DNA from: Polycladomyces abyssicola
GTDB lineage: Bacteria > Bacillota > Bacilli > Thermoactinomycetales > JIR-001
Length of the DNA: 64,000 bases
Assembly (NCBI RefSeq): GCF_018326425.1
Contig: NZ_AP024601.1
Coordinates: 2,964,001-3,028,000, forward strand
Direction: 5' to 3'
Below are positions 1 to 64,000 of this stretch, one piece after another (position 1 is the stretch's first letter; each line of letters starts with the position of its first letter). Below the pieces are notes generated by a model. That model was not told the DNA's origin. It saw nothing but the letters and a program-made list of their open reading frames with translations, and searched no databases. The position numbers and the translations under genes were made by a program.

Positions 1-1673
1 TCGTTTCCTTTCCAAGTGGAGTAAAAGTACGGGGTTTCCGCGACGAATTCGGCAGCACAGGTATCCACCCATTTGTATGACGGAGACCATCCTTTTTGTT
101 GCAAGCGTGAGCGCACCTCATTTTCCGAAACACCCCACGTCCGTGCCAACCAGGAGTCGGCCACGCCCCATTCTTTGGCTTTTTTCAACAGATCGTCAGG
201 AACCGATTCCCAAGTGTGCTCCGCCAGTTTCCGTTCCAACTCCACCATCTGCTGCAGTTTGTGCAGGAAAAAGGGCGTAATGTTGGTGAACTGAAGCACC
301 TTTTCCACGCTCCAGCCGCGACGGAAGGCTTCCCCGATCAGGAACAAACGCCGGTCGTCAGCTTCCTCCAAGCCCCGTGCCAACGCTTCGTCGCTCCAGT
401 CGGCAAATTGAGGCAATACCAGCGCGTCCAATCCCATGTCCAATGAGCGGATCGCTTTGTACATGGCCGATTCCAAGTTGCGACCGAGCGCCATTACTTC
501 CCCGGTGGCCTTCATCTGTGTGCCGAGCTTGCGTTCCCCGTACGGGAATTTATCGAACGGCCAACGCGGCAATTTGACCACCACGTAATCCAGCGCCGGC
601 TCAAAGCTGGCAAACGTGTGGCCCGTCACAGGGTTGATACACTCGTCCAGGCGGTATCCCACCGCCAATTTGGCGGCGATGCGGGCGATCGGATACCCCG
701 TCGCCTTGGAAGCCAGCGCACTGGAGCGACTGACCCGCGGATTCACTTCGATGATGGCGTATTCCCCCGTCTCGGGATGAACGGCGAATTGGATGTTACA
801 CCCGCCGATCACGCCCAGGGCACGGATCACTTTGCACGCCACCGTCCGCAACTGTTGATACTGACGGTCGGTCAACGTTTGCGACGGGGCCACGACGATG
901 CTGTCCCCGGTGTGGATACCGACGGGGTCGATGTTTTCCATGTTGCACACGGTGATGCACGTATCAGCATGATCCCGCATCACTTCATATTCAATCTCTT
1001 TCCATCCCAAAATGCTCTGTTCCACGAGAATCTGGCGGATGGGGCTGGCCGTGAGGCCTTTGCGGGCGATCTCGCGCAGCTCCGTTTCATTCCGGGCGAT
1101 CCCGCCGCCGAACCCGCCCAAGGTGTAGGCCGGGCGGATGATGGCGGGGTAGCCGATTTCTCCGGCAAATGCCACCGCTTCCTCCACCGTCGACACGGTT
1201 TGGCTCCGGGGGACGGGTTCTCCGATATCCGCCATCATCTGCTTGAATGCTTCCCGATCCTCTCCTTTGATGATCGTCTCGATCGGCGTTCCGAGCAGAC
1301 GGACACCGTATTGCTCCAGTACCCCTTTCTCATGCAGGGCCACCGCCAGGTTGAGCCCCGTTTGCCCACCCATTGTGGCCAGCAATCCATCGGGCCGTTC
1401 CCGTTTGATAATCTCTGTCACCACATCGACGGTGAGCGGTTCCATGTAGATGACATCGGCCACATCCGGATCGGTCATCATCGTGGCCGGGTTGTTGTTG
1501 ATCAGGATGACGCGGATGCCCTCTTCCTTCAGTGCCAAACATGCCTGCGTACCGGAATAGTCGAATTCGGCGGCCTGACCGATCACGATCGGACCGGAGC
1601 CGATCACCAGCACGCTGCGAACGGGTTTTGGGTTTGGCACTGGTTGTTCCGGATTGACTGCATCAGCCGACAT
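1..1673 (-). CDS. carB: Carbamoyl-phosphate synthase large subunit, N-terminal part (runs off the window)
   Basis: ATP-dependent subunit that makes carbamoyl phosphate from bicarbonate and ammonia delivered by CarA. About 557 codons are visible before the left edge. The N-terminal region reads [20 protein letters not shown], followed by the ATP-grasp segments with [18 protein letters not shown] and [20 protein letters not shown], all diagnostic of CarB. The ATG at 1673 overlaps the last 11 bases of carA, as in translationally coupled carAB pairs. About 18 residues precede the usual start of the family's first strand, so a slightly later start is possible. Its place after argCJBD-carA makes this the arginine-linked synthase; in B. 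subtilis argF follows, outside this window here. Confidence 0.96.
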
Positions 1674-2733
1674 GGATCGTCACCTTCCTCTTCTGCTGTA
1701 CCGTCTCGATAAAACGTTGGAAGATTTCCGCAGCGTCTGACGGACCCGGATGTGCTTCAGGATGAAATTGCACACCCAGAATCGGATATTGCCGGTGGGC
1801 GATTCCCTCTACCGATCCGTCATGGATATGTCGGTGCGTCACCCGCCATTGGGCCGGGTCCAGCGATTCTTCACGCACCGCGTATCCGTGGTTTTGCGAC
1901 GTGATCCACACCCGTCCTGTTTCCAGTTCCTTGACAGGATGATTGCTTCCACGATGACCGAACGACAGACGTCCTGTGTCACCGCCCATCGCCAAGGCCA
2001 GCAACTGATGGCCCAGACAAATGCCCATCGTGGGTATCCTCTGGATGAACGGCACCCACTCGGACAAGTACGGCAACAATGCTTTCGGATCGCCGGGTCC
2101 GTTGGAAAAGAGCAACCCGTCGGGCTCCATCTTGGCCACCTCCGACGGAGACAGATGAAACGGTACCACGGTCACCCGGCAGCCCAGCTCCTGCAACGAC
2201 CGCAAAATGGAGGCTTTCGCCCCAAAGTCCACCAACACGATGTGGGGAGAGAAGGGTTCTCCGTCATAGGTCACGGGTTTGGCCACTGACACTTGACTCA
2301 CCCAGTGCAGGGAACAGGGATCGGGCCATTCTTCCACATGCGGATTCGGCACGGGGGAGATCACCCCGCGCACGCATTTCTTCTCACGGATGATCTTCAC
2401 CACCGTGCGCGTATCCACGCCGGCGATGCCGGTCACGCCGTAACGATGCAGCCATTCGCTTAACGAGGTGTCCGCCTGCTCGTATGCTTCACTCAAAATG
2501 ACACCGGCGCAATGCGGGCGGACACTCTCCTCCTCCCCCGGTACGATACCGTAATTGCCCAACAGCGGATAGGTAAACGTCACGATCTGCCCCGCATAGG
2601 ACGGATCGGTCAGCACCTCCTGGTAACCGGTCATTCCGGTGGTAAACACCACTTCTCCCAACACTTCCGACGGCTGCCCAATCCAAGTGCCTTCAAATAC
2701 GTCCCCCGTGTCCAACACCAGATACGCTTTCAC
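1663..2733 (-). CDS. carA: Carbamoyl-phosphate synthase small (glutaminase) subunit
   Basis: Glutamine amidotransferase that supplies ammonia to CarB. At 356 aa the length is normal. The N-terminal CPSase domain (about 1-130) is followed by a class-I glutaminase domain with the nucleophile Cys239 in MGICLGHQ and the His324/Glu326 pair in FHPE. The start is a GTG preceded by GGAGGTGG about 6 bases upstream. The gene starts 41 bases inside argD and ends inside carB, so argD-carA-carB are tightly coupled. Expression should follow the ARG-box promoter upstream of argC. Confidence 0.97.
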
Positions 2734-3895
2734 CCTTCTCCACCTCCTCCAATGCGGCTGTCAGAATATCCACTGCTTCCTCCAATTGGGTACGCTCCGT
2801 GACCAACGGCGGCAACAAACGAACCACTTGCGGTCCCGCAGGGCTCACCAGCAAACCGCGTTGACGAGCAGCCTCGATTACCTGAGCAACGGGTTGGTTC
2901 AACTCAATCCCGATCATCAGTCCCAACCCGCGCACTTCCACCACTCCCGGCCGACCCTCCAATTTTTCCTTCAAACGGGTGATCAGCCACGTGCCGTGTT
3001 CCGCCGCTCGGGACAACACATCCGATTGCTTCATCTCCGTGAGTACCGCCCTTGCAGCCGCCATCGCCAGCGGATTGCCACCAAACGTGGAAGCATGCGA
3101 ACCGGGTCCGAACACGCCCGCGTATTCAGCTTTGGCCAGCATCGCCCCGACTGGCATCCCGTTGCCCAATCCCTTGGCCAACGTCATGATATCCGGTACG
3201 ATGCCATAATGTTCGCAGGCAAACAGTTTACCGGTCCGTCCGATTCCGGTCTGCACTTCGTCTACCATCAGAAGCACACCCTTGTCGGCGCACAACCGGG
3301 CTAATCCCTCCACAAACGCCGGATCGGCGGGTCGGACGCCTCCTTCACCCTGCACAAGTTCCAGAAACACCCCGGCCACATCTGGGGTCAATGCCTCTTC
3401 TACAGATCCCAAGTCGTTATAAGTGGCGTAAACGAAGCCTTCCGGCAAGGGATCAAATCCTGTTTTTACCTTGTCCTGACCTGTCGCCGTCAATGTGGCC
3501 AGTGTTCGTCCGTGAAAGGATTTTCGGAACGTCAGGATGATGGGACGTTCGATTCCCCGTTTTTCACGAGCGTATTTCCGCGCCAGTTTGATGGCCGCTT
3601 CGTTGGCCTCCGCTCCGCTGTTGCAGAAAAATACCGCCCCCAGTCCGCTGGCTTGCACCAGCAAATCCGCCACCTGTTCCTGCAACGGAATGTGAAACAG
3701 GTTGGACACATGCCACAGTTGCCTCAGCTGGGCTTCCACCGCCGTCGTCACGGCCGTGTGGCAATGCCCCAGGTTACACACGCCCAATCCCGAAGTGAAA
3801 TCCAGATAACGCTTGCCGTCTTCATCCAGCAGGATACTGCCGCTGCCGCTCGCCACGCGGACCGGAACCCGCGTGTAGGTCGGAAACAGAGCCAC
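2693..3895 (-). CDS. argD: Acetylornithine aminotransferase
   Basis: PLP-dependent class-III aminotransferase that converts N-acetylglutamate semialdehyde to N-acetylornithine. The 400 aa protein has the expected substrate/cofactor loops (NSGAEANE, SFHGRT, VDEVQTGIGR) and the PLP lysine at residue 241 in LAKGLGNGMP. The start is a GTG with an AAGGGAG ribosome binding site. It begins within the apparent C-terminal extension of argB (74-base overlap) and ends within carA, consistent with a single polycistronic message. Confidence 0.96.
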   Translation of the reverse strand: MALFPTYTRVPVRVASGSGSILLDEDGKRYLDFTSGLGVCNLGHCHTAVTTAVEAQLRQLWHVSNLFHIPLQEQVADLLVQASGLGAVFFCNSGAEANEAAIKLARKYAREKRGIERPIILTFRKSFHGRTLATLTATGQDKVKTGFDPLPEGFVYATYNDLGSVEEALTPDVAGVFLELVQGEGGVRPADPAFVEGLARLCADKGVLLMVDEVQTGIGRTGKLFACEHYGIVPDIMTLAKGLGNGMPVGAMLAKAEYAGVFGPGSHASTFGGNPLAMAAARAVLTEMKQSDVLSRAAEHGTWLITRLKEKLEGRPGVVEVRGLGLMIGIELNQPVAQVIEAARQRGLLVSPAGPQVVRLLPPLVTERTQLEEAVDILTAALEEVEKGESVSGVGHGGRI

Positions 3896-4694
3896 GGTTT
3901 CTCACCACTCCCTTTACAATGCTGGTGCCTGCAAACACCGCTTGTTTACCATCTTTCAACTTCTGCGGAGCGCGTCCGTCGACGATCATCACTCGTTCCA
4001 CTTCACCGCCCAAGCACCGCATCCCGGCTGTCACTTTCGGGATCATACCGCCGGCGATCGTGCCGTCAGCGATCATGTCGTCGATCTGCTCAGGTGTGAC
4101 GTGCCGCAGCACGCGCTTCTCCCCGTTTTCCACCTTCCAGATGCCGGGGACGTCGGTCACCAGCGCCAAGGTGTGTGCCTTCAGCGCCTGTGCAATCGCC
4201 CCCGCCGCGTGATCGGCGTTAACGTTGTAATGTTGACCGGTTGCATCCACACCCAGCGATGCGACAACGGGCAACCATCCTTGATCCAGCAGCCCCTGCA
4301 ACATGATCGGATTCACCTCCGTCACGTCGCCCACATAACCAAAGGAGGGATCGCGTTGTTTCACCCGGATCAGCTCACCATCGATCCCGCTGATTCCGAT
4401 CGCCCGTGCACCGGCTTGCGTGAACTGGGTAACCAAATGTTTGTTGATTACACCGGCCAATACCATCTCGACCACTTCCAATGTGTCAGCGTCCGTAACG
4501 CGCAAGCCATCAACAAAGCGGGGCGTAATTCCGGCTTTCTCCAGCCAGCGGTTGATCCAGGGACCCCCTCCGTGTACGATGACGGGCTGCCACCCCCGCT
4601 CCAAGAGAGAGACACAGGTGGAAAAAAACGATGGATGAAGCAGATCCATCAAACTGCCGCCGATTTTGATAACCATGATGTTGCGGGTAACCAT
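3822..4694 (-). CDS. argB: Acetylglutamate kinase
   Basis: Amino-acid kinase that phosphorylates N-acetylglutamate. The N-terminus MVIKIGGS, the HGGGP loop and the C-terminal AGGMIPKV segment are family hallmarks. The reading frame is open further upstream, but the ATG at 4694 gives the correct N-terminus and follows GGAGAGG, so the 290-aa form is preferred. The usual protein ends near GTSIVK. Here about 30 further residues run into argD, which is either a lineage-specific tail or a late frameshift. It lies 134 bases after argJ, with an ARG-box-like site in that gap. Confidence 0.94.
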   Translation of the reverse strand: MVTRNIMVIKIGGSLMDLLHPSFFSTCVSLLERGWQPVIVHGGGPWINRWLEKAGITPRFVDGLRVTDADTLEVVEMVLAGVINKHLVTQFTQAGARAIGISGIDGELIRVKQRDPSFGYVGDVTEVNPIMLQGLLDQGWLPVVASLGVDATGQHYNVNADHAAGAIAQALKAHTLALVTDVPGIWKVENGEKRVLRHVTPEQIDDMIADGTIAGGMIPKVTAGMRCLGGEVERVMIVDGRAPQKLKDGKQAVFAGTSIVKGVVRNRGSVSDLHAGSGPRGERQRQYPAG

Positions 4695-4736
4695 GTCGCC
4701 TCTCTCCTCTCCGGTCTGTATATAAAAACACCTTTC

Positions 4737-4750
4737 TGTATAAATATGCA
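4737..4750 (-). promoter_or_regulatory. ARG-box-like operator between argJ and argB
   Basis: On the minus strand the 14 bases TGCATATTTATACA match the arginine repressor half-palindrome pattern TGAATWWWWATTCA at 12 of 14 positions. The site lies in the 134-base gap between argJ and argB, about 45 bases before the argB start. It could be an auxiliary ArgR/AhrC site for DNA looping with the argC operator. This is inference from the motif only. Confidence 0.4.
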
Positions 4751-4828
4751 AGCCAACCAGAAAATCAGCACCCGCCCGGAGCATTTTTGTCAGCTTCGCT
4801 CTGGGACATCGGATGCCAACAGGAGACA

Positions 4829-6094
4829 TCATGTTCTGTAACAAGCATTGATGCGCACGTACTCGTACGTCAGGTCGCATCCCCATGCGGTCGCCTCAAA
4901 CTCACCTTGATGCAAGTCGACATGGAATTTCACCATGTCACGGCTCAAGACCGATTGGGCTGCTTCTTCATCGAACGTGACGGGCAAACCGTTTTTCACC
5001 ACTGGAATCTCTCCGATTTTTACGTCCACTGAAGTAGGATCAATCAACGGCGCGCCGTATCCGATTGCGCAGAGAATCCGTCCCCAGTTGGGGTCGGCAC
5101 CGAATACCGCTGCTTTGACCAGATTGGAGCCCACCACCGCCTTGGCCGATTGCCGTGCCGTCTCCTGCGTAGGTGCACCACTGACAGTCACCTCCACCAG
5201 CTTGGTCGCTCCTTCCCCATCCCGTGCAATCATCTGTGCCAAACGACGACATACATAAGCGAAACCAGAGCGGAACGCTGGCCAATCCGGATGATCCGGC
5301 TGAAGGGCGGTGGTGTGTGCAGCCAATCCGCTTGCCATCGCGACCACCATGTCATTGGTGCTGCAATCGCCATCGACGGTAATCATGTTGAATGTCTCAT
5401 CCGTCACTTCTCTCAGCAGTCCCCTCAATACCGCCGGTTCGATCACCGCGTCCGTTGTAAGAAACGCCAGCATGGTGGCCATATTGGGATGAATCATGCC
5501 TGATCCTTTGGCGACACCGGCGATTCTCACTTCCTGACCTTCGACCGCGACGACCACTTCCACGGCTTTGGTGCAAGTGTCAGTGGTCAAGATGGCCTGG
5601 GCGAAATCGTCGTGACCGCTGTCTCTTACCTGGTCCATTTGCTCTCGCAATGCACGAAGCCCTGCTGAAATCCGGTCCATCGGCAGCAACTCGCCGATCA
5701 CCCCGGTGGAAGCGACCCCCACCAAATGCTCCGAGATCCCGAACAGTTCCGCCGTTTCCCTGCGCATCCGATACGCATCCGCTTCCCCCTGCGGACCGGT
5801 GCAAGCATTGGCATTGCCGCTGTTGACCAGCATTACTTGGAGGTGATCCTCTTTTTCCAAGCTCTCGCGCGTCACTTTCAACGGCGCCGCCTGAAAGGCG
5901 TTCATCGTGTACACGGCAGCGGCGGAAGCGGGAACCTCACAGACGATCCAACCGAGATCTTTCCGTTTCCGTTTGATGCCACAGTGCAAACCTGCTGCGT
6001 AAAACCCTTTGGGCGAATGAATCCGTGGATGCTCCACCACTGAAAACGCGTCAATCGCCGTTTGTTGCAGCTGGGCCACGTCCGTTCCGCTCAT
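4829..6094 (-). CDS. argJ: Bifunctional glutamate N-acetyltransferase / ornithine acetyltransferase
   Basis: Recycles the acetyl group in arginine synthesis by moving it from acetylornithine to glutamate; the bifunctional type also uses acetyl-CoA. The 421-aa precursor carries the self-cleavage motif MIHPNMATML, with Thr207 as the new N-terminal nucleophile of the beta chain. The chain ends with the conserved DLTYEYVRINA segment. No separate argA or argE is needed. It starts 40 bases after argC behind AAGGGGAG. Confidence 0.96.
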   Translation of the reverse strand: MSGTDVAQLQQTAIDAFSVVEHPRIHSPKGFYAAGLHCGIKRKRKDLGWIVCEVPASAAAVYTMNAFQAAPLKVTRESLEKEDHLQVMLVNSGNANACTGPQGEADAYRMRRETAELFGISEHLVGVASTGVIGELLPMDRISAGLRALREQMDQVRDSGHDDFAQAILTTDTCTKAVEVVVAVEGQEVRIAGVAKGSGMIHPNMATMLAFLTTDAVIEPAVLRGLLREVTDETFNMITVDGDCSTNDMVVAMASGLAAHTTALQPDHPDWPAFRSGFAYVCRRLAQMIARDGEGATKLVEVTVSGAPTQETARQSAKAVVGSNLVKAAVFGADPNWGRILCAIGYGAPLIDPTSVDVKIGEIPVVKNGLPVTFDEEAAQSVLSRDMVKFHVDLHQGEFEATAWGCDLTYEYVRINACYRT

Positions 6095-6134
6095 CTTCTG
6101 TTTCTCCCCTTTTTCTCATCGTGTTCCGTCTCTA

Positions 6135-7169
6135 TCACGGATACAACGGTAATCCTTCCAAGCCCGCCGTTTCCGGCCATCCCATCCGGATATTCAGATT
6201 TTGGACCGCCTGACCTGCCGCTCCTTTCATCAAATTGTCGATCACGGCGACGGCGGTGACGGTTCCCGTCCGTTCGTCCACATGCCATCCCAGATCGCAG
6301 TAGTTGCTGCCACGCACGTGCTTGGTCTGTGGCCATTCTCCTTCTGGTTTCAGCCGAACAAATGGGGTGTTTTCATAGTACGACCGATAGCAGTCAGCCA
6401 CATCGTGACCGGTCACGCCCGGCTTTGCTTGGGCGTATACGTTGGTCAAGATCCCGCGGTTCATTGGTATCAGATGCGGCGTGAACAGGATTTTCACTGG
6501 CTCGCCCGATTCCGCTTCCGCAAACCGCTCCAACTCGGGTGTATGCTGATGTACTCCGATTTTGTATGGGTACAGATTTTCGTTCACTTCGCAGTACAAT
6601 TTGGATTCACTTAATCCTCGTCCCGCTCCGGATACACCTGATTTGGCGTCCACCACCAGCGGAGAAGTTTGGATGAGTCCCTCTTTCAATAATGGCAAAA
6701 CCGCCAGTAACGTAGCTGTCGGATAACATCCTGGGTTGGCGATCAACGTCGCTTGGGCGACTTGTTCTCCGTACCATTCACTCAACCCGTACACCGCCCG
6801 TTCCATCCATTCGACCGGCGCGGGTTCACGTTGGTACCACTGTTGATAGGTGTCAGGGTTCCCCAATCGAAAATCCCCGGAAAGATCGATGACGATCTTC
6901 CCTCTCTCCAAAAAAGTAGGCGCCCATTTGCCGCTGACGCCCGGAGGCGTGGCAAAAAAGATCACGTCCCCCACTTCCGCGATACCGTCTACATCCATTT
7001 CTTCCAAGGTGAACGTGAGGTGCGCCGCGTGTGGGTACACTTCCCCAAGCGGTTTTCCCGCCGAGGAAGATGATACCATCGCGCCGATCTCGGCATTTGG
7101 GTGCCCCTGCAACAATCGGATCAATTCGATGCCACCATAACCGGTCGATCCGATTACAACTGCTTTCAC
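6135..7169 (-). CDS. argC: N-acetyl-gamma-glutamyl-phosphate reductase
   Basis: NADPH-dependent reductase for the third step of arginine synthesis and the first gene of this operon. The 344-aa protein has an N-terminal dinucleotide-binding loop (GSTGYGG, residues 7-13) and the catalytic Cys148 in IANPGCYPTAT. The later segment HQHTPE supplies the catalytic-site histidine region. It is preceded by a strong promoter with an overlapping ARG box. Confidence 0.97.
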   Translation of the reverse strand: MKAVVIGSTGYGGIELIRLLQGHPNAEIGAMVSSSSAGKPLGEVYPHAAHLTFTLEEMDVDGIAEVGDVIFFATPPGVSGKWAPTFLERGKIVIDLSGDFRLGNPDTYQQWYQREPAPVEWMERAVYGLSEWYGEQVAQATLIANPGCYPTATLLAVLPLLKEGLIQTSPLVVDAKSGVSGAGRGLSESKLYCEVNENLYPYKIGVHQHTPELERFAEAESGEPVKILFTPHLIPMNRGILTNVYAQAKPGVTGHDVADCYRSYYENTPFVRLKPEGEWPQTKHVRGSNYCDLGWHVDERTGTVTAVAVIDNLMKGAAGQAVQNLNIRMGWPETAGLEGLPLYP

Positions 7170-7207
7170 TGGATACGCTACCTCCTCGCGCGGCCGAAGT
7201 TTGTATC

Positions 7208-7236
7208 ATTATACGGCCATATTCATATTTATTCAA
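7208..7236 (-). promoter_or_regulatory. argC operon promoter with overlapping ARG box
   Basis: Read on the minus strand there is a TTGAAT -35 box (7231-7236), a 17-base spacer and a perfect TATAAT -10 box (7208-7213), about 38 bases before argC. The bases TGAATAAATATGAA, inside the -35 and spacer, match the ArgR/AhrC operator pattern at 12 of 14 positions. Arginine-bound repressor would therefore block polymerase binding. Confidence 0.75.
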
Positions 7237-7257
7237 CCCCCTTTTTTCATTTCGACA

Positions 7258-7290
7258 CAAAAAAAATCGCCCCTGTTTGGAGGGACGATT
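7258..7290 (-). terminator. Rho-independent terminator upstream of the arg promoter
   Basis: Ten-base arms (7265-7274 and 7281-7290, one mismatch) with a 6-base loop are followed on the minus strand by a run of eight T. It isolates the arg promoter from transcription of the genes at 7316-8233. Confidence 0.8.
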
Positions 7291-7315
7291 GCAAGACTTC
7301 TAATTGAGATTGATT

Positions 7316-7450
7316 TCACTGTGCCCGCAAGTGATTCGGCTCTTTGGTATAGTTGGAGTTTCGGGAGTCCGTTTTTCCTTGCGGCTGTTCCATCAGGTTT
7401 TTTCGATCCTCAGACTCTTCCGTCACACGCTTTCCACGTTGTTCGGCCAA
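7316..7450 (-). CDS. Possible small hydrophilic protein (44 aa), function unknown
   Basis: A 44-codon frame with a TTG start at 7450 lies behind GAGGGGGTG at good spacing, and it ends 26 bases before a strong terminator. The product is very hydrophilic, rich in Asn, Glu, Lys and Arg, and has no Cys or Trp. This is reminiscent in style of minor small acid-soluble spore proteins, but I cannot assign a family. An upstream ATG at 7498 in the same frame lacks a ribosome binding site. The gene is plausible because of its signal and terminator context, but it is unproven. Confidence 0.4.
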   Translation of the reverse strand: MAEQRGKRVTEESEDRKNLMEQPQGKTDSRNSNYTKEPNHLRAQ

Positions 7451-7609
7451 TGGTCTCACCCCCTCGTTATCATCAGGGTGCAACCCATTGACCGTCATTA
7501 TACGTAACGACCGAGACTACCGGCTATCAGGTGTGTCTGATTATGTCGTCAAAAACGCCACTCGTGGGAAAATGTTTTCCCTTCTCTTTAATGACCCCAT
7601 TCACCATGA

Positions 7610-8233
7610 TTATTTCTTCCGCTTGTTTCTGGGCGGCAATGTTGACTCGGAATCAAACGGATTGCCTGATTTGGCGGCAGGATCCTTTTCCTTCAACCAT
7701 GAAGGCTTGAACGGGATTTTGGCTGGTTCCTGTTCGTTTTCTTCCTGCTCTCCTGACTCTTCCTCCCCCTCCCATTCCTCCGTCTCCTGTTCTTTTTGCC
7801 GTTTGATTTCCGGATCAACCAACACATGATCCGACTTGTCCTTTTCTTCTTTATAGGACGGTGGTTCCCAATTGACCTCTTCTTCCGGCTCTTCGTCTTT
7901 CTTCCCTTTTTTCAACCAACCCAATAGGCCGCGTTTTTCTTCCTCTTCCTCATCAAATTTGGGACGGTAACGCGGCTCCAGTTCTTTCAACTCTTTTCGT
8001 TTTTGCTCTTCACGCTTGGCCCGGCGTTCCAGAATGGAAAACTCGGTGAAATCGATGTCCTCCGAATCACGCTGAAACATGCGCTCCAGCTCTTCCACTT
8101 CCTTGCCACGTACTTTGGACAACCAGATTGATCCCACTACCGCACCGATAATCACCACAGCGAGAATAATCCAAACATATACGGGGATCAAGCTAAAAAC
8201 CCCCTCCAACAGCATGGCATGCAACCATACCAT
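7610..8233 (-). CDS. Membrane-anchored, highly charged protein of unknown function
   Basis: The 207-residue product has one hydrophobic segment near the N-terminus (about residues 12-38) followed by a long, strongly charged cytoplasmic or extracytoplasmic tail rich in Glu and Lys, with several EEEEE/KKGKK stretches and likely coiled-coil character. It has no enzymatic motif that I recognise. The ATG at 8233 follows GGGAGGTG; a TTG one codon upstream is also possible. It appears to form a short transcription unit with the small frame at 7316-7450, ending at the terminator before the arg operon. The low-complexity tail suggests a scaffold or adaptor role, but this is speculation. Confidence 0.75.
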   Translation of the reverse strand: MVWLHAMLLEGVFSLIPVYVWIILAVVIIGAVVGSIWLSKVRGKEVEELERMFQRDSEDIDFTEFSILERRAKREEQKRKELKELEPRYRPKFDEEEEEKRGLLGWLKKGKKDEEPEEEVNWEPPSYKEEKDKSDHVLVDPEIKRQKEQETEEWEGEEESGEQEENEQEPAKIPFKPSWLKEKDPAAKSGNPFDSESTLPPRNKRKK

Positions 8234-8413
8234 CAATGTTACACCTCCCTGAAAATGAACGCACTTTGCTCACGATTGGTGTCAGTCGGTTTGTGAACAC
8301 CATCGTTTCCCGCCGTCCCCATACAGAAAAGTTGTAGCAATCCCCGCATCTTTTGTCAAATCCGCCCCGTTTTTAAATCGACGCGACGGATGGTTATTTC
8401 CCGGGAAACGACA

Positions 8414-8438
8414 ACTGCCGGTTAATCCAACCGGCAGT
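8414..8438 (-). terminator. Hairpin after the enoyl-CoA hydratase gene
   Basis: Perfect 10-base arms (ACTGCCGGTT and its complement) with a 5-base loop lie 8 bases after the stop codon. The minus-strand tail is only moderately T-rich, so it may terminate weakly. Confidence 0.6.
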
Positions 8439-8445
8439 CGACACA

Positions 8446-9231
8446 TTATTTCCCTTGAAATTCCGGTTTCCGTTTTTGAAGAAAAGCATCCATTCCTTCC
8501 AGGCGATCCCGGGTATCGAAAGTCAGACCAAAACAAACCGCCTCCAACTGCAAGCCGGATTGCAAATCCGTCTCCGCTCCTTGATTGATTGTTCGTTTGA
8601 TGTATTTCATGGCAATGGGCGCCTTTTTGGCAAGCACTTCCGCCAGCCGCTTCGCCTCGTCCAGCAACTTGTCGGGCGACGTCACTTTTTGTACCAATCC
8701 CAAACGATATGCCTCAGCGGCAGAAATCATTTCCCCGGTCAAACACCAGTATTTCGCGGTCGCCTTCCCAACCAACCGCGCCAATCGCTGGGTTCCGCCA
8801 AATCCCGGAATCACGCCCAGATTCACTTCCGGTAGACCGAACTTGGCATTTTCCGACGCGATCAAAATATCACCGCTCATCGCCAACTCGCACCCGCCAC
8901 CCAAGGCGAAACCGTTGACGGCCATAATCACCGGCTTGTCCAGCTCTTCAATTTTGCTGAAGAGCGCCTGCCCCTTTGCGGCCAACCGTTGTGCTTCGTC
9001 AGCCGATTCGATTTGCCTCAGCTCGCTTATGTCGGCCCCCGCAACGAAAGCTTTTTCTCCCGCTCCTGTTATGATCAAACAGCGCACGTCTTCATTTTGC
9101 GCCACCCAATCGACCGCATCGGACAATTCCTCCAACGTTTCACGATTGAGCGCATTGAGCACCTGCGGCCGCTGAATGGTCAAAAGTGCCCATCCGTTTC
9201 CTTGTTCCAGCACAATATTGTTCCATTCCAC
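8446..9231 (-). CDS. Enoyl-CoA hydratase / crotonase family
   Basis: Hydrates trans-2-enoyl-CoA, most likely in fatty-acid or butyryl/crotonyl-CoA metabolism. The 261-aa protein has the crotonase fold signatures: the oxyanion-hole segments FVAGADI and NGFALGGGCELA, and both catalytic glutamates of true hydratases, Glu115 and Glu135 (LPEVNLGVIPGFGGTQRL). The GTG start follows AGGAGGTG. It appears to be monocistronic, so the exact substrate cannot be read from context; 3-hydroxybutyryl-CoA dehydratase is an equally good name. Confidence 0.9.
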   Translation of the reverse strand: MEWNNIVLEQGNGWALLTIQRPQVLNALNRETLEELSDAVDWVAQNEDVRCLIITGAGEKAFVAGADISELRQIESADEAQRLAAKGQALFSKIEELDKPVIMAVNGFALGGGCELAMSGDILIASENAKFGLPEVNLGVIPGFGGTQRLARLVGKATAKYWCLTGEMISAAEAYRLGLVQKVTSPDKLLDEAKRLAEVLAKKAPIAMKYIKRTINQGAETDLQSGLQLEAVCFGLTFDTRDRLEGMDAFLQKRKPEFQGK

Positions 9232-9324
9232 GCTGCAACACCTCCTGGTTCGTCATCTGGATCCATGTCTGGATATGAATTCGTTGTCGAATGGTGCACT
9301 TCCTTCCCATCCGATTGATCCATC

Positions 9325-10374
9325 CTATTCCACCTGTACCCGTGAACGGCAGACGGCGTTGTACCCGTACCCTTTCCGATTCCATTTGGCCCGCAGCGGT
9401 TGCATACGGCCAGCTGTGTCCGCCGCCCGCGACCAGATTTCGTATTTCCCCGGTTGCAGATCCTTCCAGTTCCAACTCCATTGAACCCATGCGTAGGGAT
9501 GATCCCAGGGGCGTTGCTGTAGCCGTGCGCGATGCCAATGCTCCCCACGGTCGACAGAAACCTCCACTCTCCTGATCACGCCCTTTCCCGTCCACGCAAG
9601 CCCCTCCACCCGGTGATGCCCCGTTTTCAGCACCGAAAAATCATGGGGATACCGGATGAGAGAATTGACGCGGAGAACAGTGACGGGTCTTTTTCCCTCA
9701 TCACTGTGGGGAAAGGGATAGTAGTGGTAATCTTCCTTTTGATAGTAGCCTTGAAACTGTTCCGTTACCACTTCGATACGGCTCAACCATTTCACAGACG
9801 CCATCGCATACCAACCCGGCACAATCAGCCGCAGAGGGGCACCGTGTTCCGGTGACAGTAGTCGACCGTTTTGGGCATAAGCCACCAACGTGTCCGGGTG
9901 AAGTGATTTGCCGAGGGGTAAGCTCCGAGCAAATGGCCCCTTATCCTTCCCTTCTCCATCGATACCCCAACACACGACTTCCCGGGCTGTAGAGCAGATA
10001 CCGGCTTCCTGCAACAAATCACGGAGCGGAACGCCCGTCCATTCTGCCTGGCTGATGGCTCCTTCATTCCAGGGTACGCCGTATACTCGTGGGCGGAATA
10101 AGGTTCTGCGGTTGCCCGCGCATTCCATCACCGACACCACTGACTTGGCTGGTCTGGACCGGATATCTTCGCAACTCAGGGTCAAGGGACAACGTACCGC
10201 ACCAACCACTTGTAAACCGTCCACTTTCGACGCAGGATAATTGTAATGATTTCGACGGTACCATAAACCGTCCGGTGTCATCCAATCCGTGATCCAACGA
10301 ACGGGGGAACTTTGATTCTCCGGTTGCATCGTTACTGTCTTACGAAACAATTGTTGTGGACGTGACGGTTTCAT
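9325..10374 (-). CDS. Sulfite-oxidase-type molybdopterin oxidoreductase
   Basis: Predicted molybdenum-cofactor enzyme of the sulfite oxidase/nitrate reductase superfamily, about 349 aa. The molybdopterin-binding domain carries the motif VMECAGNRR, whose Cys85 would ligate molybdenum. The C-terminal third (from about residue 215) resembles the Mo-co dimerisation domain, ending in a Trp-rich beta segment. No signal peptide or Tat motif is visible, so it is probably cytosolic, unlike the periplasmic YedY/MsrP type. The ATG at 10374 is preferred because GGAAGGTGG lies just before it; the frame is open about 35 codons further. It follows a Rrf2-type regulator by about 110 bases. Sulfite is a reasonable but unproven substrate. 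Confidence 0.85.
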   Translation of the reverse strand: MKPSRPQQLFRKTVTMQPENQSSPVRWITDWMTPDGLWYRRNHYNYPASKVDGLQVVGAVRCPLTLSCEDIRSRPAKSVVSVMECAGNRRTLFRPRVYGVPWNEGAISQAEWTGVPLRDLLQEAGICSTAREVVCWGIDGEGKDKGPFARSLPLGKSLHPDTLVAYAQNGRLLSPEHGAPLRLIVPGWYAMASVKWLSRIEVVTEQFQGYYQKEDYHYYPFPHSDEGKRPVTVLRVNSLIRYPHDFSVLKTGHHRVEGLAWTGKGVIRRVEVSVDRGEHWHRARLQQRPWDHPYAWVQWSWNWKDLQPGKYEIWSRAADTAGRMQPLRAKWNRKGYGYNAVCRSRVQVE

Positions 10375-10485
10375 CCCATTCCACCTTCCTGCAGCATGTT
10401 CCGTCATGATGGAGAAACCCCGTTGAGCGGAATCAAACATAGCCTGGTCATCACCCGGTCCGGCTATCCTCCTCTGCACCCTCGA

Positions 10486-10914
10486 TCAGCCGGTCGGTCC
10501 TCCTTCCGTTTTCCCCTGCAGCAAATGGTCCAGCGTCGTCCGGTCCAATACGTGCGCCACTGTATCTCGAACCAACGCCCACAACGGTTTCAACAGACAA
10601 TCCCCCTCCAACGGACACGGTTCGTATGCCGTCACACTGACACAGCTCATGGGGGCCAACGGTCCCTCCAGCTTGCGGATCACTTCTCCGATCACTATCT
10701 CCTCAGGCGCAAGTCGCAGGGAATATCCGCCTTGGGCCCCCCGTTTGCTCTTCACGTACCCGTTGGCTTTCAACTGAAGCAAAATCTGCTCCAAATAATG
10801 ATTGGGAACTAACGTTTTTTCCGCAATCTCCGATATGGGAACCACATCCCCTTTACGTAACCCCAACAACAACAAGGCACGCAGGGCGTACTCCCCGCGG
10901 CTGGAAACCTTCAT
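10486..10914 (-). CDS. Rrf2-family transcription regulator with putative Fe-S cysteines
   Basis: 142-aa winged-helix regulator. It starts with the typical MKVSSRGEYALRAL sequence, has the RGAQGGYSL wing, and has three cysteines (91, 100 and 106; spacing C-X8-C-X5-C) in the region where IscR, NsrR and RsrR bind an Fe-S cluster. The sulfur regulator CymR lacks these cysteines, so a redox, NO or iron-sulfur sensing role is more likely. It lies directly upstream of the molybdoenzyme gene on the same strand, suggesting local control. Its own promoter region contains a TGTATATACA palindrome shared with the divergent GntR operator. Confidence 0.88.
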   Translation of the reverse strand: MKVSSRGEYALRALLLLGLRKGDVVPISEIAEKTLVPNHYLEQILLQLKANGYVKSKRGAQGGYSLRLAPEEIVIGEVIRKLEGPLAPMSCVSVTAYEPCPLEGDCLLKPLWALVRDTVAHVLDRTTLDHLLQGKTEGGPTG

Positions 10915-10981
10915 GCTTTCCTCCCATCCCTACCATCCCGAGCAGAATGGTCGACAATGATGTTACACCCTGTCGGTTATA

Positions 10982-11081
10982 TGTATATACACATGGCGAC
11001 AAATATGTACCTGTGTTTTTGCATATCCGAACAAAATGCGGATTGACATCGATTCATCAAGTGTATATATTGTATATACAC
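10982..11081. promoter_or_regulatory. Divergent promoter region with palindromic GntR operator
   Basis: On the plus strand TTGACA (11043-11048), a 17-base spacer and TATATT (11066-11071) form a near-consensus promoter for the GntR/ABC operon. A perfect inverted repeat with 9-base arms GTGTATATA around a TTG centre occupies 11061-11081, covering the -10 region and start point. A related 10-base palindrome, TGTATATACA (10982-10991), lies in the promoter region of the Rrf2 gene on the other strand. The arrangement suggests autorepression of the GntR operon and possible cross-control of the Rrf2 gene. Confidence 0.7.
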
Positions 11082-11106
11082 ACTATTCATGATGGAGAGT
11101 GATTGT

Positions 11107-11496
11107 TTGAACATCACGATTTCCCACTCTTCGAAAGAACCGATCTACCAACAAATCATCGACCAGATCCGACATCAGATTTTAATAGGCGCCGTCCGTC
11201 CGGGAGATCCACTGCCTTCCATCCGGCAATTGGCCCGGGATTTACGGGTGAGCGTCATTACGACGAAGCGCGCATATGAAGAACTGGAACGGGAGGGATT
11301 AATCCGATCCGTCGTTGGGAAAGGATCCTACATCGCTCCGGGAAACACCATGGATACGCTTCGAGAGCAACGGATCTCCCAACTGCGGTGCCGTTTGCAA
11401 CAACTGGTGGAAGAAGCCGCAGAACTCGGCTTAAGCCGTGAGGAATTGATCACTTGGGTACGACAATGTGACTGCGGGGAGGATCAGGAATCATGA
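11107..11496 (+). CDS. GntR-family regulator, YtrA subfamily
   Basis: 129-aa regulator with an N-terminal winged helix (EPIYQQIIDQIRHQILIG, then SIRQLARDLRVSVITTKRAYEELEREG) and a short helical tail typical of the YtrA subfamily, which usually represses an adjacent ABC transporter operon. The TTG at 11107 is preferred because GGAGAG lies 7 bases before it; an ATG at 11089 lacks a ribosome binding site. Its stop codon overlaps the ATG of the ATPase gene (ATGA). Confidence 0.9.
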   Translation: MNITISHSSKEPIYQQIIDQIRHQILIGAVRPGDPLPSIRQLARDLRVSVITTKRAYEELEREGLIRSVVGKGSYIAPGNTMDTLREQRISQLRCRLQQLVEEAAELGLSREELITWVRQCDCGEDQES

Positions 11497-12356
11497 AGGC
11501 ATTGGAAGTCCGACATCTGTCCAAAGCCTTTCGGGGTTTTGCGCTTCAGGACGTCTCGTTCTCATTGGAAGAGGGATACATCACAGGTTTTATCGGGGAA
11601 AATGGGTCTGGCAAAAGCACCACAATCAAGCTCATCCTGCAACTTCTGATCCCCGATTCGGGGGAAATTCGGATATTCGGACTGGACCCATCCCGACACA
11701 GTCGGGAGATCAAAGAACGTATCGGCTTTGTGTTCGATGAACACCATTTCTACGAACATCTCACCGCTGATGAGATGAAACGCATCATCGCCCCTTTTTA
11801 CAAACGATGGAATGAGCGGTTGTTTCAACGTTACGTCCGCGATTTCGATCTCCCGCTCCACCAAAAAATCAAGCACCTCTCCAAGGGAATGAAAATGAAA
11901 CTGTCGCTTGCATTCGCCCTCGCTCACGAACCGGATCTCATCATCATGGATGAACCCACATCCGGCCTCGATCCCGTCTTTCGTCGAGAGATACTCGATT
12001 TGTTGCGAGAGATCATGCTGGACGAGCGCAAAACCATCTTCTTTTCCACCCATATCACCACGGATCTGGAACAGATCGCCGACCGCATCATCTTTCTGCA
12101 CAAAGGTCGCGTGGTATGGGACGAGACCAAAGACCGGATTGAAGAGACATATGCCTTGGTCAAAGGGGATACCCGATGGCTCACGCCGGAAGCGCGTCAA
12201 GCATTGATCGGCGTGCGGGAAACGGATGTGGGATTTGAAGGGTTGGCTGCCGACGCGGACCAGGTACATCAACTGTTGGGTGACCGTTGTGTGATGGAGA
12301 AGCCGTCACTGGAAGACATCATGTATTTTACGATCAAAGGAGGGCGTTCCGCTTGA
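11493..12356 (+). CDS. ABC transporter ATP-binding protein (YtrB-like)
   Basis: 287-aa ATPase with Walker A GENGSGKST (about 36-44), signature LSKGMKMKLSLAFAL, Walker B LIIMDEP and the H-loop STHIT. The extra C-terminal region after about residue 215 resembles exporters of the antibiotic-resistance/stress type. It is translationally coupled on both sides: a 4-base overlap with the regulator and a TTGA overlap with the permease gene. The substrate is unknown; YtrA-type operons often respond to cell-wall-active compounds. Confidence 0.93.
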   Translation: MKALEVRHLSKAFRGFALQDVSFSLEEGYITGFIGENGSGKSTTIKLILQLLIPDSGEIRIFGLDPSRHSREIKERIGFVFDEHHFYEHLTADEMKRIIAPFYKRWNERLFQRYVRDFDLPLHQKIKHLSKGMKMKLSLAFALAHEPDLIIMDEPTSGLDPVFRREILDLLREIMLDERKTIFFSTHITTDLEQIADRIIFLHKGRVVWDETKDRIEETYALVKGDTRWLTPEARQALIGVRETDVGFEGLAADADQVHQLLGDRCVMEKPSLEDIMYFTIKGGRSA

Positions 12357-12997
12357 ATGTATGGCGTTTGATCGTCAAAGATCTGCGTGTGCAGAAATAC
12401 ATGTTTCTCGTCGCGCTATTCTTCGCTTTTGTTAACATGGTACTGACCAAGATGAACCAGCTGGTCACCATCGTCATCCTCGCCTATATGTTGATCACAA
12501 GCTCCATTCAGTATGACGAAAAGCAGCGAACATCCGTATTGCTCAACTGCCTCCCCATCACCCGCCGATCTTTTGTCGCATCCAAATATTTAAGTATTTT
12601 CCTGTATACATTGATCTCTGTGGTGATGGTGTTTCTGGTCAATCTGGCCGCCCTGCTCATCGCCCGGTTCGGATTTAACTACAATCCGTTTACCCTATCA
12701 CTGTTTACGATGCAGGATGTATTCTGGGCACTGGTGTGCATCATGGTACTCGCCGCTTTGTTTTTTCCAATCGCTCTCACTTTCGACTGGAATATGATGC
12801 AATATCTGTTATTCGTCGTTTTGGCGGTGGGCGGAACGGGTCTGTTTTTATTCGCCAATTGGGTAAAAAGTCTTGATTGGCCGCTGACCGGATCTCCTTT
12901 CGCACTGCAAGCCGCTGTCATCGTGTTTGCCGCATTGGCCCTGTTATACGGATCATACCGCGTTTCTCTGTTTTTGTATCAAAAGAAGGATTTTTGA
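12353..12997 (+). CDS. ABC-2 type transporter permease
   Basis: 214-aa integral membrane protein with about six hydrophobic segments, the partner of the ATPase just upstream. Translation probably starts at the TTG at 12353, overlapping the ATPase stop codon, with AAAGGAGG upstream. It resembles the ABC2-membrane family by composition and by the conserved early segment SSIQYDEKQRTSVLLNCLPI. It has no extracellular domain. Confidence 0.85.
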   Translation: MNVWRLIVKDLRVQKYMFLVALFFAFVNMVLTKMNQLVTIVILAYMLITSSIQYDEKQRTSVLLNCLPITRRSFVASKYLSIFLYTLISVVMVFLVNLAALLIARFGFNYNPFTLSLFTMQDVFWALVCIMVLAALFFPIALTFDWNMMQYLLFVVLAVGGTGLFLFANWVKSLDWPLTGSPFALQAAVIVFAALALLYGSYRVSLFLYQKKDF

Positions 12998-13061
12998 TAC
13001 TCCATATTCCTGAAACCGTGGAATTCTTGGGTCGTTCGTGTCCGCAATCCGTCAAACAATC

Positions 13062-13083
13062 AACCGCCCGATAAAGGGCGGTT
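13062..13083. terminator. Bidirectional terminator between convergent genes
   Basis: Eight-base perfect arms AACCGCCC/GGGCGGTT with a 6-base loop. It overlaps the stop codon of the minus-strand gene and follows the plus-strand permease gene by 65 bases. T-tracts are short on both sides. Confidence 0.6.
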
Positions 13084-14182
13084 ATCTATTCAACTCCTTC
13101 AAACCAAAATGATGAGATTCAGCAAATGCCTCCGAAAGGATTTCCGCCACCGAATCGGAGGAAATGCCGCTAGGCGCCGGAGATCCGTCTTCTCCCATAA
13201 ACGACACCACCACCGGATAGTTTCGTCCCGTAATGCTCGAAAAGGGAGACAATTCGCGTGCGATGATCCACCGGCCCCGATTCGGCTCTATCGCGCCCAA
13301 CTTTTCTACCGCCTTCTCCAACGGCCTGTGACCGTAATAATACCCGTTGGTACTGCCACTGAAATAAAAACCGGGTGCCCGCCACGAGTTCGGCGTGTCC
13401 GCCCACATGTAACCTGGGTACCAGAGATCGTAGTAGGTTCCCCGCTCCGTATCCACCGATACCAAATGAACCTTTTCGCGATCGAGGCGGTTGCGTGTTT
13501 GCGGGTGCAGCCACATGTCATCGCTCAACGGCGCGTTGAAGGTGGGAATATGGAGCGCTTTGATCAAGCTCGCTTCGGCCAGATGCCGCGGAATGGCATA
13601 ATGAACCAATCTCGGGTGCACAACCGTCCTGCAAATCTCTCCCCGTTCCACCCGGTCGACCGACTCCCGTAACGCATCCATCCCCGTTTGAACCCAGACG
13701 TTCGGATGAGCATCCTCCACCAACCGAAAAACTTCTTCGAAACATTCTTCATAAATCCTGCGAATATCCGTTTTTGCGCCACGCAAAGCTTTCATTTTTA
13801 ACGTCAACCCTTGAAACAGCCGTTGTGCCCCTTCTTCTCCCCACGCCCAGAAATCACCCATTTCTGCCGCTTCCACGATCACAGTGCGATACTTTTGCGC
13901 AAAATCGGGATGAAGCAGTGTAAATACCGACAGAACCCCATCGACGTCCAAATGGTTGTTGATGGCCAAATCCCATTCATCGGTCAACTCCTCCCGAATG
14001 AAATTCATGCAAATCTCGGTCGACGTGTCAGCCCGAAAACGATCCGGTGTCCGATTGGGAATCCAATGACTCAACTCCAGATCGACGCCCTCCCTGAAAC
14101 TGTCGTCATGCGTTCCGTCGACAAAGATGGTTTTACGGCTGGCCGGACGACGGGTTTTACTCCCCAGTATGTAGAAGTTCAT
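13082..14182 (-). CDS. Conserved protein of unknown function (about 366 aa)
   Basis: Soluble protein without signal peptide or membrane segments. A segment near residue 75-90 (INNHLDVDGVLSVFTLL) resembles the metal-binding NHxDxDG style of motif seen in DHH-type phosphoesterases, but the other DHH motifs are not evident. Other notable stretches are IFVDGTHDDSF near the N-terminus and an aromatic-rich segment (YDLWYPGYMW, FYFSGSTNGYYYGH) in the second half. I believe related proteins occur in other Bacillales as a named family of unknown function, but I cannot assign one. The ATG at 14182 is chosen because it is downstream of GGGAGG and matches where the conserved-looking sequence begins. The gene stands alone, convergent to the ABC operon. 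Confidence 0.75.
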   Translation of the reverse strand: MNFYILGSKTRRPASRKTIFVDGTHDDSFREGVDLELSHWIPNRTPDRFRADTSTEICMNFIREELTDEWDLAINNHLDVDGVLSVFTLLHPDFAQKYRTVIVEAAEMGDFWAWGEEGAQRLFQGLTLKMKALRGAKTDIRRIYEECFEEVFRLVEDAHPNVWVQTGMDALRESVDRVERGEICRTVVHPRLVHYAIPRHLAEASLIKALHIPTFNAPLSDDMWLHPQTRNRLDREKVHLVSVDTERGTYYDLWYPGYMWADTPNSWRAPGFYFSGSTNGYYYGHRPLEKAVEKLGAIEPNRGRWIIARELSPFSSITGRNYPVVVSFMGEDGSPAPSGISSDSVAEILSEAFAESHHFGLKELNR

Positions 14183-14329
14183 CTTCGGGTGCGCCTCCCT
14201 GTTATGGGTTGATTTCATTATATAATAAATTAAAATGTTTTGAAAGTATCAAATAAGATCCTACGCTATGATAAGCAACATTTAGGGTTTCATCAGCCTT
14301 TTTCCCCATTCTCCCACATAAGATAGAAA

Positions 14330-15818
14330 GTGTATCGTCTCAGCTACGAAGGGGGGATTCCCAATCCTACTGACACCTTCACAAATGATCAATATCGTGC
14401 GAAACGGGTTAGGGCGTACCAATCATCCGAAAAAAATCGTGGTCGTGGGTGCAGGCATGGCCGGGCTAGTGGCGGCATCCCTGTTGAAAGAAGCAGGCCA
14501 CCAAGTGGTGATTTTGGAAGCATCCGACCGGGTAGGTGGCCGGATTTACACGATCCGTTCCCCTTTCTCCCCTGGACTCCATTTCGAAGCCGGTGCGATG
14601 CGCATTCCATACACGCACAATCTGGTGTTGGAGTACATTCGCAAACTCCGTCTTCCTATCCGACCGTTTATTAACAGCACGCCAGAGGACCGCATTTTCG
14701 TCAATGGCGTCAACTTTCGCCGGTGGGAATACGAACGCAACCCGGATCAGTTACATTATCCGGTCGCTCCGCAGGAGAGAGGGAAAACAGCAGAAGCATT
14801 GTTTGAAACAGTAGCGGTTGGGATCCGTAGGCTATTTCAACGGTATCGCCGACGATATTAGCGGTCGATTTTAGAGGAAATGACGAATTATTCCTTGGAC
14901 ACTTTTTTGAAATATAATCCCTTCGGTATTCGACTGTCCGAAGGTGCCGTCGAGATGATCCGAGTACTGATGACCGCACAGGGGGTGTCGGGACTATCCT
15001 TTTTGGAGCTCTACCGGATTTTAAGGGTCTACCTGGACCCCAACATGCGTTTCTATGAAATCGAAGGGGGAAACGACCGTCTTCCCCGTGCATTATCCGC
15101 TCGGTTGAAAGAGCATATCATGTTCGGACAGAAAATGGATTGTATCCGTTGTGATCCGGACCGCGTTACCATACGCACGGTCAGTACCAAAACCAGAAAA
15201 CACGCATCCTATCAAGGCGATTATGCCATCATCACGATTCCATTTTCCGCTTTACGACTGGTAAAAGTGGTGCCGTATCACGCCTTTTCCCACCACAAAC
15301 GAAAAGCGATCCGTGAGCTTCACTATGTTGCCGCCACCAAAATCGGCGTGGAGTTCAAAAGCCGGTTTTGGGAGAAGGAGGGAATTCGCGGCGGTCAAAC
15401 GGTGACCGACCTCCCCTCCCGGTTGACGCATTACCCCAGTCATGGCATCGGAAGCAAGGGGCCGGCGGTTATTTTGGCCAGTTACACATGGGAAAACGAC
15501 ACACTGGTCTGGGACAGTCAACCCGAAGAGGAGCGTTTACGGCAAGTGCTGTGCAATCTCGCCGCCATCCACGGGGATGTGGTGTATCGGGAAGCGGTGA
15601 CGGGCATCTCCAAGTCTTGGCGGCAAGACCCTTATATTGCCGGGGATTTTGTCGTATTCAAACCCGGACAGGAGTCCGCCCTGGCTCCTTATCTGGCCAC
15701 ACCCGAAGGCAGGGTTCATTTCGCTGGGGAGCATACCTCCACTCATCGCGTATGGATTGAGGGAGCCGTGGAATCCGGTATTCGTGCGGCATATGAAGTA
15801 CAACGCATTTCGCGGTAA
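14330..15818 (+). pseudogene. Flavin monoamine / L-amino-acid oxidase, disrupted
   Basis: The sequence encodes a full-length FAD-dependent amine oxidase in pieces. The dinucleotide-binding motif KKIVVVGAGMAGLVAASLL and VGGRI near 14420-14550, and the C-terminal FAD-contact motif FAGEHTST near 15720, are intact. An in-frame TAG at 14859-14861 cuts the frame after about 158 codons, and the same frame continues open from 14862 to 15818. At the N-terminus, the family-like start YEGGIPNP lies in a different frame (from a GTG at 14330) from LTPSQMINIVRNGL (frame of 14385), pointing to an additional single-base shift near 14365-14372. Two independent lesions suggest a decaying gene, unless they are sequencing errors. 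A truncated 312-residue product could still start at 14880, but it would lack the FAD-binding N-terminus. Confidence 0.8.
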
Positions 15819-16043
15819 TACAGGGCCAATGGGAACGATCGGTTACGGATGGAAGGCCCTGTTGGAATTGTTGAGCATTCATCGGAAATCATGAGCGGCG
15901 GGGCCACGGTCGGGAAATTGCCGAAGGTTCCCTGTTTTGGGCGGTCGCCCAATGCTGGACAGAATCGGGGCGCACTGGCGCATTCGTTGGGGTTTGAGCA
16001 AATGATCTGCATGCAATATGAGTTGAGGAGGATTAAAATTTGT

Positions 16044-16213
16044 TTTACAAAACAGGATATTTATGGTATAGTAAATTCTGGTTATAATATTGAGGGTATA
16101 TAATTCACACATGTTATAAAGGGTGGTAAGTTTCGATTTGTCATTCTTTATAATGTGTGAATGAATGCCTGAAATATTATCAATACAAATATTTTTGGAG
16201 GAATTCACACATG
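16044..16213 (+). promoter_or_regulatory. csp promoter and structured cold-shock leader
   Basis: The region 15819-16043 before this has no gene I can support. The promoter is TTTACA (16044-16049), 17 bases, TATAGT (16067-16072), giving a leader of about 130 nt. Leader segment 16146-16162 can pair with an upstream copy at 16103-16121 (10 bp, a 2-base bulge, then 7 bp). It can pair instead through ATGTGTGAAT (16153-16162) with ATTCACACAT at 16203-16212, which includes the first two bases of the start codon. The two pairings exclude each other, as expected of a temperature- or ligand-responsive switch. The ribosome binding site is GGAGGA just before the start. Confidence 0.55.
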
Positions 16214-16411
16214 CTACAAGGAACCGTTAAATGGTTTAATGCTGACAAAGGGTTCGGGTTTATCGAAGTGGAAGGCAGAGATGATGTATTCGTTCATTTC
16301 TCCGCGATCAATGGTGTAGGATTTAAGACATTGGATGAAGGCGATAAAGTGAGCTTTGAAATCACAAAAGGCAACCGTGGTGATCAAGCCGCCAACGTGG
16401 TGAAGCTGTAA
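16211..16411 (+). CDS. csp: Cold-shock protein (CspA/CspB family)
   Basis: 66-aa single OB-fold nucleic-acid chaperone with both RNA-binding motifs, KGFGFIEV and DVFVHFSA. It starts [14 protein letters not shown] after GGAGGAATTCACAC. It is one of two csp genes in this window; the other, at 21643-21843, is on the opposite strand and differs at many surface positions. This copy has the long structured leader that is typical of a cold-inducible gene. Confidence 0.97.
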
Positions 16412-16439
16412 AAACAGAGAAGTAAACCATTCAGAACTA

Positions 16440-16472
16440 CCCCACTGGAGCTCAACTCCTGTGGGGCTTTTT
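16440..16472 (+). terminator. Terminator of csp
   Basis: CCCCAC/GTGGGG arms (16440-16445, 16461-16466) with an inner GGAG/CTCC pairing, followed by CTTTTT. It is 28 bases after the csp stop. Confidence 0.8.
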
Positions 16473-16611
16473 AGGTTTCACATTCCACTATTCAGTGCTC
16501 ACCCACTTTGACCAGAGAGACTCCTTTTTAAGGTTGATTGGTCATCTGTTGCTCAAATCCGTGACCGTTTTGGAAGGGTTCAACAAAAAAATCATTCCCC
16601 AATCCATATAC

Positions 16612-16639
16612 AAACCCGGCGGTTTTTTCCGCCGGGTTT
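16612..16639 (-). terminator. Terminator of prfB
   Basis: Strong hairpin with 11-base arms AAACCCGGCGG and its complement and a 6-base loop, 45 bases after the prfB stop. A short T-tract exists on the plus strand as well. The stretch 16473-16611 shows no gene. Confidence 0.7.
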
Positions 16640-16683
16640 TTCAATGGCCTCACCGGAGCAAAATGCCCCGGTCCTTGGTGTCG

Positions 16684-17806
16684 TCACTTTTTCGATTGTT
16701 GGCCGCCGATTTTTTGACGGAGATACGCGTCGATAAATACATCGATCTCCCCGTCCATAACGGCTTGCACGTTGCCCACCTCAACCTGCGTACGGTGATC
16801 CTTGACCAGACTGTAGGGGTGGAAGACATAAGAGCGGATCTGGTTGCCCCAACCGATCTCTGTCTGCTCCCCTTTCAACTGGTCGATCTGTTTGCGCCGC
16901 TCCTCCATCATGCGTTCATACAGACGCGCCTTTAGAATCTTCATCGCGCGCTCGCGGTTTTTGATCTGCGAACGCTCCGATTGGCATGTCACGACGATGC
17001 CGGTGGGCAAGTGCGTGATCCGCACCGCCGAATCGGTCGTGTTGACGTGTTGTCCCCCGGCGCCGCTGGAACGATACGTATCAATTTTGAGCTCTTCCGG
17101 CTTGATCTCCACTTCTACGTCATCATCCACTTCCGGCATGACGTTGGCGGAGACAAACGACGTATGCCGGCGCCCGGACGCGTCAAACGGCGAAATCCGT
17201 ACCAGACGGTGTACACCTTTTTCCGCTTTGAGATATCCGTAGGCATTGTGCCCTTTGATCAACAGTGTGACGCTTTTGATACCCGCTTCCTCACCCGGCA
17301 GGTAATCCAGCGTTTCCACCTTGAATCCTTTGCGTTCCGCCCAGCGCGTATACATCCGAAGAAGCATCGAAGCCCAGTCCTGCGATTCAGTTCCGCCTGC
17401 GCCGGGGTGGAGCTCCAGGATCGCATTATTTTTGTCGTAGGGCTCGCTCAACAGGAGACTGAGCTCAAACTGCGTCATCTCTTTTTTGAGCGAACGGATC
17501 GTTTCCTCCGCTTCCTCCAGGAGCGACTCATCTTCCTCCTCGGCGGCCAACTCCAAAAGAACCTGCAGGTCTTCGTGGGCCTTCTCCAGCTTGGTCATCG
17601 TTTCGACCTGGGCTTTCAACCCGTTGGCCTCGTCGATCACTTTTTGCGCTTGTTGCTGATCGTCCCAGAAATCGGGAGCAGTCATTTTCGCTTCCAATTC
17701 CGCAATGCGCGCTTTTTTCTGGTCGAGGTCAAAGAGACCCCCTGATATCCGCCAATCGCTTGGCTGTATTGGTTACTTCCTGCTTCAGTTCACCCAATGA
17801 AATCAC
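16684..17806 (-). CDS. prfB: Peptide chain release factor 2 (programmed +1 frameshift)
   Basis: Recognises UGA and UAA stop codons. Translation starts at a GTG at 17806 behind GAGGTGAT and reads [25 protein letters not shown], then meets an in-frame TGA at 17729-17731. A +1 slip at CTT-TGA-C continues as [23 protein letters not shown] through to the normal C-terminus. The protein shows the SPF stop-codon recognition motif ([14 protein letters not shown]) and the GGQ hydrolysis motif ([15 protein letters not shown]). It lies downstream of secA, as in B. subtilis. Confidence 0.96.
17729..17741 (-). promoter_or_regulatory. Programmed +1 frameshift site of prfB
   Basis: On the minus strand AGGGGG (a Shine-Dalgarno-like stimulator) precedes TCT CTT TGA C. 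This is the classic autoregulatory site: scarce RF2 makes ribosomes pause at TGA and slip forward one base on CTT. Confidence 0.93.
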
Positions 17807-17913
17807 GACTAATCACCTCTTCGCACTTTTCCGTTTCAAGGAAACGTACCTTTCCAATTATAACGCAATCCGGAACGAAATTCGAATCAGCAGAAACACA
17901 AAGGGGCTTGTCG

Positions 17914-17941
17914 AAAAAGGCCCCCAATTTAAGGGGGGCCT
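17914..17941 (-). terminator. Terminator of secA
   Basis: AGGCCCCC arms (17918-17925 with 17934-17941, allowing one extra base) and a following T run on the minus strand, 45 bases after the secA stop. prfB lies just beyond, so prfB may depend on read-through or on its own promoter. Confidence 0.75.
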
Positions 17942-17985
17942 CCTGAGATGCGAGACGGATTTTCCTTTTGCTTGATGATATCCCA

Positions 17986-20517
17986 TCAACCCGTTTGTTT
18001 TGCACGAGCGCAACAGTGTTTGTACTTTTTGCCGCTTCCACACGGACAAGGGTCATTTCGCCCCACTTTTTCCGCCCGGCGGACCGGCTGACGTTTGGCC
18101 TCTCCTTTGTCTGGTGAATCGCTGTGTACAGCGGTGGTATTGACCGCCACCTCTTCGCGCTCGATCTCTTCGCCCACACTGGACTTCGTAATGTATTTGA
18201 CCACTTCTTCCTGGATCTCGCGCACCATCTGCTCAAACATCTCAAAGCCTTCAAACTGGTATTCACGCAATGGATCGGTCTGTCCGTATGCCCGCAGGTG
18301 GATGCCCTGCCGCAATTGGTCCATGGCATCGATGTGATCCATCCATTTGCGATCCACCGTGCGCAGGATGACCACTTTGGAGAATTCCTGCATCCGGTCG
18401 AAGCCGATCTCCTCGACACGCTGATCGTAGGTTTTTTTCGCGGCTTCGTACAGCGCTTCGATGATTTCATCCGGTTCCTTGTCCTGCAAGTCCTCTTCGC
18501 TCACCATACCAGGCGGGAGCAGGTTGGATTCCATGTAGTCGAGGATCGACTCCAGATCCCACTCTTCCGGCAACGTGTCTTCGGATGTGTGGGCCTTCAC
18601 CACGTGTTCGATCACGTCTTTGGCCATATTGAGGACGACATCGCGCAGGTTGTCGCTGAACAGCACTTCGCGACGCTGTTTGTAGATGATTTCCCGTTGC
18701 TGGTTCAGCACATCGTCGTACTGCAATACCCAGCGACGGGCATCGAAGTTCATGCCTTCCACCTTTTTCTGCGCGTTTTCCACCGCTTTGGTGAACATTT
18801 TGCCCTCGATCGGCTGGTCGTCCTCCATCCCCAGGCGATCCATCATGTTTTTGATGCTGTCGGAGCCGAACCGTCGCATCAAATCATCTTCTAACGACAG
18901 ATAGAACTGCGACGAACCCGGATCGCCCTGCCGGCCGGAACGTCCGCGCAACTGGTTGTCGATCCGACGGCTTTCGTGCCGTTCAGTGCCGATGACATGC
19001 AATCCGCCCAGTTCGGCCACACCTTCGCCCAAGACGATATCCGTACCGCGACCAGCCATGTTGGTGGCAATGGTGACGGCACCTTTTTGCCCCGCCTGTG
19101 CGATGATTTCCGCTTCGCGCTCGTGGTTTTTGGCGTTGAGAACCTGATGGGGAATACCGCGTTTTTTCAGCATCTGGGACAATTGTTCCGATTTCTCGAT
19201 CGACACCGTCCCGACCAGCACGGGTTGCCCCTTCTTGTGCCGACGGACAATCTCCTCAACGACGGCTTTGAATTTGGCCTCTTCAGTCTTGTAGAGCAGA
19301 TCCGTCATGTCTTTGCGAATCATCGGGCGGTGCGTCGGGATCTGCACCACATTCATACCGTAAATCTTGCGGAATTCCTCTTCTTCCGTCTTGGCCGTAC
19401 CGGTCATCCCAGCCAGTTTCTTGTACAGGCGGAAATAATTCTGCAGCGTGATCGTTGCCAACGTCATGCTTTCCCGTTGGACTTGCAAGCCTTCCTTGGC
19501 CTCAATCGCCTGGTGCAGACCGTCGCTGTACCTGCGTCCGTGCATGAGGCGGCCGGTAAACTCATCCACAATCACAACGCCGTCTTCGTTGACGACGTAG
19601 TCGCGGTCCCGCTTCATCAGCACATGCGCTTTGAGCGCCTGTTGGACGTGGTGATTCAAAGTGATATTTTTCACGTCGTACAAGTTGTCCACACCCAGGA
19701 ATTTTTCCGCTTTGCTCACACCCTGCTCAGTCAGGGAGACCGCTTTCGTCTTCTCGTCCACCGTGTAATCTTCTTCCGGGCGGAGACGGCGCACCAACTG
19801 ATCAGCCACGTAATACAAATCAGTCGCTTTGTTGGCCTGCCCGCTGATGATGAGCGGCGTCCGTGCTTCGTCGATCAGGATGCTGTCCACCTCGTCCACG
19901 ATGGCGAAATGAAGATCCCGTTGCACGATCTGCTCGGGATACAGCACCATGTTGTCGCGCAGATAGTCAAATCCGAACTCGTTGTTGGTCCCGAAAGTGA
20001 TGTCCGCTTGATAAGCGGCACGCTTTTCTTCAGGAGTGAGCCCAGGAAGGTTCAACCCGACGCTCAGGCCGAGGAATTCAAATACCTGGCCCATCCACTC
20101 TTTATCCCGTTTGGCCAGGTAGTCGTTCACCGTTACGACGTGGACACCCTTGCCTTCCAAGGCGTTCAAATACGCTGGCAACGTGGCGACCAGGGTTTTC
20201 CCCTCCCCGGTCTTCATCTCGGCGATGTCGCCGTTGTGCAGGACGATACCGCCCACCAGCTGAACGTAAAAATGACGCATGCCCAGCACGCGTTTGGCCG
20301 CTTCCCGAACGACCGCATACGCTTCCGGAAGCAGATCGTCCAGTGTTTCGCCTTCCGCCAGGCGCGCTTTAAACTCGTCCGTTTTGTTCCGGAGCTCTGA
20401 ATCGGAGAGTTTGGAGATCTCCGGTTCCAGCGCTTCGATCTGATCAGCAATTTTATAGCAACGTTTCAATTCGCGTTCGTTGGCATCCGGGATCAGCTTT
20501 TTGAGCAAACCCAGCAT
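17986..20517 (-). CDS. secA: Preprotein translocase ATPase SecA
   Basis: Motor of the general secretion pathway at the SecYEG channel. The 843-aa protein begins [19 protein letters not shown]; the frame is open 28 codons further upstream, but AAGGGGATG lies before the ATG at 20517. Motifs include Walker A MKTGEGKT, the [19 protein letters not shown] Walker B/DEAD-like segment, NMAGRGTDI and [10 protein letters not shown]. The C-terminus ends with the zinc-binding [13 protein letters not shown] SecB/ribosome-binding tail. It follows hpf, as in Bacillus. Confidence 0.98.
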
Positions 20518-20883
20518 TATTTCATCCCCTTCCCCATCATCCGGGTAATATTGGTAAGTGCGACATCCGAATGTCACACGAAATTCCAAGGAAGGTATCA
20601 ACTATTAGTTTACCAAAAATACCAGCTGAATTTCACTTTTTTCGCAAAAGGTTCGAAAGCTTTTTGTCCCTCTCTTCATCACAAAACGAGGCGGCAGTGA
20701 AATCACTGCCGCCTGAGACCGGCCTGTTTGGCCGATCCGCACGATCTTAATCCATTTGAATGATAGGTCAAGTGAATGGGAGACCACTTATGGGGGTGTC
20801 GAGGGTGTTTTCCGGGTTCACTTTTGTCTTTCCCGTCAATCTTCACCGGTAAACCCGAATATCAAATTCCTTATATTTCCTTA
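20518..20883 (-). terminator. hpf-secA intergenic region with hpf terminator
   Basis: A perfect 12-base-arm hairpin (20689-20700 with 20703-20714, 2-base loop by strict pairing) followed by CGTTTTG on the minus strand is the hpf terminator. The rest holds the secA leader; I see only weak promoter candidates (for example TTGCGA, 17 bases, TGGTAT on the minus strand) and no gene. Confidence 0.6.
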
Positions 20884-21435
20884 TTACTCAGGCTCGATCA
20901 AACCGTACCGCCCATCTTTTCTTCGGTACACTACATTGATTTCATCCGTATCCGCATTGGTGAATACGAAGAAGTTATGTCCAAGCATTTCCATCTGCAT
21001 GATGGCTTCTTCCACATCCATCGGTTTCAATTGAAAACGCTTCGTGCGAACCACTTCAATTGGCTCTTCTTCATCCTCAACCGAAGTGGCGGGGGTGTTT
21101 CCGTTTTCATAAAGCTGCGAACGGAGGCTTCCTTCCTGACGGGGTTTGCGGTTGATCTTGGTTTTATACTTCCGGATCTGACGCTCCAGCTTTTCCACGA
21201 CCAGATCGATGGAAGCATACATGTCCGCGCTTTTTTCCTCCGCGCGAACCAGCACGCCTGGAAAGGGAATCGTCACTTCCACCTTGTGATCATCGCGAAT
21301 GACGCTGAGGGCGATGTGTGCATCGGCGGAAGGAGGGGTGTCGAAATACTTTTCCAGACGGCTGATCTTTTTTTCAACAAAATTCCGCAAAGCTTCCGTC
21401 ACTTCGAGGTTATTTCCACGAATGACATAATTCAT
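20884..21435 (-). CDS. hpf: Ribosome hibernation promoting factor, long form
   Basis: 183-aa long HPF that dimerises 70S ribosomes into inactive 100S particles in stationary phase. It has an N-terminal HPF/RaiA beta-alpha domain (MNYVIRGNNLEVTEALRNFVEKKI...), a variable linker (about 95-125) and the C-terminal dimerisation domain (RTKRFQLKPMDVEEAIMQMEMLGHNFFVF). The ATG at 21435 follows GGGGGATTCG. Its position upstream of secA and prfB matches B. subtilis yvyD. Confidence 0.96.
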   Translation of the reverse strand: MNYVIRGNNLEVTEALRNFVEKKISRLEKYFDTPPSADAHIALSVIRDDHKVEVTIPFPGVLVRAEEKSADMYASIDLVVEKLERQIRKYKTKINRKPRQEGSLRSQLYENGNTPATSVEDEEEPIEVVRTKRFQLKPMDVEEAIMQMEMLGHNFFVFTNADTDEINVVYRRKDGRYGLIEPE

Positions 21436-21579
21436 GAAGCGAATCCCCCTTTTCGCTTTATACATTATCTATTCCTTAAATATCCGAAAATTCCTTCCCT
21501 TTATTCATCATTTCTCAAAATGTACTTCACCTATTCTTAACAAATCAATGACATCAAAAAACGTCGAATCAAAACGAAA

Positions 21580-21603
21580 ACCCCTTCGCCGAAGCGAAGG
21601 GGT
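21580..21603 (-). terminator. Terminator of second csp gene
   Basis: Perfect 10-base arms ACCCCTTCGC closed by a TTCG loop on the minus strand, followed by TTTTCGTTTT. This is a very stable C(UUCG)G tetraloop terminator. Confidence 0.85.
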
Positions 21604-21642
21604 GAGTAGTCATCGGTTGTTCATCCAGTCAAGGAAAAACGA

Positions 21643-21843
21643 TTACCCGATTTTCGTGACGTTCGCAGCCTGTGGTCCACGCGGACCTTCCACGATGTCA
21701 AATTCCACAAACTGACCTTCATCCAGGGTTTTGAATCCATCTTCCTGGATGGCCGAGTAGTGAACGAATACGTCTTCGCCACCCTCGCGCTCAATGAAAC
21801 CATAACCCTTTTCCGCGTTGAACCACTTGACTTTGCCTTGCAT
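21643..21843 (-). CDS. csp: Cold-shock protein (CspB/CspD family)
   Basis: 66-aa OB-fold protein [18 protein letters not shown] with RNP motifs KGYGFIER and DVFVHYSA. It is closer in style to constitutive Bacillus CspD/CspB than the copy at 16211. The start at 21843 follows AAGGGAATG. It has its own promoter and a short leader with a small hairpin (ATGAGA/TCTCAT, 21878-21897), and lacks the long alternative-pairing leader of the other csp gene. Confidence 0.97.
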
Positions 21844-21908
21844 GAAAACACATTCCCTTCTTGATTTAAATACGCAAATGAGACGGGTAAATCTCATAAT
21901 GCTTTTTC

Positions 21909-21937
21909 ACTATATCATTGAGCCGCACCAAAGTCAA
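21909..21937 (-). promoter_or_regulatory. Promoter of second csp gene
   Basis: On the minus strand TTGACT (21932-21937), 17 bases, TATAGT (21909-21914); predicted start about 21902, giving a leader of roughly 59 nt. Confidence 0.75.
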
Positions 21938-22019
21938 GAATATTTCTCCAAACCGGTCAATGATCTCCTGAGGATTCACTTTTCCAGACTCGCTTCCCCC
22001 GCGACCTGCAGGGAAGCAG

Positions 22020-22140
22020 ATGATGGCCACTTCGACCCGTCAGCGGAGGACGCGGGCAATGTACGCTTTGCTTTGAGGAAATTGCCCGTGATTCCAACCC
22101 TGCGTTTCCTGCCCTTCGCTCAGCAGCGGCTTTGTAAGTC
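22020..22140 (-). repeat. Intergenic structured element, copy 1
   Basis: Read on the minus strand, beginning about 40 bases after the ABC ATPase stop, this stretch shares a conserved core with 43590-43690 (plus strand) and 56935-57060 (minus strand). The core is a hairpin with 7-base arms CGGGCAA and TTGCCCG (22053-22059 and 22082-22088). Its loop contains TCCTC, a mini-stem GC-AAA-GC, and GTACA. A second shared block upstream reads AGGAAACGCAGG. No reading frame is conserved among the copies. Confidence 0.65.
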
Positions 22141-22178
22141 GCTCGCCCGGAAAAACATTGCTCCCTCACATACACGCC

Positions 22179-22907
22179 CTAGAGAACTTTGCTCAAAAAG
22201 GCACGGGTCCGTTCGTGCTTCGGAGCATTGAACAACTCGTTCGGCGGCCCCTCTTCAACGATCACGCCCTGGTCCATAAACAACACACGGTCGGACACTT
22301 CGCGAGCAAATCCCATCTCGTGGGTGACGACGACCATGGTCATCCCTTCCTGGGCCAGTTGTTTCATGACCGCCAACACTTCGCCCACCATTTCGGGATC
22401 AAGGGCCGACGTGGGCTCGTCAAACAGCATCACCTTCGGATCCATCGCCAACGCACGGGCGATGGCGACGCGCTGTTGCTGTCCACCGGAGAGCTGTTCC
22501 GGATAAGCTTGGGCCTTGTCCGCCAAGCCCACCTTGTTCAACAGCTCCATCGCCTTGATTTCCGCTTTTTCTTTGGTCCAGCCCCTGACTTGGATCGGTG
22601 CCAGCGTGATGTTTTCGATCACACGCTTGTGGGGAAACAGGTTGAACTGCTGGAACACCATGCCCACTTCGGTTCGTACCTTGTTGATGTCCGTTTTGGG
22701 ATCGGTCAGATCATGCCCGTCCACCCACACCTTGCCGCCGGAGACGGGTTCCAAGAGATTGAGACAGCGCAAAAATGTGCTTTTCCCGGAACCGCTGGGA
22801 CCGATCACACAGACCACTTCTTTTTCTTGAATTTCGACGCTGATATCCTTCAAGACTTCCAATGTGCCGAATTGTTTGCGCAGATGTTCGACCCGGATCA
22901 TGGCCAT
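22179..22907 (-). CDS. Polar amino-acid ABC transporter, ATP-binding protein
   Basis: 242-aa GlnQ/ArtP-type ATPase. Walker [11 protein letters not shown]-loop [13 protein letters not shown], signature [15 protein letters not shown], Walker [15 protein letters not shown] and the H-loop VVTHEMGFA are all present. The ATG at 22907 follows GGAGGG; upstream in-frame codons are within the permease tail. It lies 4 bases after the permease gene and completes a three-gene importer with the permease and binding lipoprotein. The substrate is probably a polar amino acid; glutamine, arginine or cystine cannot be separated by eye. Confidence 0.95.
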
Positions 22908-22911
22908 CGGA

Positions 22912-23598
22912 TCATCCCTCCTGTCTGTCGGTACGGTAGCGGTTTTCCAGGAAAAAGACGATGCGCGAAAGAACATACGTCAAAATGAAATACAGGGCGG
23001 CTGACGCGATGTACGGGGCCCAGCGTTCAAACGTGTTTTTCGCCGTGGTGAAGGCGGCGTAGGTAATATCGTTGACCGCGATGATCGTCACCAGAGACGA
23101 ATCTTTGAGCAAGGCGATAAATTCGTTTCCCAGCGGAGGTAACATCCGTTTGAACGCCTGTGGAAGAATGACATGCCGCATGGCTTGTCCGTACGTCATA
23201 CCGAGCGAGCGGGCTGCTTCCATCTGCCCTTTTTCAATGGATTGAATGCCGCCGCGGAAAATTTCCGCGATATAGGCTCCGGCATTAAGCGACAAGGCCA
23301 CGAAACCGGACACGATCGCCTCGGGTGGTTTCACGCCCAGCAACTCTTCGCAAATGGTGGGAATCACAGCGAAATGAATAGCCAGGATTTGCAGCAGCAA
23401 TGGCGTGCCCCGAAAGATATCCACATATAACTGGGCCGGAATGATCAACCATCGACTGCGCGAAAGACGCATCAACCCCAAGATCAGACCGATGACCATC
23501 CCGACCAAAACAGCCACCGTTGTCAATTCGATGGTAGTCCAGAATCCGCGGATAAAGTAGTCTTTGTATTCTACCAGTACGGACCAATCGATTGGCAT
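22912..23598 (-). CDS. Polar amino-acid ABC transporter, permease
   Basis: 228-aa membrane protein with about five membrane segments and the HEAAT-type ATPase-contact loop ([23 protein letters not shown]). [10 protein letters not shown] is the N-terminal family signature. The start at 23598 follows GAGGTGG, downstream of the DnaA-box cluster. A single permease gene implies a homodimer. Confidence 0.94.
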
Positions 23599-23646
23599 AT
23601 ATCCACCTCTTTTCAGGAGGATTGTTTTCATCATGAATTGCGCAAC

Positions 23647-23688
23647 TTATCCACATATTTATCCACATATTTATCCACAATATCCACA
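23647..23688. other. DnaA-box cluster
   Basis: Three perfect copies of the DnaA box TTATCCACA at 23647-23655, 23659-23667 and 23671-23679 (12-base spacing, same orientation) are followed by ATATCCACA at 23680-23688 (one mismatch). They lie in the 149-base gap between the binding-protein and permease genes, with AT-rich sequence around them. No dnaA or oriC genes are nearby. B. subtilis is known to carry DnaA-box clusters outside oriC that titrate DnaA and limit re-initiation. Confidence 0.8.
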
Positions 23689-23710
23689 GGAAATTTTTTG
23701 AAAACAGGAA

Positions 23711-23738
23711 GTTGGGGAGTACAAGGGCACTCCCCAAC
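23711..23738 (-). terminator. Hairpin after the binding-protein gene
   Basis: Perfect 10-base arms GTTGGGGAGT with an 8-base loop, 9 bases after the lipoprotein stop; a T-rich tail follows only after a gap. It probably attenuates read-through or stabilises the upstream message, so that more binding protein than permease is made. Confidence 0.65.
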
Positions 23739-23747
23739 CCCATCCCT

Positions 23748-24518
23748 TTATTGCATCGGACCAAAATATTTCTCGTAGATCTTCTTGTAGGTGCCGTCTT
23801 CCCGGATTTTCTTCAATCCGTTATTGATTTTCTTCAACAGTTCCTTGTTCCCTTTTTTGACGATGATTCCGTATTGTTCGGGTTCAAACGACGGATCTTC
23901 CACCTTTTTGAACTTACCGGCAGGCAGTTTTTTCAGGTATTCGAGCACCACGCCATTGTCCGCCACCACGGCGTCAACACGACCGTTGGCCAAATCATCG
24001 ATCGCGGCCGGCGTATCGTCGTATCCCTTGATGCCCTGATACGTTTTGCCGAATGTCTTTTGTACGACGATTTCACCGGTTGTACCCGTTTGCACGCCGA
24101 TCCGCTTGCCTTTCAGATCTTTCAGCGACTTTACACTGGAGTTGGCCGGTACGAGGATCAACTGTTTGGCATCAAAATACGGGTCGGAGAAGTCATACAC
24201 TTTTTTGCGGTCATCCGTGATGGAAATGGCCGAGATCCCCGCATCCAGTTTGCCGTTTTTCACGGCGTCCAGCATGGGGTCCCAACCGGCGTGTTGGATA
24301 TCCACCTCAAATCCGCCGGCTTTGGCGATCGCGTTCATCAGTTCGATGTCAAAGCCGGTCAGCTTGCCGTCCCCTCCCTGTTTCTCGAACGGCGGATAGG
24401 CGGCGTCGGTACCCACTTTGACGATGCCGCCGGCGCCCGCGTCATTCTTGGCACAGCCGGTCACTGCAAGTGAGAACAATAATACCAGCGATAAGATCAA
24501 AACTCCCCATTTTTTCAT
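23748..24518 (-). CDS. Polar amino-acid ABC transporter, substrate-binding lipoprotein
   Basis: 256-aa extracytoplasmic solute-binding protein of family 3. The N-terminal signal peptide MKKWGVLILSLVLLFSLAVTGC ends in a lipobox with the lipidated Cys at residue 22. VGTDAAYPPFEKQG and GFDIELMNAIA are the family's first ligand-binding segments. It is the first gene of the importer operon, with a strong promoter about 120 bases upstream. The start follows AGGGGGATT. Confidence 0.95.
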   Translation of the reverse strand: MKKWGVLILSLVLLFSLAVTGCAKNDAGAGGIVKVGTDAAYPPFEKQGGDGKLTGFDIELMNAIAKAGGFEVDIQHAGWDPMLDAVKNGKLDAGISAISITDDRKKVYDFSDPYFDAKQLILVPANSSVKSLKDLKGKRIGVQTGTTGEIVVQKTFGKTYQGIKGYDDTPAAIDDLANGRVDAVVADNGVVLEYLKKLPAGKFKKVEDPSFEPEQYGIIVKKGNKELLKKINNGLKKIREDGTYKKIYEKYFGPMQ

Positions 24519-24641
24519 GTTTAATCCCCCTTGAGATTGCATATTCAAACATACTCGTCTTTCACCACATGTACGGTGAAATCTCGGAAGATGGAAATCT
24601 TCCTTTCATATCACAAGCAACGATAAAATCCTCCTTGAGTT

Positions 24642-24670
24642 ATTATAAGTGCTGTTGTATATATATTCAA
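24642..24670 (-). promoter_or_regulatory. Promoter of the amino-acid importer operon
   Basis: On the minus strand TTGAAT (24665-24670), 17 bases, TATAAT (24642-24647). The leader of about 115 nt contains no riboswitch I recognise. Further upstream, TCCTGTA and its complement around GCAAA (24777-24795) form a palindrome that could be an operator. The rest of 24519-24814 is otherwise empty. Confidence 0.7.
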
Positions 24671-24814
24671 TTTGTATGTTTTGGCAACTCTCCCCTCTCT
24701 CTTTTGCTTTCAATAGAAGAAATATTCCTAATTTATCATCTTTAGCAATACTTCTTTCGATTTTCAGCCCATAAAGTCCTGTAGCAAATACAGGAAGATC
24801 TTCTTAATAAAAAA

Positions 24815-24832
24815 AGCCGCCAATTGGCGGCT
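24815..24832 (-). terminator. Terminator of the HU gene
   Basis: AGCCGCC/GGCGGCT arms with an AATT loop and seven T on the minus strand, 7 bases after the stop codon. Confidence 0.85.
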
Positions 24833-24838
24833 CTTCAC

Positions 24839-25114
24839 TTATTGATTGACGGCCTCTTTCAGCTGTTTGCCGGGACGGAATGCCGGGACCCGGCTGGCTT
24901 CGATCTGGATCGTTTCACCGGTTTGCGGGTTGCGGCCCGTACGGGCGGCACGCTCGCGAACCTCAAAGTTGCCAAAACCGACCAACGAAACTTTTTCACC
25001 GTTACGTAACGCCTCGGCGATGGCGCTCAACACAGCTTCCACCACTTGAGCCGATTCTTTTTTCGTTTTCCCCGTCGCCGCAGCCACGCGATCGACCAGT
25101 TCCGATTTGTTCAT
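24839..25114 (-). CDS. hup: DNA-binding protein HU
   Basis: 91-aa histone-like protein that bends and compacts DNA. It begins [20 protein letters not shown] and has the [21 protein letters not shown] beta-arm segment of the HU family. AAAAGGAGAG precedes the start. It sits between comFC and the amino-acid importer, where Bacillus carries flagellar genes. Confidence 0.97.
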
Positions 25115-25236
25115 GTGTCAACTCTCCTTTTCTCTCACAAGTTTTTTGGGTTGTGGATCATGACTATTACCCTGTGTTTCCCATCTTTTTGCGGTTTATA
25201 CCTCTTTTTTGATAGATAGACTGACTTTTCCCTTTT

Positions 25237-25941
25237 TCACCGCGCAAATGTCAGAGAACGGACCGAATTGCAACCCGCCTGTACCAGTACGCGGGCACAA
25301 GCGCCCAATGTGGCACCGGTCGTATATACGTCATCCACCAACAATATATTTACAGCGACCAACTTTCCGACAGGGATCGATGGATGCAATTCAAAGACCC
25401 CCTCCATCGACTGCAAACGCTCCGCCCGGGATCGTTGACTTTGAGGTCGGGTGGGTGACGACCGTACTAACAAAGACACCACCGGTACTCCCCATTTCTT
25501 TCCGATGAAGCGGGCCAATTGCTCCGATTGATTGAACCCTCGCTCTACCAACCGGGAGGGATGCAAGGGAACATAGGAGATAACATCCGGTTTCCGTACT
25601 CGGCAAGCAGCGACCGACACCATCATCTCCCCCATCGGACGGGCAAATCGCTCCCTGCCCAGATATTTGTACAAACGAATGACTTCCCGGGTGTGGGGCG
25701 TGTAGGAGACTGCGCTGCAATTCTGTATCAGTTCCGGATAAGGGTGGGAGCGGCAATCCGGGCAAATCCCTTCCCTGCCCGCTCTTCCGCAACGCCGGCA
25801 GTAGGGAGGGGCAATAGGAGAAAACCCGTCACAGCAATGCGGACAGATTCGCTTCCATACCGGCGCCCATGGGAGAGAACGGACGGGCGTGTCGCAAAAC
25901 GGACAACCCCTGGGCAGTGGAAACCGCCATCCCCTGATCAT
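25237..25941 (-). CDS. comFC: ComF family protein (ComFC), phosphoribosyltransferase-like
   Basis: 234-aa competence protein. The N-terminal half has two CxxC-type zinc motifs (CPFC ... CPHC, then CRRCG ... CPDC). The C-terminal half has the phosphoribosyltransferase signature VNILLVDDVYTTGATL and the VPLHPSRLVERGFNQSEQLA segment. It overlaps comFA by 4 bases (ATGA) and is presumably needed for natural transformation together with it. The upstream in-frame region is part of comFA in another frame. Confidence 0.93.
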   Translation of the reverse strand: MIRGWRFPLPRGCPFCDTPVRSLPWAPVWKRICPHCCDGFSPIAPPYCRRCGRAGREGICPDCRSHPYPELIQNCSAVSYTPHTREVIRLYKYLGRERFARPMGEMMVSVAACRVRKPDVISYVPLHPSRLVERGFNQSEQLARFIGKKWGVPVVSLLVRSSPTRPQSQRSRAERLQSMEGVFELHPSIPVGKLVAVNILLVDDVYTTGATLGACARVLVQAGCNSVRSLTFAR

Positions 25942-27638
25942 CGCTTCACTCCGGACGCATGCAGACACCCCGCCTGGTACGCCAATCGGTTCATCTTCTT
26001 GATTTCCCGAATCGCCCGACGCTGTGCTTCCGTCCATTCCTCTGAGATCCAACGGACGATCCCTTCCGGATCTTCCGGTGACCGCCCTGCCCGACCCGAT
26101 ATCTGAACCAAAGTGGCGGTGTCCATAACGGTATGGTCCGCACCCAACACCAACACTTGACAGCCGGGCACCGTCACACCTCGCTCTAAGACGGTCGTGG
26201 CGATCAACACACGAACCCTGCCCCGGCGAAACCGCTCCACGATCTCCCTTCTGTTGCGTTCTTTTCCGGACACAGCAGCACAGAACCGGGTCATATCAGG
26301 GAATTTCCGGGTGATCCACCGCAACAGACACGGTAAATCCGACACCCGTGGCACAAAAATCAACCCTTGTTTGCCAGTCTCCATCAGGCGACGCAAAAAA
26401 TCGGACAATGGCGGAACAGGTCTGCTGTGATTCACCTTATTCCACAAATCCCGAACAACGCATCGTTCGGGTGCGGGTAACGGATGTCCGTGAAATCGGG
26501 CGGGCAGGGTAATAACGGGCAATTCGCCCCGCCGTGCTTTCCTCTGCCAGACCATCGGCGGAGTGGCCGTCACCCACACTACTTTCCCGTCCTTATATAA
26601 GGCTTGATCAACCCCCGATTGCAATGCGGGATCCCCATACAATGGAAAAGCATCCCCTTCGTCAATGATCGCCAGAGCAAACCGGCGGTACATCCGCCAG
26701 GTTTGGTGAGCCGTAGCGATCACGAGTTCTCCGTCTGCCCATGTCGATCGCGTTCCCCCATGAACGGCCGTTACCCGAACGCCTTCCACTGCCTTTTTCA
26801 AACGCGGATACAACTCGTCCACCACATCGCGTCGTGGTGTCACCCACAGCACCCGATGCCCGCTTTGCAGTGTCCGGCGAACCAACGGCAAACAAACCTC
26901 CGTCTTGCCAGCTCCCGTCACCGCCCACAACAACAGTGTCCGTTCCGGTCTATCGCGCCAGCTTTCCAGTACTGATGCAACTTCTTGTTGTTTGGGCGTC
27001 AGTTGAGGCAGATAGAGGCGAACCCCATTGGAGTGATCCGTACGCGCCTCGGGTGGCCGGATGCGAAACAACGGAACGCATGACCGACATCTGCCCAATA
27101 CGAGACAGTGATCGCAGGAGGCACATGTTTGACGGCACCGTTTACAGTCCGTCTGAAATAACCGAGACGGTCCACTGCCACAGCGGCTGCAACGCCACTT
27201 CACCGCGGGACCGGTGATTTCGACAGCGGGCATGTATTCTGCCACCCCCATCAGACATAACCACTGCAAACCCATACGCAGAGCCACCGGATCGGGATCC
27301 TCACCCCACCGAAATCGCAATAACGATCGAATTTCCTCCCCCAACAGCACACGACCACCCAATATATTCCATATCGCCATTCCGTAATTCCGTCCTGCCG
27401 ACAGACCATCATCATCGGCCGTTTGTTCGAAGTACGCCATCCCTTTCCCGATCGGCGACGATACTTCTGGAGCATGTTTCCGTAAAACACACCAAGCTTG
27501 TCCAATCGTTTCAAACCAACCGGTTATGCGGAACTCCCTCCCCTGATTCCGCCAAAACCGCTCGTCCACTTCAGGAGCCAAACTGATCCCCCAATGAGGG
27601 TGTTCTCCTCTCATCGTCACCTGATATAGCGTAAACAT
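25938..27638 (-). CDS. comFA: ComFA, DEAD-like helicase for DNA uptake
   Basis: 566-aa superfamily-2 ATPase that drives single-stranded DNA import during transformation. The order is an N-terminal extension (about 1-145) and a zinc-binding region with multiple CxxC (CSRCGS ... CKRC ... CASCDHC ... CRSC, about 149-188). Then come Walker A AVTGAGKTE, Walker B IIDEGDAFP, TATPP and the C-terminal helicase motif QISGRAGRSPEDPEG. It resembles PriA in architecture, but the context with comFC supports ComFA. The start at 27638 follows AGAGGGG. Confidence 0.94.
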   Translation of the reverse strand: MFTLYQVTMRGEHPHWGISLAPEVDERFWRNQGREFRITGWFETIGQAWCVLRKHAPEVSSPIGKGMAYFEQTADDDGLSAGRNYGMAIWNILGGRVLLGEEIRSLLRFRWGEDPDPVALRMGLQWLCLMGVAEYMPAVEITGPAVKWRCSRCGSGPSRLFQTDCKRCRQTCASCDHCLVLGRCRSCVPLFRIRPPEARTDHSNGVRLYLPQLTPKQQEVASVLESWRDRPERTLLLWAVTGAGKTEVCLPLVRRTLQSGHRVLWVTPRRDVVDELYPRLKKAVEGVRVTAVHGGTRSTWADGELVIATAHQTWRMYRRFALAIIDEGDAFPLYGDPALQSGVDQALYKDGKVVWVTATPPMVWQRKARRGELPVITLPARFHGHPLPAPERCVVRDLWNKVNHSRPVPPLSDFLRRLMETGKQGLIFVPRVSDLPCLLRWITRKFPDMTRFCAAVSGKERNRREIVERFRRGRVRVLIATTVLERGVTVPGCQVLVLGADHTVMDTATLVQISGRAGRSPEDPEGIVRWISEEWTEAQRRAIREIKKMNRLAYQAGCLHASGVKR

Positions 27639-27673
27639 GACCTTACCCCTCTTTAGCGAAATGCCTCAGCCCA

Positions 27674-27781
27674 TAAAAATAACGCAGGTTCGCTTCCTTC
27701 ATCGCTGACCTGCGCTCCACTTGCTGACGGATATACACTTTTGTTGAAAACCTCCGGATCTCTGTCAGTGTCGTCCGTCAG
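27674..27781 (-). terminator. Two-hairpin leader of comFA with an internal terminator
   Basis: On the minus strand, CTGACGGA/TCCGTCAG arms (27724-27731 and 27774-27781) bracket a first stem-loop. A second hairpin CGCAGGT/ACCTGCG (27683-27689 and 27708-27714) is followed by TTATTTTT. No promoter is visible in the 45 bases between this terminator and comFA, so comFA expression may depend on read-through or on antitermination. Confidence 0.5.
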
Positions 27782-27787
27782 AACTGC

Positions 27788-28195
27788 TCAGGACAACACC
27801 TGTATGGTCCGGTTCGGCGAACGGAGATCCATCACCCAAACCCTACGGACATCCGATCCGCTTCGTGTCGTCACTTCATGCCACATTTCATTCTCATCCT
27901 GCACGGTCACCACTTCCAACCCTGGCAACTGTGCCTGGAAACGGGCAAGAATGGACAACGTATCATCAACGGAGCATCGGTCCACGCAAGTGATGCGGCT
28001 GGACTTGCCCTGAATCCAATGCCAAAACACATAAGAACGGATGACCCATTCGATGGATCCCTGGCTGTTTCGCGTCAAGAGGATGAGATGAACCCGGTCG
28101 ACACGGACGGGACGCCAACAGGCTTTGGCGATGCAGTACATCAAAAACCACATGACGCCGTACAACACGATTCCCCATACGATCGATTGCACCAT
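27788..28195 (-). CDS. Small membrane-anchored protein of unknown function
   Basis: 135-aa protein with one N-terminal membrane helix (about residues 5-25, MVQSIVWGIVLYGVMWFLMYC) and a basic, Trp- and Cys-containing soluble domain of mixed alpha/beta character. No family was recognised. GGAGGACGAG precedes the ATG. It lies between the DegU-like regulator and comFA, 58 bases after the former, and probably shares its transcript. Confidence 0.75.
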   Translation of the reverse strand: MVQSIVWGIVLYGVMWFLMYCIAKACWRPVRVDRVHLILLTRNSQGSIEWVIRSYVFWHWIQGKSSRITCVDRCSVDDTLSILARFQAQLPGLEVVTVQDENEMWHEVTTRSGSDVRRVWVMDLRSPNRTIQVLS

Positions 28196-28253
28196 CGCAC
28201 TCGTCCTCCTTTGCCCACAGTATATGCCGTGGGAAAAAAGGGGTGCGGCGGTG

Positions 28254-29003
28254 TCAATGGAGCTTCACCCATCCTTTTTTTAGCGCGACCAACACAGCTT
28301 GCGTGCGATCCTGAACACCCAATTTGTACAAAATGTTGCTCACGTGATTCTTTACCGTTTTTTCACTTATGTAGAGCACATCACCGATGGCACGATTGTT
28401 TTTCCCCTGCGCCATCAGCCGTAATACATCCATCTCTCTCTGGGTCAGGATATCCGGCCATTCAGGTACATCAAATTCGGGGACGATAGCTGTCAATTCC
28501 CGTTGTTGCCGGCTGATTCGGAGGATCTCCTGTACCAGTTGCCCGCTCGCCCGCGGATGAATATAGATTTCACCCGCAAGGACCAAGCGCACCGCCTCCA
28601 TCAGATCTTCCGCCTCCACATCTTTGGGAAGATAACCGGAGGCACCTGCTCGAACGGCTTCCACCACCGTGGTCGTCTCCCGTTCACCTGAAAGCAGGAT
28701 GATCGGCAACTGCGGATACTCCTCTTTCAGTCGGATCGTGATGTCCACTCCACTTCCCTTGGATAAATCCAAGTCCATCAACACCAAGTCCGGAACATTC
28801 TCGCGACAAGCCTTCAATACCGTTTCACCGTCCCCACAATCGACAAACGAGATGGGACAGTCCATTTGCGAAAGGATCTGTTTCACCCCTTCACGAAACA
28901 ACCGGTGCCGATCAGCCACAACCATACGGATCACGTAAAGGCGACGAAGGTCAGTTTCAGACGGCGGCGGCTGCCATGCGGGAAGTGACAGGCGTTTGAT
29001 CAC
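28254..29003 (-). CDS. NarL/DegU-family response regulator without a neighbouring kinase
   Basis: 249-aa regulator with a receiver domain (about 24-145) and a C-terminal LuxR-type HTH (LTQREMDVLRLMAQGKNNRAIGDVLYISEKTVKNHVSNILYKL). The phospho-acceptor is Asp77 (LVLMDLDLSKGSGVD), with switch Ser105 and Lys127 (LPKD). The acidic pair that binds magnesium is Asp31-Arg32 instead of Asp-Asp, so phosphorylation may be weak or altered. The start is a GTG behind AGAGGTGAG; this adds about 22 residues before the usual DegU start. In B. subtilis degS precedes degU; here no kinase gene is present. Synteny with comFA suggests a DegU orthologue controlling competence or secretion. Confidence 0.88.
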   Translation of the reverse strand: MIKRLSLPAWQPPPSETDLRRLYVIRMVVADRHRLFREGVKQILSQMDCPISFVDCGDGETVLKACRENVPDLVLMDLDLSKGSGVDITIRLKEEYPQLPIILLSGERETTTVVEAVRAGASGYLPKDVEAEDLMEAVRLVLAGEIYIHPRASGQLVQEILRISRQQRELTAIVPEFDVPEWPDILTQREMDVLRLMAQGKNNRAIGDVLYISEKTVKNHVSNILYKLGVQDRTQAVLVALKKGWVKLH

Positions 29004-29033
29004 CTTCTCACCTCTTCTACCAGCCATACAACG

Positions 29034-29053
29034 GAAAATTCCGTCGAATTTTC
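29034..29053. repeat. Palindrome upstream of the DegU-like gene
   Basis: Perfect 8-base inverted repeat GAAAATTC-CGTC-GAATTTTC, 30 bases upstream of the response-regulator start, in its probable leader. It may be an operator or a small hairpin. Confidence 0.4.
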
Positions 29054-29124
29054 TGAATGGATATCCAGTACTATTCTACCATTATTGACATGTGGAGGAA
29101 ACTGTTTTGTACAATCCGTTTACA

Positions 29125-29149
29125 TGAAAAAAACCGCCAAAACGGCGGT
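29125..29149 (-). terminator. Terminator of metK
   Basis: ACCGCC/GGCGGT arms and a long T run on the minus strand, about 155 bases after metK. The interval 29182-29292 contains a possible 36-codon frame from a TTG at 29289 with a plausible Pro/Leu-rich product, but without a convincing ribosome binding site; I do not call it as a gene. Confidence 0.75.
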
Positions 29150-29305
29150 GAAATTTGCTGACAAAGTGGCAGTGATTGTATCTAATTGAGTCGGTCCGCT
29201 TCGGTAAACGGAACGGGAAAACGGAGACCGTCTAATGGTGAGAGCCGGATGGCCTCCGGCAGCTGCGCCGGAATAGCCACCCTTCTCTTCAAACGATCGT
29301 TCCCA

Positions 29306-30499
29306 TCACAAACCGGCATCGCGGCGCAACACTTCGGCTTTGTCCGTACGTTCCCACGGCAAATCCAAGTCGTTGCGTCCGAAATGCCCGTAAGCCGCGG
29401 TTTGTTTGTAAATCGGTCGACGCAGATCCAGCTGACGGATGATGCCTGCCGGACGCAGATCAAAGTGTTTGCGTACCAAGTCCACCAACACGGATTCGTC
29501 CACCCGTCCGGTACCGAACGTATCTACACGGATGGAAACCGGCCGGGCCACACCGATGGCATACGCCAGCTGCACTTCGCATTTGTCGGCCAATCCAGCT
29601 GCCACGATGTTTTTGGCCACGTAACGCGCTGCATAAGCACCGGAGCGGTCCACTTTCGTCGGATCTTTACCCGAGAAGGCGCCACCGCCGTGACGTGCAT
29701 ATCCACCGTAAGTGTCCACGATGATTTTCCGACCGGTCAATCCGGCATCGCCCAACGGTCCCCCGATCACGAAACGGCCCGTGGGATTGATGAAGTATTT
29801 CGTTTTGTCATCCAGCATTTCTTGCGGAACCACCGGCGAAATCACGTGTTGATGTACGTCTTTCTTGATTTGCTCCAAGGTGACATCCTCGGAGTGTTGG
29901 GTCGACACGACAATCGTATCAATCCGCACCGGCTTGTCGTCCTCGTACTCGACGGTTACTTGCGTTTTGCCGTCGGGTCGCAGATACGGCAAGGTGCCGT
30001 TCACCCGTACTTCGTGCAGACGACGGGCCAGTTTGTGTGCCAACGAAATCGGAAGCGGCATCAGTTCCGGCGTTTCATTGGTGGCGAAACCGAACATCAG
30101 ACCTTGGTCACCGGCACCGATCGCTTCGATTTCCTCTTCGGTCATTTGACCTTCCCGTTTTTCCAGCGCTTCATTAACCCCAGCCGCGATATCCGGGGAT
30201 TGTTCATCGATGGAGGTCAACACAGCGCACGTTTCAGCGTCAAAGCCGTATTTGGCGCGTGTGTACCCAATTTCCTTGATGGTCTCCCGTACAATTTTGG
30301 GAATGTCTACATAACAAGTCGTGGAGATTTCACCCGACACCAACACCAAACCCGTTGTGACGGATGTTTCGCAAGCAACCCGTGCATTAGGATCTTTTTC
30401 CAGGATCGCATCCAGGACGGCGTCGGAAATTTGATCGCAGATTTTGTCCGGATGACCGGCTGTCACCGATTCCGAAGTAAACAAACTGCGTTTCGGCAT
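29306..30499 (-). CDS. metK: S-adenosylmethionine synthetase
   Basis: 397-aa methionine adenosyltransferase that makes SAM from ATP and methionine. It begins [20 protein letters not shown] behind GGAGGAGTG; an open stretch upstream is leader sequence, not coding. Diagnostic segments are [12 protein letters not shown] and [16 protein letters not shown]. The leader contains a terminator but no SAM-I riboswitch, unlike B. subtilis metK. Confidence 0.97.
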
Positions 30500-30534
30500 C
30501 GTCACACTCCTCCTTTTCCTACAAACAGTAAACA

Positions 30535-30678
30535 TAAAAAAAGACCTTTCCTCGAGGAAAGGCGCTTTGACTTCACCTTGAGGCATCCTCGAAAACGGCG
30601 GCATTACATCATGATCTATCAAGCTGTTGACCATGCACAAACCGTTTCCATTCGGTCTGACCTATATCAATATATAGG
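30535..30678 (-). promoter_or_regulatory. metK leader with attenuator-like terminator and palindrome
   Basis: On the minus strand a perfect palindrome CCTATAT-ATTG-ATATAGG (30661-30678) overlaps a possible promoter start region. The leader ends in a strong terminator (self-complementary 18-base stem, 30545-30562, then seven to eight T) 36 bases before metK. Between them, GAGG-ATG-CCTC forms a small hairpin and TCGAGG could pair with the terminator arm CCTCGA as an antiterminator. None of the conserved SAM-I, SAM-II or SAM-III boxes is visible. Confidence 0.5.
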
Positions 30679-30739
30679 ATATCGAAAACGGATGTGAAAG
30701 ACAACCCTTCTTTTCCCTTTTTTCGACAGGATTCGATGA

Positions 30740-33037
30740 TCAGCCTGGACGTTTCAACACCAATGAATACGCACCTTCTCCCCTTTTTCCGGATGATTGG
30801 AGTCGGATGTAATAGTTCCCAATTTCCATCATGTGCGTTACTTCCGCCACCCGACGGGAATCGGACAACCGTACCTGTTTCAACGCCCGCATCCCCGAAT
30901 CGTAGAGGATCATCTCCACATCTTCCCATCCCGGTGGGATTTGCAACCGAATGGTGTGACGTGATCGTTCCGTCACCTGAAACACGTACCAATCCAAATC
31001 GACAGGCCCCGCCAGCCTTCCCGTCACAGTTTCGCCCGGGAAGAGGAGCGTAGCTTGATCCGAGCGGTCGTTGGGCTCGGATGCGTCGGTCATCTCAGGT
31101 TGATAATCAATGATCAGGTGATACGGTTCAACGATCGGATTGCCGCCGTAATCCGACGCCCGGACATAGAGATAACCTTTGGGCACATGGAGGCGAATCG
31201 TCTCCTCTTCTCCCTCTGATTTGACATCGACTCGGACTGTGTGCCAGCTTTCATCCTCCTGCACAAACAGGACAGGATCGGCACGCGGCGTAACAACATC
31301 CAATCGCGCTTCCAGCATACCGGGACGGGGAATCTCCAGCTGATACCAGTCCATATCCCTTTGTTTGTGCCAAGTTCCTTCGATTGGTACCAAACCCGGT
31401 GTCAATTTTACTTTGGTGGCATTCCATTGGTAATCATTGTTTTCATTTCGATCCACCTGCGGTGAAAAGGCATTGGTCAACGTATAGGAAATCGGCTCAC
31501 GTGTGTCGATTGCCCACACTTTCAACCGGATCTGCCCACCCGGAACAGTCAAAAACAGCGGTTGAGAGGAAAGGTCGTATTCACCCGTCTGACCCGTTCG
31601 TTCCACTTCCACGCGAATGCGCATACGGGCCTGACGCTTGGCATCACACGTCAACACCAGCGTGCCAGGGTGAAACAGATGAATCCGGTACCAATCCGCA
31701 TCAGATGAGGAGTGGAGAGTCGCCTGGTAAACCTGATCCGTCGACATGGGCATGGCTTTTCCGGCACTGTTGTTGGGTTCGAAAATGTCCGGCTCCAGTT
31801 TGGCGGTCATCGCACGATATACATCGATTGTGCCGAAACCGTACAGGATATTCCAACGTTCTTCGCCCGACGGCCTGGCTGTTTGCCGGATCAAGTTGCG
31901 AATCTGAGCGGGGGTGAAAGAGGGAAAGCGTTCCTTGACCAAGGCAGCCAATCCGGCTACTTGCGGGGCAGCAAACGACGTACCGGAATCGTATCCGTAT
32001 TTGCCACCGGGAATCGCAGACCAGATATTTTCTCCCGGAGCCATGACATCCAGCCCCGAACCCATGTTGGAAGTCATGACGCGTTGACCTTCCACATCCA
32101 CCGAACCGACACCCAATACGGTAGGAAACGCCGCGGGATAATAGAGGGGATGATCATATAGTATGTCACCGTTGTCATTCATGCTGGCGTTTCCCGCGGC
32201 TCCGACAACCGTCACGCCCGCTTGTTCGGCCTCTTGGACCGCCTCTGCCATCGTCTCGGAATATGTCCAACTTCCCTGCGCCAACACGATCACATCGGCT
32301 TTCCGGCGAACTGCCTCACGGATCCCCTCGGCCGTATGGTACACATCTCCATCCTGCCCATCCTCCATCACTTTGATGGGCATGATATGAGCCGAACCGA
32401 TCAACGGACTCTTTTTCCCGCCGGCACTGCCCCAAACGGCGGCAATCACACTCGCCACCCGCGTACCGTGGCCCATGTGATCCTGCGGAGGTTGTGCCGG
32501 GTCACGCAAGTTGGCGCCTGCCACCAGAAACGGGGCCAACATGGGGTGACTCAAATCAACACCCGTATCGACAACGGCAACGGTTACATTGGAGATCCGG
32601 CCTTGCTCTTTCCATTTGACAAGCAAAGGCCAAGCGGCTTCGGCACGAATCCGTTTCAGGTAGTATGTTCTGTTACCGCCACGATATTGCATCGATACCC
32701 GACTTTCCACCTTGAACTTGTGATTGGGGTGTAGATACTCTACACGGGGATCACCTGACCAACGGGATTCCCATTTTTCCTCATCCACGTCGGGCTTCAG
32801 CCGAATCAGCATCGTCTGCCCGTTATCCTTTGGATCCAGTGACTCGTGAAGGATATCCACCGTTTTCAAAAAATCCGGGTCCGCCTCTCCTTTCCACTTA
32901 ATCACCCACTCCCGGTGGGACACCGTTTTGGACGAATCCTCTTCGTTCCCTCTGTTCTCACGCGGCGCCTGTCCGCAAGCGGAGGCGATCAGCACAGCGA
33001 ACAGGCAGATCCAGGTGACCCAAACGACTTTTTTCAT
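30740..33037 (-). CDS. Secreted subtilisin-like serine protease with three PPC-type domains
   Basis: 765-aa S8 peptidase. The N-terminal signal peptide MKKVVWVTWICLFAVLIASAC may be cleaved as a lipoprotein at Cys21, although the lipobox is not ideal. An inhibitor-like propeptide (about 40-112) precedes the catalytic domain, with Asp157 (VVDTGVD), His190 (GHGTRVA), the oxyanion Asn283 (GAAGNAS) and Ser354 (SGTSFAAPQVAG). Three repeats follow from about residue 425, each starting near EPNN/ENND/EPND and containing DWY, which fit bacterial pre-peptidase C-terminal domains. It probably acts on the cell surface. It is transcribed alone, divergently from the LCP gene. Confidence 0.92.
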   Translation of the reverse strand: MKKVVWVTWICLFAVLIASACGQAPRENRGNEEDSSKTVSHREWVIKWKGEADPDFLKTVDILHESLDPKDNGQTMLIRLKPDVDEEKWESRWSGDPRVEYLHPNHKFKVESRVSMQYRGGNRTYYLKRIRAEAAWPLLVKWKEQGRISNVTVAVVDTGVDLSHPMLAPFLVAGANLRDPAQPPQDHMGHGTRVASVIAAVWGSAGGKKSPLIGSAHIMPIKVMEDGQDGDVYHTAEGIREAVRRKADVIVLAQGSWTYSETMAEAVQEAEQAGVTVVGAAGNASMNDNGDILYDHPLYYPAAFPTVLGVGSVDVEGQRVMTSNMGSGLDVMAPGENIWSAIPGGKYGYDSGTSFAAPQVAGLAALVKERFPSFTPAQIRNLIRQTARPSGEERWNILYGFGTIDVYRAMTAKLEPDIFEPNNSAGKAMPMSTDQVYQATLHSSSDADWYRIHLFHPGTLVLTCDAKRQARMRIRVEVERTGQTGEYDLSSQPLFLTVPGGQIRLKVWAIDTREPISYTLTNAFSPQVDRNENNDYQWNATKVKLTPGLVPIEGTWHKQRDMDWYQLEIPRPGMLEARLDVVTPRADPVLFVQEDESWHTVRVDVKSEGEEETIRLHVPKGYLYVRASDYGGNPIVEPYHLIIDYQPEMTDASEPNDRSDQATLLFPGETVTGRLAGPVDLDWYVFQVTERSRHTIRLQIPPGWEDVEMILYDSGMRALKQVRLSDSRRVAEVTHMMEIGNYYIRLQSSGKRGEGAYSLVLKRPG

Positions 33038-33338
33038 CGTCGCTCATCCACTCCATCTCAATCTGGCTGGCCTCCGGGAGCCATCGCATTTCCCGGCGAC
33101 TACGACTTTGTCATTATTAACGTTAGCTTATCACGACTCGGAACGATTGGCGACTATGAAACTTTTCTATTGGATTGACCGTTATATACATAGGAAGTCG
33201 GCTTACATCAAGTGGTACGACCATCTTGTATAAATCCTTCATTTTCCCGAAAATATTCGTCTTTTCTACTTGATGGTCAGCCTGATCTGATGATAGTATG
33301 GTGAGAGACGTGAAAGGCTTTGCAAAGCGGGGAATACG
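33038..33338. other. Divergent intergenic region, protease / LCP
   Basis: About 300 bases containing the promoters of two divergent genes. I see no strong consensus promoter, hairpin or gene. A 25-codon frame at 33157 lacks a ribosome binding site. Confidence 0.5.
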
Positions 33339-34448
33339 ATGGAACGGATCGGAAAAAGCAGGGTAGCGAGAGTCAACAAAAAAAGAAGACGCAAATGGAT
33401 ATGGCGATCAGTCGCCTCATTGTTCGTCCTCATTTTGGTTATCGGTGCTTATTTCTTTTATCAAACGTGGGGCGTATTGGCCGGTACATACGAGCCACTT
33501 GCTCGTGACCATTCCAAAAAACGCGACAAAGCTGTATCGGTTGACAGCCCCGTCAACATTTTGCTGCTGGGAACCGACGTGCGAAGGGAAAGTGAGAATT
33601 GGCGACCGGATGTGATCATCTTGGCGGCCGTCAACCCGAAAACACACTCGATCAAAGTGGTGAGCATCCCACGGGATACCTATGTGGAAATCGCCAACAC
33701 CAACGGCCACAAGGATAAGATCAACTCCGCCGCTGCATGGGCACGTGCCCGCAACGTCGGTCCCGTACTGAACACCGTGGAAACCGTCGAAAACTTTCTC
33801 AATGTTCCCGTAGATTATTACGCCAAAGTCAACTTTAAAGGGTTCATGGATGTCGTTGACGCCTTGGGGGGAGTAGACGTCAACGTCAAATTTCCCTTTC
33901 ATCAGGAGACATTTGGCGGCGAGGTCATCCGATTTAACCCCGGACCACACCATCTGGACGGGGAGGAAGCATTGGCTTACGTCCGGATGCGCAAGCAGGA
34001 TCCGTTGGGCGATCAGGGACGGAACCAGCGCCAGCGCGAAGTGGTCACCCAGCTGATCGACAAGATCGTCAGCTTTGACAACATCACCAAAGTGAACACG
34101 ATTCTCAAATCGTTGGGTGAAAATGTCTCCACCAGCATTACCGTGGACGAAATGATCACCTTGCAAAAAATCTACCGGGACATACCTAAGAAAAACATTC
34201 AGACCATCACCATCAAAGGTGAAAACAAACGACTGAAATACTGGTATTTCTTCGTCAGCAAAGAAGAACGGCAACGGATCAGTGACATTCTGCGCAAACA
34301 GCTGGAGCTGAAACCTGAAAAAATTCCCGGACCTGATCCAACCGAAGGCATTCTCGATGATTCGTCATCCGATGGGGACGAGCAACAAGATGGTTCGTTG
34401 GGTGACGGTAGTGATTCATACGATCAAAACGGGGGTTCCGACTACTAA
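33339..34448 (+). CDS. LytR-CpsA-Psr (LCP) family wall-polymer ligase
   Basis: 369-aa type-II membrane protein. A basic N-terminus and one helix (about 23-44) precede an extracellular LCP domain with the hallmark residues NILLLGTDVRR, VVSIPRDTYVEI, KINSAAAW and the YVRMRKQDPLGDQGRNQRQ arginine cluster. The tail is an acidic, Ser/Asp/Gly-rich low-complexity stretch from about residue 325. LCP enzymes transfer teichoic or other anionic polymers from a lipid carrier to peptidoglycan. In Bacillus an LCP gene (yvhJ/tagV) stands next to yvyE, as here. Confidence 0.94.
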   Translation: MERIGKSRVARVNKKRRRKWIWRSVASLFVLILVIGAYFFYQTWGVLAGTYEPLARDHSKKRDKAVSVDSPVNILLLGTDVRRESENWRPDVIILAAVNPKTHSIKVVSIPRDTYVEIANTNGHKDKINSAAAWARARNVGPVLNTVETVENFLNVPVDYYAKVNFKGFMDVVDALGGVDVNVKFPFHQETFGGEVIRFNPGPHHLDGEEALAYVRMRKQDPLGDQGRNQRQREVVTQLIDKIVSFDNITKVNTILKSLGENVSTSITVDEMITLQKIYRDIPKKNIQTITIKGENKRLKYWYFFVSKEERQRISDILRKQLELKPEKIPGPDPTEGILDDSSSDGDEQQDGSLGDGSDSYDQNGGSDY

Positions 34449-34466
34449 GTCGGCCCTCTTTTTTTT
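34438..34466 (+). terminator. Terminator overlapping the LCP stop codon
   Basis: CCGACT/AGTCGG arms (34438-34443, 34448-34453) around ACTA, followed by CCCTC and eight T. The stop codon TAA lies in the hairpin. Confidence 0.8.
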
Positions 34467-34687
34467 GGGTCCCAGATTATATCGGGCGGAGGGAGCGCTC
34501 CGGGGCGGTGTTGTTTGATCATCTTGCCCAGCTTGAGCAGTCGATTTTCCCTCCTAATCCACCATCGGCCCGGTCCGTCACCAAATGATGTGTGGATTCG
34601 TTTCCACGACGGTAAATAGGAAACAACCGCATTGCCCACCATCACACTTTCTTTATAAACAGACGGCATGACAAACCATATACGCAT
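34445..34687 (-). CDS. Doubtful small protein (80 aa) opposite the LCP terminator
   Basis: An 80-codon frame from an ATG at 34687 behind AAAGGATT. The product is basic, with Trp-rich stretches (KRIHTSFGDGPGRWWIRREN), and ends within the LCP terminator hairpin. It is the only candidate in the 390-base gap 34454-34844. No family was recognised and the terminator overlap argues against it. Confidence 0.25.
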   Translation of the reverse strand: MRIWFVMPSVYKESVMVGNAVVSYLPSWKRIHTSFGDGPGRWWIRRENRLLKLGKMIKQHRPGALPPPDIIWDPKKRGPT

Positions 34688-34844
34688 GCACGTTCAATCC
34701 TTTTCACTGGTATTGAGTGGATTTGTTTATTAGGATAGTGGATGTTGGAATATGCGGCTACCCTTTCGACAAAGGTTTTCAAAACATCGGTTCATCCCTG
34801 CCGCATGCGGATGATTGTAGGCTGATGACAGGAAGGTGAAGGAA

Positions 34845-35480
34845 ATGGAAACCCGTTACCGAACCGTGAAAGGTTATGGAGAAACAGAAATCGTGATTCA
34901 AAAATCGCGGTTTATCACCCGCGTCAACCGTGTCTCCACCGAACAGGAGGCGGCTGCATTTGTGGAGGAAATCAGCAAAAAGCATTGGGATGCGACCCAC
35001 AACTGCTACGCCTACGTCACCCGCGGCACCCAAGTGCAAAAATCGTCGGACGACGGCGAACCGGCAGGAACGGCCGGCCGTCCCATCTTGGAAGTGATCC
35101 GAAATCGAGACTTGCATGATACGGTCATCGTGGTCACCCGTTATTTTGGGGGGATCAAGCTGGGCGCTTCCGGCTTGATCCGCGCGTACAGCCAATGCGC
35201 CGCCGCCGGTATTGATACCGCCGGGGAAGTGGAACGCATTTTGCACAGAAAAATGTCCATTACGACGGATTACTCGTTCGTCGGCAAAATGGAACATGAA
35301 CTGCGCACCCATGGATTCGACATGGATCCGCCGGAGTTTACGGATCAAGTAACCTGGCACCTCTGGGTACCACTTGGCGAAGAAGCCGAGGTCACAAAAT
35401 GGGTGACTGAACTGACCAACGGAAGGGCCTCCGTTACCGAAGGAGAAACGATGTTCCGGGAAAAAGAAGTGAAGTCCTAG
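34845..35480 (+). CDS. yvyE: YigZ/IMPACT family protein (YvyE-like)
   Basis: 211-aa protein of the UPF0029/IMPACT family with an N-terminal IMPACT domain (KSRFITRVNRV..., DDGEPAGTAGRPILEV, VTRYFGGIKLGASGLIRAYS) and a C-terminal DUF1949-type half (about 140-200). The function is not firmly known; the eukaryotic relative modulates Gcn2 and bacterial ones may bind ribosomes. The ATG at 34845 is chosen because GGAAGGTG lies 6 bases upstream. The LCP-yvyE order matches B. subtilis, where degS-degU follow; here metNIQ follows. Confidence 0.93.
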   Translation: METRYRTVKGYGETEIVIQKSRFITRVNRVSTEQEAAAFVEEISKKHWDATHNCYAYVTRGTQVQKSSDDGEPAGTAGRPILEVIRNRDLHDTVIVVTRYFGGIKLGASGLIRAYSQCAAAGIDTAGEVERILHRKMSITTDYSFVGKMEHELRTHGFDMDPPEFTDQVTWHLWVPLGEEAEVTKWVTELTNGRASVTEGETMFREKEVKS

Positions 35481-35530
35481 GGTATCTGGTCATTTCCCAT
35501 CAGGGACCATGTTTTATCGCCGGAAAAGCG

Positions 35531-35560
35531 AAAACCCCCACGCATCAGCGTGGGGGTTTT
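35531..35560. terminator. Bidirectional terminator between yvyE and metQ
   Basis: 13-base arms AAAACCCCCACGC and its complement around ATCA, with A and T tracts on both sides. It serves both convergent transcription units. Confidence 0.9.
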
Positions 35561-35563
35561 TCA

Positions 35564-36358
35564 TCAAAACGCCGGAATGACGGCGCCTTTGTATTTTTGC
35601 TCAATGAACTTTTTCACTTCCGGAGAAGTGAGCGCTTTGGCCAACTTTTGGATGGCCGGTTTCTTTTCATTGCCCGCTTTGACCGCCAATACGTTGACGT
35701 AGGGAGAATTTTTATCCTCGATGAAGAGTGAGTCTTTCAACGGATTCAGATTGGCTTGCAACGCATAGTTGGTGTTGATGATCGCCACGTCCACCTGATC
35801 CAGCACACGCGGCAAGATCGCCGGTTCCAGCGGTTTGAACTTCAGTTTTTTCGGATTGGATTTGATGTTGTTGAGCGTTTTGTCACCTTGACGGTTATCC
35901 AGTTTGATCAAGCCTTGCTGATCCAAGAGCAACAGCACCCGTGTCATTTCACTGGTGGCATTGGGCAAGGCAATGGTCGCACCGTTGGGAATCTGCGATT
36001 TGGATTTGTACTTTTTCGAATAGGCGCCCATCGGTTCGATGTGTACACCCACCACTTTGACCAAATGCCAGCCCTGCTCTTTGTTGGAGGCTTCCATCCA
36101 CGGAATGTGCTGGAAGTAGTTGGCGTCCAGCTCCCCTTCCTCCACTGACTTGTTGGGCAGGACATAATCCTGGAACACACGCACTTCCAAATGGACGCCC
36201 TGTTTTTCCAGGATCGGTTTGATATGGTTCAGAATCTCGGCATGAGGAACTTGCGTCGCTCCCACACGAATGGTTGCTTCATCTTTTTTACCTGCGCCGC
36301 ATGCAGTCATCGTCAACATCATGACGATTGCGAGCAGGCCGATCCACCATTTCTTCAT
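35564..36358 (-). CDS. metQ: Methionine ABC transporter, substrate-binding lipoprotein
   Basis: 264-aa NlpA-family lipoprotein with signal peptide MKKWWIGLLAIVMMLTMTAC (lipidated Cys20). IRVGATQVPHAEILN and LDANYFQHIPWM are typical MetQ ligand-site segments. It is the last gene of metN-metI-metQ and ends at the shared terminator. A SAM-I riboswitch upstream of metN controls it. Confidence 0.95.
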   Translation of the reverse strand: MKKWWIGLLAIVMMLTMTACGAGKKDEATIRVGATQVPHAEILNHIKPILEKQGVHLEVRVFQDYVLPNKSVEEGELDANYFQHIPWMEASNKEQGWHLVKVVGVHIEPMGAYSKKYKSKSQIPNGATIALPNATSEMTRVLLLLDQQGLIKLDNRQGDKTLNNIKSNPKKLKFKPLEPAILPRVLDQVDVAIINTNYALQANLNPLKDSLFIEDKNSPYVNVLAVKAGNEKKPAIQKLAKALTSPEVKKFIEQKYKGAVIPAF

Positions 36359-36402
36359 TATCGCATCCTCCTAGTTCCATTGAATTTGCCGGTTACTTTG
36401 CA

Positions 36403-37059
36403 TTATCGTTTATCGACGCGTCGCGCCAACCAGTCGCCGCACCACTGCACCAGCTGAACGAATACGACGAGCAACAGGCCACACGCGTACAGCATTTGAT
36501 CGTTGAACGATTGGAACCCAAAGCGGTATGCTGCGTCACCCAATCCGCCACCGCCCACAATGCCAGCCATCGCCGAGAAGCTGATCAGGGCGACACAGGT
36601 GACAGTCAAACCGGAGATGATCGCCGGCTTAGCTTCCGGCAGGAGCACCATACGGACGATCTGCATCCGGGTGGCTCCCATCGCTTGGGCGGCCTCGATC
36701 ACTCCCCTGTCGATCTCCCGGATAGCCGTTTCCACCATACGCGCGTAAAAAGGTGCCGCTCCAGCGATCAAGGGAATCGTGGCCGCCGTCGGGCCGAGCG
36801 TGGTACCGACCAACAGCTTGGACAACGGAAACAGAAACAGGACCAACACAATGAACGGCACCGCCCGGAACAAGTTGACGATCAGGCCCAAGATCCGCTG
36901 GATCACCACATTTTCCCACAGATGACCCTTATCCGTGATGACGAGGAGCACACCCAACGGAATGCCGATTAATGCCGAGAAAAACGTGGAGATGGCAACC
37001 ATGTACAATGTTTCCCCGGTTGCTTGCCACAAAAGGGTGGTGTCCAGTTGATCAAACAT
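36403..37059 (-). CDS. metI: Methionine ABC transporter, permease
   Basis: 218-aa membrane protein with about five helices. The ATPase-contact loop EAAQAMGATRMQIVRMVLLPEAKPAI and the FRAVPFIVLV segment are as in MetI. It overlaps metN by 8 bases and precedes metQ by 44. Confidence 0.95.
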   Translation of the reverse strand: MFDQLDTTLLWQATGETLYMVAISTFFSALIGIPLGVLLVITDKGHLWENVVIQRILGLIVNLFRAVPFIVLVLFLFPLSKLLVGTTLGPTAATIPLIAGAAPFYARMVETAIREIDRGVIEAAQAMGATRMQIVRMVLLPEAKPAIISGLTVTCVALISFSAMAGIVGGGGLGDAAYRFGFQSFNDQMLYACGLLLVVFVQLVQWCGDWLARRVDKR

Positions 37060-38038
37060 GCGTGATCACCTCCGATCTGCCCCCGAATTCCCGGATCTCC
37101 TCCACTGCATTCCGAACTTGATACGGTTCTCCGCTCACCTGTAAGGCAACCGTTCCGTCGTTTTCCTCTTGGTCAGGCAAGATCGTCACTGTCACGCCTT
37201 GTTTTACCCAATCAGCCAAGCGGGACCAGATACGATCCAAATCGTCCGACCGCACCCGGATCAAATCGGCATGCTCTTTTGAAGCTTCCAGTTTTTCAGT
37301 GTGATAGGACTGAACGAACTGCTGGGTAACTGGGTGCTTCGGTTCCCGGAACAGCGTCTCCACCTCACCCAGTTCCACCACTTTACCGGCTTCCATGACG
37401 GCCATGCGATGGCACAGCCGTTTGACCACACTCATTTCGTGCGTGATGATCACCATCGTGATGCCGGTGTCCCGGTGGATATCCTTCAACAATTGCAAAA
37501 TGGAGGCTGTCGTTTCCGGGTCCAGCGCCGATGTCGCCTCGTCACACAGCAAGACGCTCGGATCGTTGGCTAAGGCCCGTGCGATTCCGACACGCTGTTT
37601 CTGTCCCCCGGACAGTTGAGCGGGGTACGCATTCGCCCGATGGGAAAGTCCCACCCGTTCCAGCAAGGAATCCACTTTTTCCCGGATTTCCTTTTTCGAT
37701 TTGCCGGCCAACTCCAGGGGGAAAGCCACATTTTCCCACACGGTACGAGACCAAAGCAAGTGGAAATGTTGGAAAATCATTCCGATTTTCTTTCGCGCTT
37801 CGCGCAACTCTCGCTCACTGCTTTCGGAAATGGAAATGCCATCCACCGTGACGCTGCCCGAAGTGGGTTTCTCCAACCCGTTGAGCAATCGAAGCAGCGT
37901 GCTTTTCCCCGCACCGCTGTGCCCAACGATCCCGAAAATTTCTCCGCGTTCGATGCGGAGATTGATATCCTGCAACGCGACCACATCCCCGTCTTTCGAG
38001 GAAGGGTACACTTTGTTCACTTTGTCGAGTACAATCAT
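37052..38038 (-). CDS. metN: Methionine ABC transporter, ATP-binding protein
   Basis: 328-aa ATPase with Walker A GHSGAGKST, signature LSGGQKQRVGIARAL, Walker B SVLLCDEATSALDPE and the H-loop IITHEMSVV. The C-terminal part (about 265-328) matches the NIL regulatory domain that binds methionine and inhibits transport. The ATG at 38038 is preferred over a GTG five codons upstream because of AGGTGGTG spacing. It is the first gene after the SAM riboswitch. Confidence 0.95.
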   Translation of the reverse strand: MIVLDKVNKVYPSSKDGDVVALQDINLRIERGEIFGIVGHSGAGKSTLLRLLNGLEKPTSGSVTVDGISISESSERELREARKKIGMIFQHFHLLWSRTVWENVAFPLELAGKSKKEIREKVDSLLERVGLSHRANAYPAQLSGGQKQRVGIARALANDPSVLLCDEATSALDPETTASILQLLKDIHRDTGITMVIITHEMSVVKRLCHRMAVMEAGKVVELGEVETLFREPKHPVTQQFVQSYHTEKLEASKEHADLIRVRSDDLDRIWSRLADWVKQGVTVTILPDQEENDGTVALQVSGEPYQVRNAVEEIREFGGRSEVITHV

Positions 38039-38063
38039 CGTATCATTCACCACCTGTCTCTAA

Positions 38064-38233
38064 GAAAAAATCCCCTTCTGCCAGAGCAGAAAGGGATCTT
38101 ATATATTATAAAATCGCCTCTCTCATCTGCCAGAACCGATGGGCTCTGCAGGAATTGGCACCATTTCCGCGTACATACCGCGGACGGTTGCCGGGTTTCA
38201 TCGGGCCAGTCCCTCCACCTCTCTTGATAAGAG
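38064..38233 (-). promoter_or_regulatory. SAM-I riboswitch (S-box) with terminator
   Basis: On the minus strand the aptamer starts CTCTTATCAAGAG, then has GAGGGACTGGCC, GATGAAACCCGGCAACC and GGTGCCAATTCC, all S-box consensus elements, and closes at GATGAGAG (38120-38127). An expression-platform terminator with 11-base arms and six T follows (38064-38098). Bound SAM favours termination and lowers metNIQ expression. Confidence 0.96.
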
Positions 38234-38267
38234 CGCGCAACATCGTCTTATGAAGTTGTCAAGTTAC

Positions 38268-38297
38268 ATACTACCATGACAACATTCAGGATGTCAA
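38268..38297 (-). promoter_or_regulatory. Promoter of the metNIQ riboswitch transcript
   Basis: TTGACA (38292-38297), 18 bases, TAGTAT (38268-38273) on the minus strand, about 28 bases before the riboswitch. GTTGTCA/TGACAAC arms around it form an inverted repeat that may be an operator. Confidence 0.65.
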
Positions 38298-38410
38298 CGT
38301 CATTCTCTTTACCCATAATATACAAATTTTTTTGATGAATAATGACAGCAGATTACCATGAGATTACATTTCGTTTACAAATGGCCAAAAACCCTCTACG
38401 GAGACTGACA

Positions 38411-38429
38411 TTCGCGTATAATAAAAACA
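38411..38429 (+). promoter_or_regulatory. Promoter-like box shared with 56097-56115
   Basis: TTCGCGTATAATAAAAACA here and TTCGACCATAATAAAAACA at 56097 agree at 16 of 19 bases and lie 31 and 26 bases before two paralogous micro-protein genes. The YATAATA part looks like a -10 region; I cannot fit a convincing -35. Control by a sporulation sigma factor is possible but unproven. Confidence 0.5.
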
Positions 38430-38460
38430 ACCAAGGAAACAAGCAACGGAGGTGCCCGAC

Positions 38461-38568
38461 ATGAGCACGGTTGTTGGCAAATCGTTTTGGATCGGCCTCA
38501 TCAACGCGACCGGTTTAAGCCTCCCGTTTTGGCTTCTGCTGTACATGGCCCTTCGGCTGACCTTTTGA
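38461..38568 (+). CDS. 35-residue membrane micro-protein, paralogue 1
   Basis: An ATG with GGAGGTG 7 bases upstream opens a 35-codon frame whose product has one hydrophobic helix: GLINATGLSLPFWLLLYMALR. It shares the pattern GLIN-x3-LSLP-x-W-x3-Y-x3-R with the 38-residue product at 56142-56258 (11 identical positions over 24). It ends in a terminator (38640-38666). The conserved motif, good ribosome binding site and shared promoter-like box support a real gene. The function is unknown. Genes of this size are often missed by gene callers. Confidence 0.75.
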   Translation: MSTVVGKSFWIGLINATGLSLPFWLLLYMALRLTF

Positions 38569-38639
38569 TGGGGATTGCCACAGCCGGAGCATCATGTGTC
38601 GGGATAGCCTTGTGATACACAAGAACAGGAACGGGAAAA

Positions 38640-38666
38640 AACGGATTACCCTCGGGGCAATCCGTT
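38640..38666. terminator. Bidirectional terminator
   Basis: AACGGATT/AATCCGTT arms with an inner CCC/GGG pairing and T-rich flanks on both strands. It ends the micro-protein gene (plus) and the sugar transferase gene (minus). Confidence 0.8.
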
Positions 38667-38693
38667 TTATTTTTGGTGTGTAGAGAAACGAGC

Positions 38694-39341
38694 TCAACGG
38701 GCACCGTTACCGGTCAGTACCACCCATACCGTACGCAACAGAATGCGCATATCCAACGCGAACGATTGTCGTTTGATGTAGTACATATCCAATTCGAATT
38801 TCTCTTTTGGTGTCATGTCATAACCGCCGTTTACCTGTGCCCATCCGGTCAAACCCGGTTTTACCAACAGGCGGTTCTTGAATCCGGGAATTTCTGCGGC
38901 AAATTTCTCGGTGAACATCGGTCGTTCCGGCCGCGGGCCGATCAAGCTCATATCCCCTTTCAAGACGCTGATCAGTTGCGGAATTTCATCGATCCGCGTC
39001 TTGCGGATAAACCGTCCTACACGGGTTACTCGGGGGTCGTTTTTGGATGCCCATTGCGGACCGTTTTTCTCCGCGTCCACCCGCATGGAGCGCAGTTTGA
39101 CGATATAGAAGGGTTTCCCGTGCAAGCCAACGCGTTCCTGTTTGTAGAAGACTGGACCTTTCGATTCCAATTTGATGGCAATTGCGGTCAACACCAACAC
39201 CGGCAAGGTTAAAATCAAGAATGTAATAGAGAAAATGATTTCAAATACCCGTTTGGCAATCGGGTACCAACCCGAAGGCGGTTGGTACACGCCTTCCGAG
39301 AGCAAGTGTGCGTCCCCTTCATACACTGCTTTCGATCGCAT
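38694..39341 (-). CDS. Initiating sugar-phosphate transferase (polyprenyl-phosphate)
   Basis: 215-aa bacterial sugar transferase that moves a sugar-1-phosphate from a nucleotide sugar to undecaprenyl phosphate, the first step in surface polysaccharide assembly. It has one N-terminal hydrophobic reentrant or membrane helix (KRVFEIIFSITFLILTLPVLVLTAIAI) and the catalytic-core motifs KLRSMRVDAE, RKTRIDEIPQL, LSLIGPRPERP and KPGLTGWAQVNG. It has no long PglB/WbaP-type N-terminal domain, so it is of the short PglC/EpsL type. It is separated from the main cluster by galE, gabD and an LCP gene. Confidence 0.92.
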   Translation of the reverse strand: MRSKAVYEGDAHLLSEGVYQPPSGWYPIAKRVFEIIFSITFLILTLPVLVLTAIAIKLESKGPVFYKQERVGLHGKPFYIVKLRSMRVDAEKNGPQWASKNDPRVTRVGRFIRKTRIDEIPQLISVLKGDMSLIGPRPERPMFTEKFAAEIPGFKNRLLVKPGLTGWAQVNGGYDMTPKEKFELDMYYIKRQSFALDMRILLRTVWVVLTGNGAR

Positions 39342-39608
39342 CCGCAAACCACTCCTGCTTAATATAATTGCCACAAATCCTCCCCGAATTGAGCCGCTCC
39401 ATTGGGGCGACCCCCACCTGCTAACTTGTTTGTTTCGTGGTTTGACCGTTCCGTACTCCAGGTAACTCGTAATCAGTATACTGTGTTTTGCCGGTTGGTT
39501 ACAACAGTTGAAAAACCCAGCAGGATGGAGTAATCAAGAGATCCCTCTATATAATTGAGACGTGTTTTGTTACAAAAACGTTTCACGTTTTTTACGGGCA
39601 TATTTCAA

Positions 39609-40532
39609 TCATCGGGTGATCCGTTCGCGATAATACGTCAATGTTTTCTGCAATCCCACGGAAAGATCCGTCTCCGGTCGCCAGTTCAATACCTCCATCG
39701 CACGCCGGTTGTCGAAGTAACTATGCTTAATATCTCCTGGACGGTCCGGAGCATGATGGATTTCCATTTTTTGGCCGATCACTTCCTCAAACAGGGCGAT
39801 CAGCTCATTGATGGACGTCTTCTGTCCGGTACCGATATTCAAAATCTGTCCGTCCCCGTTGGTCAGCGCCGCTACATTGGCGCGTGCCACATCCTCCACG
39901 TAGATGTAATCGCGCGTCTGTTCGCCATCTCCGAAAACAGTAATCGGTTCACCTTTGAGCACCTTTTCGATGAAAATGGAGATGACACCGCCTTCCCCGC
40001 GGGGGTCTTGACGGATACCGTAAACGTTGGCATAACGGAGAACCGTGTAGGCCAACCCGTGCAATTGGGCATACACTTGCAAATAATGTTCTGGCGTGTG
40101 TTTGGAAATACCGTAACCGGAGAGCGGTGCCACCGGATGTTTTTCATCAATCGGCAAATATTCGGGATTGCCGTATACAGCCGCAGATGATGCATAGACT
40201 ACCTTTCGCACACCAGCGTTACGGCACGCTTCCAGCAAATTGAGCGTCCCGATGATGTTGGTCATGGCGTCGTGCAACGGATCCCGCACGGACGTCGGGA
40301 CGTCGATCTGTGCAGCTTGATGAATGACCACTTCCGGCCGTGTTTCGGCGACAACGTCGGACAAACGATGATCGGTGATGTCCATGCGGTAAAACAACAC
40401 TTCCGGCTTCAGATGTGCTTCCTGTCCCGTGCTGAGATTGTCCACCACGATTACGTCGTCACCGCGTTCCAACAAAAGATCGACGATGTGGGAACCAATG
40501 AACCCAGCTCCTCCCGTAACCAACACTTTCAT
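39609..40532 (-). CDS. galE: NAD-dependent sugar epimerase (UDP-glucose 4-epimerase family)
   Basis: 307-aa extended short-chain dehydrogenase with the NAD loop GGAGFIGSH (residues 7-15), Ser115/Ser116 and the catalytic Tyr140-x3-Lys144 (SGYGISK). The RYANVYG segment and GDGEQTRDYIYV fit UDP-sugar 4-epimerases, including UDP-GlcNAc epimerases. AGAGGAG precedes the ATG at 40532. It probably feeds the surface polysaccharide pathway. The 267-base gap between it and the downstream sugar transferase contains no gene. Confidence 0.88.
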   Translation of the reverse strand: MKVLVTGGAGFIGSHIVDLLLERGDDVIVVDNLSTGQEAHLKPEVLFYRMDITDHRLSDVVAETRPEVVIHQAAQIDVPTSVRDPLHDAMTNIIGTLNLLEACRNAGVRKVVYASSAAVYGNPEYLPIDEKHPVAPLSGYGISKHTPEHYLQVYAQLHGLAYTVLRYANVYGIRQDPRGEGGVISIFIEKVLKGEPITVFGDGEQTRDYIYVEDVARANVAALTNGDGQILNIGTGQKTSINELIALFEEVIGQKMEIHHAPDRPGDIKHSYFDNRRAMEVLNWRPETDLSVGLQKTLTYYRERITR

Positions 40533-40838
40533 GTTATTACTCCTCTCTATACTGTGGACGGCATCGCCACGGAAAATCCGAAGTGAAAGGCTCACTGCGA
40601 ACAAGCCCGTGCTCCTGCATGTTATGCGAAACAGGCGTGATTTAGGACACCTGTGACAGTACCGTATGCTTTCTACCTGAAATATTACACCAATGTTACA
40701 TACTCTTTTTTGATTGTACACGTTCCGCGCTGTATTATCCACTCCGTTTTGGCAGACGGCACAAAATATCCAAAGATTGTGTCTCACCCCATCCGGATGG
40801 CAAAAAATGGCCGGCTTTGCGAAGCCGGCCATGTTGTT
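40533..40838 (-). other. galE upstream region and gabD terminator
   Basis: The terminator of the aldehyde dehydrogenase gene lies at 40807-40832: 11-base arms ATGGCCGGCTT with a 4-base loop and six T on the minus strand. Between it and galE there is an AT-rich promoter region containing GTAACAT, a heptamer also present in the inverted repeat at 53505-53546. No gene is seen. Confidence 0.7.
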
Positions 40839-42278
40839 TTAATCGTGAAGACGAACAGAAACATATTTTGTTTCGAGGAATTCCTCCATACCGTATTTGC
40901 CGCCTTCCCGTCCGATGCCGGATTCCTTCATGCCACCAAACGGCGCTTGTACCGTGGAGGGAAGGCCGTCATTAATGCCGACAATCCCGTACTCCAACCG
41001 CTCCGAAACGCGGATGGCGCGAGCCAGATTGCGTGTGTACAGATAAGCGGCCAATCCGTAGGGCGTATCGTTGGCACGGCGGATCGCCTCGTCTTCATCG
41101 CGGAAAACGGCAATCGGCGCAACGGGGCCGAATGTTTCTTCCCTTTGGACGAGCATTTCATCCGTGACACCTACCAGCACGGTCGGCTCGAAGAAGTGGA
41201 CATCTCCCTCACTGCGGCGGTGTCCGCCAGTCAAAACGCGGGCACCCTTTTCCACGGCGTCCCGGACGTGTCGTTCCGCTTTTTCCGCCGCTTGTCCGTC
41301 GATGAGCGGACCGATGTCAACACCCGCTTCCATTCCGTTACCCACGCGGAGTTGTTCCACTTGTTTGACCAGGATTTCAGCAAACGCATCCGCAATCGTT
41401 TCATGGACATAAATCCGGTTGGTGCAGACACACGTTTGCCCCGCATTGCGGAATTTGCTGGTGAGGACTTCCCGTGCCGCCTTCTCCAAGTCGGCATCCT
41501 CAAACACGATAAACGGGGCGTGTCCACCCAATTCCAGGCTTACCTTTTTCATGGTATCGGCCGCTTGCCGCATGATCAATTTGCCCACTTCCGTGGACCC
41601 GGTAAACGTCACTTTGCGCACACGTTCATCACGGAGCAGAATTTCACCGATGGTCCGCGGATCAGTTCCAGTTACCACATTGACCACACCGGCAGGAATC
41701 CCCGCTTCCTGAAACAATTCCGCCAACCGGAGCGCCGTCAACGGTGTCTGTTCTGCCGGCTTGACGATCACAGTACATCCTGCAGCCAACGCGGGAGCGA
41801 TCTTGCGGGTGATCATCGCCGCCGGGAAATTCCATGGCGTGATGGCGGCTACGACACCAACAGGCTGTCGCAGGACCAGGATCCGCTTGTCCGGGTGGCT
41901 GGCTGGGATGGTGTCGCCGTAGATCCGCTTGGCCTCTTCGGCATACCATTCGAAAAAGCCGGCTGCGTATTGCACTTCCCCTTTGGCTTCAGGCAGCGGT
42001 TTACCCTGTTCGCTGGTCATCAGTTCAGCCAGCTCGTCCTGATGCGCCATGATCAACTCGTACGCCCTACGTAGATATGTAGCCCGATCCCATGCAGTAC
42101 GGGCGGCCCAATCGGGAAACGCACGGTGAGCAGCCTCGACCGCACGCCGTACATCCTCGGTTGTCGCATCTGCCACTTCTCCTACTATTTCGCCGGTTGC
42201 GGGGTTGGTGACCGAAAATGTGCGTCCATTCCCCGACGGGATCCACTCTCCATTGATGTAGAGTTGATATTTCAACAT
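40839..42278 (-). CDS. gabD: Succinate-semialdehyde dehydrogenase family enzyme
   Basis: 479-aa NAD(P)-dependent aldehyde dehydrogenase with Asn150 (TPWNFP), Glu249 (LELGG) and the nucleophile Cys283 in GQTCVCTNR. The C-x-C pair is typical of succinate-semialdehyde dehydrogenases, where it acts as a redox switch, and the protein resembles GabD over its full length. Glutarate semialdehyde and other aldehydes remain possible. It is transcribed alone and no gabT is nearby. Confidence 0.88.
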   Translation of the reverse strand: MLKYQLYINGEWIPSGNGRTFSVTNPATGEIVGEVADATTEDVRRAVEAAHRAFPDWAARTAWDRATYLRRAYELIMAHQDELAELMTSEQGKPLPEAKGEVQYAAGFFEWYAEEAKRIYGDTIPASHPDKRILVLRQPVGVVAAITPWNFPAAMITRKIAPALAAGCTVIVKPAEQTPLTALRLAELFQEAGIPAGVVNVVTGTDPRTIGEILLRDERVRKVTFTGSTEVGKLIMRQAADTMKKVSLELGGHAPFIVFEDADLEKAAREVLTSKFRNAGQTCVCTNRIYVHETIADAFAEILVKQVEQLRVGNGMEAGVDIGPLIDGQAAEKAERHVRDAVEKGARVLTGGHRRSEGDVHFFEPTVLVGVTDEMLVQREETFGPVAPIAVFRDEDEAIRRANDTPYGLAAYLYTRNLARAIRVSERLEYGIVGINDGLPSTVQAPFGGMKESGIGREGGKYGMEEFLETKYVSVRLHD

Positions 42279-42589
42279 CTCTTCTACGCTCCTTTCCTAA
42301 TCATGAGGATTCCCGCCTTATTCTTCCGCAGCTTGCAGGCAAATTCCTTCCATAACGTCTAAATCGGACAAAACGATGGGATTCACCCCGGCTCTTGTAC
42401 AGAAACAGGCGGAATCCGCATTCCGTAATCTCCAACTTCCGTTTACCCCGACCGCTTTCCAAACAAACTTTCCCGAAATCTCCTGATTACAAAGGAATTT
42501 CCTTCTTCATTCCTTGCATGGTGTGTTTTTCCTTCGATAAAATAATATAATAACAAAATTGGTTCTGCTACTTCATCGGAGAGTGAGGA
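42279..42589. other. Divergent intergenic region, gabD / LCP
   Basis: About 310 bases with divergent promoters. AT-rich sequence with TATAAT-like bases occurs near 42546-42552, upstream of the LCP gene. No gene or strong hairpin is seen. Confidence 0.4.
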
Positions 42590-43534
42590 ATGGCCTTGAT
42601 CAGTCGAATGGAGCGACACCGAAAAAGACGCCGCTGGTGGAAGTGGTTTTTGTTCATCATGTTGATCTTGGCCGGTGTCGTGGGCTATTACGCTTACGAA
42701 ATCTGGTTAGCAGCCAACAAGGCGTACGATCCACGGGAAAAATCGGCGAAACGATCATACGCGGTCGACATTCACAAAGATCCCTTTACCGTCTTGCTGA
42801 TGGGAGTCGACGAACGGGAAGGCGATGTCGGCCGTACCGACACATTGATTCTGGTCACGGTGAATCCCCAACAAAAACAAGCCTGGATGATGAACATTCC
42901 CCGTGATACATATGTATCCATTCCCGGATACGGAAAAGACAAAATCAATCATGCCTATGCACGTGGGGGAACCAAACTGACAATCGAGACGGTGGAGCAA
43001 TTTTTGGACGTGCCTGTCGACTATTATGTGGAAGTGAACATGCTGGGATTCGAAAAAATCGTGGACGAGCTGGGCGGCGTGGAGGTTCGGGTTCCGTTCG
43101 ATTTTACGTACAACGGATACACATTCCATCAGGGGACCATGACCATGGACGGAAAAGAAGCATTGGCTTTCACCCGGATGCGAAAAGCAGACCCTCGGGG
43201 GGATCTTGGGAGAAACGAGCGGCAACAACTCGTCATCAAAGCGATTCTGCACAAAAGCACTTCGTTAAGCTCCATCACCCGACTGGACAATGTGTTTCAA
43301 CACCTCGGAGAAAACGTGAAAACGGATATGTCGCCCATGCAACTGCTCACATTTCAACAGATCTACCGTTCGATCGCTCAAATACACACCCAGCATCTGA
43401 GAGGACATAACACTTACATCGATGGGGTGTACTACTACGTTGTAGACAAAGAGGAGCTTAACCGGGTGCAACGCCTGCTTCGGCAACACTTGGAGCTGAC
43501 CGGTGACGGAGACGTATCGCCTCTGATGCCGTGA
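42590..43534 (+). CDS. LytR-CpsA-Psr (LCP) family wall-polymer ligase, second copy
   Basis: 314-aa type-II membrane protein. A very basic N-terminus (MERHRKRRRWWKW) and one helix (about 18-36) precede the LCP domain with TVLLMGVDEREGDVGRTDTLIL, NIPRDTYVSIPGYGKDKINHAYARGG and FTRMRKADPRGDLGRNERQQ. It differs from the copy at 33339 by lacking the acidic tail. It borders the polysaccharide cluster, suggesting that it attaches that polymer to peptidoglycan. GGAGAGTGAGGA precedes the start. Confidence 0.94.
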   Translation: MALISRMERHRKRRRWWKWFLFIMLILAGVVGYYAYEIWLAANKAYDPREKSAKRSYAVDIHKDPFTVLLMGVDEREGDVGRTDTLILVTVNPQQKQAWMMNIPRDTYVSIPGYGKDKINHAYARGGTKLTIETVEQFLDVPVDYYVEVNMLGFEKIVDELGGVEVRVPFDFTYNGYTFHQGTMTMDGKEALAFTRMRKADPRGDLGRNERQQLVIKAILHKSTSLSSITRLDNVFQHLGENVKTDMSPMQLLTFQQIYRSIAQIHTQHLRGHNTYIDGVYYYVVDKEELNRVQRLLRQHLELTGDGDVSPLMP

Positions 43535-43589
43535 TTGGCTGACGGCGCCCCTTGGCGCTTCTGCTTCGGGCGTGTCTGGTCCATCCATA

Positions 43590-43690
43590 TCTCAGGCTCT
43601 ACTGAGCATCAGAACACCAGGAACGCCAATCCTATCGGGCAATTTCCTCTCAGCGAAGCATACTTTGCCCGCATTCTATTCTCCCTGTTG
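43590..43690 (+). repeat. Intergenic structured element, copy 3
   Basis: In the 3' region of the LCP gene, read on the plus strand. The hairpin arms CGGGCAA (43636-43642) and TTGCCCG (43665-43671) enclose TTTCCTC, the mini-stem GC-GAA-GC and ATACT. Upstream it shares CTGAGC and CAGGAACGC with copy 1. It lies about 100 bases after the stop codon and before a terminator. Confidence 0.65.
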
Positions 43691-43708
43691 CTGTGGACTG
43701 AAAAGAGA

Positions 43709-43737
43709 AAACCGGTCGTGTAGATTCCGACCGGTTT
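43709..43737. terminator. Bidirectional terminator between LCP and glycosyltransferase genes
   Basis: AAACCGGTC/GACCGGTTT arms with an 11-base loop; a T-rich tail follows on the minus strand. It ends the polysaccharide operon and the convergent LCP gene. Confidence 0.75.
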
Positions 43738-43747
43738 CGTTCGTCGT

Positions 43748-44971
43748 TTAATCCTTTTTCACCAATGTGCGCAAACGCTGGTAAAACTGTTTGGCCAGCT
43801 TCCTTCGATCCCCTTCACGATCGATGTAGCGGCGACCGTTTTCTGCGATCTGTGCCAGTTTCTCACGGGAAAAGCCGCGCACTTGTGCCAGCGCTTTGGC
43901 CAACCCCACGGGGTCTTCCGCCCCACTGAACAACCCTACCTCGTTTTTCTCCACGATTTCGCGCACTTCGCCGTCCACCGTGGTCACGATCGGCTTGCCG
44001 ACAAACGTGTAGTCGAACAGCTTGTTGGGGCGTGCCCCGCGGAAAATCTCATTGTCCGCGAGCGAGATGATGCCACAATCCGCCGCAGCGATATAATCGA
44101 AGATCTCCGATTTGGGTACAGGATCCAGCAGATGGACGTTGTCCAACTGTTCTTCTTCCTTGATCCGCTTCAATTTCTCCTTCTCCGGACCGTCCCCGAT
44201 CAGGACGATGGAAATGCCGGGTTCAAGATGACGTCCAGCCTTGACCACGTATTCCAATGCGTTGGCCGGACCGTGCGCCCCCGAATAGATGGCGACGAAA
44301 TGATCCTCCGGCACCCCCATCTTCTTTCGTATTTCGCTTCTGCGGGACGGATCGGGCTCCCACGAACCCACCACGATCCCGTTGGGAATCAACTCGATCT
44401 TGGCCGGATCGATTCCTTTGTCCCTGATAAACTTCCGCTGGTGTTCCGTCAACACGACGATATGATCGGCATGACGATACAAAAATGATTCCATCCACGT
44501 GAGCAGACGGACCACGCGCGGATTTTTCAGCCCGCCCATCTTGATCAACGAGTCCGGCCACAAATCGCGCACTTCCAGAACGAACGGGACACGTTTTACC
44601 TTGCTCAGCATCCAACCCGCAAATGCCGTGAACAAATGCGGCGAAGAAGCCACGATCACATCCGGGCGACGCTTGAACAATCCCGTGAGGAAAAAGAGTG
44701 CGGCAAAACTGCCCATATTCAGGATCCGACGCACGTCGTTGGTCTTGTGCGGGAACGACCACAACCACTGAAAATGGAGACCGGGAACATGTGGAATGGC
44801 CCGTTTTTCCTCTTCCGTGATAAACGTACGGCGCGGATGGACGAAACGTGACAACCACAAGGTGACCTCGGCTCCCTCTTCGATCGCCCACTCCCGTGCC
44901 AGCTCATAATGCCGGGTAATTCCGGCAATGTTCGGCGGTACTGCGTAATGGTTCGCCAACCAGATTCGCAC
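43748..44971 (-). CDS. Glycosyltransferase family 4 (WbuB-like)
   Basis: 407-aa GT-B fold enzyme. The N-terminal acceptor domain begins MRIWLANHYAVPPNIAGITRHYELARE, and the C-terminal donor domain contains YSGAHGPANALEYVV, IGDGPEKEKLK and GARPNKLFDYTFVGKPIV. The N-terminus and linker resemble WbuB-type aminosugar transferases. It is the last gene of the polysaccharide operon and acts on the cytoplasmic face of the membrane; the sugar it adds is unknown. Confidence 0.9.
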   Translation of the reverse strand: MRIWLANHYAVPPNIAGITRHYELAREWAIEEGAEVTLWLSRFVHPRRTFITEEEKRAIPHVPGLHFQWLWSFPHKTNDVRRILNMGSFAALFFLTGLFKRRPDVIVASSPHLFTAFAGWMLSKVKRVPFVLEVRDLWPDSLIKMGGLKNPRVVRLLTWMESFLYRHADHIVVLTEHQRKFIRDKGIDPAKIELIPNGIVVGSWEPDPSRRSEIRKKMGVPEDHFVAIYSGAHGPANALEYVVKAGRHLEPGISIVLIGDGPEKEKLKRIKEEEQLDNVHLLDPVPKSEIFDYIAAADCGIISLADNEIFRGARPNKLFDYTFVGKPIVTTVDGEVREIVEKNEVGLFSGAEDPVGLAKALAQVRGFSREKLAQIAENGRRYIDREGDRRKLAKQFYQRLRTLVKKD

Positions 44972-44985
44972 TGCCTCTCACTTCC

Positions 44986-46101
44986 TTAAGCAAGCTCCTG
45001 ATACAGTTGCAACAGTTTTTGCTCTTCCACTTGCCAGTTGTACACTTCCTCATGCGCCCGCCGGCCGTTTTCTCCCATCTCCCGGCGTTTCGCCTCATCC
45101 GACAGAAGCATCGCCACTTTTTCCGCCATTTCCTCGGGATTGAGCGGATTGACCAGAAACCCGCACCGACTGCCCTCCACAATCTCCCGCCATAGCGGAA
45201 AATCGGTGGCGATCACCGGCAGTCCGGCGGCCATATATTCAAACAGTTTGATCGGCAGGGATTCACGGTAGTTTTCTACCGGATGGAGGCAAACCAGCCC
45301 CACCTTCCCTTTCATCAGCCATTGCTGCACTTCCTCAAACGGAATCCGACCGTGCAAGTACACCCGTTTGGCTGCGAGTGCCTCACGATCCTGGTCTTCC
45401 GGCGCAATGTGCTGAAGCGGTCCGATCAGGTGCAGTTCGGCGTTCAGCTCTTTCGGCAGGTGATCCATCATCGCGATCATCTCGCGGTATCCTCTCAGAT
45501 AGGAGATGCCGCCCACATACAGCACCCTGTTGACATCGTCTTCCTCCGCGTTCCGCTCCAAACGCGGAAGTGGCAACGGGTAGTTTTTAATCACTTGGAC
45601 GCGACGGACACCCGCACCCGCGAACTGGCTTCGAATCGACTCCGTTGCCGTCACCACCGCGGGCAAACGACGAGCCAATCCCTTTTCCACCTTGTGTACC
45701 ACACGTGAGACGATGCCACGGATCTTCGCCGGAATCCAGGGCTTGGTGTGGATCTGTTTGGGCAGATCCTCATGAGCGTCATAAACGACGGGAGCCCCCG
45801 TCAGCCAATGAATCAGAACCCCCCAAGGCAACAGCTCCGGGTCATGAAAATGATAAAAGTCGGCCCGGCTTTTCATCGCCCGCCGAAACAACGTCCACCC
45901 CGCCGCCAGTCGATGGAGTTTGCTCTTGTGCGGGGGTATGCCCATGATGCGTACCCCTTGTTCCGTTCGCTCCTCAAAATCGGCAATCGCATGAAGTTCC
46001 ACGTTATACCCCGCCCGGGCGAGTGATACCGCCTGTTTGTGAAAGATGCGGGAATCGTTGTACCCGTGCACGGAGCTGAATATCATCACCTTTTTGGCCA
46101 T
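44986..46101 (-). CDS. Glycosyltransferase family 4
   Basis: 371-aa GT-B glycosyltransferase. KKVMIFSSVHGYNDSRIFHKQ and HFHDPELLPWG mark the N-terminal domain, and ESLPIKLFEYMAAGLPVIATD is the EX7E donor-site motif. The ATG at 46101 is favoured because GAGAGGGG is at proper spacing for it but not for the in-frame ATG two codons upstream. It sits 14 bases before the next glycosyltransferase gene. Confidence 0.9.
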   Translation of the reverse strand: MAKKVMIFSSVHGYNDSRIFHKQAVSLARAGYNVELHAIADFEERTEQGVRIMGIPPHKSKLHRLAAGWTLFRRAMKSRADFYHFHDPELLPWGVLIHWLTGAPVVYDAHEDLPKQIHTKPWIPAKIRGIVSRVVHKVEKGLARRLPAVVTATESIRSQFAGAGVRRVQVIKNYPLPLPRLERNAEEDDVNRVLYVGGISYLRGYREMIAMMDHLPKELNAELHLIGPLQHIAPEDQDREALAAKRVYLHGRIPFEEVQQWLMKGKVGLVCLHPVENYRESLPIKLFEYMAAGLPVIATDFPLWREIVEGSRCGFLVNPLNPEEMAEKVAMLLSDEAKRREMGENGRRAHEEVYNWQVEEQKLLQLYQELA

Positions 46102-46191
46102 CGACATCCCCTCTCGGCCTGAAAAACCTGCATCCTTGCGTCCCCAGATCAACCGGAAAATTGCCCTTTCTGCCGGGGAAATCCAAGATCG

Positions 46192-46245
46192 GGGTGACCT
46201 TTTTCCTTCTCGTCATTGCGACGTCCACGGTGGAAAAGGTCACCC
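46192..46245. repeat. Long inverted repeat inside the polysaccharide operon
   Basis: GGGTGACCTTTTTCC (46192-46206) pairs with GGAAAAGGTCACCC (46232-46245) with a one-base bulge and a 25-base loop. It lies in the 182-base gap between the polymerase/ligase gene and the glycosyltransferase gene. There is no T-tract on the minus strand, so it is not an ordinary terminator for this operon. Confidence 0.55.
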
Positions 46246-46283
46246 TTCTTTATCAGATCCGCTACACTCACAGCAAAAAGGCA

Positions 46284-47699
46284 TCAGCTGTTGACGGTGG
46301 TTGCCTCAGTCTCCTGTTCGGCCTTTTTCCGTTGCTGTTCACCGAGCACGACCACAGCCAACGCCACCCCGTAGGAAATCCACATCGGGGTGAAATGGAT
46401 GCAGCTGCTCGGTGCCACCCCACCGATAAAGAAACCGATCAGCGATAACAGGCTGGACAGCGCTCCCCAGCGGATGAGCGGTGACAAGTGGGGAGAACGT
46501 TTGATGCTGGCCAACCGCCACAACCTGCGCAACAGACCGAAATAGAGCACCATATACATGACGAAAATCAACACGCCAAAGTTGACGAGCACTTCCGCCC
46601 ACCAGTTGTGGATATTGACTTTGTTGATGCCTTTCCCCAAATTTGCTTCATTGTGAGCTTCTACATTGCCAGCCCCGACGCCCATATAATTGCTTTCCTG
46701 CAGGTAGTGCAGTCCGTACAGCAGGAGGTTTTTGCGCACGGTGATGCTGGTGCCGCCCGTTCCTTCCCCTGCTTCAATTCCTTCCTGATCGGTCGGGACC
46801 TTCCAATCTCCCTTCAGATCAAGGAAGATGCCAAACGTGCTGGCCAATTTGGCCCGCGCGCTGTTCTTTCCACCGGAGAGCAAGGTGACGTTCAACAGCC
46901 CGACGATCAGAACGATGGAGAGAAATACACCCAATCCCCGCAGGAAGTTTTTCTTCAGCTTCTCCCGGTCCACTGTGAACGGCAACGAGACAGCCCACGC
47001 CAACAGGATGAGCGGCAGGGCCATCATTGTGTTGGAACGTGAACCGGTCGCCAAGAGGCAATACAAGGCCACAACGACAGTGATATACGCCAGCACCTTG
47101 GTTTGGCGGGATGCTTTGAACATGTACAGCGCTGTCCCGATAAACGGAAGAGCCAGCGTAATCGCCGTAGCCAGATCGTTTTGGTTTTCAAATACAGAGG
47201 TGATGTTGGGCGCATCACTCAACCAATAACGGGAAGACGGCAAATGGAAAAAGGTGATCGATTCAAAAAAGCCGAAGGCGACAATACCGAAAAACACCCA
47301 AAACAGCGTGCGCATCGTCTGCCAGAACTGCTTCTCCGTATTGGCGAAGAAAGGAAACGACAAACAGAGAAGCGTCATCATCAACAGGAACGTGAGATAC
47401 TTGATCCCTTTTCCGAGATCGATCACCCAAGTGAGGGAAATGGCGGCATAGGCCACCCAAAAAGCAAAAAACGCCCAGTACCATCGAATGCGGTACATAT
47501 GAGAGGCTTCGATGCTTTTGTCATTGACCCAGCGCAGGATCAACGCCACCGCCAGGGCAAAGAAAGCGACGCGGAAAAACGTCAGCTTAAACCCCGGTAC
47601 TTTGACCCCCAGCGTGGGGCCCAACAAAGCAAACGCAATCATCGCGTAAAACAGCTTTTCCAGCCACTGTTGTCTCGGTAACATCAGTGAACTCAACAT
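46284..47699 (-). CDS. O-antigen ligase / polymerase (Wzy-like) membrane protein
   Basis: 471-aa polytopic protein with about eleven hydrophobic segments. It has the large extracellular loop between helices near residues 290-375 containing ESNYMGVGAGNVEAHNEAN and INKVNIHNWWAEVLVNFG, which carries the His-containing motif of the Wzy/WaaL family. It would polymerise or ligate lipid-linked repeat units. The start at 47699 follows AAGGTGAGG immediately after the flippase stop. Confidence 0.86.
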   Translation of the reverse strand: MLSSLMLPRQQWLEKLFYAMIAFALLGPTLGVKVPGFKLTFFRVAFFALAVALILRWVNDKSIEASHMYRIRWYWAFFAFWVAYAAISLTWVIDLGKGIKYLTFLLMMTLLCLSFPFFANTEKQFWQTMRTLFWVFFGIVAFGFFESITFFHLPSSRYWLSDAPNITSVFENQNDLATAITLALPFIGTALYMFKASRQTKVLAYITVVVALYCLLATGSRSNTMMALPLILLAWAVSLPFTVDREKLKKNFLRGLGVFLSIVLIVGLLNVTLLSGGKNSARAKLASTFGIFLDLKGDWKVPTDQEGIEAGEGTGGTSITVRKNLLLYGLHYLQESNYMGVGAGNVEAHNEANLGKGINKVNIHNWWAEVLVNFGVLIFVMYMVLYFGLLRRLWRLASIKRSPHLSPLIRWGALSSLLSLIGFFIGGVAPSSCIHFTPMWISYGVALAVVVLGEQQRKKAEQETEATTVNS

Positions 47700-47701
47700 C
47701 C

Positions 47702-49159
47702 TCACCTTTTCTGTCCGATTTTGGGCATCATCCGGAACAAAACAGGCAACGAACGCAGCCGGAATACGCCCGTAATGAAAACTGCCGCGATATTGATCAG
47801 TGTCGCGACCACATAATACACCCATTTGTCTGGCCAATCATTCACTTGAATCCAGGTGATTCCGATCATCGTCACCAGGTACACCGCCAAAAAAGCCAAC
47901 ATGGACGGCATGCGAAATGCAACCGGATATACCTGTTGCGATTTGCGATAGATCAACAGGACGACGAACAAATATGTGACGACGGTCATCGCTGCCGTGC
48001 CCCAGTTGCCATACAACGGAACAAGAATGAAATTACCGATGAAGTACAAAATTGCGGCCATGATGAAGACCTTCGAAATCGTGCTTGTTTTCTTCTGGAT
48101 CAGCAAGCCGACACCGACAATTAAGTGTAGGGTGTTGAGCACCGTACCGAACGACAACATCCAAACATAGGGGTAAGCGGACCAGTATTCGGGTTTCCCC
48201 GTCGTCCATTGGATCAGGGGCTGGATAATGAATTCCAGTCCCAAAATGAAGAAAGCACCGACAACCAAGAAGGCCCTGGCTACAAAGCTATAAATGCGGG
48301 GGGCATCTTCCCGCTCCTTGATGGACATCGCAAATGGGCGCCACGCCAACTGGAAAGCGGATGTCACCAGTGCCACCATCGTGGCGAAGCGGAACGCAAC
48401 CCCATAGATCCCGGCCTCACTTTCGGACACCATGTGGTAGATCATAGGCCGGCTCATGGCATTCATCACCCAAAACGCCAGCATGGTGGGCAATAACGGG
48501 GCTCCATAACGCAGCAAGTCGAGCAAGTGCTTTTTCTTTACACGCCAAGTGAATTCCCGGCGGAAGAGAAAAACGAGAATGGCCGCCACCGCGATTTGCC
48601 CCACTAACTGGCCGAAAAAGATACCGCGTACACCGCCTTGGCCGTAGATCAAAAAGATCACGCTGAGCAGGTTGGAACCTATCACGTAACTCATGCTCAT
48701 GATGTTGAACAGCCATACACGCCGGTTGTACCGGGCCAGCGCCAGCGTATGCTGGATGACGATCGCTCCCACCGTCGCAGCGATGGCAATCGCCATGACA
48801 TCCGCGTACGGCTTGTTGTAGAGCAAGCGGCTGAGCGGATCGCCGAACAACAGGGTAACGAGCAGGAACAACACGCATATCCCGCTGCTAAACAGCACGG
48901 TTGCGGTGAAATAGCTCCTTTTTTCTTGCTCATCCTTGGCATCAAAGTAATAAAACGCCAAGGCGGCGTCCATACCCAACACGCTCAGGTACGTGACTAC
49001 CAATGTCAGGGTGTTGGTGAGATCCCAGTCCCCATACTGCGCGGCACGTAAATGCCGCGTCATGATGGGGAGCAACAGGAATGCCACCATTTTGTTGCCC
49101 ATCGTGGCGATGGCGAACGAAGCGGAATCGGAGAAAAGCTGTTTTAGCTTGTTTCGCAT
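47702..49159 (-). CDS. Polysaccharide flippase (Wzx / MATE-like)
   Basis: 485-aa protein with about fourteen predicted membrane helices, beginning MRNKLKQLFSDSASFAIATMGNKMVAFLLLPIMTRHL, typical of the oligosaccharide flippase family. It would translocate undecaprenyl-diphosphate-linked repeat units outward. It is directly adjacent to the Wzy-like gene. Confidence 0.9.
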   Translation of the reverse strand: MRNKLKQLFSDSASFAIATMGNKMVAFLLLPIMTRHLRAAQYGDWDLTNTLTLVVTYLSVLGMDAALAFYYFDAKDEQEKRSYFTATVLFSSGICVLFLLVTLLFGDPLSRLLYNKPYADVMAIAIAATVGAIVIQHTLALARYNRRVWLFNIMSMSYVIGSNLLSVIFLIYGQGGVRGIFFGQLVGQIAVAAILVFLFRREFTWRVKKKHLLDLLRYGAPLLPTMLAFWVMNAMSRPMIYHMVSESEAGIYGVAFRFATMVALVTSAFQLAWRPFAMSIKEREDAPRIYSFVARAFLVVGAFFILGLEFIIQPLIQWTTGKPEYWSAYPYVWMLSFGTVLNTLHLIVGVGLLIQKKTSTISKVFIMAAILYFIGNFILVPLYGNWGTAAMTVVTYLFVVLLIYRKSQQVYPVAFRMPSMLAFLAVYLVTMIGITWIQVNDWPDKWVYYVVATLINIAAVFITGVFRLRSLPVLFRMMPKIGQKR

Positions 49160-49182
49160 GGTTTACACCTAGATTCTCTCTC

Positions 49183-49929
49183 TTATTCTTGGTTTTCCAG
49201 CTTCTCACGGTCAGGCACGTCCCGCAACGGTTTGGCCGGTACGCCGATGTACAGTTTTGCCGGTTCGGTGTCACGATGAACCAGAGCGCCCGCCGCGATG
49301 AAACTCTCTTCTGCCACGGTGACGCCGGGGAGCAAGATGGAGCCGCCGCCAACGCGGGCACCACGTTTGACGTACGGTCCTTTGACGAATTTGAACCGTT
49401 CCTTGGTCCGGCCCATGAAATTGTCGTTGGTCGTGGTGACCGTCGGCGCGATAAATACGTGGTCTTCCAATGTAGTGTAAGCGGTGATATAGGCGTTGGT
49501 TTGAATCTTGGTATATTCCCCGATCTTCACCTGGTTTTCGACGGCCACGCCCCGGCCGATGACAACATTCCGACCGATCTCGCATTTCTCGCGAACGGAG
49601 GCCAGATCGCCGATCATCACCTCATCGCCGAAGGTGCTGCCGCGGTACAATACCACATTGGCCCCGATGTTGCATCCATCGCCCAAGCGGAGCGGCGGTA
49701 GTTCGGCGTCCACTTTTACCGTACTGGTCTTGGCCGGTTTGGGCCAACGACCGATGACACTGTTGTCGGCGATGGAGACATTGTTCCCCACCACGGTGCC
49801 GGCGTGAATGGTCACATTGTTGCCGATCACCACATTGTCGCCGATCACGACGCCTTCTTCGATGACCGAAAAATGACCGATTTTCACGTTGTCGCCCAGT
49901 TGAACGGAATCGTGAATGTAATGGTTCAT
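49183..49929 (-). CDS. wbpD: Left-handed beta-helix N-acetyltransferase (WbpD/WlbB type)
   Basis: 248-aa hexapeptide-repeat acyltransferase. Repeats of the form [IV]G[DN]xVxI run through residues 10-75 and 85-200. By analogy with WbpD/WlbB it acetylates the 3-amino group of UDP-2-acetamido-3-amino-2,3-dideoxy-glucuronate; the protein is longer than the minimal WbpD, with extra coils. The assignment rests on its neighbours (wbpA, wbpB and wbpE orthologues). GAGGGGAACG precedes the ATG at 49929. Confidence 0.85.
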   Translation of the reverse strand: MNHYIHDSVQLGDNVKIGHFSVIEEGVVIGDNVVIGNNVTIHAGTVVGNNVSIADNSVIGRWPKPAKTSTVKVDAELPPLRLGDGCNIGANVVLYRGSTFGDEVMIGDLASVREKCEIGRNVVIGRGVAVENQVKIGEYTKIQTNAYITAYTTLEDHVFIAPTVTTTNDNFMGRTKERFKFVKGPYVKRGARVGGGSILLPGVTVAEESFIAAGALVHRDTEPAKLYIGVPAKPLRDVPDREKLENQE

Positions 49930-49939
49930 GGCGTTCCCC

Positions 49940-51253
49940 TCATAGTTTTTCATAATCCGCACGAATCTCTTTCACGTTTTTCAATGCATTGCGCGTATCG
50001 AAGATGACTTTCGCCTTGTCAGCGATCATCTGGTAATCATAGACACTGTGGTCTGTTGTGATCAGCACGAGATCCGCCTGTTCCACCAATTCCGGTGTCA
50101 GTTCCTCGCTCTTGTACTCCTTGCCGTTCAGCGTGAACGTCGGCACGTGCGGCTCGTTGATCTTCAGATTGGCGCCGTTTTTCTCCATTAACTGAATAAT
50201 ATCCAGCACCGGGGAATCGCGCAGGTCGTCGATATCTTTCTTATAGGCCACACCCAGGATCAGCACTTTGGCCCCGTTGAGCGCCTTGCCGTAACGGTTG
50301 AGAATTTTCATGGAGCGCTCCACCACAAACTCGGGCATGTAGTTATTGATCTCGCCGGCCAGCTCAATCAAGCGGGTGTGGTACTTGTATTCCCGCGCTT
50401 TCCATGTCAGGTAGAACGGGTCGATCGGGATGCAGTGCCCGCCAAGACCCGGTCCCGGGTAGAAGGCCATAAACCCGTAGGGCTTCGTTTTGGCCGCATC
50501 GATCACTTCCCAGATATCGATGCCCATCCGGTTGCACAAAATGGCCATTTCGTTGGCTAAAGCGATGTTGATGTGACGGAAGGTGTTTTCCAGGATTTTT
50601 TCCATCTCCGCCACCCGCGGGCTGGATACCTCATGCACTTCCCCTTCCAGCACCGAACGGTACAATGCCGCCGCCACCTTGGTGCATTCCGGTGTCACAC
50701 CACCGACCACTTTCGGAGTGTTTTTGGTGTTGTACACCTTGTTACCGGGGTCCACCCTTTCCGGCGAATAAGCCAAGAAGAAGTCTTGACCCACTTTCAA
50801 GCCCGTCTCTTCCAGGATCGGTTGGACCACTTCCTCGGTCGTACCCGGGTATGTCGTGCTTTCCAACACGACCAGCATCCCCTTGTGGAGCCGCTTGGCG
50901 ATGGAGCGCGCGGAACCTTCCACATAGGAGGTGTTGGGCTGCTGATACTTATCCAAGGGCGTCGGCACGCAGATGGCCACCGCGTCCACGTCCTTGATGT
51001 GATCATAGTCAGTGGTGGCGCTCAGACGGCCTTCCCGAACGATTTGAGCCAGCTCTTCGTCCACCACGTCACCAATATAGTTGATCCCTTGGTTGACCAT
51101 GTCAACCCGTTTTTTCTGTATGTCAAACCCAATGACACGATAACCCGCTTTCGCTTTTTCCACGGCCAGCGGCAGGCCGACGTAACCCAGACCGACCACA
51201 CCGATGACCGCTGTTTTGTCTTCAATTTTTTGAAGCAGCGTTTTGTTTTCCAC
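49940..51253 (-). CDS. wbpA: UDP-N-acetyl-D-glucosamine 6-dehydrogenase (WbpA type)
   Basis: 437-aa UDP-sugar dehydrogenase that oxidises C6 of UDP-GlcNAc to the acid in two steps. The N-terminal NAD loop GVVGLGYVGLPLA (18-30), the middle helix ENTFRHINIALANEMA and the catalytic Cys274 in GPGLGGHCIPIDPFYL are all present. The C-terminal UDP-binding domain contains YKKDIDDLRDSP. The family pattern fits UDP-GlcNAc or UDP-ManNAc dehydrogenases rather than UDP-glucose ones. GTG start. Confidence 0.92.
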   Translation of the reverse strand: MENKTLLQKIEDKTAVIGVVGLGYVGLPLAVEKAKAGYRVIGFDIQKKRVDMVNQGINYIGDVVDEELAQIVREGRLSATTDYDHIKDVDAVAICVPTPLDKYQQPNTSYVEGSARSIAKRLHKGMLVVLESTTYPGTTEEVVQPILEETGLKVGQDFFLAYSPERVDPGNKVYNTKNTPKVVGGVTPECTKVAAALYRSVLEGEVHEVSSPRVAEMEKILENTFRHINIALANEMAILCNRMGIDIWEVIDAAKTKPYGFMAFYPGPGLGGHCIPIDPFYLTWKAREYKYHTRLIELAGEINNYMPEFVVERSMKILNRYGKALNGAKVLILGVAYKKDIDDLRDSPVLDIIQLMEKNGANLKINEPHVPTFTLNGKEYKSEELTPELVEQADLVLITTDHSVYDYQMIADKAKVIFDTRNALKNVKEIRADYEKL

Positions 51254-51273
51254 GGTCCTTCATCCCTTTTTCA

Positions 51274-52383
51274 TCATGAATTATAGAAGCTTTTTACCGC
51301 ATCCGCGATCATACGGACATTTTCATCAGACAGCTCCGGATAACACGGCAGTGCCATCGTGCGGGTGCACAGCTCTTCTGCCACAGGCAGACTGCCTTTG
51401 CCGTACTCCAGATCTTTGTACACTTCCTGATGGTGCAACGGTACCGGATAATAGACTCCCGTAGCGATGCCTTTTTCCTTCAAATATTGGATGAGACCGT
51501 CGCGGTTTTCCGCTTGGATGATGTACAGATGATAAATGTGTTTGCGATCCTCAGCCGCAAACGGCGTCACCACCGGCGTATCCTTCAACAGTTCGTCGTA
51601 CAGCGCGGCTTTTTGGCGACGCGCTTCGTTCCATTCATTCAGATAGCGCAATTTCACACGCAGAATCGCCGCCTGCAGTTCATCCAAACGGCTGTTGTAG
51701 CCGATTGCGTTGTTGTAGTACTTGGATTTCTCGCTTTTTCCGTGAACACGCAGGCTGCGCAGTTTCCGGTCCAGCGATTCGTCGTTGGTCACGATCATCC
51801 CGCCGTCACCGTAACCGCCCAGGTTTTTGGTCGGGAAAAAGGAGTAGCATGCCGCATGACCGAAGGAACCCACCCGGCGTCCTTTGTATTCCGAACCGAT
51901 CGCTTGGCAGGCATCCTCGATCACGTAGAGATCGTGTTCCCGGGCGATTTCCATGATTTCGTCCATATCAGCTGGTTGCCCGAAGATGTGAACCGGAATG
52001 ATCGCTTTGGTCCGATCGGTGATTTTTTCCCGTACTTTGGCCGGATCCAGATTGTACGTTTTCGGGTCGACGTCGGCGAACACCGGCGTTGCACCCACGC
52101 GGGAAATACACTCCGCGCTGGCGAAGAAGGTAAACGGCGAGGTGATCACCTCATCCCCCGGACCGATCCCCAGCGCGTCCAGCGTCAGCACCAACGCATC
52201 CGTACCGTTGCCCACGCCGATGCCGTATTTGGCTTGGCTGAATGTAGCCACTTCCTCCTCCAATTTTTTCACTTCTGGTCCGAGAATGTAACGTCCTCCG
52301 TCCAGCACTTCGTCCACCGCGCGCCGGACTTCTTCACGAATCTTGGCGTATTGAGCCTTCAAATCAAGCAAAGGGATATTCAT
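51274..52383 (-). CDS. wbpE: DegT/DnrJ/EryC1 sugar aminotransferase (WbpE type)
   Basis: 369-aa PLP-dependent aminotransferase with the internal-aldimine Lys186 in FFPTKNLGGYGDGG and the DACQAIGSEYKGRRVGSFG cofactor segment. In the Wbp pathway it transfers an amino group from glutamate to C3 of the 3-keto sugar acid. GGGGGTAAACC precedes the ATG, 3 bases after the oxidoreductase gene. Confidence 0.92.
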   Translation of the reverse strand: MNIPLLDLKAQYAKIREEVRRAVDEVLDGGRYILGPEVKKLEEEVATFSQAKYGIGVGNGTDALVLTLDALGIGPGDEVITSPFTFFASAECISRVGATPVFADVDPKTYNLDPAKVREKITDRTKAIIPVHIFGQPADMDEIMEIAREHDLYVIEDACQAIGSEYKGRRVGSFGHAACYSFFPTKNLGGYGDGGMIVTNDESLDRKLRSLRVHGKSEKSKYYNNAIGYNSRLDELQAAILRVKLRYLNEWNEARRQKAALYDELLKDTPVVTPFAAEDRKHIYHLYIIQAENRDGLIQYLKEKGIATGVYYPVPLHHQEVYKDLEYGKGSLPVAEELCTRTMALPCYPELSDENVRMIADAVKSFYNS

Positions 52384-52386
52384 GGT

Positions 52387-53430
52387 TTACCCCCGTTTCT
52401 TCTGTTTTCGCTCCAATGTATCCATTTTTACCGGTTGTCCCGTCTCGGCAGCGAGCTGACAGGCAATGACCAAACTGAGCGCACGACGACCTTCCTCTCC
52501 GGAAACGATCGGCTTGCGCCCGGTCTGAATTGCTTCTGTCATGTCCTGGATAATGCACTGATGCCCCGGAATACCGAACGGATCTTCTTCGATACGGGCA
52601 ATCGTTTCTTTTGATACCTCTTCCGGTTCGTCTTCAAACTTCCAAGTTTTGATCCAGTTGGCAGTCGGTCCGCCGATGACGGCCGTGCCTTTTTCGCCGA
52701 AAATGCTGAGGGATTCTTCCAGGTTACGCGGATAGATGGTGACCGCCGCCTCGATCACGCCCAAAGCGCCGTTTTTGAAACGGACAACAGAGACGGACGT
52801 ATCCTCCGCTTCGATATTGCGGATCCGCGTCGCTTGATACGATTGGACTTCGTCGACTTCGCCCATCATCCACAGCAACAGGTCCAAGTTGTGAATGGCC
52901 TGGTTCATCAGCACGCCGCCATCCATCGCTTTGGTTCCCCGCCACGGCGCCTGATCGTAATATGCCTGGTTTCGATTCCACCGGACCGTCGCATTGGCAT
53001 GGCCAATCTTGCCAAATGCACCGGCATCCATTTTCTTGCGCAATTCGCGAATGGCCGGACGGAAACGGTTGGGATGAACCACCGCCATCAGGACACCGTT
53101 TTTCTCACAAGCATCGATCATCCGGTCGGCATCTTCCAGCGTGAGCGCCATCGGCTTTTCCACGACAACATGTTTCCCCGCTTCCGCCGCTTGTATCGTC
53201 AGATCGGCGTGCAGGCCGCTGGGTGTGCAGATGCAAACCGCGTCTATGTCCGGATTTTTGAGCATGTCCGCCAAATCGGTGTATCCTTGGACCCCGTCCG
53301 TCGCAAATGCCTGCAACCGCTCGGGGTTGGTGTCACACACCGCCACCAATTGGGCGTCATCCACTGCCGCGATCGCATCCACATGTTTTTTGGCGATGTG
53401 ACCGCAGCCGACGATTCCATAGCGTATCAC
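52387..53430 (-). CDS. wbpB: Gfo/Idh/MocA oxidoreductase (WbpB type)
   Basis: 347-aa NAD-dependent dehydrogenase. GIVGCGHIAKKHVDAI is the dinucleotide fold and VVVEKPMALTLEDADRM carries the EKP catalytic motif; LLMNQAIHNLDLLLWMMG is the dimer and substrate segment. As WbpB it would oxidise C3 of UDP-GlcNAcA, working in tandem with the aminotransferase encoded next. GTG start behind AAGGAGGATTTAC; first gene of this sub-operon. Confidence 0.9.
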   Translation of the reverse strand: MIRYGIVGCGHIAKKHVDAIAAVDDAQLVAVCDTNPERLQAFATDGVQGYTDLADMLKNPDIDAVCICTPSGLHADLTIQAAEAGKHVVVEKPMALTLEDADRMIDACEKNGVLMAVVHPNRFRPAIRELRKKMDAGAFGKIGHANATVRWNRNQAYYDQAPWRGTKAMDGGVLMNQAIHNLDLLLWMMGEVDEVQSYQATRIRNIEAEDTSVSVVRFKNGALGVIEAAVTIYPRNLEESLSIFGEKGTAVIGGPTANWIKTWKFEDEPEEVSKETIARIEEDPFGIPGHQCIIQDMTEAIQTGRKPIVSGEEGRRALSLVIACQLAAETGQPVKMDTLERKQKKRG

Positions 53431-53504
53431 GTAAATCCTCCTTTTCCCACCACCAGATCAAGCTCCTGCCAGTACCCTTCGTGATATCCAAACTTTTCCT
53501 CGTT

Positions 53505-53546
53505 ATGTTACAGGAACATTACAAAACCCATTTAACACTGTAACAT
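53505..53546. promoter_or_regulatory. Inverted repeat upstream of wbpB
   Basis: ATGTTACAG (53505-53513) and CTGTAACAT (53538-53546) are perfect 9-base inverted copies 33 bases apart centre to centre, about three helical turns. TTGTCA follows on the minus strand as a possible -35. This is a plausible operator and promoter for the wbp sub-operon; the rest of 53431-53717 has no gene. Confidence 0.5.
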
Positions 53547-53717
53547 AGTTGACAATTTTTTTGTATCCCTGTCAAGAAAATATCACACATTCCTTTGAAA
53601 TGACTGCAAGTATTCCGTAAGGGAGCAAATGCTTTCCGAATGTGGACAGATACTTACCAGACACGCCTTGGTCTCGGTGAAAACCGATTTCTGGCTTCCG
53701 CTGATCACGACGATGTG

Positions 53718-54920
53718 TCAACCTACCTGCTGATTCAACATTTGTTCGTACAACCGCTTCACCCGTTCGGCGTTTTCTTTCCATGTCAGTGAGCCCGAAA
53801 GGGTGTAGGCGCGCTCGCCCATATCGTGCGCCAATCCTTCTTCTTCGATTAATAAGATGGACAGATAACGCGCCAATTCATCCGCATCTTCCGGCTTGAC
53901 GAGAAAACCGGTCTTCCGGTGTTGAAGAATTTCCGCTATCCCGCCGACATCGGTCGCCACAAACGGTTTTCCACACCCCATCGATTCCAGCAGAATCGAC
54001 GGCAACCCCTCGCTCAAACTGGACAGCACCACCACATCAGCAGCGTTGATCCACAACGGAATTTCGTCATGCGGCTTGCGTCCCTGAAAGAGAACATAAT
54101 CCTGGATCCCCGCTTCTCGGCATTGGCGCTGAAGCTGCGACTTGAGCGGCCCGTCTCCCACCATCACAAGGCGGACGGAAGGGTCCTTCTTCACCAGTTG
54201 GGCAAATGCCGTCAACAGGTGGGACAATCCCTTTACTGGATAAAAGTTTCCGACAAACAGTGCGATTTTGTGTTGTTTATCCAACCCCAACTGTTGCCGG
54301 ACTTCCTTTTGATTTCGGGGGTAAAAGCGGGTCGGATCAAAACCGTTGTAAATGGTGACGGCCTCAATCCCGGCCACCATTTCCAAAGCTTCCTTGCGCA
54401 GGCGGTCACTCACAGCGATGATTTGATCGGACAGACGGAGCGCTTCCTCGGTGTTGCGATATACCCAACGGCTGCGCTTGGGATACAGACGGATATCCGA
54501 ACCGTGGATCGTACTGACAACCGGAACGCCGAACAGTGATTTCAGCTTGCCACCGGCGTGTCCGTCGGGATAAATGGTATGACAATGGATGAGATCAAAC
54601 GGAAACTCCCGACGCAACGCAGTCAAATGGCGGGACAGTGACCAGTAATACAACATGCCGTACATTCCGAAAAAGAATCCCCCGGGAAACATCCAAGTGG
54701 GAACGTAATCGATGATAATGCCGTCCATCACCGTTCGCTTGGGAAATTCCCGGTACGCTTTCCATTTGGGGTACAGCGGAAACCGGGGGATCGGAGAAAC
54801 GACCCGGCACTCGACGCCTGCGGCGGCGAGTGCCTTCACCTGATTGTGCACGAAAATGCCGGACATCGGATTGGCAGGGTTTGGATACATGTGTGAAATG
54901 ACTAATACTTTCAATCGCAT
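53718..54920 (-). CDS. Glycosyltransferase family 4
   Basis: 400-aa GT-B enzyme with MRLKVLVISHMYPNPANPMSGIFVHNQ at the N-terminus, VSTIHGSDIRLYPKR, and the donor-site motif EGLPSILLESMGCGKPFVATDVGGI. It lies 41 bases after the 2-epimerase gene and ends before the wbpB promoter region. Donor sugar unknown; ManNAc3NAcA is a reasonable guess from context. Confidence 0.91.
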   Translation of the reverse strand: MRLKVLVISHMYPNPANPMSGIFVHNQVKALAAAGVECRVVSPIPRFPLYPKWKAYREFPKRTVMDGIIIDYVPTWMFPGGFFFGMYGMLYYWSLSRHLTALRREFPFDLIHCHTIYPDGHAGGKLKSLFGVPVVSTIHGSDIRLYPKRSRWVYRNTEEALRLSDQIIAVSDRLRKEALEMVAGIEAVTIYNGFDPTRFYPRNQKEVRQQLGLDKQHKIALFVGNFYPVKGLSHLLTAFAQLVKKDPSVRLVMVGDGPLKSQLQRQCREAGIQDYVLFQGRKPHDEIPLWINAADVVVLSSLSEGLPSILLESMGCGKPFVATDVGGIAEILQHRKTGFLVKPEDADELARYLSILLIEEEGLAHDMGERAYTLSGSLTWKENAERVKRLYEQMLNQQVG

Positions 54921-54961
54921 GGCTATGTCGATTCCTTTCCATGTAGAATGACCCCTGCGGA

Positions 54962-56026
54962 TTAAAGGTCCGCCGATAAGCGCTCGGCGATGTGGTCTGC
55001 GGCATGTCCATCTCCAAACACCGGCGCGACCGAAGAAAAGTCCACTTCAAACCGTTCCACGGCATCCAGAATCTTGTCGGTATCGGCTCCGACCAGGATG
55101 TTGCATCCCAGCTCCACCGTCTCTGTCCATTCGGTTTCATCCCGCATCGTAATGCACGGGACGGAAACGAAAAAGGCTTCTTTCTGCACCCCGCCGGAAT
55201 CGGTCAGGATCTTCTTGGCGTGGGATTCCAACTGCAGCATGTCCAAATACCCCACTGGTTCGATTACGCGTACATTGGGGTTGTCAATGGTCAACCCGGT
55301 CTGGGCCAACTTACCGCGCGTCCGTGGATGGAGCGGCAGTACAGCCGGCACAGACAATTGGTTCAACGCCCGGACGATTCCCGCCAACCGTTCAGGTACA
55401 TCGGTGTTCTCCGCCCGGTGGAGCGTCACCAATACATATGAACGGGAGGAAAGACCCAAGCGATCCAGCACATTTGACTTCTCATCAGCCAACTGCCGGT
55501 TGTACAACACCGCATCCATCATCACATCCCCCGTCAGATGGACACCATCAGTAATCCCTTCGTTCTTCAGATGACGCACCGCTGTTTCTGTCGGGCAAAA
55601 GAGCCAGCGGGAAACATGGTCAGTCAACACCCGGTTGATCTCCTCCGGCATGCGGCGATTGAAACTGCGAAGACCCGCTTCCACGTGCGCAACGGGGATA
55701 TGCAGTTTGGCAGCGGCCAACGCACCGGCCAACGTTGAGTTGGTATCGCCGTACACCAAGAGACAATCCGGTTTTTCCGCCAACAGCACTTCTTCCACTT
55801 TGGCCAGCATTTCACCCGTCTGTGCACCATGGGATTTGGAACCGACACCCAAGTGGTAATCAGGCGCGGGAATATTCAGTTCCTCGAAAAAAACGTCCGA
55901 CATGGACTTGTCATAGTGCTGTCCCGTATGAACCAACACTTCCGTCCCTTTTTCACGCAATTTGCGGGAGACAGGTGCGGCCTTGATGAATTGGGGTCGT
56001 GCCCCGACAACGGTCACAACTTTCAT
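54962..56026 (-). CDS. wbpI: UDP-sugar C2 epimerase (WecB/WbpI type)
   Basis: 354-aa non-hydrolysing UDP-GlcNAc 2-epimerase family protein. MKVVTVVGARPQFIKAAPVS, HTGQHYDKSMSD, HVEAGLRSFNRRMPEEINR and LTDSGGVQKEAF are family motifs. With wbpABDE next to it, the substrate is more likely UDP-GlcNAc3NAcA, giving UDP-ManNAc3NAcA, than plain UDP-GlcNAc. The start at 56026 follows GGAGGTCG. Confidence 0.88.
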   Translation of the reverse strand: MKVVTVVGARPQFIKAAPVSRKLREKGTEVLVHTGQHYDKSMSDVFFEELNIPAPDYHLGVGSKSHGAQTGEMLAKVEEVLLAEKPDCLLVYGDTNSTLAGALAAAKLHIPVAHVEAGLRSFNRRMPEEINRVLTDHVSRWLFCPTETAVRHLKNEGITDGVHLTGDVMMDAVLYNRQLADEKSNVLDRLGLSSRSYVLVTLHRAENTDVPERLAGIVRALNQLSVPAVLPLHPRTRGKLAQTGLTIDNPNVRVIEPVGYLDMLQLESHAKKILTDSGGVQKEAFFVSVPCITMRDETEWTETVELGCNILVGADTDKILDAVERFEVDFSSVAPVFGDGHAADHIAERLSADL

Positions 56027-56141
56027 CTGCAAACGACCTCCTGGCAAATTTCCCCCCAGGCTACCCACCGCTGAATCAAGGATGAACACCTATTCCTTCG
56101 ACCATAATAAAAACACAGCAACTCAAACGGGAGCGAGCAAA

Positions 56142-56258
56142 ATGAACGAGAAACAGACTCTTCATGAATTCCCTTGTGCGGTGGGGTTGATCAACGGTAT
56201 GATCCTGAGTCTGCCACTGTGGGGATTTATTTATTTCCTTATTCGCATGTGGTTGTGA
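56142..56258 (+). CDS. 38-residue membrane micro-protein, paralogue 2
   Basis: An ATG with GGGAG 7 bases upstream opens a 38-codon frame. After an 11-residue polar head comes CAVGLINGMILSLPLWGFIY, a single helix ending in FLIRMWL. It shares GLIN-x3-LSLP-x-W-x3-Y-x3-R with the product at 38461-38568, and the upstream box at 56097-56115 is 16/19 identical to that at 38411. A hairpin follows at 56284-56312. Function unknown; location in the membrane is inferred. Confidence 0.75.
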   Translation: MNEKQTLHEFPCAVGLINGMILSLPLWGFIYFLIRMWL

Positions 56259-56283
56259 TTGGAAAGGTTTCCTTGACGGAAGG

Positions 56284-56312
56284 AAAGGAAGGCCCGAATG
56301 GGACCTTCCTTT
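56284..56312. terminator. Terminator between the micro-protein gene and fabZ
   Basis: AAAGGAAGG/CCTTCCTTT arms with inner CCC/GGG pairing. It is bidirectional in shape; T-tracts are modest. Confidence 0.65.
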
Positions 56313-56318
56313 ATGAAT

Positions 56319-56753
56319 TTATCGGGGATCAGTGATGGCAAACATCAATTCTCCCTCAGCCACCACTTTCCCATTCACTCTTGCGGTTCCCTGCCCTTTG
56401 CCGAGCGAGCCGCGCAGTTTCACCATCTCCACTTCCAACTCCAACACGTCACCCGGTTTCACTTGCTCTCTGAACCGGAATTTGTCGATTCCAGTGAAAA
56501 ATGCCAACTTACCCCGATTCTCCTCCAAGCCGAGTACGGCGACCGCACCCACTTGTGCCAACGCCTCCACAATCAATACACCGGGCATGACCGGATAATC
56601 GGGAAAATGCCCTTGAAAAAACGGTTCATTGATGGTGACGTTTTTGATTCCGACGGCACGTTTTCCCTCTTCGACCTCCACGATCCGATCCACCAACAAG
56701 AACGGATATCGATGCGGGATGACTTGCTGGATCGCTATGGCGTCCATTTCCAT
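56319..56753 (-). CDS. fabZ: 3-hydroxyacyl-[acyl-carrier-protein] dehydratase
   Basis: 144-aa hotdog-fold dehydratase of type-II fatty acid synthesis. Catalytic His49 ([13 protein letters not shown]) and Glu63 (EALAQ) are present and [11 protein letters not shown] is the N-terminal signature. AAAGGAG precedes the ATG at 56753. In Bacillus fabZ lies near spoIIID and mbl, so its place here is syntenic. Confidence 0.96.
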
Positions 56754-56901
56754 ATTTTTCGACTCCTTTCCGAACCAAAACACGAGTTGCTGATCCCATT
56801 ATAGCGAATCAAACGGGGGATTGCCACGATGCGGCAGGTATGTTCCGCTTTCAGCCGTTTACAATAAGAACAGTCCCCCATTGAGGGGTTCAAATAAAAA
56901 G

Positions 56902-56930
56902 GGCGCCGAAAGCCTTTCGGCGCCTTTTTT
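56902..56930. terminator. Terminator downstream of the malic enzyme gene
   Basis: GGCGCCGAAAG arms and their complement, with six T on the plus strand and five on the minus strand. It lies 165 bases after the malic enzyme stop, beyond element copy 2. Confidence 0.85.
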
Positions 56931-56934
56931 CCCT

Positions 56935-57060
56935 AAGACCTCAGTCCCGAGGAGTGCAGATCACGAGCAATGTACGTTTCGTTTGGAGGATTTGCCCGTG
57001 ATTCAATTCCGCGCTTCCCGATTCGATGTTCGGTCGGGCTTAGGTCTTGTCGCTCACTTG
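56935..57060 (-). repeat. Intergenic structured element, copy 2
   Basis: Read on the minus strand, about 90 bases after the malic enzyme stop. Arms TCACGGGCAA and TTGCTCGTGA (56961-57001) form a longer stem than in copies 1 and 3, with a G-U pair replacing a G-C pair. The loop holds TCCTCC, the mini-stem CG-AAA-CG (a compensatory swap relative to GC-AAA-GC) and GTACA. GTGAGCGAC at its 5' side matches GCGAGCGAC of copy 1. Confidence 0.65.
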
Positions 57061-57094
57061 GGAGCTTGGTTCAACTAAAAACTCCGTTTCCCCT

Positions 57095-58411
57095 TCACAA
57101 GCCACGACCAGCCACTTCTTCCACTGCCCTGGCTACTTCCCGATGCACTTTGGGGTTGAGGGGGTGCGGAACCAGTTCTCCATCCCGAGTGCAGTCGGCG
57201 ATGGCTTCGGCTGCCACTACCAGCATCTCGTGAGTGATGCGTTTGGCTCCCGCATTCAGTACACCACGGAAAATGCCGGGGAAGCCCAACACGTTGTTGA
57301 CCGAACGTCCGTCAGCAGCAAAACCGGCCCCAGCTTTAAGCGCATCTTCCGGCTCAATCTCCGGTTTCGGGTTGGACAGCGCAAGGATGACTTGTCCTTC
57401 CCGGATCATTTCCGGTTTGATCAACCCAGGTACACCGGTGGTGGAGATGACAATGTCGCACGTTTGCATCAGTTCTTCCAAGCTGTTCAGCGGTTCCCCA
57501 CCGTATGCCGCGAGTCGCTTCTTGGCATCTTCGTTCAAATCGACACCGTGTACGCGTTGGACACCGTAGGCGAGGAACATCCGGCAAATCGCGAGACCCG
57601 CCGCTCCCAGACCAACTTGTCCAACCACTGCTTCCTTTAAATCCACTCCGGCACAACGGCAAGCGGAGATGACAGCCGCCAATGTGACAACCGCGGTACC
57701 GTGCTGGTCATCGTGCATGACGGGAATATCCAACTCTTCCTTCAGCCGGTCTTCCACTTCAAAACAATGCGGCGAACCGATATCTTCCAGCAAAATACCG
57801 CCGAATCCGGGAGAGATCGTTTTGACCGTCCGTACGATTTCATCCGGATCTTTGGTGTTCAACAGAATCGGTACGCCGCTGATCCCTGCAAACCGGTCAA
57901 ACAACGCCGCTTTCCCTTCCATAACCGGCATCCCGGCCACGGGACCGATGTCACCGAGCCCCAAAATAGCGGTACCGTCCGTCACGATGGCAACCGTGTT
58001 GCCGATACTGGTGTAGATGCGCGCTTTTTCCGGATCTTCCTGGATCACCCGGCACACGTTGGCCACGCCCGGCGTATAGACCTGCCGCAAGTCGGCCAGC
58101 GAGCGGATGTCCATTTTACTTTTCATATGGATTTTTCCGCCTTCGTGCGCACGTAGCACGTCGTCGGATACGGTGCGGACCCGGATTCCGCCACCCAGGC
58201 TTTGGATCGCGTCGATGACGGCATGCAATTGCTCCTCGTTCTCACAATGCACGGTAATGTCACGCATGGTGGTGAACGGTCCGATCTGCACCGTGACGAT
58301 GTCTCCGATATCACCGCCCACCGAACCGATAGCGGTTGCTACTCGCCCCAAGTTTCCGGGTTTTGAAGGCGTTTCCACCATAATCGAACGAATGACGTTT
58401 CTCTCAGGCAA
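57095..58411 (-). CDS. NAD-dependent malic enzyme with N-terminal ACT domain
   Basis: Oxidatively decarboxylates malate to pyruvate. About 438 aa: an ACT regulatory domain (about 1-80, SIMVETPSKPGNLGRVATAI), then the malic domain with the catalytic Tyr in QVYTPGVA and Lys in EGKAALF. The metal-ligand segment LEDIGSPHCFEVEDRL, DDQHGTAVV and the NAD-binding domain (GQVGLGAAGLAICR) follow. The ACT fusion suggests control by an amino acid. The start is ambiguous: a TTG at 58411 has AGGGGG at good spacing, while a GTG at 58420 is too close to it. Confidence 0.93.
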   Translation of the reverse strand: MPERNVIRSIMVETPSKPGNLGRVATAIGSVGGDIGDIVTVQIGPFTTMRDITVHCENEEQLHAVIDAIQSLGGGIRVRTVSDDVLRAHEGGKIHMKSKMDIRSLADLRQVYTPGVANVCRVIQEDPEKARIYTSIGNTVAIVTDGTAILGLGDIGPVAGMPVMEGKAALFDRFAGISGVPILLNTKDPDEIVRTVKTISPGFGGILLEDIGSPHCFEVEDRLKEELDIPVMHDDQHGTAVVTLAAVISACRCAGVDLKEAVVGQVGLGAAGLAICRMFLAYGVQRVHGVDLNEDAKKRLAAYGGEPLNSLEELMQTCDIVISTTGVPGLIKPEMIREGQVILALSNPKPEIEPEDALKAGAGFAADGRSVNNVLGFPGIFRGVLNAGAKRITHEMLVVAAEAIADCTRDGELVPHPLNPKVHREVARAVEEVAGRGL

Positions 58412-58444
58412 GAAGGGCACCCCCTGCTTCGTTGACTGAATCCA

Positions 58445-58966
58445 CTACATCAGACGTTGGTTGATCATCTTGAATTGGAATAAATAGATGAGCGTGGTTA
58501 CAAACGAAAGCGCGATCACGCCCCACAAGAAGGACTGCGCAAACGGCAGCTCGAACATCAACAAAAACAACGCGACATAAAACAAAAACGTGGTCAGTTT
58601 CCCTAATGCATTGGCCGGTACGGTTCGTTTCCCGCGAAGATGGAAGAAAGCGGAACCGACGATCATCCCCACGTCGCGAAGGACGATCGCCACACCTGCC
58701 CAAATGCTGATGCGCTCCGATATCAACAACGACAAAAACACGGACAGCATCATCAGTTTATCCGCCAACGGGTCCAGCATGATACCCAATTGGGTCACTT
58801 GCCGGTGTTTTCTAGCCAAATAACCGTCCACCACGTCCGTCAATCCCGCCAAAAGGATGACCCCGAAAGCCCAATACATCCGATTCGGAAGATCGGAAAA
58901 AAAGAGGAATAAGTACAGCGGAATCAACACGAATCGAAAGAGTGTCAACAGGTTGGGCACGTTCAC
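58445..58966 (-). CDS. CDP-alcohol phosphatidyltransferase family protein
   Basis: 173-aa membrane enzyme with about five helices and the complete signature D44-x2-D47-G48-x2-A51-R52-x8-G61-x3-D65-x3-D69 (DVVDGYLARKHRQVTQLGIM...). It condenses a CDP-activated lipid with an alcohol. Size and sequence resemble PgsA, but specificity cannot be read, and it could be a second, special-purpose copy. GTG start behind GGAGGG. Confidence 0.9.
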   Translation of the reverse strand: MNVPNLLTLFRFVLIPLYLFLFFSDLPNRMYWAFGVILLAGLTDVVDGYLARKHRQVTQLGIMLDPLADKLMMLSVFLSLLISERISIWAGVAIVLRDVGMIVGSAFFHLRGKRTVPANALGKLTTFLFYVALFLLMFELPFAQSFLWGVIALSFVTTLIYLFQFKMINQRLM

Positions 58967-59075
58967 ACGGGGTCCCTCCTCACGGCATTCCTACTGTATT
59001 ATACCCGATTTTCGGCATCCAAAAAGACGGCAAGAAAGATCCCGCGCTACCACATGGGCAGGGCGGGGCTTTGAC

Positions 59076-59891
59076 TCACCCGTAGATCAAATCATACAGA
59101 TGCTTCCACAAATCCGGGTTGAATACCTCACCTGGAGGTTGATCCCCCATCACACCATAACCGATCATTAAACCGACTGCCAATACGATGACCCACACCA
59201 ACGGAAGGAATAACAAGGTTTGCTTTACCCACTTGGCTCCTGACCCGCTTTTCTGTGAAATGTCCTTCGGCTCATCCTCAACCTTGTCCGCCGTTGATTG
59301 AGACGGCTCCGGGGTCGATGAGGGTGCATCTTGCACCGCTTCCGCCGCAACCGCGATCGGGGCGGTTGTATCAAGGGGCGCTTCATCGTCTTGGCTCCAT
59401 TTCAGCTTGCCGATCGGTCTTCGAACGGGCTCGTCATCCTCTTCCCATTCGTCCGCCTGATCATCCTGTTCATCGACCTGCGAAGCTTCTTCGATCACCT
59501 TCGGATCTACCTGTTGCTGGCTGAGAGAATCCGGGCTTGTATCGCCTTCCTCACTGTCGGATGGTGTCGCTTTCCCTTCTTCGGCGGACGGTTCCTCTTT
59601 TTCCGGTTCCTGATCTTCCGTCGGTTCCACTGGTGAAACAACCGGCGAAACGGATTCCGCTTCACCATTCGATTCCGGTTCGGTTTCTACCAGGTCAGAG
59701 GATGGGGAGGCAGGATTGATTTCTTTTTCAGTGGGGGTATCCTCGCTCCATTTCCAGTTTCCAAGTTCCGGCTTTCCGGATAAGGTAGGTTGGGCGGAAT
59801 CAGCTTTCTCCACGTTCGATTGTTCAGATTCGGAAATAACCAGATGAGACGTCGAATGGCTGGTATCGGGCTTTTTTTTATCCTCTTGCAT
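59076..59891 (-). CDS. EpuA-domain membrane protein with long acidic N-terminal tail
   Basis: 271-aa protein. Residues 1-220 are low-complexity and strongly acidic (Glu, Asp, Ser and Pro), with a duplicated short motif (GNWKWSEDTP and GKLKWSQDDE). One membrane helix (about 225-246) leads to GLMIGYGVMGDQPPGEVFNPDLWKHLYDLIYG. This matches the C-terminal signature of the EpuA family, usually annotated as DNA-directed RNA polymerase subunit beta in Bacillales although these are small membrane proteins. EpuA proteins are normally well under 100 aa, so the long tail is unusual. It is near spoIIID and murA, as is common. Confidence 0.8.
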   Translation of the reverse strand: MQEDKKKPDTSHSTSHLVISESEQSNVEKADSAQPTLSGKPELGNWKWSEDTPTEKEINPASPSSDLVETEPESNGEAESVSPVVSPVEPTEDQEPEKEEPSAEEGKATPSDSEEGDTSPDSLSQQQVDPKVIEEASQVDEQDDQADEWEEDDEPVRRPIGKLKWSQDDEAPLDTTAPIAVAAEAVQDAPSSTPEPSQSTADKVEDEPKDISQKSGSGAKWVKQTLLFLPLVWVIVLAVGLMIGYGVMGDQPPGEVFNPDLWKHLYDLIYG

Positions 59892-60430
59892 ATGCTAATC
59901 CTCTCCAAACAACTGTTGGATCGACGTGAAAGCGGCTCGTCCACTTTAATGGGAAACATTGTGAAAATGTACACAAAAAGGCTGTCAACCGCTTTCCATC
60001 GTACAAGGGATCTGAAGATGGGTGTTGGGATGCGATCGCCCCCGCCCTTGCCCTGTATCTTTATGTATGGTATGGGGAATGCATCCCGATTGGAACGTTC
60101 GGCATGTTCGTTTCAATGGTACACTGCCGCATCTTCGGTTGTTATCCGCTGATCAGGGTACTGTACCGATCAACCATAGACTCACCAAAGGGATCGTCTT
60201 CATAGATAGAATATATCGCAATTGTTGTTATAAGTCTACACTTCCTGGCAAGGCGGGAAGGGGAAGGGGGAAGAAATGATCCCTGTGGGAAGATCGCAAT
60301 TCAATTATCCAAAAATGATTTATGATTGCCAAAAAAGGGATCATCTCTGTGCAGCTCACTCGGCCCGGACAGATCGCATATATGTAATCGTCAACGGGAA
60401 ACGCGGGTATGAAATGGGCCATCCCAATGG
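59892..60430. other. Gene-free stretch between the EpuA gene and spoIIID
   Basis: About 540 bases with no convincing gene. It holds one widely spaced inverted repeat (ATGATCCCT at 60276 and AGGGATCAT at 60336, loop 51 bases). No tRNA or known small RNA is recognised. In Bacillus mbl follows spoIIID; it is absent here. Confidence 0.5.
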
Positions 60431-60736
60431 TTAAGTGGTGATACTTACCTTTGTGATATTTTTTCCACGAACGTTTTCCTTCTGCTTATGCTTTCGTTTA
60501 TATTTGATCTTGGTGGCTTCTCCTCCCCTTAAATGACGGATCGACTTGTGATATTCCAAAATTTCCTTTACTTGACTGGCGAGTTCGGGGTTAATCTCGG
60601 GTAGTCGTTCCGTCAGATCTTTGTGTACCGTGCTTTTGGAAACACCGAATTCCTTTGCTATCATGCGAACGGTATTTCTAGTTTCCACAAAGTATCGGCC
60701 AATCTTGATAGTGCGCTCCTTGATGTAATCGTGCAC
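60431..60736 (-). CDS. spoIIID: Sporulation transcription regulator SpoIIID
   Basis: 101-aa DNA-binding protein that modifies SigE-dependent transcription in the mother cell. The helix-turn-helix lies at TVRMIAKEFGVSKSTVHKDL (residues 22-41) and is followed by the basic helix LEYHKSIRHLRGGEATKIKYKRKH. The C-terminal tail is about 8 residues longer than in B. subtilis. GTG start behind GGGGG. Confidence 0.96.
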   Translation of the reverse strand: MHDYIKERTIKIGRYFVETRNTVRMIAKEFGVSKSTVHKDLTERLPEINPELASQVKEILEYHKSIRHLRGGEATKIKYKRKHKQKENVRGKNITKVSITT

Positions 60737-60850
60737 TCCCTTCGCCCCCTCTTCAGAATGTCTGCTACATTATATGAGCCGTTTGATCGGTTATTCTCCC
60801 CTTACAAGCCGTGACAAGCCATTTTGCGCGGTTTTTGGCGAACCCTAAAA

Positions 60851-60878
60851 AAAGCCGGAGCTGTTTCGCTCCGGCTTT
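60851..60878 (-). terminator. Terminator of spoIIQ
   Basis: AAAGCCGGAGC/GCTCCGGCTTT arms with a 6-base loop and seven T on the minus strand, 11 bases after the stop. Confidence 0.88.
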
Positions 60879-60889
60879 GTCACGCTTTT

Positions 60890-61558
60890 TTATTTCAAGT
60901 ACAGTTCCGGCTGTACAGATTGATTGCCCTTCCGTACCTCAAAATGGAGGTGGACACCGGCTTCTTTCTCAAAGTTATTTCTTCCGGCTTGGGCGATGAC
61001 ATCACCTTGTTTGACCTCTTGACCCACTTTGACGCGGATATCCGTCAAACTTTGGTATACGGTGATCAAACCGTTTTTGTGCTGAATCTCCACTTGCTGA
61101 CCGACCAACGGATTATGCTCCACTCGAATCACTTTTCCGCTCAATGCGGCGATCACATCGAAACTTTTACCGTCTTTGCGGGCATAGTCGATTCCTGAAT
61201 GCGGCCAATACGTATTGGCGTATTTCACCAATGCCTTTTCTTTGACTTTGGCGGATGAGGTATCGTCATAGTAGCCCATTTGCGCGTCGGCATCGGCGGT
61301 CTTGGCGACCGGTGCCGTCATTTGTTCGGCTTTTTGATCGACCGGCACGGTATTGTGGCTGATTTGCACATCCGTTCCGGGTTTGGTTACCCTGGACTCT
61401 TGCGCGTTTTGGTACAACCAAACCACGGTGAGAATGAGTGCGGCAGCTGCGAGGTAGATGGCCGGAAAAGCCCATTTCTTCGCAAACAGGCGTTTCCATC
61501 GGATTCCCTGCTTCGCATTGTCCATTTGGATCGGTTTATTTGGTTTTTCTGGTTTCAT
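60890..61558 (-). CDS. spoIIQ: SpoIIQ-like M23 (LytM) peptidase
   Basis: 222-aa forespore membrane protein with a cytoplasmic N-terminus, one helix (about 29-48) and an extracellular LytM domain. The zinc ligands His120 and Asp124 (HSGIDYA) and His203/His205 (HLHFEV) are all present. SpoIIQ zips the engulfing membranes by binding SpoIIIAH. B. subtilis SpoIIQ lacks one metal ligand and is inactive, whereas clostridial SpoIIQ is intact, and this one looks intact. The spoIIID-spoIIQ-spoIID-murA order supports the assignment. I could not place a SigF promoter with confidence in 61559-61802. Confidence 0.9.
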   Translation of the reverse strand: MKPEKPNKPIQMDNAKQGIRWKRLFAKKWAFPAIYLAAAALILTVVWLYQNAQESRVTKPGTDVQISHNTVPVDQKAEQMTAPVAKTADADAQMGYYDDTSSAKVKEKALVKYANTYWPHSGIDYARKDGKSFDVIAALSGKVIRVEHNPLVGQQVEIQHKNGLITVYQSLTDIRVKVGQEVKQGDVIAQAGRNNFEKEAGVHLHFEVRKGNQSVQPELYLK

Positions 61559-61802
61559 TTTCCTATCACCTCAGCAACCATTTTGGACACGGGTTTCTCG
61601 TTTTATACCTACCTCTCCCGATTTTTTTCATTTTTTCGAATGGGGAAATGCCTGAAAAGACCCGTGTTTATCCCGACTATTTCGTCGGCTGGTTGAGAGT
61701 TTTACTTGATAGGAAAGACGAAACATCATGCTTCGATCCGTTCGTTTCTAGGTCCATTTGGGCGTTGTCATCCCTTCAGGACAGAGCATATCGGTCACAC
61801 CT

Positions 61803-62807
61803 TTATGGCCAATGTCCAATGGTCACACCACGATAATAATATTGGACGATCTCCACCGCCGACCTACCCTGCTTGGCCAAGAGGTTTGCCCCCCATTGGC
61901 TCATCCCGACACCGTGTCCGTAACCTTGGGTGATGAACAGGATGGTACCACCACGAATGCTCCAGGTGAAATCCGTGGACGGCAATCCCAACGCCTCCCG
62001 AACCTGACGTCCGGTAAACCATTGGTCCCCGATTCGGATTCTCCTGATGCGATCACTTTTTGTCCGTTCCGCTCCGCTGATCCATTTGGCTCCCGAAAGG
62101 GACTGGGCAATCAGTTTCTTTCCGGTAAATGATTCCAAACGATGAACGACCTCGCTCATCGCAATCCGGATTTGCGCCTGGTACTTGGGCGATTGACGAT
62201 CCCAGGGAGATGGTACGCTACGCAAATAGGGATACGATTGACGGAAATAATCTTCCGCGTTTTCCGTTTGTCCGTTGCTGGTGGAGAAAAAGGCGGCATA
62301 GATCGGTTTTCCCCCATATAACAAAATTTTTCCCCGTGTTTCCTGTACCGCCTGGTTGACCCGGTTTGAGTAAGAGGGATATCGGTCTTTCCACTCCATT
62401 TTTAACTGCTCGTCCGTCATAAACGCTTGGTGGTCCGGAGAATCGGTTACTTGTGCATCCTCGGCCGCCGCACCGTACGACCGCATATCGGTAAAGTCCC
62501 CCTTGGCCAGTCGTTCGGCAATATAGGTACGTGCCGCCATCGCTTGAGCTTTCAGCGCCTCCAAGTGAAAGTCGGCCGGCATCTCCGCCGCTACCACACC
62601 CCGAATATAGGATTCAAGCGGGATTGCCACGACACGCCGTTCTTTGGTCAAAAAGACGCGGATCATCGGTTCATGTGCATCATGTGTCAACCGGATGGGT
62701 TTTTTCGGATGGGGTGCGGTCGATGCATCAAAATAGGTTACCAATGCGGGGACAGCCAGCATCACTGAGAGAAACACAACCACATAAACCACAAATCCTT
62801 TGTGCAT
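61803..62807 (-). CDS. spoIID: Stage II sporulation protein D, lytic transglycosylase
   Basis: 334-aa mother-cell peptidoglycan hydrolase that drives engulfment. One N-terminal helix (about 5-24) anchors it, and the SpoIID/LytB domain follows with the putative catalytic Glu75 in VAAEMPADFHLEALKAQA and AARTYI. The C-terminal GYGHGVGMSQWGANLLAKQG is the other family signature. GAGAGGTGG precedes the ATG at 62807. Immediately downstream of murA, as in Bacillus. Confidence 0.95.
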   Translation of the reverse strand: MHKGFVVYVVVFLSVMLAVPALVTYFDASTAPHPKKPIRLTHDAHEPMIRVFLTKERRVVAIPLESYIRGVVAAEMPADFHLEALKAQAMAARTYIAERLAKGDFTDMRSYGAAAEDAQVTDSPDHQAFMTDEQLKMEWKDRYPSYSNRVNQAVQETRGKILLYGGKPIYAAFFSTSNGQTENAEDYFRQSYPYLRSVPSPWDRQSPKYQAQIRIAMSEVVHRLESFTGKKLIAQSLSGAKWISGAERTKSDRIRRIRIGDQWFTGRQVREALGLPSTDFTWSIRGGTILFITQGYGHGVGMSQWGANLLAKQGRSAVEIVQYYYRGVTIGHWP

Positions 62808-62949
62808 AATCCACCTCTCTCTCCCCGATTCTCTCACTGAGGACAACCCTCTCTTACAGCCTATGAATCGCAGGAGGAGATAGTACTTCAGAACCGAAAG
62901 TCACTCCCTAAGATCGACGGATACAGGCATCAAGGCATAGGAATAGAAA

Positions 62950-62977
62950 CAAAAAAGGCCGCGAATATCGCGACCTT
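62950..62977 (-). terminator. Terminator of murA
   Basis: AAGGTCGCGA/TCGCGGCCTT-type arms with a 3-base loop and five to six T on the minus strand, 17 bases after the murA stop. Confidence 0.85.
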
Positions 62978-62994
62978 CCAGATCCATTATGAAC

Positions 62995-64000
62995 TTATGC
63001 ATATGAGGGCTGCACAGAGGATACGTCTTTCTCCGCGTCCACCTTCACACGTTTGATATCCGCACCCAATGCCTGCAATTTCTCCACCAACTGAACGTAG
63101 CCCCTGTCGATATGGTGCAGTTCCGTTACTACCGTCGTGCCTTCTGCAGCCAGTCCAGCCAACACAAGCGCAGCTCCCGCCCGCAGGTCGGTGGCTTTCA
63201 CTTCAGCACCGGACAGCGGATGGCCCCCTTCGATGAAGGCGGAGCGACCATTGATTTTGATCTTCGCACCCATGCGTTTCATTTCTTCGACGTGCATGAA
63301 CCGGTTTTCAAATACGGTCTCGGTAACCACGCTGTTCCCGTCCGCCGTCAGCAGCAACGCCATCATCTGCGATTGCATATCAGTCGGGAAGCCCGGATAT
63401 GGCAGCGTTTTGACGTCCACTGGCTGCAGTTTCCCTTCCGCACGGACATGGACGCCATTCTCCCCTTCCAATACATGGACGCCCATTTCACGAAGCTTGG
63501 CAATCAACGGATTGATGTGATCGGGAATTGCTCCCTCCACAAACACTTCGCCACGGGTGATCGCTGCCGCAATCATGTATGTGCCGGCTTCGATCCGATC
63601 GGGAATGACGGTATATTCCGTTCCCCGCAGGAAATCCACCCCGTCAATGCGGATCGTCCCGGTACCGGCCCCCCGCACTTGGGCACCCATCGCGTTCAGG
63701 AAATTGGCCAGATCAACGATTTCCGGTTCCCGCGCCGCATTTTCGATGATGGTGCGCCCTTCCGCCAGTGCTGCCGCCATCATGATGTTTTCCGTCGCTC
63801 CGACACTGGCCACATCGAGATAGATACGTGCCCCCCGCAAACGATCCGGCACGCGTCCCTCGATAAACCCTTGGCCGATTTCAAACTCGGCTCCCATCGC
63901 TTCAAACCCTTTGAGATGCTGATCGATCGGACGGCTGCCGATCGCACACCCACCAGGCAACGGAATGCGAGCATGTTTCTTGCGCGCCAACAACGGCCCC
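62995..64000 (-). CDS. murA: UDP-N-acetylglucosamine 1-carboxyvinyltransferase, C-terminal part
   Basis: First committed enzyme of peptidoglycan synthesis; runs off the right edge, with about 335 codons visible. [28 protein letters not shown] contains the catalytic Cys that fosfomycin alkylates. [20 protein letters not shown] and [12 protein letters not shown] are further EPSP-synthase-fold signatures. The frame is open to the window edge, so the true start lies outside. Position before spoIID corresponds to murAA of B. subtilis. Confidence 0.97.

Follow-up and report, generated by a model that had tools for sequence, protein, structure and literature searches.

A dispersed MITE-like element of Polycladomyces with a structured core that recurs between different ends across Bacilli

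MITEs are usually viewed as shortened insertion sequences (IS) with an unimportant interior. The element described here, from Polycladomyces abyssicola, shares with the MITEs of the IS5 family a short length, the lack of an open reading frame, the inverted ends of an IS, numerous intergenic copies and an IS-like target; however, its interior cannot be read as a shortened IS, was found in none of the IS tested and is conserved more widely than any other part. The bcr1 repeats of the Bacillus cereus group, ERIC and BOX are likewise scattered through intergenic regions and predicted to fold as RNA, but are known from narrow host groups and with single end types. Conserved structured RNAs are likewise tied to mobile elements in the case of group II introns, TnpB/IscB guide RNAs and HEARO; in contrast to these, the element has no Rfam match and bears the ends of DDE transposons, and no reverse transcriptase or nuclease gene was seen to accompany it.

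The best overall explanation, to which we assign a probability of about 0.75, is a MITE in Polycladomyces with a conserved module as its core, partly selected as RNA. Two components of this explanation are well supported: that the element would be, as judged from its sequence, a MITE in Polycladomyces, and that a conserved structured core absent from Rfam is found with differing ends across Bacilli. A search of the literature found no description of this element.

The window, i.e. the whole stretch of 64,000 nucleotides of the P. abyssicola JIR-001 genome that was analysed, contains three hairpins which, when read and folded, are located as described in the initial annotation, at 22087-22051 (minus strand), 43636-43671 (plus) and 56998-56962 (minus). 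For the arms, CGGGCAA and TTGCCCG are confirmed, with copy 3 reading TTGCTCG instead of the latter, as are TCCTC and RTAC in the loop; according to the ORF list the hairpins start 92, 102 and 97 nt after a stop codon in copies 1, 2 and 3, respectively. They are far beyond chance, a core-based pattern being found at 8 places of the genome against 0 for the reversed control; a chance hairpin is ruled out by this control together with the consensus matches and the cmsearch E-values. As for the mini-stem in the loop, the CG-AAA-CG variant had been placed in copy 2 and actually belongs to copy 3, copy 2 reading GC-GAA-GC, and its pairing, which had been taken for a shared feature, is inconsistent in the consensus. 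The shared hairpin unit is real, although it measures about 240 bp and not about 100 nt, the hairpin constituting its apical stem; similarly, all three copies are real, but a fourth, core-deleted one had been overlooked.

Copy 1, which is nearly complete, spans 21974..22179 on the minus strand and scores 140.9 bits (E 2e-40) in cmsearch with the model built from the family. Its structured core occupies 22160-21974, the 3' inverted repeat is lost, and its first base, 22179, begins the 5' inverted repeat GGGCGTGT, next to which there is a short deletion. Boundary analysis places the insertion site, CTAG, at 22179..22183 (minus). The stop codon TAG of the ABC ATPase gene (22179-22976, minus), located at 22181-22179, is the insertion site itself, composed of TA and the first G of the element; copy 1 thus exemplifies how insertion at CTAG can be harmless at a TAG stop, because the initial G of the element restores the codon. 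This copy has orthologues in two sister species, hence is retained in three species in all, and the orthologue in one of them (genome G002) shows independent indels. A match to the Rfam cspA thermoregulator (21575-22016, minus, 83.6 bits), which covers the csp gene, overlaps with its 5' part the last bases of copy 1 on the 3' side; the sequence preceding csp is thus made up in part by the element. Copy 2 (43568..43671, plus; 33.9 bits, E 1e-8 in cmsearch) is degenerate: its 5' inverted repeat, GGGCGTGTCTGGTC, is preserved at 43568 and its apical hairpin at 43636-43671, but the interior is eroded. Copy 3 (56951..57067, minus; 42.0 bits, E 5e-11 in cmsearch, also recovered as a BLAST cluster) has lost both ends; it is recognisable from about 57067, and its best-scoring core covers 57019-56951. 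The core-deleted copy 4 (53614..53667, plus) joins consensus positions 17-40 to 214-240 and keeps the 3' inverted repeat ACCAGACACGCC.

An alignment of the eight pattern matches in the genome shows that similarity extends well past the hairpin. Further copies, sought in the host genome (3,197,230 bp) by pattern, consensus and covariance model, are many: a 236-nt consensus yields at least 40 scored matches, and finds others in two further genera as well as in two sister species, while the covariance model yields at least 61 matches. A contiguous segment of 464 kb including the window holds 25 copies or fragments, of which 8 are close to complete and 13 partial, the remaining 4 having lost most or all of the core; extrapolation from this segment gives about 170 copies and fragments per genome, i.e. 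well over a hundred. One copy in G002 (L104, 332-513, minus) immediately precedes the gene for 6S RNA, and its P. abyssicola orthologue (L174) keeps only the ends.

Concerning mobility, whole Polycladomyces copies are bounded by the terminal inverted repeats GGGCGTGTCTGGT and ACCAGACACGCCC, with ends of 13 bp. The commonest flanks are CTA, CTG and TTA before the element and TAG, TAA and TGG after it, corresponding mostly to a (C/T)TA(G/A) target; as regards a target-site duplication, TA is intact on both flanks in only 7 of 36 copies, although CTA or TTA before and TAG or TAA after predominate. In the sister species G002, an IS of about 950 bp (L070, 1411-2361) has the ends of the element, lies between CTA and TAG, and contains ORFs matching DUF4096 and DDE_Tnp_1, which makes it IS5-type. 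Since ends and target are common to the element and this IS, they point to a MITE moved in trans. The element is found inserted mostly at (C/T)TA(G/A), is widely dispersed and decays once inserted; in the proposed mechanism, an IS5-type transposase would act in trans on its 13-bp ends. A DUF4096 search of the P. abyssicola genome returned no match, and an IS with these ends is absent from it as far as searched.

Evidence of insertion comes from genome G001, where a complete element is nested in another copy twice, with an identical junction. In these two composites (L046, 1380-1900 and 2690-3200), which are about 1.3 kb apart, the older copy is interrupted by a complete element at an identical position; they are probably a local duplication and may go back to one event. 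A search with the joined flanks of six copies across three Polycladomyces genomes gave no clean empty site; at most sites a sister species has the element too, sometimes eroded, and one has a deletion, thus the insertions are mostly old. Against the explanation as a whole count the rare agreement of the two flanks on TA, the lack of the IS in the host genome as far as searched, and the missing empty site. Other origins were considered and rejected. The TA target would fit a vehicle of IS630 type, but in the genome PF13358 is represented only by a fragment in a 91-aa frame, with no similar ends adjoining; a plasmid or phage repeat finds no BLAST match with either the Polycladomyces consensus or an f27 copy; and an internal deletion product of an IS is rejected because no core was found in the IS copies examined. 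The possibility that the repeats are IS remnants, which the initial annotation had itself raised against a novel element, is half borne out: the ends are IS ends, but the core is absent from every IS copy tested.

In the consensus fold the core, of about 185 nt, adopts one long branched hairpin, the element being one long imperfect palindrome. The covariation test gave a very strong signal. In a MAFFT alignment of 21 copies, the 52 pairs have a covariation score of 0.217 as compared with 0.161 +/- 0.007 for shuffled alignments, with no shuffle equal, and the score falls to 0.06-0.09 when partners are slid by 1-3 columns; across genera, in an alignment of 26 diverse matches that is fitted to the covariance model, the score is 0.600 versus 0.167, and double-changed cells number 322 versus 101. 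Whole helices of unrelated sequence are legible by eye, such as GCAAACACTTCC/GGAAGTGTTTGC in L122 and GCACCAAA/TTTGGTGC in L134. Across Bacilli, compensatory changes preserve the helices even though the sequences that form them are replaced, and the core is borne between different ends. As regards known RNA families, the element has no covariance-model match in Rfam 15, either for the window at gathering score or for 28 loci of many genera (E up to 10 and 5), so a family included in Rfam 15 is excluded.

It should be noted that pairing in a long imperfect palindrome might also be restored by template switching between the arms, in which case structural selection would not be needed and the covariation would be a by-product. 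The almost purely Watson-Crick character of the pairing agrees with such repair; nevertheless, we consider it very improbable, as copying of one arm from the other would erase the unpaired motifs AGCGGA and GGAGCGG, the side hairpin and the asymmetric bulge, all of which are conserved and distinct over families, and unrepaired mismatches accumulate in resident copies. Selection on the fold could, in turn, act on DNA: the core of the MITE would be an extruded or single-stranded hairpin bound by a protein during transposition or replication, with no role as RNA. Protein-recognised DNA hairpins are found in attC and REP, and the palindromic layout is compatible with this reading, as is the near-pure Watson-Crick pairing, G-U making up about 2% of well-paired lineage positions, which is low for an RNA. 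When minimum-energy folds are counted instead, G-U accounts for 8-9% of pairs, similar to the 8% of the SAM riboswitch in the window, an ordinary S-box leader (38120-38233, minus; 92.7 bits for Rfam RF00162). IS5-type DDE transposases, however, act on double-stranded ends, which argues against a hairpin DNA substrate, although IS1182-family elements are known to target hairpin DNA (PMC4923244). Further against it stand three modest strand-specific signals, all without correction for relatedness. Folding is better for the sense than for the antisense strand in 46 of the 67 Polycladomyces elements compared (P 0.003) and in 12 of 15 others (P 0.035); G-U, though rare overall, exceeds A-C among pair variants, by 9 to 1 at the subfamily level (variants in at least 12% of copies) and by 10 to 2 in lineage consensuses; and copies between tandem genes favour the sense orientation, with 36 sense to 18 antisense (P 0.02), a count made with codon-scored gene calls and dependent on the gene calling, cruder calls, wrong at copy 1, having given 27 to 23. 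Taken together, these signals suggest RNA rather than DNA alone as the selected form, a conclusion that we regard as moderately supported, and they leave a core selected purely as DNA unlikely.

Maintenance of each copy by the host, as a 3'-UTR stabiliser, a terminator-proximal element or an sRNA, is a different matter. In the window, each of the three hairpin copies follows a gene in sense orientation, as had been emphasised initially, and copy 1 is kept in three species; across the genus, however, this orientation amounts to a moderate bias and not to a rule. Of the 78 copies for which both neighbouring genes could be scored, 36 sense and 18 antisense ones are in tandem contexts, 14 lie between convergent and 10 between divergent genes; the antisense copies and those between divergent genes speak against maintenance by the host. 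Orthologous copies, moreover, show independent indels, as in copy 1, or have lost the core. Rare private stem changes in resident copies amount to 206 G-U and 186 A-C cells, a near equality that is expected without selection on the fixed copy. This neutral decay of resident copies implies that selection acts on propagating copies, or acted in the past, and not per site. Host maintenance is thus improbable and a 3'-UTR element unsupported, an sRNA being an unlikely though conceivable candidate and the mobile RNA-like repeat being the right one of the three options initially offered. Under the preferred reading of a MITE with a modular core, the core would be a module in its own right, with selection on its fold, at least partly as RNA, operating in propagating copies.

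The distribution of the core exceeds that of the Polycladomyces ends. Within the order, model R1, derived from the 21-copy alignment, has matches in 23 of 42 genomes; a second model, R2, matches 70 of 400 sampled Bacilli genomes, chiefly of family f27. An exact-pattern scan of contigs outside the own genus returned two true relatives, in Thermoflavimicrobium dichotomicum and Paenactinomyces guangxiensis, and three chance matches. Lineage-specific ends enclose the same core, CTAGAAGCGTTGTGA in G012 and G017, CAGGCGTGTTGATTAACCA in G021 and G023 and others elsewhere; in several genera the core is present with no clear ends recognised. In the f27 genomes G263, G311 and G231, the copies have ends such as CAGCGTGTAGACAAAG and CAGACTGAAGACAAAC and are flanked by two copies of a whole terminator hairpin. 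G231 contains 21 matches to PF13751 (IS1182-type), and several of its IS1182-type IS have the end CAGCCTGTAGACAAAG and whole terminators duplicated likewise; the loci L194, L199, L209, L210 and L211 of this genome hold IS1182-type elements between two whole copies of the terminator hairpin. An IS1182-type element, to judge from these ends and this target preference, is the likely vehicle in G231, G263 and G311, and this family is not the vehicle in Polycladomyces. The IS1182 family (IS1272/TnSha1) inserts into terminator hairpins (PMC4923244); for IS1272, partial deletion of the hairpin and no duplication of the target are reported (PMC4923244), in contrast to the duplication of the whole hairpin displayed by the copies and IS described here. 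The core was also sought in the IS loci tested, and none was found; this absence and the different ends indicate that the core is separable from its vehicle. The differing ends may have arisen through repeated capture of the core or through ends drifting with their transposases. At an f27 locus of G214 (L158, C1:103429-106618) three copies of the element lie head-to-tail with a unit of about 519 bp, and paired copies are present at other f27 loci.

The interior of the element is thus its most conserved part, is missing from the IS tested and is borne with the ends of at least two IS families, which makes testable the notion that a structured RNA (or DNA) module able to switch vehicles can be the foundation of a bacterial transposable element. 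Tentatively, and with odds somewhat short of even, the core could represent a new and ancient class of structured RNA, selfish or symbiotic, borne by unrelated transposases (IS5-type, IS1182-type and others) across Bacilli, its fold persisting through changes of ends and target, with the RNA, and not the transposon, as the lasting unit. Regulation of a neighbouring gene is probably not its role. Our guess, a doubtful one, is that the role is self-serving, either as a compact RNA domain that makes read-through transcripts tolerable to the host or as an aid to spread. For annotation, the family adds a high-copy structured element absent from Rfam in many Bacilli genomes, and it may account for many apparent 3'-UTR hairpins there.

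In a sample of the phylum, R2 matches, besides the own genome, 3 of 398 genomes, weakly. Three loci from other classes of the phylum, L166, L167 and L168 (in G616, G474 and G765), score 35-44 bits and are possibly distant relatives; their apical motif is AAC.TGTTTGA...GAGTTTTG.
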